Of a stretch of DNA of 39,857 nt, positions 1 through 39,857 are shown piece by piece (positions within the stretch are counted from its first letter, which is position 1; every line of letters starts with the position of its first letter). The translations under genes were made by a program, and so were the position numbers. The notes under the pieces were generated by a model. It made no database searches. It was not told where the DNA came from and saw nothing but the letters and a program-made list of their open reading frames with translations. Source of the stretch: an uncultured Lachnospiraceae bacterium (lineage in GTDB: Bacteria; Bacillota; Clostridia; Lachnospirales; Lachnospiraceae); the NCBI GenBank assembly GCA_947629525.1, contig CANREB010000022.1:1-39857 (forward strand). The letters are read 5' to 3'.

Positions 1-338
1 TCATCCTGAATATACTGACGGTCTGTAGCAGACTGTGTGCCGTTTGCCGCCTGATTTGCAAGCTCATTCATTCTCTGAAGCATGTCATGTACTTCTGTCA
101 AAGCACCTTCTGCTGTCTGTACTGCACTGATACCGTCCTCAGCGTTTGCAGAAGCCTGTGTAAGTCCTCTTATCTGCTTTCTCATCTTCTCTGATATTGC
201 AAGACCTGCTGCGTTATCTGCCGCGCGGTTGATCTTGTAGCCTGATGAAAGCTTCTCTGTTGACTTTGATAATGTTCCCTGTGTGATGCCTAACATTCTG
301 TTAGAGTTCATTGCCTGTAAATTGTGCTGTACTACCAT
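1..338 (-). CDS. Flagellin, N-terminal part (runs off the left edge)
   Basis: This is the structural subunit of the flagellar filament, exported through the flagellar type III apparatus. The visible 112 residues begin [17 protein letters not shown] and continue with [20 protein letters not shown], the D0/D1 helical signature shared by bacterial flagellins. The C-terminal part lies beyond position 1. The start at 338 is fixed by an AAGGAGGT ribosome-binding site at about 345-352. The gene lies 159 bp downstream of csrA on the same strand with no clear terminator between, so the two are probably co-transcribed. The leader contains eight GGA triplets, two of them in hairpin loops, which suggests CsrA control as known for hag in Bacillus subtilis. 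No promoter is evident in the gap, so expression probably depends on transcription from upstream of csrA. Confidence 0.95.
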
Positions 339-374
339 AATATTACCTCCTTGTTTTCCGCTTTACGGATTGCC

Positions 375-395
375 GCGGGAATTTCCGTTTCCCGC
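375..395 (-). promoter_or_regulatory. Candidate CsrA-binding hairpin in the flagellin leader
   Basis: On the minus strand this forms a perfect 7-bp stem (GCGGGAA/TTCCCGC) with the loop ACGGAAA, so a GGA is displayed in the loop, which is the geometry preferred by CsrA/RsmA proteins. It lies about 25-45 nt upstream of the flagellin Shine-Dalgarno, which itself contains GGA (348-350). CsrA bound to both sites could block ribosome entry. The hairpin is seen directly; binding is inferred. Confidence 0.55.
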
Positions 396-453
396 CGTTT
401 GTTAATAGTTTCTTTTCAATATTCAATTGTCTATAATAATCCGAATACATTCC

Positions 454-463
454 GCCATCCGGC
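454..463 (-). promoter_or_regulatory. Second small GGA-loop hairpin in the csrA-flagellin gap
   Basis: The minus strand reads GCC-GGAT-GGC, a minimal 3-bp stem presenting GGAT in the loop, flanked by further GGA triplets at 440-442, 451-453 and 487-489. It could be an upstream CsrA contact that cooperates with the hairpin at 375-395 and the Shine-Dalgarno. The short stem makes this weaker evidence than the 7-bp hairpin. Confidence 0.35.
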
Positions 464-497
464 GCGCCTCTTAGGACGGAACTTCATCCGGCTATTA

Positions 498-701
498 TCA
501 TTGCCGATCCTGCGTGCCTGCCGCTGCCGCATTTCTGCGTTTGACTGCCCGCTTCCGTATAGCCCTTCCCCTTGCTATGTTCACATCCTTGGGGGCATCT
601 ATCATTATTCTCAACTGATTATTATTACCTCCGAGAAAAGTGATCTTTATATTTTTTCCTATCATCAGGTATTCTTCCTTTGGCACTGTAAGCATCAGCA
701 T
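498..701 (-). CDS. csrA: CsrA/RsmA-family translational regulator, divergent
   Basis: CsrA is a homodimeric RNA-binding protein that represses translation by covering GGA motifs, and in Firmicutes it controls flagellin. The 67-residue product aligns along the whole family: the MLMLT start, LMIG at 12-15, NQLRIMIDAPKDV at 28-40 and Arg44. Differences from the norm are clear. Arg6, one of the main RNA-contacting residues, is Val; position 7 is Pro; His43 is Ala. The C-terminus is a long, strongly basic tail rich in Arg and Lys. The start is preceded by AAGGGGG six bases upstream. The gene sits immediately upstream of flagellin, as in many Gram-positive flagellar loci, but no fliW is present in the window. 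Its upstream region runs directly into the invertible segment, so its transcription probably depends on that segment's orientation. Confidence 0.88.
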   Translation of the reverse strand: MLMLTVPKEEYLMIGKNIKITFLGGNNNQLRIMIDAPKDVNIARGRAIRKRAVKRRNAAAAGTQDRQ

Positions 702-763
702 ATTGATTTCCCCCTTGCAGCATTTTCCTGTCTGTTACGGCTTTCCTTAATTTTTTCTGCCTG

Positions 764-796
764 AATGCAACCGTCTTTATATTGTGTTGCATTTTT
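764..796 (+). repeat. Left recombination site of the invertible segment
   Basis: The core reads AATGCAACCGT - CTTTATAT - TGTGTTGCATT: two 11-bp imperfectly inverted arms around an 8-bp asymmetric spacer at 775-782, the layout of tyrosine-recombinase sites such as lox and FRT. It matches the site at 1645-1677 in inverted orientation at 30 of 33 positions; the 22 bases on the inner side (775-796) are identical. The three mismatches (772-774) lie in the outer arm. It lies 63 bp upstream of the csrA start. Confidence 0.9.
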
Positions 797-815
797 AAAT
801 CACTCACAAAAAGAG

Positions 816-844
816 TTAAAAATGTACTATCATAAATATATAAG
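816..844 (+). promoter_or_regulatory. Weak candidate sigma-A promoter for the recombinase
   Basis: TTAAAA at 816-821 and TATAAG at 839-844 are separated by 17 bp, in very A/T-rich DNA. The match to TTGACA is poor, so this may be a low-level promoter or not the true one. It lies inside the invertible segment and would travel with the gene. Confidence 0.3.
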
Positions 845-873
845 AAAGGTCGGGGTTGAAAGGAAGCGCCCCT

Positions 874-1008
874 ATGGGTAAAAATAATGGGATTAGTCAC
901 ACCTATCAAAAGCAAAAAAGAAATAAAACAATTGAAAAAGTATTTTCTGAAAAGCGGCAAGATACGCAACTATACACTCTTCGTATTCGGGATAAATACC
1001 GCGCTTAG
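874..1008 (+). other. Short ORF overlapping the recombinase start, out of frame
   Basis: The only good Shine-Dalgarno near the recombinase (AGGAAG, 861-866) is 7 nt upstream of an ATG at 874 in a different frame. That frame runs 44 codons and stops at 1006-1008, overlapping the first 40 recombinase codons. It may be chance, or it may act as a decoy or coupling ORF that keeps recombinase levels low. The peptide matches nothing I recognise. Confidence 0.2.
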
Positions 1009-1477
1009 AATAAGTGATATTTTATCTCTCAAGTGGAACGACGTATATGATTTTGAAACAGATACGGTTAAAACTCACGTTACATTGACAGAGCAGAAAA
1101 CACGTAAGATAAACAGCGTCCATATTAATTCACATGTCAAAAAGGCAATTTTAAAGCTTCTAAGGCACAATTACAGCAAAAATATGAAAGTAACAGCGGC
1201 AGATTATATCTTTACAAGCCAGAAAAGCCGCAGCAGCCACCTCAGCCGCGCACAGGCTTTCAGGATAATACGCGCTGCCGCGGAACATCTGCATATAAAT
1301 GGAAATATAGGATGCCATTCCATGCGCAAAACATTTGGATATTTTGCATCTAAAAGCCGGATTTCCCCAAACCTGATTATGTCGATTTATAATCATTCCA
1401 CCTATTCCGTAACACGTCATTACCTTGGCATAGACCAAGACGAACGGGATTTCGTTTTTAAAGCAATAACTCTTTAA
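887..1477 (+). CDS. Small tyrosine recombinase (catalytic domain only), probable DNA invertase
   Basis: This protein catalyses site-specific strand exchange through a covalent 3'-phosphotyrosine intermediate. The 196 residues comprise only the catalytic domain and lack the N-terminal SAM-like core-binding domain of XerC/D. All catalytic residues are visible: Arg41 in NTALRISD, Lys71 in EQKT, His144 and Arg147 in CHSMRKT, His170 in YNHST, and Tyr179 in TRHYLGI. It belongs to a short integrase family common in Firmicutes that starts like MxxVxPIK. The start at 887 fits that family, although it has no good Shine-Dalgarno of its own. The gene is enclosed by two inverted lox-like sites with no other mobile-element genes, which argues for a dedicated invertase rather than a phage or ICE integrase. 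A weak hairpin with a T-run follows at 1505-1526. Confidence 0.93.
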   Translation: MGLVTPIKSKKEIKQLKKYFLKSGKIRNYTLFVFGINTALRISDILSLKWNDVYDFETDTVKTHVTLTEQKTRKINSVHINSHVKKAILKLLRHNYSKNMKVTAADYIFTSQKSRSSHLSRAQAFRIIRAAAEHLHINGNIGCHSMRKTFGYFASKSRISPNLIMSIYNHSTYSVTRHYLGIDQDERDFVFKAITL

Positions 1478-1504
1478 AATCCAAAAACACCAACCACAGT
1501 TCTT

Positions 1505-1526
1505 AGGGGATATTCTGCCCTTTTTT
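1505..1526 (+). terminator. Weak candidate terminator after the recombinase
   Basis: A 4-bp stem (AGGG/CCCT) with a 9-nt loop is followed by six T residues. The short stem suggests inefficient termination. If it works, it separates recombinase transcription from the sigma-28 promoter 65 bp further on. Confidence 0.3.
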
Positions 1527-1590
1527 CGTTACAGACATCAAATTTTAATCGGGAAATTTTCAAAAAAGCGAAAAATTTTTAAAACAACTA

Positions 1591-1617
1591 TAAAGAATTA
1601 AAGATACTGACCGATAT
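1591..1617 (+). promoter_or_regulatory. Sigma-28 (SigD/FliA) class promoter inside the invertible segment
   Basis: TAAA at 1591-1594, exactly 15 bp, then ACCGATAT at 1610-1617. The sigma-28 consensus is TAAA-N15-GCCGATAT, so 11 of 12 conserved positions match with ideal spacing. A/T tracts upstream (1558-1585) could serve as an UP element. The predicted transcript starts near 1624. As drawn, it faces the right-hand recombination site and the terminator at 1710-1756, with no gene downstream in its orientation. After inversion it would face csrA and flagellin, the expected sigma-28 targets. Confidence 0.8.
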
Positions 1618-1644
1618 ATAAAGTGTAAGAATAAAAAACAATGA

Positions 1645-1677
1645 AAAAATGCAACACAATATAAAGTGTGTTGCATT
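1645..1677 (-). repeat. Right recombination site of the invertible segment
   Basis: The core at 1648-1677 is a perfect 11-bp inverted repeat (AATGCAACACA and TGTGTTGCATT) around the 8-bp spacer ATATAAAG at 1659-1666. The spacer is the exact reverse complement of the left site's spacer, so the two sites are in inverted orientation and recombination would flip the DNA between them. Its flanking bases match the left site for 22 contiguous positions on the inner side. Confidence 0.9.
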
Positions 1678-1709
1678 TTTTTATATTATACCACAACAAT
1701 TACAGCAGC

Positions 1710-1756
1710 AAAAAATGAACCGCCCGCAGCGCCGGGCGCCGCAAACAGTTCATTTT
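1710..1756 (-). terminator. Rho-independent terminator of the isomerase gene
   Basis: A GC stem CGCCCG/CGGGCG (1721-1726 with 1733-1738) is extended by an outer arm AAAATGAAC/GTTCATTTT (1712-1720 with 1748-1756), with a 9-nt bulge, and is followed on the minus strand by a run of six T residues at 1715-1710. The plus strand also has a T-rich flank, so it may stop the outward sigma-28 transcript too. Confidence 0.75.
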
Positions 1757-1769
1757 ATCATCCGCTTAA

Positions 1770-3254
1770 TTATTTGAACGGATTTTCCGTAGGATAAGGC
1801 AGCGACTTAGGCTGATTGTAGTTGAGATCCTCAATGGGAACTCCTATGTACTTAAATACCTCAAACAAAGCCTTTCCAAAGTGACCGAAAGCAACTGCGC
1901 CGTGATGAGGGTAGTTCTTCTCGATCAATACGTGACGGTAAAACCTCTCCATCTCAGGTATTGCGAATACGCCGATGCCGCCAAAAGACTTAGTCGCAAC
2001 GGGAAGTATCTCGCCCTGTGCGATGTATGCGCGCAGTTTGCAGTCCGCTGTAGACTGTAAACGGTAGAAAGTAATATCTCCCGGAATGATATCGCCCTCA
2101 AGAGTACCCTGCGTAACTTCTTCGGGAAGCGTTCTTGCCATTATCATCTGATATTTCATGCTGCATGACGAAAGTTTCTTTGTAGTGGTATTTCCGCAGT
2201 GGAAGCCCATAAATGTGTCATTCACCGTGTAATTGTATTTGCCCTTGATAGACTCATTATACATATCGGCAGGAACCGTGTTATTGATATCAAGCAGCGT
2301 GACAGCGTCGTTGCTCACGCATGTACCGATGAACTCGCTGAGACATCCGTAGATATCGACCTCGCAGGAAACAGGGATGCCCATACCTGTAAGACGGCTG
2401 TTGACATAGCAGGGAACAAATCCGAACTGCGTCTGGAATGCGGGCCAGCACTTGCCTGCGATTGCAACGTATTTGCGATATCCCTTATGATCCTCGATCC
2501 AGTCAAGCAGAGTAAGTTCATACTGTGCAAGCTTAGGAAGTATTTCGGGTTTCTGATTGCCTGCGCCAAGTTCTGCTTCCATCTCTTTAACTTTTGCGGG
2601 TATCCGCTCATCGCCTGCATGCTTATTAAATGCCTCAAACAGGTCAAGTTCAGAGTTCTCCTCGATCTCAACTCCAAGATTATAAAGCTGCTTTATAGGT
2701 GCGTTGCATGCAAGGAAATTGAGAGGTCTGGGACCGAATGAAATGATCTTCAAATCAGAAAGACCTACGATAGCCCTTGCGATAGGAATAAACTCATTGA
2801 TCATATCAGCGCACTCTTCGGCAGTACCGACAGGATATTCGGGAATGTATGCCTTTACGCCTCTAAGCTTTAAGTTATAGCTTGCATTGAGCATACCGCA
2901 GTATGCGTCGCCGCGTCCGCCGACAAGGTCATTCTGTGTTTCCTCCGCTGCCGCGATAAACATTGCGGGACCGTCAAAATGCTTTGCAAGCAGTGTCTCG
3001 GAAATTTCAGGACCGAAATTGCCAAGATATACGCAGAGCGCGTTGCATCCGGCTTTCTTAATGTCCTCAAGCGCCTGAACCATATGTATTTCGCTCTCTA
3101 CTATGCAGACAGGACATTCATAGATGCCTTCAGCACCGTATTTGTCAGTGTACGCCTTGATGAGCGCCTTTCTCCTGTTTACTGACAGGCTTTCAGGGAA
3201 ACAGTCACGGCTCACTGCTACGATGCCGACCTTTACCTGTGGTAAATTGTTCAT
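1770..3254 (-). CDS. L-fucose/L-arabinose isomerase-fold family protein
   Basis: This is a sugar isomerase of the FucI/AraA fold, expected to be a cytoplasmic Mn-dependent ketol isomerase acting on a pentose, hexose or deoxyhexose. The 494 residues lack the full length of classical FucI (about 590) but match the shorter 'L-fucose isomerase-related' group. Candidate metal ligands are in the segments PVSCEVDIYG (Glu), TLLDIN (Asp) and MGFHCGN (His), in the family order. ATG at 3254 has an AGGAGG ribosome-binding site. The gene stands alone with its own sigma-A promoter (3332-3360) and terminator. No kinase, aldolase or sugar transporter is adjacent, so the substrate cannot be deduced from context. 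The family assignment is firm; the substrate is unknown. Confidence 0.82.
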   Translation of the reverse strand: MNNLPQVKVGIVAVSRDCFPESLSVNRRKALIKAYTDKYGAEGIYECPVCIVESEIHMVQALEDIKKAGCNALCVYLGNFGPEISETLLAKHFDGPAMFIAAAEETQNDLVGGRGDAYCGMLNASYNLKLRGVKAYIPEYPVGTAEECADMINEFIPIARAIVGLSDLKIISFGPRPLNFLACNAPIKQLYNLGVEIEENSELDLFEAFNKHAGDERIPAKVKEMEAELGAGNQKPEILPKLAQYELTLLDWIEDHKGYRKYVAIAGKCWPAFQTQFGFVPCYVNSRLTGMGIPVSCEVDIYGCLSEFIGTCVSNDAVTLLDINNTVPADMYNESIKGKYNYTVNDTFMGFHCGNTTTKKLSSCSMKYQMIMARTLPEEVTQGTLEGDIIPGDITFYRLQSTADCKLRAYIAQGEILPVATKSFGGIGVFAIPEMERFYRHVLIEKNYPHHGAVAFGHFGKALFEVFKYIGVPIEDLNYNQPKSLPYPTENPFK

Positions 3255-3331
3255 TTCTTAATCCTCCTAGATTTATAAATTTTTATCATTGGCTGTTCTT
3301 TTTACCTGTTGGCGAACAACCACCTAATCTA

Positions 3332-3360
3332 ATAATAAGTTGTATACAGCTAAAAATCAA
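3332..3360 (-). promoter_or_regulatory. Sigma-A promoter of the isomerase gene
   Basis: On the minus strand TTGATT (3360-3355), 17 bp, then TATTAT (3337-3332). Spacing is ideal and the predicted leader is about 75 nt. A small inverted repeat GTTG-GCGAA-CAAC lies within the leader at about 3308-3320 and might be part of an operator. Confidence 0.55.
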
Positions 3361-3378
3361 GAGAAAAAACATAAAATA

Positions 3379-4737
3379 TCAAAGCACTTTGCGCGCCACA
3401 TACGCAAATGTCAATGCATGGATAAACATTGTTATAGCCCATGTTATCGGATACGAAATATATACTGTCGTAAGGCTGTGATACTGCGGAATGTTAAAGA
3501 CTGTCGCAATCCACAAAAGACGCAGACCACATGCTCCTATAAGCGATACTACCATCGGCACTACCGAATATCCGAGCCCCCTCATCACACCTACGAACAC
3601 ATCCATCATACCGCAGAGCGCATATATCGTGCATATTATCCTCATACGCAGAAGCCCTGCCGCTATGACCTCGGGATTAGCCGAATATATCCCAAGAAGC
3701 GTACTTCCAAAATGTACCGCAAGATTGCCGAGCAGAAGTCCCACTGTCATAGCGTAGATTTCGCCCGCTATCAGTATTTTGTATACACGCTTGTACTCAT
3801 GCGCTCCGTAGTTCTGGCTTGTAAAAGAAATCGCCGCCTGATAGAACGCGTTCATCCCCATATATACGAAACCTTCAATATTGGCTGCCGCCGAGTTGCC
3901 CGCCACCGATATCGCGCCGAAAGAGTTTACCGCCGACTGTATGACGACGTTTGATAACGAGAACACCACGCCCTGAAATCCTGCGGGCAGACCGATCTGC
4001 ACTATCTTCAGGAATTTTTCGCGCGTGATGGCAAGCGATTTCAAATCAAGATGTATGCCGCCCTGTTCTTTTATAAGGCAGCGGACTACCAAAAGCGCCG
4101 AAACTGTCTGTGAGATAGCCGTCGCCGCCGCGACGCCCGCAACTCCCCAGTGGCATATGATAACAAAAAACAGATTTAAGACGACATTTATGATACCCGC
4201 GCCAAGCAAAAAATAGAGCGGGCGTTTTGTGTCACCGACTGCCCTCAAAATGGCGCTTCCGAAGTTATATACCATCGTTGAGGTCATTCCGAGGAAATAT
4301 ATTCTCAGATAAAGGACTGCAAGGTCAAGCACTTCTTTTGGCGCCTGCATAAGTTCCAAAAGCACCCGCGCGGACGCGATGCCTATTACCGTAAGTATGA
4401 TACCGCTGTAAATACTTAGAAGCATCGACGTGTGTACGGTCTCCTTCAGATCCGAGTCACGCTTTGCACCGTAATACTGTGCCGTCAGTACATTTGTACC
4501 GATGGAAAGTCCTATGAACAAGTTAGTGATAAGATTGATGAGCGAACCGTTTGAACCTACCGCCGCAAGCGCGTTGTCGCCCGCGAACCGCCCCACCACG
4601 ACAATATCAGCCGCGTTGAACAAAAGCTGTAAAATGCTTGAAAACATCAGCGGTATCGCAAATATAAGCATTTTCTTAAAAACAGAACCGCTGCACATAT
4701 CGATCTCGTATTTCTTTTTTTCCGTTTGCATATTCAT
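3379..4737 (-). CDS. MATE family multidrug/metabolite efflux transporter (second copy)
   Basis: This is an integral membrane antiporter predicted to expel organic cations, drugs or metabolites using an ion gradient. The 452 residues show about twelve hydrophobic segments in two related halves. The first helix segment (KMLIFAIPLMFSSILQLLF) is followed by NAADIVVVGRFAGDNALAAVG, a typical MATE signature. Its ATG overlaps the stop of the preceding MATE gene as TAATG, indicating translational coupling. It is the last gene of a four-gene overlapping operon. Two tandem, divergent MATE genes may work independently, since MATE proteins are normally single-chain; heterodimer action would be speculative. 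The substrate is unknown. Confidence 0.9.
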   Translation of the reverse strand: MNMQTEKKKYEIDMCSGSVFKKMLIFAIPLMFSSILQLLFNAADIVVVGRFAGDNALAAVGSNGSLINLITNLFIGLSIGTNVLTAQYYGAKRDSDLKETVHTSMLLSIYSGIILTVIGIASARVLLELMQAPKEVLDLAVLYLRIYFLGMTSTMVYNFGSAILRAVGDTKRPLYFLLGAGIINVVLNLFFVIICHWGVAGVAAATAISQTVSALLVVRCLIKEQGGIHLDLKSLAITREKFLKIVQIGLPAGFQGVVFSLSNVVIQSAVNSFGAISVAGNSAAANIEGFVYMGMNAFYQAAISFTSQNYGAHEYKRVYKILIAGEIYAMTVGLLLGNLAVHFGSTLLGIYSANPEVIAAGLLRMRIICTIYALCGMMDVFVGVMRGLGYSVVPMVVSLIGACGLRLLWIATVFNIPQYHSLTTVYISYPITWAITMFIHALTFAYVARKVL

Positions 4738-6107
4738 TACGCCTCTTTCTTTTTATTAATGCCTTTAATAACAGGATTTTTTATCGTCATCACAATAAGC
4801 GGTATCACCATCAGACACCATATGACCGGTTCCGTCCATATGATGCCCCAATATCCGAATATCCGCACAAACACAAAAGTAAATACCAATTTTCCCACAA
4901 GTTCGATAAAGCTTGAAACTATCGGGGTACTGTAATCGCCAAATCCTTGCATTGAATTTCTCAACACCACGATAAAAACACATACTATGAGAAACGACAT
5001 ATCATATTCAAGGTAAGTCGTACCCCAGTAAAGCACTTCTTCACTGTCCGTACTTGCGATAAAACCGATAAGATATTCCGAAACCGTATGCGCAAGCACG
5101 AATATGACCCCTGCCCAGCATATACCAAGCATAAGCGCCGATTTTATCCCGCGGCGTATTCGGTCATACTTTCCCGCGCCGTAATTCTGCCCGCAGTAAG
5201 TCGCCATTGAAGAACCGATAACGCTGACCGGAAGATTCCATATCTCAAATACCTTGCGCGCCGCCGTATGTGCGACGATTATGGAAGTCCCGAGCTGATT
5301 TATTCCGCTTTGCAGCACAAGCGTCCCGAAATTCACAAGGCTTGACATAAGTCCCATCGAAAGTCCGCTTTGGTACATTGAAAAAATCTGCTTCTTTGAC
5401 ATCTTAAAATCCGATTTTGAAATATGAAGTATCGGAAAATTTCTATATATATGTATAAGGCAGAGCAAGACCGACAAAAACTGCGACACAACTGTCGCTA
5501 TCGCAGCCCCTTTTACGCCAAGTCCGAAATTTAATATAAATATATAGTCAAGCGCCACATTCATAAATGATGCCGCTATCAAAAATATCAGCGGTGTCAC
5601 GGAATCCCCGATCGCCCTCAATGTGTTGGCGCAAAGGTTGTACGCAGTCGTGATGAACATTCCCCATATCAGTATGCTTATATATTCACGCGACATTTCC
5701 GCCTGATCCGCGCCCACATGCAAAAGCGTCAGGACCGGACGCAGAAACAGCGATACAAGCATGATTATTACTGCTGCCGTGGCAAAACCAAGGACAACGG
5801 CGCCCGCCACATTTTTCTTTAAGCCTTTTTCATCACCGCTCCCATAAAAACGTGATGTTATCACACTAAATCCGAGACTTAACCCGTTAAAAAATCCCGT
5901 CAGCAGTGTATGCAGCACTGACACTGACCCTACCGACGCAAGCGCATCCTCTCCCAGTATGCTCCCTACTATCTTTGTGTCCACAAGGCTGTACATGATT
6001 TGAAAAAGATTGCCTAAAAATACGGGAACGGCAAACAGCAGTATAAGCTTTATCGGTCTGCCCTCGGTAAGATTGAGCGCCGTCCTTGAATTTCTTTTTG
6101 TTTCCAT
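4737..6107 (-). CDS. MATE family multidrug/metabolite efflux transporter (first copy)
   Basis: This membrane transporter of the MATE/DinF group has 456 residues from the chosen start METKRNSRTALN. Signature sequences include LVDTKIVGSILGEDALASVG near the first helices and about twelve hydrophobic stretches. An upstream in-frame ATG at 6203 would lie inside the preceding methyltransferase gene. The start at 6107 is preferred because it forms a TAATG overlap with that gene's stop and begins just before the conserved first helix. The copies at 3379-4737 and here share family features but differ throughout, so they are not a recent duplication. The substrate is not predictable from sequence. Confidence 0.88.
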   Translation of the reverse strand: METKRNSRTALNLTEGRPIKLILLFAVPVFLGNLFQIMYSLVDTKIVGSILGEDALASVGSVSVLHTLLTGFFNGLSLGFSVITSRFYGSGDEKGLKKNVAGAVVLGFATAAVIIMLVSLFLRPVLTLLHVGADQAEMSREYISILIWGMFITTAYNLCANTLRAIGDSVTPLIFLIAASFMNVALDYIFILNFGLGVKGAAIATVVSQFLSVLLCLIHIYRNFPILHISKSDFKMSKKQIFSMYQSGLSMGLMSSLVNFGTLVLQSGINQLGTSIIVAHTAARKVFEIWNLPVSVIGSSMATYCGQNYGAGKYDRIRRGIKSALMLGICWAGVIFVLAHTVSEYLIGFIASTDSEEVLYWGTTYLEYDMSFLIVCVFIVVLRNSMQGFGDYSTPIVSSFIELVGKLVFTFVFVRIFGYWGIIWTEPVIWCLMVIPLIVMTIKNPVIKGINKKKEA

Positions 6108-7510
6108 TATTTTCTCAAACCTTTCGGATAATGGTTTTTTATCATCTGCCCCGCAAGCTTGCCCCATCCGAGGCTGTAACCTCTGTAAACCATAAGATAC
6201 CATCCTTTTTCGAGTTCTTTGTCAGCGCTTATCGTCTGTCCGTTTATAAATGATGCCGCCTCGTCGTCCGAAAGAGTATAAACTTTCCCTGCCTCGTATG
6301 GTCTCAATGCAAGCGCCAGCGCATGCGAAGGTTCGAAGCGGTTCTTTTTCAACGTACCTAAATGAAGCCCTGCCCGCAGTACCTTCAACCTGTCGATTGA
6401 GGGCATATCATCCGGCATAAGATAAAGCTGTCCGCCAAAGTTCAAAATACATCCTCTCTTTTCGTCAAACAGCTTTACATTAAGCGCCTCGTTTGCAAAC
6501 TCCATAAGTTCTTTTATATCTTTGGGCTTTATTCCCGTCTGTACGCCGTTTGCCAAAAACGCTTTATAACCTGCCGGTACTTCTCCGCCTTTTTGAAGCA
6601 CCGCGGCATAATGTCCTTCCCCTTCAACCATATGCGGAAAAAGCCTTAATGTGCGTTCAAGCTCTTTCAAACCGCAATGCGGATATCCATAGTCGGGATT
6701 TCCCGATATCATTCCCTCATATCTGCGGACTTCCACGATTTCATAATCGGGATTGCTTTCGATGAACCTTGCAATACTGCCCTCGTTTTCTTCAGGCGAA
6801 AAGGTGCAGGTAGAATACACAAGCCTTCCGCCCGCGCGCAGCATAATGTCCGCGCATGAGAGTATCATGTCCTGCCTTTGAGCGCATGACCTGACATTTT
6901 CAAGGCTCCACTCATTGACGGCTTCCTCATTCTTGCGGAACATTCCCTCTCCGGAACATGGCGCGTCCACAAGAATGCGGTCAAAATATCCGGCAAACAT
7001 CTCAGCAAGGCGCTGCGGCTGCTCATTTATGACTAAAGCATTTTTTATCCCCATCCGTTCTACGTTCTCGGATAATATTTTTGCCCTGGCAGGATTGACC
7101 TCATTGCATACCAAAAGCCCTTTGTTTTCCATATATGAAGCTATCTGCGTGCTTTTTCCGCCCGGTGCCGCGCACAGGTCAAGAACTTTTTCACCCGGCT
7201 CTGCCTCAAGGTAAGCTGCGGGCGCCATAGCGCTTGGCTCCTGAATATAGTATGCGCCCGCTTCATGCAGCGGGTGTTTTCCCACACGCATCTCTTCATT
7301 ATAATAAAAGCCTCTCTGTTCCCAAATGACAGGCTTTAATCCGTCAAATCCCGAGTTTTCAAAAAATTCATCGACTGTGCCTTTCAGCGTATTTACGCGC
7401 AGCGCGCTTTTCTTTTCATTGTCATAACTATGCAGGAAAGCAGGATACGCATCTTTTAGCATATCCTGCATTCTTTTCTCAAATTCTGCCGGAAGCCGCA
7501 CGCCTGTCAT
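6107..7510 (-). CDS. RsmF/RsmB-type rRNA cytosine-C5 methyltransferase
   Basis: This SAM-dependent RNA m5C methyltransferase of the NOL1/NOP2/Sun family probably acts on 16S rRNA. The SAM-binding motif VLDLCAAPGGKST is at about 109-121. The motif IV cysteine is Cys185 in DAPCSGEGMF and the catalytic motif VI cysteine is Cys235 in STCTFSPEEN; these form the two-cysteine mechanism of the family. The 467-residue length, with a C-terminal extension after the Rossmann domain, fits RsmF-like proteins with a PUA-like tail rather than RsmB, which has an N-terminal NusB domain. The start overlaps the argC stop (ATGA), and its stop overlaps the first MATE start, so it is the second gene of a coupled operon. 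Confidence 0.9.
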   Translation of the reverse strand: MTGVRLPAEFEKRMQDMLKDAYPAFLHSYDNEKKSALRVNTLKGTVDEFFENSGFDGLKPVIWEQRGFYYNEEMRVGKHPLHEAGAYYIQEPSAMAPAAYLEAEPGEKVLDLCAAPGGKSTQIASYMENKGLLVCNEVNPARAKILSENVERMGIKNALVINEQPQRLAEMFAGYFDRILVDAPCSGEGMFRKNEEAVNEWSLENVRSCAQRQDMILSCADIMLRAGGRLVYSTCTFSPEENEGSIARFIESNPDYEIVEVRRYEGMISGNPDYGYPHCGLKELERTLRLFPHMVEGEGHYAAVLQKGGEVPAGYKAFLANGVQTGIKPKDIKELMEFANEALNVKLFDEKRGCILNFGGQLYLMPDDMPSIDRLKVLRAGLHLGTLKKNRFEPSHALALALRPYEAGKVYTLSDDEAASFINGQTISADKELEKGWYLMVYRGYSLGWGKLAGQMIKNHYPKGLRK

Positions 7511-8451
7511 AATACCAATCCCTTATCTTCCTCACATCCAAGCAGTATATTCAGACATTGGACTGCCGCCCCCGACGCGCCTTTGCCAAGGTTGTCAAAA
7601 CGCGTCGTCACAAGCGCCCTGTCTGCATTTCCCGTAACATATATCTCTATTCCGTCCCACCCCGAGCATGTATTTGCGGCGAGAAAACCATTATAGTCTG
7701 CTTCTTTTCCGAACGGCATCACTTTTATGAATTTTTCGCCCGCATAATATTCGCTCAAAAATGCATGTATCTTTTCAGGCGTCTGTCCGCCGTTCAACAT
7801 ATCCGTATAGAATGGCGCGGTAAGAAGCATACCGCTGTAATAGTCGCATATTATAGGGGAAAACAGCGGTGCCTTATCAAGCCCCGTTATCATCTGCATT
7901 TCTTTTAAGTGCTTATGCTCCTGCGAAAGCGCGTATTCCCTTGGTGCTTCAAGTTCATCGGGACGTCCGGCATCCTCATACACGGCTATAGTCTTTTTAC
8001 CCGCACCGCTGTACCCTGACATTGCAAAAGCCGATACGGGATAATCAGCCGGCAGTATTGCGCCTTTAATAAGCGGATATATTATCGTTATAAATCCCGT
8101 GGCATAACATCCCGGCACGGCTATGCGCCTGCCATTCCTTATCGCTTCGCGGTGTGCTTTTGAAAGCTCGGGATATCCGTATGCCCATCCTTCCTGAGTG
8201 CGGTGCGCCGTCGATGTGTCTATTATTATGACGTTCTCGTTTTCGACCATAGCGACCGCTTCTTTTGCCGCCGCGTCGGGAAGACACAGGAATGTGATAT
8301 CCGACGCGTTTATGTATTTTTTCACTTCGGAAGGTTCTTTTCTGAGTTCTGTGGGAATTTTAAGAAGCTCAATGTCGTCGCGCCCTTCAAAGCGCTCAAA
8401 GATGCGAAGTCCCGTAGTTCCCTCGCTGCCATCGATAAATACTTTTTTCAT
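7507..8451 (-). CDS. argC: N-acetyl-gamma-glutamyl-phosphate reductase (type 2)
   Basis: This enzyme performs the NADPH-dependent reduction of N-acetylglutamyl-5-phosphate in arginine and ornithine synthesis. The 314 residues fit the short type 2 AgpR. The N-terminal dinucleotide-binding region reads FIDGSEGTTGLRI. The catalytic cysteine is Cys115 in AVPGCYATG, and FAMSGYSGAGKK follows. The gene is isolated from other arg genes and heads an unusual operon with an rRNA methyltransferase and two MATE transporters. Its promoter at 8486-8514 lies immediately upstream. No arginine-type regulatory box was recognised with confidence. Confidence 0.92.
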   Translation of the reverse strand: MKKVFIDGSEGTTGLRIFERFEGRDDIELLKIPTELRKEPSEVKKYINASDITFLCLPDAAAKEAVAMVENENVIIIDTSTAHRTQEGWAYGYPELSKAHREAIRNGRRIAVPGCYATGFITIIYPLIKGAILPADYPVSAFAMSGYSGAGKKTIAVYEDAGRPDELEAPREYALSQEHKHLKEMQMITGLDKAPLFSPIICDYYSGMLLTAPFYTDMLNGGQTPEKIHAFLSEYYAGEKFIKVMPFGKEADYNGFLAANTCSGWDGIEIYVTGNADRALVTTRFDNLGKGASGAAVQCLNILLGCEEDKGLVL

Positions 8452-8485
8452 ATCCTGACTGCCTCTTTTCGGTTAGTTTATATTA

Positions 8486-8514
8486 ATAATACTACATATT
8501 CTTGACGGCTTCAA
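8486..8514 (-). promoter_or_regulatory. Sigma-A promoter of the argC operon
   Basis: Minus-strand TTGAAG (8514-8509), 17 bp, TATTAT (8491-8486). The leader to the argC ATG is about 30 nt. The -35 element sits right at the 3' edge of the upstream peptidase gene, whose stop is at 8517. Confidence 0.55.
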
Positions 8515-8516
8515 CA

Positions 8517-9809
8517 TTATTCGCTTTTATTTGCATCTGTCTGTATCTGCGTCATGCCGCCCATAAGAATAAGCTTGTTATCTTCATATATCTTGTGGAA
8601 ATGACTCATATCCAGCGGATTTTCACCTATTCCCGCTTCTATTGTATATCCCGGGCGGTTGTATTCCTGAATAAACCAGTCCTTATATCCCGCATAGCCC
8701 GACGTACCCGGCGTAAGTTCAGGCGCATATCCGCTCACTTCGGAAAAATACTGCACTATGCGCCTTGAATTTTGTGGCTCATAGTCAAGATATTTCCAGT
8801 ATATGACTTCTCCCTGCGTATGATAGGCAAGTACGAGCGCAAAATCATGCGTGCGCGTAAATTCATATACAGCCCTGCTTTCGGGCGCTGACAGCGGGGA
8901 ATATCCCACAAAATCCCGCGGTGCCGGCGACACATATCCTTTCGCGTACTTTATTTCCCGCGCCCGCTCCCATCCCGCCGGGAACTGTAAGTTCAAATCG
9001 ATGCCGTCAATATTGGCTTTCCATCCGCTTGGGAAAGGTACATTCAAATATTCTGATGCTATCTTCTCCGCCCTCATATTGTATACCTCATTGTTTAACG
9101 CGCGGTTTACAAGGTCAACTCCGTCGGGATTGACCATCGGTATTATAAAAAGGCTGTATCGTTCATAAAGCGCGGTCACATCCTCGCCGTACAACGTTTT
9201 ATTCTCCGCATATGCTTTACAGTATTCCTCGGCAAATTTTAACAGGACAGGCGCGGTTATCCACTCGTTCGCATGGAAAGCCGCCGCATAGCAGACCTGC
9301 GTCTGCCCCCTGCCAAGCTGCATACAGCAGATACGTCTGCCTGCTGCGCTTCTGCCTATGTGTCCGGTAATGATAAAAGGATATCTCACTGATAATCCTT
9401 CTATTATAAATTCATTCAGATATGAAGTATATGCGGTTTCCTCAGATACAAGTGGGAAACCGAACGGTACGCAGATCTTCTCCCCTATCTGCAAATTCAT
9501 AACATCAATCGACGGATTGGCAAAAAGCACCGCTTCAATTGATGTGTCATAAAGTCCGGCGATATCATAAACCGTCTCCCGCGCCTTTACCGTGTGCGTG
9601 GTATACCCCTTTAAATATGGTATCAGGCACTCCCAGATGTGCGCGTCAACATAACATCCCATATTATTGTCGCCCATAAATTTTTTGAGCATATGGCAGG
9701 TTTCTTTTCCAAACTGCCCGTCTATCGCTGTCGGAAAACCTGCCCTGTTCAGCGCCAGCTGCACGTATTCAACAAATACTCCCGTATCGCCTATATAAAT
9801 ATTTTTCAT
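8517..9809 (-). CDS. PG-binding/LysM/M14 zinc peptidase, probable gamma-D-Glu-diamino acid endopeptidase
   Basis: This peptidoglycan stem-peptide hydrolase resembles Bacillus endopeptidase I. Domains in order are a PG_binding_1 repeat at about 4-65 (DGQFGKETCHML), a LysM module at about 71-117 (HTVKARETVYDIAGLYDTS), and an M14 carboxypeptidase domain from about 125. Zinc ligands are visible as His179 and Glu182 in FHANEW, with a later His in AYHTQGE and the catalytic Glu in YTIEAGIGENP. No signal peptide is present, which is common for the Firmicute forms that act from the mother cell or on imported peptides. The chosen ATG (9809) has GGTGAG upstream; the in-frame ATG at 9830 has none. It lies 64 bp downstream of the PurF-like gene and may be co-transcribed with it. 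Confidence 0.87.
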   Translation of the reverse strand: MKNIYIGDTGVFVEYVQLALNRAGFPTAIDGQFGKETCHMLKKFMGDNNMGCYVDAHIWECLIPYLKGYTTHTVKARETVYDIAGLYDTSIEAVLFANPSIDVMNLQIGEKICVPFGFPLVSEETAYTSYLNEFIIEGLSVRYPFIITGHIGRSAAGRRICCMQLGRGQTQVCYAAAFHANEWITAPVLLKFAEEYCKAYAENKTLYGEDVTALYERYSLFIIPMVNPDGVDLVNRALNNEVYNMRAEKIASEYLNVPFPSGWKANIDGIDLNLQFPAGWERAREIKYAKGYVSPAPRDFVGYSPLSAPESRAVYEFTRTHDFALVLAYHTQGEVIYWKYLDYEPQNSRRIVQYFSEVSGYAPELTPGTSGYAGYKDWFIQEYNRPGYTIEAGIGENPLDMSHFHKIYEDNKLILMGGMTQIQTDANKSE

Positions 9810-9873
9810 TGACTCACCGTTTTTACGCATTATTATCTAATATATTAAATAATCGCTAAACGGTTCTCATTAT

Positions 9874-11286
9874 TTAAGAATTATCGTCTCCCGACCAGCA
9901 GTAAGTACACAGCCTGTCCTTCTCGATACCGACAGCATCGAGCATATCGTCAAGGCGGTTAAACCTGAGTGTGGTAAAATTAAGTTCTTTCCTTATTTCT
10001 TCTACCATCCGCTCATATTTTTCCGACTCCGGATCGGCATATTCCGAAAGCACTTCGTCAGTTACGTTTCCGTTCTCAAGCCTGTCTATCACGCGTCTTG
10101 TTATCAGATCCATCTCGGACGATGAGCGTGAAAAGTTAAGATATTTGCACCCGTAAAGCAATGGCGGGCATGCAGGGCGTATATGTACCTCTTTTGCCCC
10201 GCTCTGATATAAAAATTCCGTAGTTTCGCGAAGCTGCGTGCCTCTTACAATGGAATCGTCGATAAGCAGCAGGCTTTTATCTCTGATAAGTTCCTCAACG
10301 GCAAGCAGTTTCATTTTTGCGATAAGGTTTCTTCTGCTTTGGACAGTAGGCATAAATGAACGCGGCCATGTCGGCGTGTATTTTACAAACGGACGTGAGA
10401 AAGGTATGCCCGATGCGTTCGCATATCCTATGGCGTGTGCCGTGCCCGAGTCGGGAACACCCGCAACTATATCAGGCTTCACATTGTCGCGCTCAGCCAT
10501 TTTCTGTCCGCATCTGTAGCGCATCTTTTCAACGCCGACTCCTTCATAAGAACTTGACGGATAACCATAATATACCCACAAAAAAGTACATATCTTCATT
10601 TTTTTGTTAGGGTTTACCAATGTGACGCATTTATCGCTTGTTATGACGTCGATTTCTCCCGCGCCAAGCTCTTTATAATCGGTATACCCCAGATTTTTGT
10701 ATGCAAAATTTTCAAATGAGAGACAGAACGCGTCTTCTTTTTTACCTACTACTATCGGCGTTCTGCCGTATTTGTCCCTTGCGGCGTAAATACCCGCCTT
10801 GTTCATCAGAAGGATGGAAACAGAACCGTCTACCATTTCAAGCGCATAATGTATGCCGTCTATCAGATTTTCCTTTTGATTTATCAGAGCCGCTATCATT
10901 TCCGTGGCGTTTATATCACCGCCGCTCATCTCCAAAAAGTGTGAATGTCCGTTGTCAAACAAAAGCTTCGCAAGCTCATCCATATTATTTATTTTGCTGA
11001 CCGTCGTAATGGCATATGTGCCATGATGCGAACGGACGATCAAGGGCTGCGGTTCAAAATCCGAAATGCACCCGACGCCGAGCCACCCTTTCATTTCCTG
11101 CATATCTTTATCAAATTTTGTGCGAAACGGCGAATTTTCAATATTATGTATCGAACGGTCAAATCCGTTTTCCCCGTATACCGCCATCCCTCCGCGTCTT
11201 GTGCCTAAATGTGAATGATAGTCCGTTCCAAAGAACAGATCAAACACACAGTCATGTTTTGCCGCTACTCCGAAAAATCCACCCAT
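9874..11286 (-). CDS. PurF-like amidophosphoribosyltransferase lacking the glutaminase nucleophile
   Basis: Canonical PurF makes phosphoribosylamine from PRPP and glutamine. This 470-residue protein keeps the phosphoribosyltransferase half: VPDSGTAHAIGYA at 277-289 and the PRPP loop LLLIDDSIVRGTQ at 339-351. It also retains cysteines that match the 4Fe-4S ligands of Bacillus PurF (Cys233, Cys380, Cys460 and Cys463, the last two in LCTYCWSG). The N-terminus, however, is MGGFFGV instead of MCGIFGI, so the N-terminal nucleophile Cys is Gly. The glutamine-binding motifs (NGNL, SDTE) are also degraded. It may use free ammonia, act in another pathway or be regulatory. No purine genes are nearby. 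ATG is at 11286 with a weak GGGG ribosome-binding site. Confidence 0.85.
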   Translation of the reverse strand: MGGFFGVAAKHDCVFDLFFGTDYHSHLGTRRGGMAVYGENGFDRSIHNIENSPFRTKFDKDMQEMKGWLGVGCISDFEPQPLIVRSHHGTYAITTVSKINNMDELAKLLFDNGHSHFLEMSGGDINATEMIAALINQKENLIDGIHYALEMVDGSVSILLMNKAGIYAARDKYGRTPIVVGKKEDAFCLSFENFAYKNLGYTDYKELGAGEIDVITSDKCVTLVNPNKKMKICTFLWVYYGYPSSSYEGVGVEKMRYRCGQKMAERDNVKPDIVAGVPDSGTAHAIGYANASGIPFSRPFVKYTPTWPRSFMPTVQSRRNLIAKMKLLAVEELIRDKSLLLIDDSIVRGTQLRETTEFLYQSGAKEVHIRPACPPLLYGCKYLNFSRSSSEMDLITRRVIDRLENGNVTDEVLSEYADPESEKYERMVEEIRKELNFTTLRFNRLDDMLDAVGIEKDRLCTYCWSGDDNS

Positions 11287-11334
11287 TACACTACCCCGCT
11301 TTGTTTTTTACAGATTAATTTACTCAATATATTA

Positions 11335-11363
11335 ACACTACCATTTAAAAAATTTTGTGTCAA
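11335..11363 (-). promoter_or_regulatory. Promoter candidate for the PurF-like gene
   Basis: A perfect -35 TTGACA (11363-11358) is followed after 17 bp by TAGTGT (11340-11335), a poor -10. It is divergent from the promoter at 11401-11428. Confidence 0.4.
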
Positions 11364-11400
11364 CCGTGTATCAGGCTTTTTAAAAACATTTTCTTGAATT

Positions 11401-11428
11401 TTGTCACAGTCTATGGTACAAATATATT
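11401..11428 (+). promoter_or_regulatory. Sigma-A promoter for the PAPS-reductase-like/ParB-like pair
   Basis: TTGTCA at 11401-11406, 16 bp, TATATT at 11423-11428. An overlapping alternative is TTGAAT at 11394-11399 with TACAAA 17 bp on. The transcript would have a short leader to the GGGGG ribosome-binding site at 11457-11461. Confidence 0.5.
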
Positions 11429-11467
11429 TATCGGCAGTTAAAAAACGACACGTCATGGGGGATGATT

Positions 11468-12799
11468 ATGAAACGCAGATATAGCGGGCAGAATGTATAT
11501 GATGCTCTTCAGGAAAGGCTCCATTTTATATTTGAAGAATTTGACAACATTTATCTGTCTTTTTCCGGCGGCAAGGACAGCGGTCTGCTTTTAAATCTCA
11601 CTCTCGACTTTCAGAAAAAATATTATCCTGACAGGAAAATAGGTGTATTTCATCAGGATTTTGAAGCGCAGTACACTGTAACCACAGAATACATAGAACG
11701 CACTTTCCGCAGGATAGAACACGATGTGGAACCATACTGGGTCTGCCTCCCAATGGCAACGCGTACCGCGCTGAGCAGTTATGAAATGTTTTGGTACCCG
11801 TGGGACGATGCCAAAAAAGACGCTTGGGTGCGCCCGATGCCAAAACATCCGTATGTCATCAATTTGGAAAACAATCCGATTGCAACATACCGCTACAAAA
11901 TGCATCAGGAAGACCTTGCAAAACAATTCGGACGTTGGTACCGCTCTTTTCATGACTATAAAAAGACGATATGTCTGCTTGGAATAAGAGCTGACGAGTC
12001 ACTCCAACGTTACAGCGGCATATTAAACAAAAAATACGGCTATAAAGATGTCTGCTGGATAAGCAGGCAGTTCAAGGACGTGTGGTGCGCTTCCCCTATT
12101 TACGACTGGTCGATCAGCGACGTATGGCATGCCAATTATCTGTTCGGCTATGACTATAATCGACTATACGACCTCTATCATATGGCAGGTTTAAAACCCG
12201 ACCAGATGCGCGTCGCTTCTCCTTTTAATGACCACGCCAAGGAAAGTCTCCATCTGTACCGCGTTATTGACCCCGAAATATGGGCAAAACTTGTCGGGCG
12301 CGTAAGAGGAGCCAATTTCGGTGCCATATATGGCAGGACAAAGGCGATGGGTTATCGCAGCCTCACGCTTCCGGAAGGGCATACTTGGGAATCATACACA
12401 AAATTTCTGCTGAGCACACTTCCCACCCGGCTTCGCAATAACTATATAAAAAAATTCGAGACATCAATTGAATTTTGGCACAAAGTGGGCGGCGGTCTTG
12501 ATGAGGAGGCGATCGCCGAGCTTATCGAGCATGGCTACAACATAAGACGCAACGGTATCTCTAATTACACGCTTATGAAAAATTCACGCATTATATTCAT
12601 TGGGAAAATCCCCGACAACACCGATGATATCAAAAGCACCAAGGACATACCAAGCTGGAAGCGCATGTGTTACTGCATCTTAAAGAACGACCATATATGC
12701 CGCTTTATGGGTTTCGGACTGACGCGCCAGCAGCAGCAGAATGTCAAAGCGTTAAAAGAAAAGTACCGCGGTATAGATGAACTTGACAAAAAGGAATGA
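11468..12799 (+). CDS. IbrA/YbdN-like PAPS-reductase-family protein (DUF3440)
   Basis: This is an ATP pyrophosphatase-fold protein with the PP-loop SGGKDS at about 33-38, followed by GIRADESLQRY, typical of the phosphoadenosine-phosphosulfate reductase-like group that includes DndC, YbdN and IbrA. The 443-residue length and C-terminal region fit the DUF3440 subfamily. The first ATG of the frame is at 11462, but GGGGG at 11457-11461 is better spaced for the ATG at 11468. The next gene, a ParB-like protein, overlaps it by 4 bp, as with ibrA-ibrB and ybdN-ybdM in enterobacteria. IbrA/IbrB were described as activators of immunoglobulin-binding protein genes in E. coli; the biochemical reaction is not established. 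A role in nucleic acid or nucleotide modification is an inference. Confidence 0.83.
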   Translation: MKRRYSGQNVYDALQERLHFIFEEFDNIYLSFSGGKDSGLLLNLTLDFQKKYYPDRKIGVFHQDFEAQYTVTTEYIERTFRRIEHDVEPYWVCLPMATRTALSSYEMFWYPWDDAKKDAWVRPMPKHPYVINLENNPIATYRYKMHQEDLAKQFGRWYRSFHDYKKTICLLGIRADESLQRYSGILNKKYGYKDVCWISRQFKDVWCASPIYDWSISDVWHANYLFGYDYNRLYDLYHMAGLKPDQMRVASPFNDHAKESLHLYRVIDPEIWAKLVGRVRGANFGAIYGRTKAMGYRSLTLPEGHTWESYTKFLLSTLPTRLRNNYIKKFETSIEFWHKVGGGLDEEAIAELIEHGYNIRRNGISNYTLMKNSRIIFIGKIPDNTDDIKSTKDIPSWKRMCYCILKNDHICRFMGFGLTRQQQQNVKALKEKYRGIDELDKKE

Positions 12800-13368
12800 T
12801 GAAAATAATGAATTACAAAAGTCCGGTATACAATATTATTTCAGTACCTGTCAGCAAGATAAAGCCAAATACTTACAACCCAAACTCTGTAGCGCCTCCG
12901 GAGCTTAAACTCCTGTACGACAGTATAAAAGAAGACGGCTATACAATGCCTATCGTGTGCTATTATGATTCCAAAAATGACAATTACATAATCGTTGACG
13001 GTTTTCACCGCTATCGCATTATGCTTGATTATCCTGATATATATGAGAGGGAAAACGGTATGCTTCCCGTTTCCGTCATAAACAAAAATCTCGATCAGCG
13101 TATGGCAAGCACTATACGCCACAACCGCGCACGCGGCTCACATAACGTTGATCTTATGAGCAATATAATCAGGGAGCTTCATGACCTTGGACGCTCAGAC
13201 GCATGGATATCCAAGCATCTTGGAATGGACAGGGACGAGCTGCTGCGCCTGAAACAGATCACCGGTCTTACCGAACTTTTTAAAGATGTTGACTTCGGCA
13301 GGGCATGGACACCCATCGATGAAAATGACGACGATGAAAATGACACTCATATATCTGATGAATCATAA
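12796..13368 (+). CDS. IbrB/YbdM-like ParB/Srx-fold protein
   Basis: The 190 residues have an N-terminal ParB/sulfiredoxin-like domain: VPVSKIKPNTYNPN at about 18-31 and DGFHRYRI at about 69-76, in the place of the GEHR nucleotide-binding motif. A helix-turn-helix-like segment follows (GRSDAWISKHLGMDRDELLRL, about 132-152), and the tail is very acidic. The gene overlaps the PAPS-reductase-like gene (ATGA) and so is translationally coupled. Starts at 12796, 12799 and 12808 are all possible behind AAGGA at 12791-12795. The last 22 bp overlap the convergent thiolase gene. The pairing matches IbrA-IbrB; the molecular function is unknown, and nuclease, CTPase or kinase activities are all possible for this fold. 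Confidence 0.8.
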   Translation: MMKIMNYKSPVYNIISVPVSKIKPNTYNPNSVAPPELKLLYDSIKEDGYTMPIVCYYDSKNDNYIIVDGFHRYRIMLDYPDIYERENGMLPVSVINKNLDQRMASTIRHNRARGSHNVDLMSNIIRELHDLGRSDAWISKHLGMDRDELLRLKQITGLTELFKDVDFGRAWTPIDENDDDENDTHISDES

Positions 13369-14531
13369 AGATCATATGTGTCAAGGAAATGATGCTTTAC
13401 CCCATCTTTTTTGTACGCTATTATCGTATTCAAGTTCACGTTTTCAACACTCTTAAAGATATTGCCTTCAACAAACGGGTTTACTTTTTTCAGCTCCCTT
13501 ATAAGGAGTTTTATCTCCTGCCGTTTTGAATTGTTCCCGTCAACGCCCTTATCGCATGAAGAACATGTCTCAGTAAACTTGCATGCACATTGCAGGAAAT
13601 GAAGATTATTATAATCGCGCCATGCCTTTATCGCGCTCTCGCGTATCAGGTACATCGGACGTATAAGCTCCATCCCTTCAAAATTGGTGCCGTGAAGTTT
13701 TGGCATCATAGTCTGTATCTGACCTCCATAAAGCATACCCATAAGTATTGTCTCAATGACATCATCATAATGATGCCCCAGAGCGATCTTATTACAGCCA
13801 AGTTCCTGAGCCTTGCTGTACAGATTACCTCGCCTCATCCGCGCACAGAGATAGCATGGCGAATTTTCTATATTAAACACCGCGTCAAATATGTCAGTCT
13901 CAAAAATCGTTATCGGTATGCCAAGCCTTTTGGCATTGTTCTCTATGAGTTTTCTGTTCTCAGGGCTGTATCCCGGATCCATAACAAGAAAAACAAGTTC
14001 AAACGCAAATTTATCGTGACGTTTCAGTTCTTGAAAGAGCTTTGCCATAAGCATGGAATCTTTGCCGCCCGATATACAGACTGCTATCCTGTCATTTTCT
14101 TTCACCAGATCATATTCTCTTATGGCTCTTGTAAAACGGCACCATATGCTCTTTCTGAAACGCTTCCTCAAATCCTGCTCTATATCGGCACAGCTTTTCT
14201 CGTTGGGGGCAAGCCTGTCGGTGTCAGTACTCTCCATCAGCCACCCAAGATACCCGCCGCTTAAGCTGTAAGCGTCAAATCCTTTTTCGCGCAGTAACAC
14301 GGCAGCATCATGGCTTGCTATTCCCTTTTGGCAGTATACAACTATCCTTCTGTCTTTCATGCTCGCAAGCATATTCTCCATATCGTCGGTTAAACTGCTT
14401 TCCGGCATATTGATCGCTTCCGGCATATGCCCGTATGAAAAAGCCATCCTGTCACGTATATCGACGGGCAGGAAGCTGTCCTTATCCCATTTTAAAAGTT
14501 CCGACGCGGTTATATCCATCGTATCGCTCAT
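13347..14531 (-). CDS. Rhodanese-TtcA-type tRNA thiolase fusion
   Basis: Two domains are joined in 394 residues. Residues about 5-100 form a rhodanese domain with the persulfide-carrying Cys67 in VVYCQKGIAS. Residues from about 125 form a TtcA/TtuA-like PP-loop ATPase: SGGKDSM at 154-160, CYLC at 226-229, ALGHHYDD, and further cysteines (QCAC, CSSC) near the end. TtcA thiolates cytidine 32 of tRNA using a 4Fe-4S cluster; a fused rhodanese would supply sulfur directly. The start at 14531 is chosen because AGAGGAAA lies 8 nt upstream and because the promoter (14581-14609) sits within the longer open frame. It converges with and overlaps the ParB-like gene by 22 bp. The exact tRNA base modified is not certain. 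Confidence 0.85.
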   Translation of the reverse strand: MSDTMDITASELLKWDKDSFLPVDIRDRMAFSYGHMPEAINMPESSLTDDMENMLASMKDRRIVVYCQKGIASHDAAVLLREKGFDAYSLSGGYLGWLMESTDTDRLAPNEKSCADIEQDLRKRFRKSIWCRFTRAIREYDLVKENDRIAVCISGGKDSMLMAKLFQELKRHDKFAFELVFLVMDPGYSPENRKLIENNAKRLGIPITIFETDIFDAVFNIENSPCYLCARMRRGNLYSKAQELGCNKIALGHHYDDVIETILMGMLYGGQIQTMMPKLHGTNFEGMELIRPMYLIRESAIKAWRDYNNLHFLQCACKFTETCSSCDKGVDGNNSKRQEIKLLIRELKKVNPFVEGNIFKSVENVNLNTIIAYKKDGVKHHFLDTYDLYDSSDI

Positions 14532-14580
14532 AATAGTTTTCCTCTTTCCCGGCTGTTTTACGACCGCATATCTACCCAGT

Positions 14581-14609
14581 ATTATATCATTACGGATGAC
14601 GTAATTCAA
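14581..14609 (-). promoter_or_regulatory. Sigma-A promoter of the rhodanese-thiolase gene
   Basis: Minus-strand TTGAAT (14609-14604), 17 bp, perfect TATAAT (14586-14581). The leader is about 43 nt. This supports the shorter start at 14531. Confidence 0.7.
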
Positions 14610-14626
14610 TTGACAATGCCTATATT

Positions 14627-14663
14627 AAAAAATGCTTTGGTGACAATTCCCAAAGCATTTTTA
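14627..14663 (-). terminator. Rho-independent terminator downstream of metQ
   Basis: The stem AAAAATGCTTTGG (14628-14640) pairs with CCAAAGCATTTTT (14650-14662), with T tracts on both sides, so it may work in both directions. It ends the metQ transcript about 10 bp after the stop codon. Confidence 0.8.
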
Positions 14664-14673
14664 TCATAACGTC

Positions 14674-15639
14674 TTATTCAAATGGAATTACAGCTCCGTC
14701 ATATGTGTCCGTGATGTACTGTTTTACTTCGTCTGACTTTAATACGTCAACAAGTGCCTTGATGCCCTCGTCATTCTCATGTCCTTCCTTTACTGCGATG
14801 ACATTAACGTATGTCTGTGCCGCCTCTGAATCTGACTGCTCGTAAGCTACCGCATCCTTTGCTACAGAAAATCCCGCTTCAAGCGCATAGTTGCCGTTCA
14901 ATACCATAAAAGCTACTTCATCCTTAACACGTGCAACCTGTGCTGCTTCAAGCTCAAGGATCTCAACATCGACTGATTTCTCCTCGATATCGTTCACTGT
15001 CGCATCAAGTCCGGCGCCATCTTTTAATTTGAGTACTCCGTTTGCCTCGAGAAGCAGAAGCGCTCTCGCCTCATTTGTCGTGTCGTTTGGCACCGCTATC
15101 GTATCACCGTCCTCAAGCGCGCTCAAATCGGACTTCGTACCGGGATAAATGCCAAACGGCTCATAATGTATGCCGCCCGCGTTCACAAGATGCGTGCCGT
15201 GTTCCTCATTGAAGCTGTCAAGATAAGGGATGTGCTGGAAATAATTTGCGTCCATCTCCTCACTCTCCACTACGTTATTCGGAAGTATGTAATCGTCAAA
15301 TACCGTAACTTCAAGCGTCCAACCCTGTTTCTCCAAAATCGGTGCCGCATATTCGAGAATTTCAGCATGCGGCGTTGCCGATGCCGCTATCGTGATAGTT
15401 CCCTTGTTCTCGACCTCTTCGGAAGTCTCTGCTGCCGCAGTTGAAGTTTCCGCCTCCGACTCTGCAGCTGCCGTTTCTGTCTGCGCCTGTGTTGCCGCTG
15501 TCTCTGTTGAAGTCTCTGCCGATGCCGCGTCAACGCTTGTATCGGTACTCTCCGACGCACCGCAGCCTGCAAGCACACCCATTGTCAGGACAGATGCCGC
15601 TGCTAATGATAATAATTTTCTTGTTACGTGGTTTTTCAT
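14674..15639 (-). CDS. metQ: MetQ/NlpA-family substrate-binding lipoprotein
   Basis: This is the extracellular lipid-anchored binding protein of a methionine ABC importer. A signal peptide with lipobox VLAGC puts the lipidated Cys at about residue 26. It is followed by an approximately 55-residue Ser/Thr/Glu/Ala linker and then the NlpA domain (GTITIAASATPHAEILEYAAPIL; MDANYFQHIPYLD; VPNDTTNEARALLLLE), all strong MetQ signatures. ATG 15639 has AGGAGG 8 nt upstream; the upstream ATG at 15660 has no such site. The metN and metI partners are not adjacent, so the protein must dock with a transporter encoded elsewhere. A strong sigma-A promoter, a palindrome just after the start point and a leader hairpin indicate regulated expression. 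Confidence 0.9.
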   Translation of the reverse strand: MKNHVTRKLLSLAAASVLTMGVLAGCGASESTDTSVDAASAETSTETAATQAQTETAAAESEAETSTAAAETSEEVENKGTITIAASATPHAEILEYAAPILEKQGWTLEVTVFDDYILPNNVVESEEMDANYFQHIPYLDSFNEEHGTHLVNAGGIHYEPFGIYPGTKSDLSALEDGDTIAVPNDTTNEARALLLLEANGVLKLKDGAGLDATVNDIEEKSVDVEILELEAAQVARVKDEVAFMVLNGNYALEAGFSVAKDAVAYEQSDSEAAQTYVNVIAVKEGHENDEGIKALVDVLKSDEVKQYITDTYDGAVIPFE

Positions 15640-15659
15640 AATAATTCCTCCTTCATTCA

Positions 15660-15688
15660 AAATCGGTGGTTACAAGCCTGACCGATTT
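15660..15688 (-). promoter_or_regulatory. Leader hairpin of metQ
   Basis: The minus strand has AAATCGGT (15688-15681) pairing with ACCGATTT (15667-15660) around a 13-nt loop, ending about 10 nt before the Shine-Dalgarno. It may affect translation or attenuation. It does not resemble a SAM riboswitch or T-box as far as I can see. Confidence 0.35.
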
Positions 15689-15699
15689 CTCCTTTATTT

Positions 15700-15716
15700 C
15701 CTATCTGCTTAGTAGG
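15700..15716. promoter_or_regulatory. Palindromic operator candidate at the metQ start point
   Basis: On the minus strand CCTACT-AAGC-AGATAGG forms an imperfect dyad covering about +3 to +19 of the predicted transcript. Its shape resembles the CCTA...TAGG dyads of Rrf2-family regulators of sulfur genes, but the regulator is an inference. Confidence 0.35.
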
Positions 15717-15725
15717 TATAACGGA

Positions 15726-15754
15726 ATATTATCATTTCCAGCCGCTGCTGTCAA
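15726..15754 (-). promoter_or_regulatory. Strong sigma-A promoter of metQ
   Basis: Minus-strand consensus TTGACA (15754-15749), 17 bp, TAATAT (15731-15726). The predicted start is near 15719, giving a leader of about 80 nt. Confidence 0.75.
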
Positions 15755-15769
15755 CAGTTTTTTCAAAAT

Positions 15770-16342
15770 TTATTTACAATTTGTACATATTCCCAAAAAA
15801 TACTCGTGTAACGCGGTACTTTTTGTAACTTCAGGGTGAAAAGATACGCCTAACTGGTTTCCATATTTTACCCCGACAATCTTTCCTCCTGCCGTGGCGA
15901 TTATATCAACGCCCTCATCAACACGCTCCACATAAGGCGCTCTTATAAATGTAAGGGGTATCTCGCCGACATCAGATACATATGCTTTCGCCGTAAAGCT
16001 GCCGAGCTGTCTGCCGTATGCGTTTCTTTTCACGGTGACGGGAAGCGTGGCAAGATGCGGGCTTTCTCCGCCCGCGATATTTTTTGCCATAAGTATCAGC
16101 CCCGCGCATGTGCCAAGCGTCGGCAGTCCGCTTTCTATCCTTTTGCGCAAGCCCTCATATATTCCAAGCTCCCTTATCAGCTTTCCCATCACTGTACTTT
16201 CTCCGCCGGGCAGGATGATCCCGTCAAAGTCATGCTCCAAATCGCTTTTCTTTCGTATTTCAATGCTCTCTGCGCCTAAATCAGAAAGCATCTTTTCATG
16301 TTCGGCAAACGCGCCCTGTACGGCTAAGACTGCTATTTTCAT
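15770..16342 (-). CDS. pdxT: PdxT, glutaminase subunit of PLP synthase
   Basis: This subunit supplies ammonia from glutamine to PdxS for direct synthesis of pyridoxal 5'-phosphate. It is a class I glutaminase of 190 residues starting MKIAVLAVQGAFAEH. It has the LPGGEST motif at 45-51, catalytic Cys79 in GTCAGLI and the His-Glu pair in FHPEVT near 171. The start at 16342 follows GGAGAAA; two upstream in-frame ATGs would add a non-family extension. It lies 73 bp after pdxS on the same strand, so the two make a pdxST operon. No separate promoter is needed, though the gap is larger than usual. Confidence 0.95.
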   Translation of the reverse strand: MKIAVLAVQGAFAEHEKMLSDLGAESIEIRKKSDLEHDFDGIILPGGESTVMGKLIRELGIYEGLRKRIESGLPTLGTCAGLILMAKNIAGGESPHLATLPVTVKRNAYGRQLGSFTAKAYVSDVGEIPLTFIRAPYVERVDEGVDIIATAGGKIVGVKYGNQLGVSFHPEVTKSTALHEYFLGICTNCK

Positions 16343-16415
16343 GAGTTTCTCCATTTCCGCGCTATCTTTATAACGCAAATCCGCAAATGGACGGACTGCT
16401 GCACTTTACCGATTT

Positions 16416-17303
16416 TCAGCGTTCGCCGCTTTCCCCGCGAATGGACATGAGCAGTTCTATTTCCTGCTCGTTTATGCCTACCATTGCCTCGCCTAAGTCT
16501 TCCGAAAGCTCCGCTAAAAGCTTCGCGTCATTGTAATTGGTGACTGCCTTGACTATTGCGGCGGCTCTTTTTTGGGGATTGCCTGACTTGAAAATACCTG
16601 AACCCACAAATACGCCCTCCGCGCCAAGCTGCATCATAAGCGCCGCGTCCGCGGGCGTCGCCACGCCGCCCGCCGCAAAATTCACTACGGGAAGCCTGCC
16701 GTTTTCATGGACATACACTGCAAGTTCATAGGAAACGCCCAGTTCCTTTGCCGCATTAAAGAGCTCATCCTCACGCATTGATGTAAGGCGCGCGATCTCA
16801 CTGTTCATCCTGCGCATATGGCGCACCGCCTGAACTATATCGCCTGTACCCGGCTCACCCTTTGTCCTTATCATCGATGCGCCCTCGCTGATGCGGCGAA
16901 GCGCCTCGCCTAAATCTTTCGCACCGCACACGAACGGCACTTTAAATTTGGTTTTGTCAATATGGTATACGTCGTCTGCGGGCGAAAGGACTTCGCTCTC
17001 GTCGATATAGTCTATCTCTATCGCCTCTAAAATCTGTGCTTCCGCAAAATGTCCTATGCGGCATTTTGCCATAACAGGGATAGATACTGCCTCCTGTATT
17101 TCTTTGATCATCTTCGGGTCGCTCATTCTTGCCACGCCACCCGCTGCCCTGATATCCGCGGGGATGCGCTCAAGCGCCATCACGGCGCATGCGCCCGCCT
17201 CCTGCGCGATGACAGCCTGTTCAGGCGTGGTCACGTCCATAATAACTCCGCCCTTTAACATTTGGGCGAGTTCTTTGTTTAAGTTATATCTTTCATTTTC
17301 CAT
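16416..17303 (-). CDS. pdxS: PdxS, PLP synthase catalytic subunit
   Basis: PdxS condenses ribose 5-phosphate, glyceraldehyde 3-phosphate and ammonia into PLP; it forms a dodecamer of (beta/alpha)8 barrels with PdxT. The 295-residue length is normal. Visible features are [13 protein letters not shown] with catalytic Asp23, Lys80 in VMAKCRIGH, and [15 protein letters not shown] and [15 protein letters not shown] further on. ATG 17303 follows GGAGG. It is the first gene of pdxS-pdxT. A bulged hairpin lies in its leader, and the terminator of the upstream ATPase gene separates it from that gene. Confidence 0.96.
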
Positions 17304-17326
17304 ATGTCAGTCCTCCATTTGAAAAC

Positions 17327-17354
17327 GAAGCCGCGCAGCATTACCTGCAGCTTC
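17327..17354 (-). other. Bulged leader hairpin upstream of pdxS
   Basis: Outer arms GAAGC/GCTTC and inner arms GCAG/CTGC form an interrupted stem 23 nt before the pdxS start. It could be a leader structure; no known PLP-sensing element is recognised. Confidence 0.25.
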
Positions 17355-17408
17355 AAGTTACCGGTTGAAAGATAATGCGCATTTTCTTATCGTGTTTTAT
17401 GATATAAG

Positions 17409-17438
17409 AAAACTGACACTGTTTAAAGTGTCAGTTTT
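17409..17438 (-). terminator. Rho-independent terminator of the AAA-ATPase/nuclease gene
   Basis: An 11-bp perfect stem AAAACTGACAC/GTGTCAGTTTT with an 8-nt loop lies 54 bp beyond the stop at 17492, with T-rich flanks on both strands. Confidence 0.75.
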
Positions 17439-17491
17439 GATATTTTTTAGGTGTACAGTTGTATTGATTTTTAAATAGGCACTTGCTGTTT

Positions 17492-19189
17492 TTATCCTGA
17501 AATCACCCTGCAGCGTTTCTTGTAGCACGCAATTCCATATTTGCGAATGGTCGTCATTCCGTCGTCTGTCAGTCTTTCCTCGTATCCGCGTTCATTAATC
17601 TGATTTAACGCCTCTTGGCATGCCGTGTCAAACGCTGCCTTTTCCGCGTATTTCAATTCTATTATAATGCCTGTTTCCCGCTCCTCTATCTCTATACTTA
17701 TGTCACTGTAACCATCGCCGGACTCGGCATTTGACTGAACATCCCATCCATCCATATTTGCAAAGAGTCCAAGCAGGATGCCGTGGTAAAAGTTTTCTTT
17801 CATTTCTTTTCTGACACCCGTGTCACGTATACTGATCGTCTTTTTCAGATAAGCATTAAAGCCCTCCTCGATAGCGGCAGTGTCATTTTCCTCAAATGCT
17901 TTGCAGAAGCTTTCCAACTTTTCCATATTTCTTCGAGTTTCGCTTTTGAACCACTCTCGGATTTGGCGGATATAGATCCATCGTACCTCCTTATTTGGTA
18001 TTACAAGCTCTGTCAGGTCGTCCGGCTGTGCGCTGCGCTGCGTCAAATAGCCTGTCGTAAAAAGGATGCTCCATAGGTTATCCGGGTCGGAATCGAGGTC
18101 TCTGTAGGTCAGTTCCTGACGAATCATCTTTTTGATGCTGCCGCCATTGATCAACTGTTCGACATCGTTTCTGTCCGATGTTTTTGCTTTGCTCAAAAAG
18201 CTTCTGATGATGTCGTTGCTGCTTGTGTTTACCCAGTAATTCTGAGGTTCTGTCACACTTCCATCGCGCAAATCGCCGCAATAATTGATCACGTCCCAAG
18301 GGCAATATATTTCCATATTGCCAAACATATAGCCATCATACCACTCCCTGACTTTGTTATACTGGTCTGAAAATCCGTAATATTCCAGTATTTGACGTAC
18401 TTCCGCGTCCGTAAAGCCAAAATATTCCCTATAACGCACGTCTTTTATTGTATATACTTTGAAATTATTCAGCCCTGTAAATATGCTTTCCTTTGATATC
18501 CTAAGACACCCTGTAAGGACCGCAAACTGCAAACTGTCATTTGTTTTGAATGCGTTTCCGAAAAGAACTCTAATCAACTCTACCATAGAGTCATAGTATC
18601 CTGACCGATATGCCTTATCAAGCGGCACGTCATATTCATCAATGAGCATGATGACATTCTTATCATAATGCTTCTGCAAAAACTGTGACAATGTCTGCAG
18701 ACTATCCTTTAAAAGTTCGTCAGACATTGTAAACGCACCTGTTCTATCCATTTCAATAATCGCTTTGTACTGATTATGTTCTGCTTCTGACAGTTTATCG
18801 CTCTGCATCAAAAACTGGAAGCGAAGGGCTTCTTTGCAGATAATCCTTCGAAGCATAGTCTTTGCTTCCGTGAAGTTTTCTCCTGTTGCTCCTTTTAATG
18901 TAATGGAAATCACCGGAAATCTGCCCATATATTCCTCGCACAGCTCTTTTTCCTTTGAAATTTCAAGCCCGTCAAAAATCGTGCTGTCGCTTCCTGTTTC
19001 AAAAAAATATTTCAGCATACTCATAGTCAGTGTCTTGCCGAATCTCCGCGGGCGCGTGAACAGGTTCACATATGCCGAATTTTTCAAAAAATCTCTGATA
19101 AGCCATGTCTTATCCACATAGTAAAATCCGTCCTTGCGTATCCTTTCAAAATTCTCGATCCCCATAGGAAGCTTTATTTTTTCCGCCAT
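17492..19189 (-). CDS. AAA-ATPase-like protein with PD-(D/E)XK nuclease-like C-terminus
   Basis: This 565-residue cytoplasmic protein is of the type common in several copies in gut Clostridia and Bacteroidetes (PF09820 plus PF08011). The N-terminal ATPase has a Walker A-like motif TRPRRFGKTLTMSML at about 45-60 and Walker B VIMLIDEYDVPLD at about 180-195. The C-terminus has SDISIEIEERETGIIIELKYA, matching the D...E-x-K core of a PD-(D/E)XK nuclease. The biological role is not established; links to mobile elements or defence have been suggested but are unproven. ATG 19189 is chosen because GAGG lies 6 nt upstream; an in-frame ATG at 19207 lacks a site. It stands alone between hydF and pdxS with its own promoter and terminator. 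Confidence 0.85.
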   Translation of the reverse strand: MAEKIKLPMGIENFERIRKDGFYYVDKTWLIRDFLKNSAYVNLFTRPRRFGKTLTMSMLKYFFETGSDSTIFDGLEISKEKELCEEYMGRFPVISITLKGATGENFTEAKTMLRRIICKEALRFQFLMQSDKLSEAEHNQYKAIIEMDRTGAFTMSDELLKDSLQTLSQFLQKHYDKNVIMLIDEYDVPLDKAYRSGYYDSMVELIRVLFGNAFKTNDSLQFAVLTGCLRISKESIFTGLNNFKVYTIKDVRYREYFGFTDAEVRQILEYYGFSDQYNKVREWYDGYMFGNMEIYCPWDVINYCGDLRDGSVTEPQNYWVNTSSNDIIRSFLSKAKTSDRNDVEQLINGGSIKKMIRQELTYRDLDSDPDNLWSILFTTGYLTQRSAQPDDLTELVIPNKEVRWIYIRQIREWFKSETRRNMEKLESFCKAFEENDTAAIEEGFNAYLKKTISIRDTGVRKEMKENFYHGILLGLFANMDGWDVQSNAESGDGYSDISIEIEERETGIIIELKYAEKAAFDTACQEALNQINERGYEERLTDDGMTTIRKYGIACYKKRCRVISG

Positions 19190-19225
19190 ACCATACCTCT
19201 TTTCCATATAAAGCAGCTTTTTTAC

Positions 19226-19231
19226 AGTATA
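19226..19231 (-). promoter_or_regulatory. Extended -10 promoter of the AAA-ATPase gene
   Basis: TATACT is preceded by TGA, giving an extended TGnTATACT element. The -35 region is weak. It overlaps a pair of direct repeats (19231-19258). Confidence 0.45.
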
Positions 19232-19258
19232 TCACATCTTTCAGGCAAATCACATCTT
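19231..19258 (-). repeat. Direct 10-bp repeats at the ATPase promoter
   Basis: AAGATGTGAT occurs twice on the minus strand (19258-19249 and 19240-19231), with an 18-bp period, and the proximal copy abuts the -10. This could be a tandem operator. Confidence 0.35.
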
Positions 19259-19290
19259 AATTTCAAAAAAGCGTTATAAATTTCTTTTCA

Positions 19291-20487
19291 CTATGGCAAT
19301 GATATCCTGTCAAGTATTCCTGTCAGATGCGCTATGGCGACGCCGTAGTTAGTCATCGGCACACCCTGCGACTTAGCCCTGTCTATACGTGACAGCACAT
19401 ATCTTCTGTTGAACATACACGCCCCGCACTGGATGATCAAATCATACTTTGAAAGATCTTCGGGAAAATCCGTTCCGCTTTTTACGTCAGCCGTAAGCCC
19501 CTCGCCAAAACGCTTCCGCAGCATTCCCGGAAGCTTGACGCGCCCTATATCCTCCGCAAGCGGCGCATGAGTACAGCACTCTGCAATAAGCACCCTTGAT
19601 TTTTCGTTCAGCATATCGATAGCCTTTGCGCCCTCTATGTAATACGGCAAATCGCCCTTGTAAGCCGCCATAAGCACGGAAAACGACGTAAGCATGCTCT
19701 CGCTCGGCTTATGCTCATACACATATCCGAAAACCTGCGAATCGGTTATGATAAGCTTCGGCGGATTTTTGAGTGACGCAATCCCTTCGTCAAGTTTATC
19801 TGTCGTGACGCTCATGACAATGCACTTTTTGTCAAGCAGCTCGCGTATAGTCTGCACTTGCGGAAGTATCAGCCTGCCCTTTGGCGCCTGAATATCCTGC
19901 GGCATTACAAGCAGCACGACATCACTTGCCCCCACGAGCTGCCCTGTAATCTGTCTTGCATCAAAATCCTCCGGCACAAGCCTTGCAAGTTCCTCCTTCA
20001 CCTGTCCTATTCCTTCTCCTGTTGCTGAACTTACCGCAAAGGCAGAAAGTCCCGTTTCCTCGCGGATCTTTTCCAAAAGCTTACTTGTATTTTCCCGCTT
20101 GTCCATCTTGCTCACAAGAGGAAGCACAGGTGTCTTTTTTTCCCTGAAAAATCTGACCCATTCAAGCTCTTCGCCCATATCCTCGTTGCCAAAAATTATG
20201 ACAGCAATGTCAGTTTTTTCTGCCGCAAGCTTTGTCTTTTCCACGCGGCTCTGCCCTAAGCTGCTGCTGTCATCAAATCCCGCGGTATCTATGATCACAC
20301 ACGCACCAAGCGGATTTATCTCCATAGGCTTATATACGGGGTCCGTAGTAGTCCCCGCCATATCAGCCACAATCGACACCTGCTGCCCTGTGAAAGCATT
20401 TATAAAAGAAGATTTTCCGCTGTTTGCCCGCCCGAATATCCCTATATGCAGGCGGTTCGCGCTCGGCGTTTCATTTAATGTTGACAT
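19291..20487 (-). CDS. hydF: HydF, [FeFe]-hydrogenase maturation GTPase
   Basis: HydF is the scaffold on which the 2Fe subcluster of the H-cluster is completed before transfer to HydA. The 398 residues include a GTPase domain with GRANSGKSSF (about 19-28), DTAGFDD and VSKMDKR. A dimerisation region follows, and then a C-terminal cluster domain with CTHAP and IIQCGACMFNRR. The family cluster motif is CxH...HCxxC; here the His before CxxC is Gln, leaving three Cys ligands and a variable fourth position. It lies 23 bp after hydG in the hydE-hydG-hydF operon. No hydrogenase structural gene is in the window. Confidence 0.96.
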   Translation of the reverse strand: MSTLNETPSANRLHIGIFGRANSGKSSFINAFTGQQVSIVADMAGTTTDPVYKPMEINPLGACVIIDTAGFDDSSSLGQSRVEKTKLAAEKTDIAVIIFGNEDMGEELEWVRFFREKKTPVLPLVSKMDKRENTSKLLEKIREETGLSAFAVSSATGEGIGQVKEELARLVPEDFDARQITGQLVGASDVVLLVMPQDIQAPKGRLILPQVQTIRELLDKKCIVMSVTTDKLDEGIASLKNPPKLIITDSQVFGYVYEHKPSESMLTSFSVLMAAYKGDLPYYIEGAKAIDMLNEKSRVLIAECCTHAPLAEDIGRVKLPGMLRKRFGEGLTADVKSGTDFPEDLSKYDLIIQCGACMFNRRYVLSRIDRAKSQGVPMTNYGVAIAHLTGILDRISLP

Positions 20488-20510
20488 TGTTTTTTCCCTT
20501 TCTTAGAGTC

Positions 20511-21932
20511 TTAAAACCTAAAATCCCTCTGTCCTCCCTCTATGTCATGGATGCACTCATACGCTTTCTGCTTTACCTTCGGATTAGGGATATTTTCAAG
20601 TTCTTTGTCGATCAGCGCCATACCGATTTTTCTTGTCTCCTCGCTTGCGTAGTCCTCCAAGTACTCTTTCAGCGTCATAAGCGCGTTGGGGTGGCAGCAG
20701 TTTAAGATCTGCATATTTTTGCACAGCGCCATAAAGCGGTCGCCCGTCCTGCCCTCGCGATAACAGGCAGTACAGAAACTTGGTATATATCCAAGTTTCA
20801 TAAGCCAGTTCACTACCTCGTCAAGCGTGCGGTTGTCGCTCACGTCAAACTGCGCGCTCGTGACCTCGTCAGGTGTTTCAGGCTCGGCGTAGCCGCCTAC
20901 GCTTGTCCTTGACGCGCCGCTTATCTGCGATACTCCAAGCGGCAACACGCGTTCCCTTACCGCCTGACTTTCCCTTGTGGAAATGATCATGCCCGTATAA
21001 GGCACACTGATACGTATAAGCGCGCAGATCTTCGCAAATACGTCATCGCTTATGCCGTTGTCAAAAGCGGCAGGATCTATGTCGTCAGCATGTTTGACTC
21101 TCGGCACACTTATCGTATGCGGTCCTACGCCATGCACAGCCTCCAAATGCTCCGCGTGCATCAAAAGCCCCGCAAACTCATAACGGTACATTTCCAATCC
21201 GAAAAGCACGCCAAGTCCTACATCGTCTATGCCGCCCTCCATCGCCCGATCCATCGCTTCGGTATGATAGGCATAGTCATGCTTTGGTCCTGTAGGATGA
21301 AGCTTTTCGTAGCTCTCCTTGTGATAAGTTTCCTGGAAAAGTATATATGTACCGATACCCGCGTCTTTAAGCTTCTTGTAATTTTCTACAGTAGTAGCCG
21401 CGATATTGACATTTACGCGCCTTATAGCGCCGTTTTTGTGCTTTATGCTGTAAATGGTCTTTATACACTCCAAAATATACTCTATAGGATTGTTTACCGG
21501 ATCCTCGCCCGCCTCTATCGCAAGACGCTTATGCCCCATATCCTGCAGCGCCGTGACCTCACGCACAATATCCTCCTGCGTAAGCTTCTTGCGCGCAATA
21601 TGCTTGTTTTTCATATGATAAGGGCAGTACACACAGCCGTTCACACAGTAATTTGACAGATAAAGCGGCGCAAAGAGCACGATCCTGTTACCGTAGTAAT
21701 CTTTTTTTATCTGCTCGGCAAGTTCGTATATCTGCTTTATCTTTTCCTCGTCCTCGCACGCAAGAAGCACGGATGCCTCCCTGTGACTAAGCCCTTTTTT
21801 CTCTTTTGCTTTCTCAATTATGCTGTCGATCAGCTCAAAGTTTTCGCGGTTTGCATCCGCATAGGCAAGAGTATCTTTTATCTCCTCGTCAGAAATAAAT
21901 TCCTCCGCCTTTAAAGATTTCGCATCGTACAT
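20511..21932 (-). CDS. hydG: HydG, radical SAM tyrosine lyase for H-cluster assembly
   Basis: HydG cleaves tyrosine to p-cresol and dehydroglycine, yielding the CO and CN ligands of the hydrogenase H-cluster. The 473 residues have the N-terminal radical SAM motif NYCVNGCVYC (Cys96, Cys100, Cys103). The C-terminal second-cluster motif is CTACYREGRTG followed about 20 residues later by another Cys, matching CX2CX22C, which separates HydG from the related ThiH. ATG 21932 is 17 bp from hydE. It is the middle gene of the maturation operon. Confidence 0.97.
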   Translation of the reverse strand: MYDAKSLKAEEFISDEEIKDTLAYADANRENFELIDSIIEKAKEKKGLSHREASVLLACEDEEKIKQIYELAEQIKKDYYGNRIVLFAPLYLSNYCVNGCVYCPYHMKNKHIARKKLTQEDIVREVTALQDMGHKRLAIEAGEDPVNNPIEYILECIKTIYSIKHKNGAIRRVNVNIAATTVENYKKLKDAGIGTYILFQETYHKESYEKLHPTGPKHDYAYHTEAMDRAMEGGIDDVGLGVLFGLEMYRYEFAGLLMHAEHLEAVHGVGPHTISVPRVKHADDIDPAAFDNGISDDVFAKICALIRISVPYTGMIISTRESQAVRERVLPLGVSQISGASRTSVGGYAEPETPDEVTSAQFDVSDNRTLDEVVNWLMKLGYIPSFCTACYREGRTGDRFMALCKNMQILNCCHPNALMTLKEYLEDYASEETRKIGMALIDKELENIPNPKVKQKAYECIHDIEGGQRDFRF

Positions 21933-21949
21933 TATTCTTCCTCCGTTCC

Positions 21950-23002
21950 TCAGATAACTTTGTAATCGCCTCTGGCGGTCACAACTTTATAACCTATGCT
22001 TTCCATCCTCAATGAAAGGCAGTTTTTACATTCCGCCGCCTCATCGCCCGTGCAGATCTTGTTGTCATAGAGCGCATATTTGTCTCTCACGTTCACCGGC
22101 GAAAGATTAGGCATTACCACGTTCGCCCCGCTCATTATCCCGAGTTCGCGCCCCTTAGGGTCTATCGTGCCAAGCGCCGTCGTCGCAGGCAGAAGCACAT
22201 TCGGATTCATAAGCCTTATAATGGAAAGCAGCCGAAGCGTCATATCAAGAGTCCCTGCCGCCATATTTCCAAACGGCGTGTCCTTCTGCGGTATAAATGG
22301 TCCTATCCCTACCATATGCGGCTCAAACTCTTTTATAAAAATCAGATCTTCATAAATATTCTCCAACGTCTGAAAAGGCGAGCCCACCATAAATCCGCAG
22401 CCTGTCTGATAACCGATCGCCTTTAGATCCCAAAGACATCTTTTCCTGTCCGCACAGCTAAGTTCAGACGGATGAAGCTTTCCATAATGTTCCTCGTTTG
22501 CCGTTTCATGCCTCAAAAGATATCTGTCCGCGCCTGCGTCAAAAAACGCCTGATAGCTTTCGCGTTTTTTCTCTCCGATTGAAAGCGTCACGGCACAGTC
22601 GGGATAACGGCGCTTTATCTCCGAAACCATGTCACACACACGCTCATCGGTATAATAAGCGTCCTCTCCGCCTTGAAGCACAAAAGTCCTGAAACCAAGC
22701 TCATACCCCTGCCTGCAGCAATCCATTATCTGCTCCTTTGTCAGCCTGTAGCGCTCGGCGTTACTGTTGCTCTTCCTTATACCGCAGTAAAAGCAGTCAT
22801 TTTTACAATAATTTGTAAATTCAATAAGCCCACGTATGTAAATGTCCTTGCCGTATACTTTGTCGGCACACGCTCTTGCCGCCCTCATCAGCTTCTTTTT
22901 TTCATCGCCGCCGGCAGTCATAAGCATCTTAAACGCCTCGAAAGTAAGCTTTTCACCCTGTTCAAGTCCTTCTATTATCTTCGTTATATTCTGCGTATCC
23001 AC
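21950..23002 (-). CDS. hydE: HydE, radical SAM maturase for H-cluster assembly
   Basis: HydE is a radical SAM enzyme that processes the HydG-derived Fe(CO)2(CN) synthon on the path to the [2Fe] subcluster. The motif NYCKNDCFYCGIRKSN gives Cys66, Cys70 and Cys73. LQGGEDAYYTDERV and GEKKRESYQAFFDAGADRYLLRHETA follow as in the family. The best start is a GTG at 23002 with AAAGGA 9 nt upstream (350 residues). The frame stays open to a TTG at 23038 that has no ribosome site. It is the first gene of hydEGF, with a good sigma-A promoter at 23048-23076. Confidence 0.95.
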   Translation of the reverse strand: MDTQNITKIIEGLEQGEKLTFEAFKMLMTAGGDEKKKLMRAARACADKVYGKDIYIRGLIEFTNYCKNDCFYCGIRKSNSNAERYRLTKEQIMDCCRQGYELGFRTFVLQGGEDAYYTDERVCDMVSEIKRRYPDCAVTLSIGEKKRESYQAFFDAGADRYLLRHETANEEHYGKLHPSELSCADRKRCLWDLKAIGYQTGCGFMVGSPFQTLENIYEDLIFIKEFEPHMVGIGPFIPQKDTPFGNMAAGTLDMTLRLLSIIRLMNPNVLLPATTALGTIDPKGRELGIMSGANVVMPNLSPVNVRDKYALYDNKICTGDEAAECKNCLSLRMESIGYKVVTARGDYKVI

Positions 23003-23047
23003 TTTTTTGTTTCCTTTCCCATAACATTTTATCACCAAAAAAGTGCG

Positions 23048-23076
23048 ATTAAAATACCTATTTATTATTTTGTTAA
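23048..23076 (-). promoter_or_regulatory. Sigma-A promoter of hydEGF
   Basis: Minus-strand TTAACA (23076-23071), 17 bp, TTTAAT (23053-23048); each hexamer has five of six consensus bases. The leader to the GTG start is about 40 nt. Confidence 0.6.
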
Positions 23077-23131
23077 AATATGTTAAAATAATTTTGTCTA
23101 CGGTAATTTCAATAAAAAAGGAGCAATATTA

Positions 23132-24013
23132 ATGAAATACAAACTTTTACTTATCGGAAATAATAAAGAGCTTATATCTGATTTTTTTACACAAATGAAC
23201 GACACTTTTGAGTGCATTAGTTCTTCCGGCAATTACGAAGACCTCACAAGGCATCTGAATTGTTTTTCGCCCGATATGGTCGTATATTGCCCGAGAGATG
23301 AAAGGCGCAACGATGTAGCGTCCGTCTCAAATTTTCGCGACGATCTGTCCCTTAAGAATATTCCGTATGCCGTTATCGCAGGCATAGGCGATTATGCCGA
23401 CGTGGAGCGCATGGCGGCAGGCAAAAGCAAATGCGTTATCAAAATGCCTGTCTCAAATCCGGTTATCAAAAACAGGCTTACAGGCTTTCTGACTGAACCG
23501 TCTCATCAATCATCATCAACAGGCGGTACTCTGACAGGCGACAGCACGCTTGATATGCTGGCGCAGATAGATGCCGAAATGGCAGGTCTTGGTCTTGGCG
23601 GAAGCGCACCGCTGCCTGAAACCGAAGTTTTGCTCCTCGAACCCGAATATGACAAAAAAAGGGTGCTGGTCGTAGACGACTCAACTATAGTACACAGAAC
23701 GATAAACGCATTTCTCGATAATCAGTATGAAGTAGCGACTGCGATCAACGGCAAAGTAGCACTGCGCTTTTTAAAGAGCAAAATGGTAAGCCTTATACTG
23801 CTCGACTATGAAATGCCCGATATCAACGGTCCCGAACTTCTTGTAAAGATAAGGGAATATCCCGAACTTGCAAATATACCCGTTATTTTCCTGACCTGCA
23901 TCAACGATCAGGATAAAATTCAGAAAGCGATCAAGCTTAAACCACAGGGCTATCTGCTTAAGCCTGTTGAAAAAGACGCTCTGATCAAAAAGATATCAGA
24001 ACTTATAGGGTAA
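23132..24013 (+). CDS. Two-module response regulator with an N-terminal pseudo-receiver
   Basis: This is a stand-alone signalling protein without a DNA-binding domain. Residues 1-120 look like a degenerate receiver (MKYKLLLIGNNKELISDFF) lacking the acidic pair and phosphorylatable Asp. A linker of about 50 residues follows. Residues 176-293 are an intact receiver: Asp182 and Asp183, phospho-acceptor Asp225 in LILLDYEMPD, and the Lys in LLKPVEK. The RBS is AAGGAG at 23120-23125. It lies 12 bp before the hybrid kinase gene and is almost certainly its partner. The output could be protein-protein interaction, for example with the flagellar motor or another regulator, but nothing in the sequence decides this. 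Confidence 0.88.
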   Translation: MKYKLLLIGNNKELISDFFTQMNDTFECISSSGNYEDLTRHLNCFSPDMVVYCPRDERRNDVASVSNFRDDLSLKNIPYAVIAGIGDYADVERMAAGKSKCVIKMPVSNPVIKNRLTGFLTEPSHQSSSTGGTLTGDSTLDMLAQIDAEMAGLGLGGSAPLPETEVLLLEPEYDKKRVLVVDDSTIVHRTINAFLDNQYEVATAINGKVALRFLKSKMVSLILLDYEMPDINGPELLVKIREYPELANIPVIFLTCINDQDKIQKAIKLKPQGYLLKPVEKDALIKKISELIG

Positions 24014-24025
24014 CGGAGGCTGTTT

Positions 24026-26722
24026 ATGAACAATGATATTACTCTTACCGATCTGTTTGAAGTGGAAATGCTTCAGAGAATACAGGACGCATTTGCCAAG
24101 ATGACAGGAATGGCAGCGATCATCACGGACGCGGACGGTATTCCTGTCACCAAAGGCACTAATTTCAGCGATTTCTGCAGTAAATATGTGCGTCCCTCGC
24201 CAATAGGCGAAATGCGCTGCCGGGAATGTGACAGGCACGGAGCGGAACTTGCGCTTAAAGTAGGTTCGTCCGTTTCCTATTATTGCCATGCGGGGCTTTT
24301 GGATTTTGCGGCGCCCATAATGGCGGGCGATAAGCTTATCGGGTGTTTCGTAGGCGGTCAGGTACTGACTACTCCTCCCGACATTCCAAAGCTTATGGAG
24401 GTAGCGTCAGACCTTGACTTGAATCTGATAACCTATCTTCAGTCAGCTATGGCGATCCGCCTTGTGCCAAAAGCAACGCTCGACAACGCTTCATACTTTC
24501 TTTATACGCTTACCGACACGCTTTCAAGCATCGCATACCACAAATATATCATGAAAGAAGCGAATATCGAAATAGAAAAAGCAGCTAACCTTAAGTCTGA
24601 CTTTTTGGCAAATATGAGCCATGAACTCAGAACCCCCATGAACGCGGTCATCGGCATGGCAGAGATGGCTCTGCGCGAAGATTTATCGCCGTCCGCCAGA
24701 AACTACATCAATCAGATTAAAAATTCAGGCAAAACGCTCCTTACGATAATAAACGATATACTTGACTTTTCCAAAATCGAATCAGGTAAAATGGACATCC
24801 TCGAAGTCAACTACGAACCCGTATCTCTCATCCGTGATATTTCAAGCATTATGAACACGCGTATAGACAGAGACAATGTTGAATTTGTGCTTGACATAAA
24901 TCCCGCGCTGCCAAAGCAGCTCTTTGGCGACAGCATACGCATCAAACAGGTCATCATCAATCTTGCCAACAATGCCGCCAAATTTACAAGGAAAGGACAA
25001 GTCTACCTCAAATTTGACTTCCGCCAGACAGGCAGTAAAACTATAGATCTTCTGTTCTCCGTAAAGGACACCGGCATAGGTATCAGAAAAGAAGATATGG
25101 TAAAAATATTCCAGTCCTTCCAGCAGGTGGACAGCAAACGCAACAGAAGCATTGAAGGTACAGGTCTTGGGCTTGCTATCTGCAAACAGCTTCTCTCGCT
25201 TATGGACGGCAACATAAAGGTCGAGAGTGTATACGGTGAAGGCTCTTCGTTCTCATTTGTGCTTCCGCAAAAGATAGTAGATCCAAGCGCATCGATATCA
25301 CTCACAGACCCCGATCCGCTTCCCACATACGGCTTTTTAAAGAATGATTACGCCCACCGTCAGTTAAGGCTGGACATGGCGCGGCTGAACATAAAATACA
25401 TGGATCTCAAAAACATTAATATCACCAAATTTTTATCCAAAAATGAAAGTTCGGGAAATGGCGCTTATCTTTTTATAGATTACAAAAACTTTGACATGGA
25501 ACTGCAGCTTTTCATAAAAGAGCATCCGAAGATAACCGCTGTCGTTGTCACGGAGTATGATACGCTTGCGCATTTTGATATTCCAAACGTCATTGTGGCA
25601 AGCAAGCCCCTCTCTTCTATGTCGATAGCGTCAATATATAACCACGAGGCTATGCTGCTTGACGAGCACCAATCTACTGACGAGTATTATGATTTTACCG
25701 CGGAGTCCGCCTGCGTGCTTATTGTTGATGATAACCAGATCAACCTGACAGTCGCCGAGGGACTTCTCGAGCCTTTGAAAATGCACGTTGATACAGCTTC
25801 CGGCGGCGAAGAAGCGCTCAAAAAGATAACTGAAAAAAAATATGACCTCATACTTATGGATCATATGATGCCCGAACTTGACGGCGTCGAGACGACGCGC
25901 ATAATCAGAAATTCGCATCATGAATATGACAATGTTCCCATAATCGCGCTCACGGCAAATGTTGTTTCAGGCGCAAGCGAAATGTTCAAAAAAGAGGGAA
26001 TGAACGACTTTGTTCCAAAACCGATAGAGGTCAGAGTCCTCCTGACAAAACTCAAAAGATGGCTTCCCAAGGAGAAAGTCAAGAGCGTTACATCAAAACA
26101 TGGTAAGTCGTCTTCCAAGCCTCAACAGAGCAGCCTCAAGATAAAGGATCTTGATACCGAGTCCGCATTGAAGCTTGCAGGAAGCGAAAACCTGTACTGG
26201 ACTATCTTAAAAGATTACTTTCAGGCAATACCCAAGAAGTACAAGCTCATTCAAACCTGTTGGGAAAATGCCGACTGGCGCAATTATACCGTGGAAGTCC
26301 ATGCACTCAAAAGCGCCTCACGTCAGATAGGTGCCGCCGAATTGTCAGCGCTTGCAGCCAAACTTGAAGAAGCAGGAAACGCGCTTGACATTGACACGAT
26401 AAACTCAAAGACTGATGAAGTGCTTGAAATGTATGCTCACTACTACGACATATTGCAGCCGTACTTTTCTGAGTCAAATAAAAACGGCAGCAATGGTGAT
26501 ACAATATCATCCGAGGAACTGGAAGATACCTTCAAAAAAATCGAGCATGCCGTTGACAATCTGAACCTTGAGGAGATGGAAGCATCATTAAAGATGCTCG
26601 AGGGATACAGCTTTGACGGCGATGAAGCCAATCTTTACAGCAGTCTGTGCGAAGCCGTCGCGGAAATGGATCCCGACGCCTGCGTTGACATTATAACCAA
26701 ATGGAGGGCTCTGAGGAATTAA
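24026..26722 (+). CDS. Cytosolic PocR-domain hybrid histidine kinase with two receivers and Hpt
   Basis: This sensor kinase and phosphorelay protein of 898 residues has no transmembrane segment. Domain order: a PocR-like ligand-binding domain at about 8-175 with Cys65, Cys68, Cys87 and His88 (RCREC, YYCHAG); HisKA with phospho-His199 in NMSHELRTPMN; HATPase with LANNAAKFT, DTGIGI and GTGLGLAI; a degenerate receiver at about 435-545; an intact receiver (CVLIVDDNQIN, LILMDHMMPELDG); and an Hpt domain with the phospho-His in VHALKSASRQIG. The four Cys/His residues of the PocR domain could bind a metal or small ligand. It is co-transcribed with the preceding response regulator. Its last 4 bp overlap the convergent GH31 gene. 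Confidence 0.9.
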   Translation: MNNDITLTDLFEVEMLQRIQDAFAKMTGMAAIITDADGIPVTKGTNFSDFCSKYVRPSPIGEMRCRECDRHGAELALKVGSSVSYYCHAGLLDFAAPIMAGDKLIGCFVGGQVLTTPPDIPKLMEVASDLDLNLITYLQSAMAIRLVPKATLDNASYFLYTLTDTLSSIAYHKYIMKEANIEIEKAANLKSDFLANMSHELRTPMNAVIGMAEMALREDLSPSARNYINQIKNSGKTLLTIINDILDFSKIESGKMDILEVNYEPVSLIRDISSIMNTRIDRDNVEFVLDINPALPKQLFGDSIRIKQVIINLANNAAKFTRKGQVYLKFDFRQTGSKTIDLLFSVKDTGIGIRKEDMVKIFQSFQQVDSKRNRSIEGTGLGLAICKQLLSLMDGNIKVESVYGEGSSFSFVLPQKIVDPSASISLTDPDPLPTYGFLKNDYAHRQLRLDMARLNIKYMDLKNINITKFLSKNESSGNGAYLFIDYKNFDMELQLFIKEHPKITAVVVTEYDTLAHFDIPNVIVASKPLSSMSIASIYNHEAMLLDEHQSTDEYYDFTAESACVLIVDDNQINLTVAEGLLEPLKMHVDTASGGEEALKKITEKKYDLILMDHMMPELDGVETTRIIRNSHHEYDNVPIIALTANVVSGASEMFKKEGMNDFVPKPIEVRVLLTKLKRWLPKEKVKSVTSKHGKSSSKPQQSSLKIKDLDTESALKLAGSENLYWTILKDYFQAIPKKYKLIQTCWENADWRNYTVEVHALKSASRQIGAAELSALAAKLEEAGNALDIDTINSKTDEVLEMYAHYYDILQPYFSESNKNGSNGDTISSEELEDTFKKIEHAVDNLNLEEMEASLKMLEGYSFDGDEANLYSSLCEAVAEMDPDACVDIITKWRALRN

Positions 26723-28683
26723 TCTTCTCCAAATACATACCCGGCACCGTCATATCCAAGCATTGTCAGCGTTGACATATCGATCTCCTCCACGGACAGG
26801 GCGGCATCAACAAGCGGTATGCACTTGCCTTTCTTTATAAAAAGCCCTACTTCATTAAGTGCAATATCCACATAATGATGCCCCTTTTCCATTATCTGTC
26901 TGCTGATGCTCCCATCGGGAAGAAATTTAGCAAACATCATCTCCTCCGGAAGATACACATATCTGCCTTCAGCGTTCTGTGTATATACCGGCGCGACCAT
27001 TATCTCATTTCCAAGCATAAGCTGATCCTGCGTCAATACTGCATACCTGTCGTCAGGATATACAAAACCAAGCGGTTTGAAATACAGATCGTCATTCTCA
27101 GCCGCTTTGACAAACTCACTGTAGAGATACGGGATAAGCCTGTATCTCACTTTTATTATGTGGCAAAAGTCCTCCACATTTTCAAATTGGTAACACTCCT
27201 GATTTCGCGTCCCGAGCGCGGCGTGATTTCTCATAAGTGGAGTAAACACGCCAAATGCCAGCCATCTTAACACCAAATCACGTGTAGCATTGCATCCGAA
27301 GCCCCCCAAATCCGCGCCGGCATAAAGGAAACCGCACATATTGAGGGAAGGCATCATTTTCAGATTTAAAAGTATATGCGACCACCACGATTTATTATCG
27401 CCCGTCCATACACCTCCATAACGATGCATTCCTATATACGATGAGCGTGAAAACAGCAATATCCGCTTATCGGGAACTATCTCCTCAAACGCCTCGGCGG
27501 CAGCTCTTGTCATATTAAATCCATATAAATTGTGGACCATATCATGCCTTATCATTTTTCCGTTTACATTATGGTAAAACCGCCTGTAATCATCGGGACT
27601 GTTCTGCAGATTTTCAAATGCCTCCTTTATTTTACCTGGAAGCCCCTCTGTCTCCTCATCGCCTTCATTACTCTTTAAATTATCGGCATACTCAATTATC
27701 GCTTCGTTGAGTGAGTCTATCCCTTCCTTAGAATAAAATATCGCCGGCTCGTTCATATCATTCCAAAATCCCTCTATTCCCTGATCGATAAGGCGTTTAT
27801 ATTTTCTGCCAAACCATTTCCTTGCGTCGGCATTAAGCATATCAGGAAAATGCGTCCACCCCGGCCATACAGCGGCTGTGAAATCGGTGCCGTCTTCACG
27901 TTTGCAGAAATATCCGTATTTTACACCTTCCTCATACACATCATAATCCTTTTCGATTTTTACTCCCGCATCTATTATCGGGATAAGCCTTATATTTTTG
28001 CTGCGCATCTTCTTTACAAACTCCGGAAAATCAGGAAACCTCCTGTCATCTACCGTAAAATCTTTGTAACCATCCATATAATCAATATCAAGGTAGACCA
28101 TATCTATAGGGATTTTATTGCCTCGATAGCCCTTTACTACATTTTCAATATCGTCTGCGTTCTTATAACCCCATCGGCTTTGTCCGAAACCAAAGGCATA
28201 TTTGGGCGGTATATAACTTTTACCGATGATTTTTCTGAACTGTCTTGCCACGTCATACGCGCTATCCCCATCTATCACATACAGATACAGGTCGGCACGC
28301 CCGCAGCTTATATCTATGCGATTCATTCCTGTATAACCTATATCGAACGTAATATCCGAGGGGTAATCAAAAAACAATCCGATATTTTTTACACCCGATA
28401 TTATGATAAAATTATGAGCACCGTAAAACGATGTTTTATCCTCTGAATGATCAGGGTCATCGCTGCATCGGCTCACATAAATATATCCCCTCTTGTCTAT
28501 GCCCCTGTTTGCTTCCCCTAGTCCATAAATGACATCCGTGTCATTCATTTCATAATAAAATCGAAAACCTTTATCTGTTTCTATACGCGCATTTTCAATC
28601 TGCGGCGCTGATCTTTCAGGCTGTATCTGCGCTGTCACGGCATCCGTTTCAAACGGTTTCCCAAAAATATATTTTTTTACCAT
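26719..28683 (-). CDS. Glycoside hydrolase family 31 (alpha-glucosidase/alpha-xylosidase type)
   Basis: This retaining alpha-glycosidase hydrolyses terminal alpha-linked glucose or xylose from oligosaccharides. The 654 residues have no signal peptide, so it acts on imported oligosaccharides in the cytoplasm. The nucleophile is Asp309 in GFWNDMNEPAIF, and the acid/base is Asp429 in GGVWTGDN. IDMVYLDIDYMDGYKDF around 193-210 is the usual substrate-pocket segment. Exact specificity is not fixed by these motifs. Its promoter lies within the 3' end of the M15 peptidase gene upstream. Confidence 0.93.
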   Translation of the reverse strand: MVKKYIFGKPFETDAVTAQIQPERSAPQIENARIETDKGFRFYYEMNDTDVIYGLGEANRGIDKRGYIYVSRCSDDPDHSEDKTSFYGAHNFIIISGVKNIGLFFDYPSDITFDIGYTGMNRIDISCGRADLYLYVIDGDSAYDVARQFRKIIGKSYIPPKYAFGFGQSRWGYKNADDIENVVKGYRGNKIPIDMVYLDIDYMDGYKDFTVDDRRFPDFPEFVKKMRSKNIRLIPIIDAGVKIEKDYDVYEEGVKYGYFCKREDGTDFTAAVWPGWTHFPDMLNADARKWFGRKYKRLIDQGIEGFWNDMNEPAIFYSKEGIDSLNEAIIEYADNLKSNEGDEETEGLPGKIKEAFENLQNSPDDYRRFYHNVNGKMIRHDMVHNLYGFNMTRAAAEAFEEIVPDKRILLFSRSSYIGMHRYGGVWTGDNKSWWSHILLNLKMMPSLNMCGFLYAGADLGGFGCNATRDLVLRWLAFGVFTPLMRNHAALGTRNQECYQFENVEDFCHIIKVRYRLIPYLYSEFVKAAENDDLYFKPLGFVYPDDRYAVLTQDQLMLGNEIMVAPVYTQNAEGRYVYLPEEMMFAKFLPDGSISRQIMEKGHHYVDIALNEVGLFIKKGKCIPLVDAALSVEEIDMSTLTMLGYDGAGYVFGED

Positions 28684-28718
28684 CTGCCTGCCTGCCTTCC
28701 TATCCTTATATTTCTTAT

Positions 28719-28746
28719 ATCATATTTTATCATATTTCTTTTTCAA
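28719..28746 (-). promoter_or_regulatory. Promoter candidate for the GH31 gene
   Basis: Minus-strand TTGAAA (28746-28741), 16 bp, TATGAT (28724-28719). It overlaps the last codons of the upstream peptidase gene. Confidence 0.45.
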
Positions 28747-29575
28747 AATGCTGATAATCTTTTGATCGTCTCCAGTCTCCGCCCCATGTAAACCCTTGCT
28801 CTTTAAAAAGCTTATAACACAGGTCGTCATGGTCTATCTTATATAAAAAATCGCTGTTTCTGTCCGCGTACTGCGCGCCGCTTTCAGGGGAGGCGATCTG
28901 TTCGCCGCCTTTCTGCTTTACATACGGATTATACAGCGGATTAATATCAATGGCAAGCCCATAGCTGTGCTGCGACAGATGGCTTGAACCCGAAATATTC
29001 CTGTAATTAAAAGCAGAAGTGTTGTTGGCAGCCATTGACCTGTCGTCATCCGCCCCGTATTCGTCCACCAGTATCATACTTTCGATCGGATATCCCGCAT
29101 CGTAGAGTTCTCTCATTATCTCTAAAATATCTTCACTTATCTTTTCGTTTACTATAAGTTCCCCGATATAGGTATTGTCATCAAAGCCCGTATGCAGTAC
29201 CCTGATATAGCAGAGCTCATCCAATGTTATATCGTCGTTCGGGATATACGAGTTATTATTTATTCTTTCATATATATCTTCGCTTATCTTTGTTTCATAA
29301 AAAAGCTCATCTATTTCAAAGTCCTCAAAAAGCGAGACATCTACCCGTGAATGCGCCGGAAGCTGCTTTATCTCTTCGACCGTTATACTCTGCTCTTCTT
29401 TGGTCTGTACTGTTTCAGTTTCAAAAACAGCTTCGCTTTCTGCCGCATATCCATCCTCGGCATTTATCACTGTATACCGCGGCACAGGTGTTTTTGCCGG
29501 GATACGCATGCTGTTTATATAAAATATGACCGTTATAACCGCGGCTGTGATGGTCACTGTCAGAATTTTCTTCAT
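28730..29575 (-). CDS. M15-family D-Ala-D-Ala/LD-type peptidase, membrane-anchored
   Basis: This zinc peptidase of the M15_4 (VanY/CwlK-like) type trims peptidoglycan stem peptides outside the cell. The 281 residues begin with an uncleaved signal-anchor helix at about 5-22 (LTVTITAAVITVIFYI), then a variable region to about 110. The catalytic domain carries zinc ligands His203 and Asp210 in HSYGLAIDI and the final His277 in DYQHFE near the C-terminus. It is divergent from the GH28 gene and 46 bp from GH31 on the same strand. Confidence 0.85.
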   Translation of the reverse strand: MKKILTVTITAAVITVIFYINSMRIPAKTPVPRYTVINAEDGYAAESEAVFETETVQTKEEQSITVEEIKQLPAHSRVDVSLFEDFEIDELFYETKISEDIYERINNNSYIPNDDITLDELCYIRVLHTGFDDNTYIGELIVNEKISEDILEIMRELYDAGYPIESMILVDEYGADDDRSMAANNTSAFNYRNISGSSHLSQHSYGLAIDINPLYNPYVKQKGGEQIASPESGAQYADRNSDFLYKIDHDDLCYKLFKEQGFTWGGDWRRSKDYQHFEKEI

Positions 29576-29651
29576 TTTACCTCCTGCAGCCTGCTTTTTG
29601 CTGCATAATCATGATAATACTCAATATTCCAAATTTCAAGCACAAAAGCCG

Positions 29652-29680
29652 TTGCCGCACATATGGTTTTATTATATAAT
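29652..29680 (+). promoter_or_regulatory. Sigma-A promoter of the GH28 gene
   Basis: TTGCCG at 29652-29657, 17 bp, perfect TATAAT at 29675-29680. The leader is about 30 nt to the ATG at 29718. The promoter lies inside the longer open frame, supporting the shorter start. Confidence 0.65.
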
Positions 29681-29717
29681 TGTATACATCAATACTTTTA
29701 ACTTGGAGAATACGGAT

Positions 29718-32225
29718 ATGTTTTGCAAATCACAGATTATGGAAGCCTCAGGAGCCGCAATACGTCCCGGGGATTTGGAAAAGGATACATATTTTTATAT
29801 CACGGACTTTGGCGCATCGACTGACGCAAGCCCTGTCACCAATACCCTCGCGATAAATGAAGCAGTCAAAAAAGCTTCGTCTGTCATGGGCGGTACAATA
29901 GTTATACCTAAAGGAAGATTTTACGTATATACGATAAGGCTCAAAAGCAATGTAAATCTCTTTCTTGAAGACGGAGCAGTCATCGCGGCGGCCAAGACAG
30001 GTATTTATGGCGAAGGCGGCAATTACGACGAACCTGAAGTCAATTTATACGTAGGTCTTCAGGATCACGGACATTCATATTTTGCCAACAGCCTTATCTA
30101 CGGCGCAGATTTGGAAAACATAATGATCTACGGCAAGGGGCTTATTACAGGCGGACGATTTGATGAGAAAAGCGGAGTGCTCGAATATGTCCTTGAGGGC
30201 AAAGACCCCGCCGAACCGCCGAGCCGCGATAAAAACGGACACACCGGTGAATGGTTCGGCAACAAAGCGATCGCGCTTGTAAGATGCAAAAATATAGTGC
30301 TTAACGGTTTTTCACTCACTCTCGGAGGTCATTTTGCCATTATAGCCGAAGGCTGTGATAATATGTATGTCGATGACATTCTTATAGACACCAACCGCGA
30401 TGCGTTCGACATCGACTGCTGCCGTAATGTAACTGTCATAAATACGACCTGCAATTCCCTCACAGACGACGCCATATGTTTAAAGGCATCTTTCGGTGCG
30501 GGGAAATTTATGCCTGTAGAAAATATACTTATTGAAGATTGCATCGTCAGCGGTTACGACGCGGGAAGCGTTTACGCCAAAAGATATACGCGCAGCAAAC
30601 TTACCGCGCAGGACAGATGCGGTCCGACAGGACGTGTCAAGTTAGGTACGGAATCTACCTGCGGGTATCACAAGGTCACGATACGGCGCGTCAGATTTGA
30701 CCGCTCACGCGGTTTTGCGCTCGAAGCGGTAGACTGTTCGCCCCTTACGGATGTCATTTTTACCGACTGCGTGCTTGATAATGTCTCAAGCTCCCCCATA
30801 TTCATAAGAGCAGGCGAGAGGGCGCGTTTCCCTGTTACGGGAAGTTCATCCGACAGCGCGTTTCCCTGTGCGGATGATGTCAGGACAGACAATCCCGACT
30901 GGGTCATCCCCAGCAGCGGCGCTTATCAGTCATTCCCTGCCAGACGCTATGCCCCTCACTATAACCGTTCAAAACAGGTTACGATTGACGGGCATGCCTT
31001 TTTTTACATTATATCACCGGATGCCCCGATATCCGATAATATCAACGCCAACGCGATAGGCAGCGCTGATATGGCATCCGTAAAGAATATTTATATCGGA
31101 AATGTCAAAATAACAAATGCCGACCCCCGCTATCCCATTTTGATAATGGGGCTTACCGACTCCCATATACGCAATGTCATCCTTGAAAATATCGAAGTTG
31201 AATACAGAGGGGGGCTTAGTATGGAACATGCCGTGGAACAGCGCCAGCTCAACACAGAATGGAAATATTCGCAGTTCCACGCAAAAGAACAGGTACAGAA
31301 CATCCCATGGCTTGTAAACACATTCTTCTTAAAAAACGAAGGGCTGCTGCCGCGCGCGGACTGGGATGCTGAAAGCAAAATATGGCGTGACGACCCGTAC
31401 AACATCCCCGAACTGCCCGATGTATACCCTGAACCAAGCAACTGGGGCATATTACCGGCTTACGGGATTTTTGCAAAACATATTGACGGCTTGACTCTCA
31501 AAAACATAAATATTACATGTAAAATTCCCGACGGCAGGCATGTATGTGTATTTGACGACGCATATAATATTGATATTTCGGCGATGAACGCGTACTGCGC
31601 AGAAACAGTTTCACCTATTGCCGTCATTACCGATAATTTCCGCCGCCATACAAACAGGGAAAATATTCCCGACGAACCTTATTTTACCACAAGCGTTGAG
31701 GATATAAATATAATCGGTCTTTCAACACCGTCAACACAGCCCGATATAAAAGAAATCATAATAAACTGCCCCGCCCCTGCTACGCCCTGCGACAGTTTAT
31801 ATGGTCATCCGACTATTCCCTGCCGCGAAACAGGGTATCGGTTTAATGTCCCCACGGACAAGTATCCTTTTCCGCTTACCGTCCACAGACCTTTTATAGA
31901 GCCGATACCGCCTGTGAAAGTGCATGCCAGCGAAACGGTCAGATTTACGCTCACGGTCAGAAATCCTGCATCCGATATATCCGACAGGGCGGACGACGGA
32001 ATTGTGTACAACGAACTGACTCTTCTCAATCCAAGCGTTGGCGGCGTTAATGTCCCGCTTGACGTATACTGCGAAAATCTCCCCGAAAACGCGGTTTTTG
32101 ACTCTGACGGCCTCACGTTTATATGGCAGACGCAAATAACACAGCATGGGATATACGATCTGATTTTTACGGTTGACGACCACGTAATCCCCGAAAGCAT
32201 GACGGTAACGGTAACAGTCTTATAA
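29718..32225 (+). CDS. Divergent glycoside hydrolase family 28 protein (polygalacturonase-like)
   Basis: This is a right-handed beta-helix enzyme of the pectinase family, expected to act on galacturonan-type or rhamnogalacturonan-type glycans. In the 835 residues, the N-terminal beta-helix entry reads DFGASTDASPVTNTLAINEAV. The catalytic-site segments are NRDAFDID (226-233) and TDDAICLK (249-256), matching NTDGID and GDDCVAI. The usual GHG and RIK motifs appear as GRVKLGTES and FALEA, so substrate contacts differ. A C-terminal Ig-like segment (about 730-835) follows. There is no signal peptide, so it is probably cytoplasmic. The start at 29718 has GGAG about 10 nt upstream. A stem-loop covers the stop codon. 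Confidence 0.82.
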   Translation: MFCKSQIMEASGAAIRPGDLEKDTYFYITDFGASTDASPVTNTLAINEAVKKASSVMGGTIVIPKGRFYVYTIRLKSNVNLFLEDGAVIAAAKTGIYGEGGNYDEPEVNLYVGLQDHGHSYFANSLIYGADLENIMIYGKGLITGGRFDEKSGVLEYVLEGKDPAEPPSRDKNGHTGEWFGNKAIALVRCKNIVLNGFSLTLGGHFAIIAEGCDNMYVDDILIDTNRDAFDIDCCRNVTVINTTCNSLTDDAICLKASFGAGKFMPVENILIEDCIVSGYDAGSVYAKRYTRSKLTAQDRCGPTGRVKLGTESTCGYHKVTIRRVRFDRSRGFALEAVDCSPLTDVIFTDCVLDNVSSSPIFIRAGERARFPVTGSSSDSAFPCADDVRTDNPDWVIPSSGAYQSFPARRYAPHYNRSKQVTIDGHAFFYIISPDAPISDNINANAIGSADMASVKNIYIGNVKITNADPRYPILIMGLTDSHIRNVILENIEVEYRGGLSMEHAVEQRQLNTEWKYSQFHAKEQVQNIPWLVNTFFLKNEGLLPRADWDAESKIWRDDPYNIPELPDVYPEPSNWGILPAYGIFAKHIDGLTLKNINITCKIPDGRHVCVFDDAYNIDISAMNAYCAETVSPIAVITDNFRRHTNRENIPDEPYFTTSVEDINIIGLSTPSTQPDIKEIIINCPAPATPCDSLYGHPTIPCRETGYRFNVPTDKYPFPLTVHRPFIEPIPPVKVHASETVRFTLTVRNPASDISDRADDGIVYNELTLLNPSVGGVNVPLDVYCENLPENAVFDSDGLTFIWQTQITQHGIYDLIFTVDDHVIPESMTVTVTVL

Positions 32226-32235
32226 CCGTTACCGT
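32202..32235. other. Stem-loop spanning the GH28 stop codon between convergent genes
   Basis: ACGGTAACGGT (32202-32212) and ACCGTTACCGT (32225-32235) form a perfect 11-bp stem with a 12-nt loop. There is no U-run on either side, so it is not a standard terminator. It could slow transcription or protect the 3' ends of the two convergent transcripts. Confidence 0.5.
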
Positions 32236-32239
32236 TATC

Positions 32240-33463
32240 CTACTGCACCTCGCTCCTGCGGTATACAGCATATATTATGGGCACAAGCGCCAAGGATATT
32301 ATTGTGTATATCGTAAACAGCACCTCGACTGCGCCCGTCATCCCCGAACCGATTTTATACAGGTTAAACTGCGACAGCACCTGAGATATCAAAAAAAGCT
32401 GATCAGGAAGAAGTCCTAAAATTTTATTTCCATATTCAAGACGGCTTACAAACTCGCTTATAAATGTCGGCAGAAATATCAGTATAAACGGCACAGCCAC
32501 GGAAATCACCGCTGACTTTGTCTTTGCGGAAACAAGCATTTCAATAAGCGCTATCGACAGACAGCCGACATACCCGCCAAATACCATAAGCAGGAATCGC
32601 TCAAAAAACGTGATATTATAAAAACTTTTCCAGACGTCTATCTGCACCATAAGCCCGGCGCCGTCAGCGCCAAGAACCCCAAGCACCACTGCTGAATAGA
32701 CAATGACCGTCACCCAGTAAGCAGCCGTCACAAACACTATGCCTGCCATAAGTTTTGCAAGCACCGCCCTGCCTCTGCCATTGTATGACGAGAAAAATAC
32801 CGCGTCCGCCTTTAACTGTTTTTCGCCCGCAAAAATACCCGCGACAGGAAAGCTGATGATAAGCAGGACTATCATAGTCACTGTAGGCATATATACCGCA
32901 TGTACTTCCCATCCTGTCATATAGTCATATTCCAGCGGCGTTTCAAGTTCCATATATCGTTTTGTCAGAAATGCCTTTTCCTCATCGGAAAGTATCTGCG
33001 CCTCATTGCTGTCAAGCCATTCCGTAAGGTTTGTGATGCGTCTTTCATAAAACTCAGATGCCGCATCAGGCGAAAGACTGTCTATTTTGTAATAATCATA
33101 TTCCCTGAATTTACAAAACGCCCTGTTTATCATTGTCCTTATATCATCAAAGGCGCGTATTCTTACCCATACGTCTTCTTCACTAAGCCCCTTTTCTTTC
33201 GCTTCATTATTTATGCGCGCGTTTTCTGCTATCACTTTTGCAAGCATGTCAGTGGAAAGCCCGCCCGCCCATTCATGTCTTTGTGCCTTAAGATTCTGCA
33301 TTGCCCTGTATCCATGCTCTTCCCGCCCGTTTTCGTCGAAATACACAGCTTCGGGATTTTGTATTGCAAAATAACAGACGAAGACGAGCAGGGCGCATAT
33401 CAGAAATATTACTGTTCTGCCGCTTTTGCGCGACAGTATCTTTTTCAGTTCATAGTAAAACAT
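32240..33463 (-). CDS. ABC transporter permease (ABC-2 type)
   Basis: This is the membrane component of an exporter or a cell-envelope-stress ABC system. The 407 residues from MFYYELKKIL have one N-terminal membrane helix (TVIFLICALLVFVCYFAIQ), an external loop of about 150 residues, and five or six further helices. The start at 33463 is favoured: GGTGGTGA lies just upstream, and the gene overlaps the ATPase gene by 14 bp, as is usual for coupled genes. The longer frame to 33598 would overlap the ATPase much further. It is the last gene of a sigma factor, membrane protein, ATPase, permease operon. The substrate is unknown. Confidence 0.83.
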   Translation of the reverse strand: MFYYELKKILSRKSGRTVIFLICALLVFVCYFAIQNPEAVYFDENGREEHGYRAMQNLKAQRHEWAGGLSTDMLAKVIAENARINNEAKEKGLSEEDVWVRIRAFDDIRTMINRAFCKFREYDYYKIDSLSPDAASEFYERRITNLTEWLDSNEAQILSDEEKAFLTKRYMELETPLEYDYMTGWEVHAVYMPTVTMIVLLIISFPVAGIFAGEKQLKADAVFFSSYNGRGRAVLAKLMAGIVFVTAAYWVTVIVYSAVVLGVLGADGAGLMVQIDVWKSFYNITFFERFLLMVFGGYVGCLSIALIEMLVSAKTKSAVISVAVPFILIFLPTFISEFVSRLEYGNKILGLLPDQLFLISQVLSQFNLYKIGSGMTGAVEVLFTIYTIISLALVPIIYAVYRRSEVQ

Positions 33464-34337
33464 CACTTTCACCACCCTTTTCGCCAAAATAATATAAAAA
33501 TATATCCTCAAGCGTAAGTTCTGTGCATACAGCGTCAATATGCGGTTTTTGTTCCGACAATATCCTAAGTTCCACCTTATCGGGAAGCTGTCTGACATTT
33601 GATACCATATAGTTTTTCAAAAAACGCTGCGCTTCTTTTTTTTGTACGGCAGTATTCCATGCTTTCACGGGAACCGACGCCGATATCTGCGCCATACTGC
33701 CCGTCTGCACAAAACAGCCGTCCTTCATAAGCATGATCTCATTTGCGATATATTCGACATCGGACACTATATGCGTTGACAACAGCACCATCCTGCTTCC
33801 CGCAAGCTCGCTGATAAGATTGCGGAAACGCACTCTTTCATTTGGGTCCAGTCCCGCCGTCGGCTCGTCAAGTATGAGTATTTTGGGGTCGTTGAGCATC
33901 GCCTGCGCTATTCCGGCGCGCCTTTTCATCCCACCTGACAATTTCTTCATCTTTTTTTTCTGCACATTGCCAAGCCCCACCTGCATAAGCAGCCTGTCCG
34001 CTTTCTTTGACGCCGCAAAACGGTCAAGCCCCTTTATCGATGCGATATACATAAGGTAATCGCGCACGGAAAATTCAGGATAATATCCAAATTCCTGCGG
34101 CAGATAGCCTAAAATTTGGCGGTATTCCGCACCCATTTCCAAAATTTCCTTTCCGTTTAAATAAATATGTCCTTTTGTGGGCTTAAGCAGCGTGCATATC
34201 ATTCTCATAAGCGTAGTCTTCCCCGCGCCGTTGACGCCCAAAAGTCCGTATATTCCGTTCTTCATGGTAAAGTTTATATCATCCACGGCAGTAAAATCCT
34301 GAAATTCCCTGCTCACGTTTTTTAAAACAAGTTCCAT
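33450..34337 (-). CDS. ABC transporter ATP-binding protein
   Basis: This is the ATPase subunit of the exporter formed with the permease downstream. Walker A is GVNGAGKTTLMR at about 34-45, the signature is KLSGGMKRRAGIAQAM at about 133-148, and Walker B is ILILDEPTAGLDP at about 153-165, with the H-loop in STHIVSDVE. The length (295) and the C-terminal extension beyond the core are like BcrA/NatA-type exporters. The ribosome site GGAGG precedes the ATG at 34337. Confidence 0.93.
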   Translation of the reverse strand: MELVLKNVSREFQDFTAVDDINFTMKNGIYGLLGVNGAGKTTLMRMICTLLKPTKGHIYLNGKEILEMGAEYRQILGYLPQEFGYYPEFSVRDYLMYIASIKGLDRFAASKKADRLLMQVGLGNVQKKKMKKLSGGMKRRAGIAQAMLNDPKILILDEPTAGLDPNERVRFRNLISELAGSRMVLLSTHIVSDVEYIANEIMLMKDGCFVQTGSMAQISASVPVKAWNTAVQKKEAQRFLKNYMVSNVRQLPDKVELRILSEQKPHIDAVCTELTLEDIFLYYFGEKGGESDVLL

Positions 34338-34352
34338 TGTAAAATCCTCCCA

Positions 34353-35123
34353 TCACAATACCGGATCGGTTACATTACATCTTTCACATTCACATACCGC
34401 GCGCCTTATGGCATATATCAGATATAAAAACACAAAAACGCATATTCCTGTCCATATCGGCGGCGTGACCGCATTGTATATTTCATCATCTAAGATAAAC
34501 CGGCACCATATGGCAGTCCAGAATATCGATATCATAACAGCAATATACTCCGATGATATGGCACGGCTGCACAATGTCCTCATACAGATAGACGCCGTCA
34601 CCGTCATTGGCAGTAAAAAATCCACCGCAAACTGTACGGGCATAATATCTGCCTTAAAAGAAACAGCACATGCAAATATTCCCAAAAGCAGACTGTCAAC
34701 TGCCACAAATACCACAATACGCACAGCATATATCTGCCTTAACGAATAATAAGCGCACGCTTCTATCTCTATCGATCTGTTGCGGCGGTTTTTCCATAGT
34801 TCGGGAAGTATCATTATGGCAAACATAGATGCCGCCGCACCTGTATATCTCCTGACCACGCCCGCATCGCCCGTCAGGTTTATGAACTGCCATACCGTAA
34901 GTAATATTATTATCTGCGCAAACCACCAGCGCTTACGGATATAACATACCTGTTCGTAAATAAATTCAAACTGTGATATCGTTCTGTGATGTGCTGTCTC
35001 ACAGTATGCCTGTTTTGACATTGCCGCTGTGGCTTTGATTTTGTCTGCATCCTTTTCAATATACATTGATGTCCTGTACTGACTTAGTTTTTTTTCAAGG
35101 TCAGCATAATCGTTTTTCTTCAC
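34353..35123 (-). CDS. Six-helix membrane protein of an ECF-sigma/ABC operon
   Basis: I do not recognise a named family. The product has a charged N-terminal region of about 65 residues (predicted cytoplasmic) and then about six hydrophobic segments (for example IIILLTVWQFINL, IVVFVAVDSLLLGIFACAV, WTGICVFVFLYLIYAI). It lies between the ECF sigma gene, whose stop is 28 bp upstream, and the ABC ATPase. It may hold the sigma factor at the membrane as an anti-sigma or be an extra transporter subunit; the sequence does not decide. The GTG at 35123 is chosen because GGAGG ends 5 nt upstream. An in-frame ATG at 35135 is possible but has no clear ribosome site. Confidence 0.7.
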   Translation of the reverse strand: MKKNDYADLEKKLSQYRTSMYIEKDADKIKATAAMSKQAYCETAHHRTISQFEFIYEQVCYIRKRWWFAQIIILLTVWQFINLTGDAGVVRRYTGAAASMFAIMILPELWKNRRNRSIEIEACAYYSLRQIYAVRIVVFVAVDSLLLGIFACAVSFKADIMPVQFAVDFLLPMTVTASICMRTLCSRAISSEYIAVMISIFWTAIWCRFILDDEIYNAVTPPIWTGICVFVFLYLIYAIRRAVCECERCNVTDPVL

Positions 35124-35151
35124 TTTTACCTCCATTTCTGCCGCTGCACCG

Positions 35152-35673
35152 TTACTTATCCTCAAGAAACTGCCGCAGTAACATGCGTGCCCGTCTTAAT
35201 CGGTACTTTACAAGTGGGACGCTTATATTCATCAGCCTTGCTATCTCCCTTACTTTAAGTTCCTGAAAATAGTACAGTACAACTGTCTCGTAAAGCTCCT
35301 CATCAAGTTTTTCAAGCGCTTTGCGCACATCAAGTTTTGTTTCCAGTCTGTCGCTGTCATTTGCAAAACCCGTTTCAGATATTTCCGCCGTACTTAATTT
35401 TTCGGCTCTCCTTTGTTTTGAAAAGTCAATGCACAGATTTCTCGCGATCGCATACAAATAGTTTACTGTCGCTTCCATACAGCCGCGTTCCGACAACGTC
35501 TTAAAAAAACGCAAAAATACCTCCTGAGTTATATCCTCAGCTTCTTTCGCATCCGCGCTGTGATATCTGCAGTATCTTAAGACGGCGGGATAATATTTAC
35601 TTACAAAGTCATCAAAAGCGCTTTCGTCCGCGTTCCTCATTCTCCATATAAGGAGAAAATCCTGTGCCAACAC
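35152..35673 (-). CDS. ECF-type RNA polymerase sigma factor
   Basis: This alternative sigma factor has 173 residues. Region 2 includes YYPAVLRYCRYHSADAKEAEDITQEVFLRFF (about 27-58), and YLYAIARNLCIDFSKQRR follows. Region 4 holds the helix-turn-helix ELKVREIARLMNISVPLVKYRLRRARMLLR. The start is GTG at 35673 behind GGAGG. It heads an operon with a membrane protein and an ABC exporter, a layout seen for envelope-stress or peptide-response systems in Firmicutes. No clear autoregulatory ECF promoter was identified upstream. Confidence 0.92.
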   Translation of the reverse strand: MLAQDFLLIWRMRNADESAFDDFVSKYYPAVLRYCRYHSADAKEAEDITQEVFLRFFKTLSERGCMEATVNYLYAIARNLCIDFSKQRRAEKLSTAEISETGFANDSDRLETKLDVRKALEKLDEELYETVVLYYFQELKVREIARLMNISVPLVKYRLRRARMLLRQFLEDK

Positions 35674-35750
35674 TGCGCCTCCTTTCCGTTTTTACAAAAA
35701 ACTTTTCACAATTAATATAACTGCGGATAAGACTGTCCGGATAGTGGTTA

Positions 35751-35779
35751 TTGCAAAATTTCTTTGCGGAGAATATAAT
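35751..35779 (+). promoter_or_regulatory. Sigma-A promoter of the ketopantoate-reductase-like gene
   Basis: TTGCAA at 35751-35756, 17 bp, perfect TATAAT at 35774-35779. The leader is about 22 nt with an AAGGGGG ribosome site. Confidence 0.65.
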
Positions 35780-35807
35780 GGATAATATATAAGGGGGCGT
35801 TTATACT

Positions 35808-36728
35808 ATGAAAATAAATACGGCAGCGATTATCGGAGCAGGCGCGATAGGCGCATATCTATGGTGGGGGATCCATGAAAAACTTAGCGATGACATTTGC
35901 TTTATCGCATCAGGCACACGCAGGGCGCGCCTTGAAAAAGACGGAATCATTCTCAACGGGCAGCCATACAGACCTATTGTAAAGACTCCCGCTCAGGCAC
36001 ACGGAACGGATCTGTTGATCATAGCCACAAAATACGGCGCGTTAAGAGAGATACTGCCTGACATTAAGGAAATCACCGCCGAAAACACAACCGTAATGAG
36101 CGTTTTAAACGGTGTTGACAGCGAGGAGATCATTTCAGAAGTTGTTGACCCTTCGCAGATAGTATATTCTCTTATACGCATAGCCTCACAGCGGACAGGT
36201 AATGCAATAGACTACGACAAGGGCGATATCGGCGGATTGTTTTTTGGAATCCCAAATTCAAAAAGCGCCTCCAATGAGCGTATTAACGCTTTGGACGCGC
36301 TTTTTGGAGATACTCCTCTTATATACCATGTCTGCGACGACATACTCACAGAGCAGTGGAGCAAATATGCGTGGAATTTGTCATACAATCTTCCTCAGGC
36401 AATTTTGAATGTAGGTACGGGCGCTTACACGGACAGCAGCCATGTTAAATTCATCTCACAGAAAATATGGGACGAAGTCGCCGCCGTCGCCTCGGCAAAA
36501 GGCGTGAACATCGGCGAATATCTGCTTCCCCGCAATACGCTCAAAAATACCGCGCGTTTTTCAACGCTTCAGGATCTTGATGCCAAACGCCCTACGGAAA
36601 TCGATATGTTTGCAGGCGTTATGATACGTTTAGGCAAGGAGCTGAATATACCCGTTCCATACTGCGAATATACATATCATGCAATCAAAGCGCTCGAAGA
36701 GCGCAATGAAGGCAGATTTGACTACTGA
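35808..36728 (+). CDS. Ketopantoate reductase (PanE/ApbA) family protein
   Basis: This is an NADPH-dependent reductase of 2-dehydropantoate or a similar 2-keto acid. The 306 residues have the nucleotide-binding GAGAIGAYLWWG near 10-21. The catalytic-region segment SKYAWNLSYNLPQAI lies near 186-200, and the C-terminal substrate segment is PTEIDMFAGVMIRLGKELNIPVPY. It is monocistronic, has a good promoter, and its end nearly touches the convergent chemotaxis receptor gene (3-bp gap). panB, panC and panD are not adjacent, so a role in pantothenate synthesis is likely but not proven. Confidence 0.85.
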   Translation: MKINTAAIIGAGAIGAYLWWGIHEKLSDDICFIASGTRRARLEKDGIILNGQPYRPIVKTPAQAHGTDLLIIATKYGALREILPDIKEITAENTTVMSVLNGVDSEEIISEVVDPSQIVYSLIRIASQRTGNAIDYDKGDIGGLFFGIPNSKSASNERINALDALFGDTPLIYHVCDDILTEQWSKYAWNLSYNLPQAILNVGTGAYTDSSHVKFISQKIWDEVAAVASAKGVNIGEYLLPRNTLKNTARFSTLQDLDAKRPTEIDMFAGVMIRLGKELNIPVPYCEYTYHAIKALEERNEGRFDY

Positions 36729-36731
36729 TGC

Positions 36732-38777
36732 CTATTCTTTAAATTTCCGGACTATCGCGCTGATCGCGTCTACGTTGCCCTGAGTGGTCGTTCCTACATT
36801 TTCGAGCTGTTCCGCTGTAGAATTAGTCTGCTCGATCTTCTGCACAATGTCTTCCACGCCAATCCCGTTCTCGTTAGACGCGGTCTGTATCACATCCATG
36901 CGTTCACTGATACTGGCAACCGACTTCACAAAGCCGTTCGAGTTCTCCTCAATTTCGTTGATCGCATTCTGTATGTCCTCGACGCAGGCGCCATACTCAT
37001 TGGCAATATTGACAAATTCCCTGAATTTGTCTTCAACGTCGCCTTCCATAAAGTCGATAATATCATTGACACAATCCTGAACATTCTTAATGTTTATATT
37101 TATCTCGCTGCAGATGTCTGATATCTGTTTTGCCGTTTCCGATGAATTGGAGGCAAGATTTCCTATCTCCTGCGCTACTACCGCAAAGCCTCTGCCCTGC
37201 TCGCCCGCTCTTGCCGCCTCAATAGAAGCGTTGAGCGACAGCAGATTAGTCTGGCTTGCTATTTCCAATATCTGCTGAGCCATATCGTTTATCCTTGTCA
37301 TAGACTGCAGATTAGCCATTGCCTTTTCCATATTTTTGCGGTTTGCCTGAATTTTACCGTCTGCCTCCGTAAGTGTATTCTCCGCCATATCCTTCATATT
37401 AGAAGCTGTAGACAAAAGATGACCGCTTTTTTCATTTCCTGCCTTTACTTTTTCCTCTACCTTATTTACCAAAAGCGATATCGTAGCTATCTCGCCAACC
37501 ACATTGGCTATCGCATCGTTGGTAGTTGTGATGCTTGCCGCAAGCTGCTCTGTGGTGGCGGAATTATCGCCCATATTGCCAAGCATCACATGAGTCGCCT
37601 CTGCCATACTGCCTGTTGAAGATCCCAAAGAATTTATACATTCCTGCAATGTGGAAACGATATCGCGCAGCGTATTATAAAGTGAACTCATTGCCGTGGC
37701 GATCTTTCCTGTCTCACTTGAGCCGCCCACAAATTTTTCCAGTTCCGGAGGCATCTGCAGGTCTAAGCTTTCCAGTTTTGAAATGCTTCTCTCAACAATG
37801 CCTAAAGGTTTTGCACACAATTTAGCCGAGATCCATGACAGCATCATAATCAGGATAAAAACAGCCACGCATATCAGCCCGAAAATGACCCTGCTCTTAT
37901 TTGCAAGACTGTATATCTCATCTTCGCTGTCGCTCAGCACGACAGCCCACTGTCTCTCCGGCAGATATCGGTACATTGCGATATTTTTCCCACCGTTCCC
38001 GTCCGTGTACTCTATCTCACCGCTAACCTCCTGAGGATTTTCCCGTACTCTGCGTATAACTTCAAGAAGCATCGCGTCTTCGATCGGAGCTGCCACTAAA
38101 GACTCGTCCCTGTCATAGATATAAGTTTCCGACGCTGTATCTATCATATAGTCTCTTGCGTTCTCCAAGCCGTCCACTGACATTTGGGTAAGCGGCTGAG
38201 TCAGGCTTGAGGCAAACTGTCCTCCTCCGACGTACCCCAGTATATTACCCTCGTCGTCTTTCACAGCGCTGTAAAGCGAAAGCGTAAGCTGCCCTGACGC
38301 GGGGGAATTGATTATTCCCACATTATAAACGCTTCCTGCAGCGGTAATAGCATCCTGAAGCTGTTTTAATGGATCTCCTTCCCTTGTGTAAATACCTACT
38401 GCCGCAGGGTTTGAATGTGTAAGCACATGTGAACCCCACTCTGCTATGTAAATTCCTTCCCATCCGTTAAGGTCAGCAAAATAACTTTCCGTGTATTCCT
38501 GCGCCTGCTGTGTAAGTTCCTCATCTGTCGGATCTTCAAGAAGCTTTGCTACCACTGGCGCTTTCCCGTATGATTCCATCAGTACCTCTGCCGAAGCTAC
38601 ATACTGCTCCGTAAGCTGCACCCTTGCGCCTAGCGATGTCTCCATATTGTTCATTGCCGTACCCTTGATCGCGACAGTCATATTACGGCTCGCTATCAGA
38701 AATAACAGCAGTATGCAGACTGCCGCCACTGCTGAGATCATCGCCGTAATTACCGTACTCATCTTTTGGTTCTTCAT
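36732..38777 (-). CDS. Methyl-accepting chemotaxis protein with extracellular Cache-type sensor
   Basis: This transmembrane chemoreceptor controls CheA and flagellar rotation. The 681 residues have TM1 at about 9-29, a periplasm-facing sensor of about 265 residues typical of dCache domains (ending [18 protein letters not shown]), TM2 at about 297-317, and a HAMP-like linker. The long cytoplasmic coiled coil has its hairpin tip [20 protein letters not shown] followed by [13 protein letters not shown], the CheA/CheW-contact signature. The ligand is unknown. The ribosome site is GGAGG. A sigma-28-like promoter (38803-38829) links it to flagellar gene expression. Confidence 0.95.
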
Positions 38778-38802
38778 TTTTCCCTCCTGAATAATAACAT
38801 TT

Positions 38803-38829
38803 TTATTGGAATATATTGTTTATATTTTA
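38803..38829 (-). promoter_or_regulatory. Sigma-28-like promoter of the chemoreceptor gene
   Basis: Minus-strand TAAA (38829-38826), exactly 15 bp, TCCAATAA (38810-38803). Six of eight -10 bases match GCCGATAA and the spacing is ideal. A sigma-A alternative (TTGTTT with TAAAAT) overlaps, so either could be used. Confidence 0.5.
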
Positions 38830-38908
38830 ACATTTGTGTATTTCCAAAACAACAATGCCGCAGGAACTTAGCAACGAGACGCACAAAGACAGCAATAATT
38901 GCACATAC

Positions 38909-38944
38909 AAAAAGGAACCGGCAATTTAATGCCGGTTCCTTTTT
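38909..38944 (-). terminator. Rho-independent terminator of the second flagellin gene
   Basis: A 15-bp perfect stem (AAAAAGGAACCGGCA with TGCCGGTTCCTTTTT) with a 6-nt loop lies 30 bp beyond the flagellin stop, with T runs on both sides. A terminator this strong suits a highly expressed filament gene. Confidence 0.9.
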
Positions 38945-38973
38945 TATGGTCATACTTATCAATTGTGCAATGA

Positions 38974-39813
38974 TTAGCCAAGTAATGAGAGTACACCCTG
39001 ATTTGACTGGTTAGCCTGCGCAAGCATTGACTGACCTGCCTGTGAAAGGATGTTGCTGTTAGAGTACTTAACCATCTCTGAAGCCATGTCTGTATCACGG
39101 ATCGCAGACTCTGCTGATGTTGTATTCTCTACGATGTTATCAAGGTTGTTGATCGTATGCTCTAAGCGGTTCTGTACTGCACCGAGTGCTGAACGCTGGG
39201 TTGATACGATCTTGATTGCCTGTGAGATAACAGAGATTGCATCTGTAGCCCTTGTGCCGTCTTCACCATTAACTTTCAAGCCGTTTACACCAAGCCCCTT
39301 AGCTGTAAGAGCTTCGATATTAACAGAAATCTTGTTGTTTGCTGTACCATCTGCACCTACATGGAACTTAAGATTAAGTGCTGCTGTCTTTTCCTGTGCT
39401 GCGACAACATCAGCCGTGTTAAGTTCAATCTCATGCCCAAGTGCATCATATACTCTGTTTGCATCAGCTCGCGGTGTTGCTGTTGTTCCGTTTCCTGTAA
39501 AATAATCTCCCAAAGCGTTAGCAGCTATTGCGTTTCCATCTTTGTCATAATATGAGAAAATTTCATTTGAGCTAATAGCCGCTGTTACTGTTGTAGCTGT
39601 AATTATCGCGCTATTACCTGCTGTCAAACCACTAGCTGCAACGCCTGTAACATTAGCAACTGTCTTACCTTCAGAATTAACAATTTTAAAGTTAGTACCA
39701 TCTGCCTGAACCTGATAATTACTCTTTGCATCGCTTCCATTCAACTCAACAGAAAGTTTTAAATTACCCGCTACTGTCGTTGGGACTATCCCAAAGTTTG
39801 TGTAAACCTTCAA
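38974..39813 (-). pseudogene. Flagellin lacking its N-terminal half within the window (5'-truncated or interrupted)
   Basis: The frame encodes the flagellin central variable domain and an intact C-terminal D1/D0 region (ISQAIKIVSTQRSALGAVQN, NILSQAGQSMLAQANQSNQG, ending VLSLLG). The conserved N-terminal D0/D1 region that every flagellin needs is absent. Reading upstream, the frame stays open only to an in-frame TAA at 39855-39853, with a possible TTG at 39813 that has no ribosome site. Instead, the opposite strand shows GGAGG (39842-39846) and an ATG at 39855-39857. This suggests an inserted element or a rearrangement junction at about 39807-39855. A frameshift with the 5' half just beyond the edge is also possible. 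Confidence 0.75.
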
Positions 39814-39846
39814 ACTGATGTAAGATAATACTACACAGTTTGGAGG
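39807..39846. repeat. Imperfect inverted repeat at the flagellin breakpoint
   Basis: CCTTCAAACTG (39807-39817) and CAGTTTGGAGG (39836-39846) are inverted with one mismatch in 11, separated by 18 bp. They lie exactly where flagellin coding sequence is lost. They could be the end of an inserted element, a recombination site or a chance hairpin that includes the plus-strand ribosome site. Confidence 0.35.
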
Positions 39847-39857
39847 TTTTATTTATG
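39842..39857 (+). CDS. Start of an unidentified gene running off the right edge
   Basis: GGAGG (39842-39846) is followed 8 nt later by ATG at 39855-39857, the last base of the window. Only the start codon is visible. Its position, divergent from the truncated flagellin by about 40 bp, fits a transposase or other gene of an inserted element, but there is no coding sequence to judge. Confidence 0.3.

Follow-up and report, generated by a model that had tools for sequence, protein, structure and literature searches.

What kind of element lies between the csrA-like gene at the left end of this contig and the next gene to the right? The contig, 39,857 nt in length and called the window here, comes from an uncultured Lachnospiraceae bacterium, and a first-pass annotation had proposed that positions 764-1677 are an invertible switch carrying its own tyrosine recombinase. 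The evidence given below makes it highly probable that 764-1677 is a self-contained phase-variation switch whose recombinase would flip the segment so that a predicted promoter faces either csrA and flagellin (ON) or away from them (OFF).

Layout of the segment and its recombinase

From the left, the window carries the 5' part of a flagellin gene, cut by the contig edge (1-338, minus strand; PF00669 match at G000:C22:3-332, tblastn match at 3-338); the csrA-flagellin intergenic leader with the Shine-Dalgarno sequence ACAAGGAGGT (339-497, minus strand); a csrA-like gene, the first of the switched operon (498-701, minus strand); the csrA-proximal recombination site (764-796, plus strand); the recombinase gene (887-1477, plus strand); a sigma28-type promoter match (1591-1617, plus strand); the distal site, an inverted copy of the first (1645-1677, minus strand), with an outward T-run to 1682; and a convergent gene for a fucose/sulfoquinovose isomerase-like protein (1770-3254, minus strand), which is outside the switch. 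An imperfect hairpin at 1712-1756, seen as an inverted repeat between the switch and this convergent gene, is a possible terminator. The segment of 914 bp is thus directly upstream of csrA and of the flagellin start at position 338, as the first-pass annotation had it. A second flagellin, represented by its C-terminal part, occupies window positions 38974-39813 (minus strand) and runs off the right contig end, so that flagellin genes bound the contig at both ends; probably the assembly broke at repeated flagellins.

The inverted, near-identical repeats were also placed correctly at the outset. They agree at 30 of 33 positions, while the best 33-mer match in 120 shuffles of both flanks in 2-base blocks was 24 positions (mean 19.8). 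In each site, two inverted arms flank an asymmetric core of 8 bp, CTTTATAT, which is the same in both copies, and the proximal and distal sites differ at three arm positions. Since the cores are identical, asymmetric and in inverted relative orientation, the sites are arranged for inversion, not for deletion. Between them lies the promoter, recognized by its match to the consensus.

The recombinase is a 196-aa protein whose sole Pfam match at the E-value threshold of 0.001 is Phage_integrase (PF00589, E 2.3e-23), which bears out its description as a lone catalytic domain of a tyrosine recombinase. R41, K71, K74, H144, R147, H170 and Y179 are invariant in all 38 aligned recombinase copies, so that Tyr179, singled out in the first-pass annotation, is strictly conserved. 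We take the catalytic residues to be among these invariant positions and the tyrosine recombinase motif to be R-K-HxxR-H-Y; the window protein has these residues together with the PF00589 match. Its family is a large one, with 639 proteins at E 0.001. Relatives also occur in phage records (153) and plasmid records (1859), in every case below 60% identity. A comparison with solved structures gave no match at E 0.001.

A multi-copy family with matched cores

The same genome has two more recombinases of this kind, at 53% and 52% identity, and two further weak matches (E 1.5e-4 and 7.4e-4). The pattern TGCAAC-N12-18-GTTGCA, with no mismatches allowed, occurs at six sites in the 3.08 Mb genome, and these form three inverted pairs around the three recombinases; the reversed pattern, used as a control, gave no sites in the same 3.08 Mb. 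Three of the four csrA genes of this genome are the first gene after a switch (contigs C22, C32 and C62). On C32, csrA is followed by three flagellins in a row; C62 stops just past csrA, and a flagellin behind it would lie off the contig. The fourth csrA, on C58, is found with flgK-, flgL- and fliW-type genes (flgK and flgL named by eye) and with a flagellin that has a fixed sigma28-type promoter, with TAAG instead of TAAA. The switched cassettes would operate beside this flagellin of the fliW-csrA locus, with its fixed sigma28-type promoter.

To place the locus among its relatives, we used the 38 strongest recombinase copies of the same genus, from 19 genomes (E <=6.7e-40). An outward sigma28 match stands beside the recombinase in 35 of the 38, csrA is no more than 700 bp away in 34 (it was not found for the other 4), and a site pair was called in 32. 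These comparative data support the proposal of a cis-encoded tyrosine-recombinase switch over csrA and flagellin, and they also enlarge it: the single switch of the first-pass annotation is one of a multi-copy family with mostly locus-specific cores. Two genomes, G028 and G020, hold seven and six copies, respectively. Among the copies for which no pair was called, the contig of L107 starts inside the recombinase, L099 has an interrupted distal site, and L126 has a degenerate pair; in L108, L111 and L112, the repeat scan of the locus found no site pair.

Several copies have peculiarities of their own. In L099 (G017:C20, 5590-5671), the distal site is cut, near the contig end, by unrelated sequence that opens with a short inverted repeat, possibly an insertion. 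L111 (G012, 4366-5350) keeps the recombinase and the promoter match, csrA was not found there, and flagellin C-terminal sequence adjoins the recombinase; this is apparently a broken copy. At L117 (G003, 3539-4519), two csrA-like genes stand in tandem ahead of flagellin, and in L102 (G028:C9:117000-136500) three switch-csrA-flagellin units with different cores follow one another in a row, about 4.7 kb apart.

The cores within a pair are closely matched. In the 32 loci with both sites in register, the two cores are identical in 28 and differ at a single base in four. The total is 4 mismatches; when loci were re-paired at random 20,000 times, it never fell below 85. The pairs in this first count had been picked as repeats and the count was hence biased, so it was redone with sites chosen by their arms alone. 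On this choice 33 of the 38 copies qualify, with 27 identical cores, five with one mismatch and one with four; the total of 9 mismatches compares with a minimum of 74 in 20,000 re-pairings, the better orientation being taken, and neither re-pairing figure is a strict probability, as related loci are not independent. The four-mismatch case is L125, whose true site lies beyond the search range and whose core is identical in the repeat-based count.

Between loci the cores diverge. There are 23 distinct cores among the 32, and just one of 38 same-genome locus pairs has a common core in either orientation (L097 and L098 of G020, whose cores are reverse complements); L107, which has only one site on its contig and is outside this pair count, has the core of L095 from the same genome. 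The arms are alike throughout: the outer six positions on each side are near-invariant, partly by construction, and positions 7, 9, 18 and 20, which the search pattern did not use, carry the same base in 57 to 63 of the 64 sites, whereas site positions 12-15 are variable. Cores, in short, are mostly locus-specific and arms are common across loci. Shared arms with matched cores are the pattern one would expect if one enzyme family binds the arms and strand exchange needs matched cores. Each recombinase would then act on its own pair of sites and invert the segment between them, and the different cores would prevent recombination between copies in one chromosome, letting each flagellin cassette switch independently. 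Such matched, mostly locus-specific cores amount to a natural set of inversion sites, which may be orthogonal.

Outside the genus, the module is rarer. Promoter-plus-site patterns occur at 42 places in 21 of 38 genus genomes (two of them, in G025 and G019, look chance-like by eye; the control pattern gave no match in the same 38), and in a family search of 397 genomes, an even draw from a larger group, such junctions were found in 10, two of which are this genome and G035. Leaving out G403, G337 and G423, whose junctions were judged by eye to be chance, we inspected G369, G334, G332, G077 and G121, and in four of the five, csrA and flagellin are present and the site-linked promoter is directed away from csrA; L205, one of these five loci, ends at a contig edge. 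In a set of 57 loci scanned for repeats, csrA and flagellin (one of which, L033, holds two copies), only L006, which is the L096 locus, and L046 have both genes. The recombinase direction is reversed relative to the promoter in L204 and L046. L206 (G332, another genus; 3725-4030) is a version of about 300 bp, with sites and a sigma28 match in front of csrA and flagellin; no recombinase match was found between its sites, so a recombinase encoded at another place would be needed. The promoter faces away from csrA in L206, L204 and L046 alike.

Promoter orientation and competing readings

The flagellar-class promoter proposed in the first-pass annotation is indeed discernible at 1591-1617 as TAAA-N16-CCGATAT. 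The general sigma28 form is given as TAAA-N15-CCGATAT and that of Butyrivibrio as TAAA-N16-17-MCGATAa in passages of PMC3720852, and by this consensus match the window promoter is predicted to be of the sigma28 type. It would be used by FliA, and flagellin expression would follow the orientation of the segment. In this assembly the promoter faces away from csrA, and the window switch is predicted to be OFF. The same is true of 32 of the 33 copies whose state could be called, including all three of this genome; no state was called for L107, L108, L111, L112 and L124, the last of which keeps CCGATATATA, pointing away from csrA, and has no -35 match.

The exception, L106 (G028:C14), supplies the reverse orientation that a switch should show somewhere among related genomes. 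Its promoter faces csrA, and compared with its orthologue L103 in another species (G020:C10), the 985-bp segment is reversed. The csrA-flagellin flanks of the two are 85.7% identical over 2.1 kb and 88.5% over 2.5 kb, and in both, the csrA leader comes directly after the site; what stands before the site is the recombinase leader in L103 and the promoter in L106. The junctions fall at the sites, base by base, and the T-rich distal flank keeps its place in both loci, where the similarity of the distal flanks extends just some 20 bp past the site. Compared with its paralogue L105 in the same genome, the L106 segment is likewise reversed, with about 30 bp of similar distal flank. Both orientations therefore occur next to the same flank, between species only; the only ON copy belongs to another species and does not amount to a flip within one strain. 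At 3623-4768 of L106, with 121 bp between it and the distal site, there is a 381-aa integrase that by eye looks similar to integrases of conjugative elements.

With 32 of 33 callable copies OFF, flipping could be a rare event, a strongly biased one or one under selection: the excess may reflect biased recombination, selection against flagellin in the gut, or feedback. One caveat is that no match to FlhA was found in this assembly and none to FliA above the cut-off; judged by eye on frame length or neighbouring genes, the better sub-threshold FliA matches resemble sigma factors of the housekeeping or sporulation type. For the gene that adjoins fliA in G028, this assembly offers a match of only 30%. 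FliA is found above the cut-off in 34 of 38 genus genomes, which implies that the flgB-fliA region is either missing from this assembly or lost from this genome. In the passages of PMC3720852 that describe the flgB-fliA motility locus, fliA lies between flhA and flgF, so that one missing stretch could explain both absences. The organism may also have lost its flagella.

These observations lend something to the strongest rival, that the segment is a former switch, now locked, inversion having stopped in this lineage and the csrA-flagellin cassettes remaining as silent reserves. Such a history would accommodate the OFF state of nearly all callable copies, all three here included, the lack of FlhA and of above-threshold FliA in the assembly, and the three arm differences between the window sites; it fits poorly with catalytic residues that are invariant in 38 of 38 copies, with cores that agree within pairs and are mostly different from locus to locus, and with an orthologue that is ON. 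We consider it improbable. That the recombinase and its sites make up a small mobile integrating unit, for which flipping is a by-product and not regulation, is very unlikely: csrA adjoins 34 of 38 copies and an outward sigma28 match 35, and the sites are inverted, not direct, so that excision is not expected, even though relatives of the recombinase (all below 60% identity) are common on plasmids and occur in phages, the genes on the distal side vary, and there are several copies per genome.

For the phase-variation switch, the sites may also matter to transcription. The distal site is a palindrome followed by T's and can, for this reason, double as a terminator. In the OFF state, the transcript would leave via the distal site and end at the site hairpin and T-run; in the ON state, it would pass the csrA-side site, which has no T-run, into csrA and flagellin. 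Over 32 loci, the first eight outward bases contain on average 5.75 T at the promoter end versus 2.25 at the other end, the ends of L106 and L124 having been assigned in reverse or by default. The resemblance of the distal site to an intrinsic terminator, and this difference in T content, speak for the sites being terminators only, with the recombinase acting elsewhere, a scarcely credible reading that leaves unexplained both the matched, mostly locus-specific cores of the two copies and the reversed orthologue joined at the sites. We also considered two-way switching, with the OFF promoter driving the distal gene, and it is not supported: the nearest distal ORF opposes the outward direction at 35 of 44 loci (mechanical calls of ORFs of at least 80 aa; 46 loci examined, 44 with an ORF).

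CsrA, possible feedback and relation to known switches

The csrA product of the window matches PF02599 (E 7.7e-18) and is below the NCBIfam cut-offs for CsrA. Its alignment places it in a divergent subfamily with Val6 and a retained Arg44. Arg6 is found in none of the 34 switch-linked proteins (33 have Val and one Leu) and Arg44 is kept; we assume here the E. coli numbering of the RNA-binding residues Arg6 and Arg44. By their sequences, the switch-linked CsrAs (window 498-701, and the copies at L092-L130 and L189) appear to be a divergent set, and their mode of RNA binding may differ from the usual one. Many copies in the clade nearest to the window have Lys/Arg/Ala-rich tails.

Messages repressed by CsrA typically have a GGA in a hairpin and a second GGA near the Shine-Dalgarno sequence. 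The csrA-flagellin leader Shine-Dalgarno, ACAAGGAGGT, resembles a CsrA-binding consensus, and CAAGGAGG precedes 24 of the 36 flagellin starts examined. Hairpins with GGA in the loop and a stem of at least 4 bp were found in 30 of 37 recombinase leaders (L107 left out), whereas 200 shuffles gave 12.0 on average and never more than 19. The count of 30 is loose, some of the hairpins include the Shine-Dalgarno sequence, and leaders that are related do not represent independent cases. A strict count, again with stems of at least 4 bp, gives 20 of 37, made up of nine AAGGA(A/T) 6-nt loops and eleven AAAGGAAA loops, and in the 6-nt-loop set, stem positions 1-4 alternate between Watson-Crick pair types. 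The 65-nt leader of the window recombinase folds at -7.3 kcal/mol in RNAfold, into a possible CsrA-type hairpin at 852-872 (plus strand), whose 5-bp stem closes an 11-nt loop containing AAAGGA; this stem scored only 3 bp in the count of 30.

The leader hairpins suggest that CsrA may feed back on the recombinase. CsrA made from a cassette in the ON state would bind the GGA hairpin of the recombinase leader and repress translation, and the cassette would be latched ON; the same CsrA would possibly keep other cassettes OFF, and the host would then meet roughly one switched flagellin at any time. This full scheme, which joins orthogonal flagellin switches to CsrA-mediated latching, is tentative and, in our judgement, somewhat doubtful as a whole. 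The hairpins make feedback between CsrA and the recombinase directly testable.

In gut Lachnospiraceae, flagellin is a major antigen and triggers immune responses. If the switches are real, a commensal could hold many flagellin genes and keep most of them silent. Three flagellin genes of Eubacterium and Roseburia are described, in passages of PMC3720852, as having no visible promoter, and switches of this kind would perhaps explain promoterless flagellin genes in assemblies.

Among the known systems, the first-pass annotation had likened the segment to hin/hix of Salmonella, and the likeness holds for the layout and not beyond it. Hin is a serine recombinase, and its gene lies, together with a promoter, inside the invertible segment. 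In both cases the recombinase and the promoter are inside the flipped segment, and the operon that is switched contains flagellin along with another regulatory gene, csrA in the window. The differences are that the enzyme of the window is a tyrosine recombinase, Phage_integrase being its only Pfam match at E 0.001 and no serine recombinase domain appearing, that the promoter is of the sigma28 type and the companion is csrA, and that there are several copies with mostly different cores.

The fimS element of E. coli is also invertible and bears a promoter, with the FimB and FimE genes outside it. It shares with the window segment the promoter-bearing invertible element and a short tyrosine recombinase. 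The fim-type invertase models (NCBIfam PRK09870 and PRK09871, which we take to be FimB and FimE) score the window recombinase weakly, at 27 and 37.2 bits, below their cut-offs of 221 and 222 bits, and fimS differs further in that its enzymes are encoded outside the element and its target is fimbriae, not flagella.

RecV of C. difficile acts in trans, and recV lies outside the flg switch. Passages of PMC7446863, PMC5386303 and PMC5903667 describe the flg switch (Cdi4) as a 154-bp element upstream of the flgB operon that works through Rho, at a step later than transcription initiation, and needs RecV, an enzyme that other switches use as well. The contrast drawn in the first-pass annotation is right. 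On the same sources, the two systems have in common a flagellar switch, a tyrosine recombinase and a clostridial host; the C. difficile switch has no promoter inside, the flgB operon as target and one recombinase for several switches, whereas here a promoter match and the recombinase are inside, the target is a flagellin operon and there is one recombinase per switch.

Surveys of gut invertons (PhaseFinder and similar), as far as their consulted portions go, likewise report invertible elements near recombinases, also in Clostridia, and PMC11892184, in the part seen, links a mostly clostridial inverton group to a tyrosine recombinase group; the words 'flagellin', 'motility' and 'csrA' do not occur in its main text. 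In the titles, abstract openings and passages inspected from the open-licence PMC literature, the present arrangement was not found described. We place it with promoter-inversion phase variation, Hin-like in its layout and Fim-like in the size of its enzyme, and unlike the RecV system in having both promoter and recombinase inside the segment.
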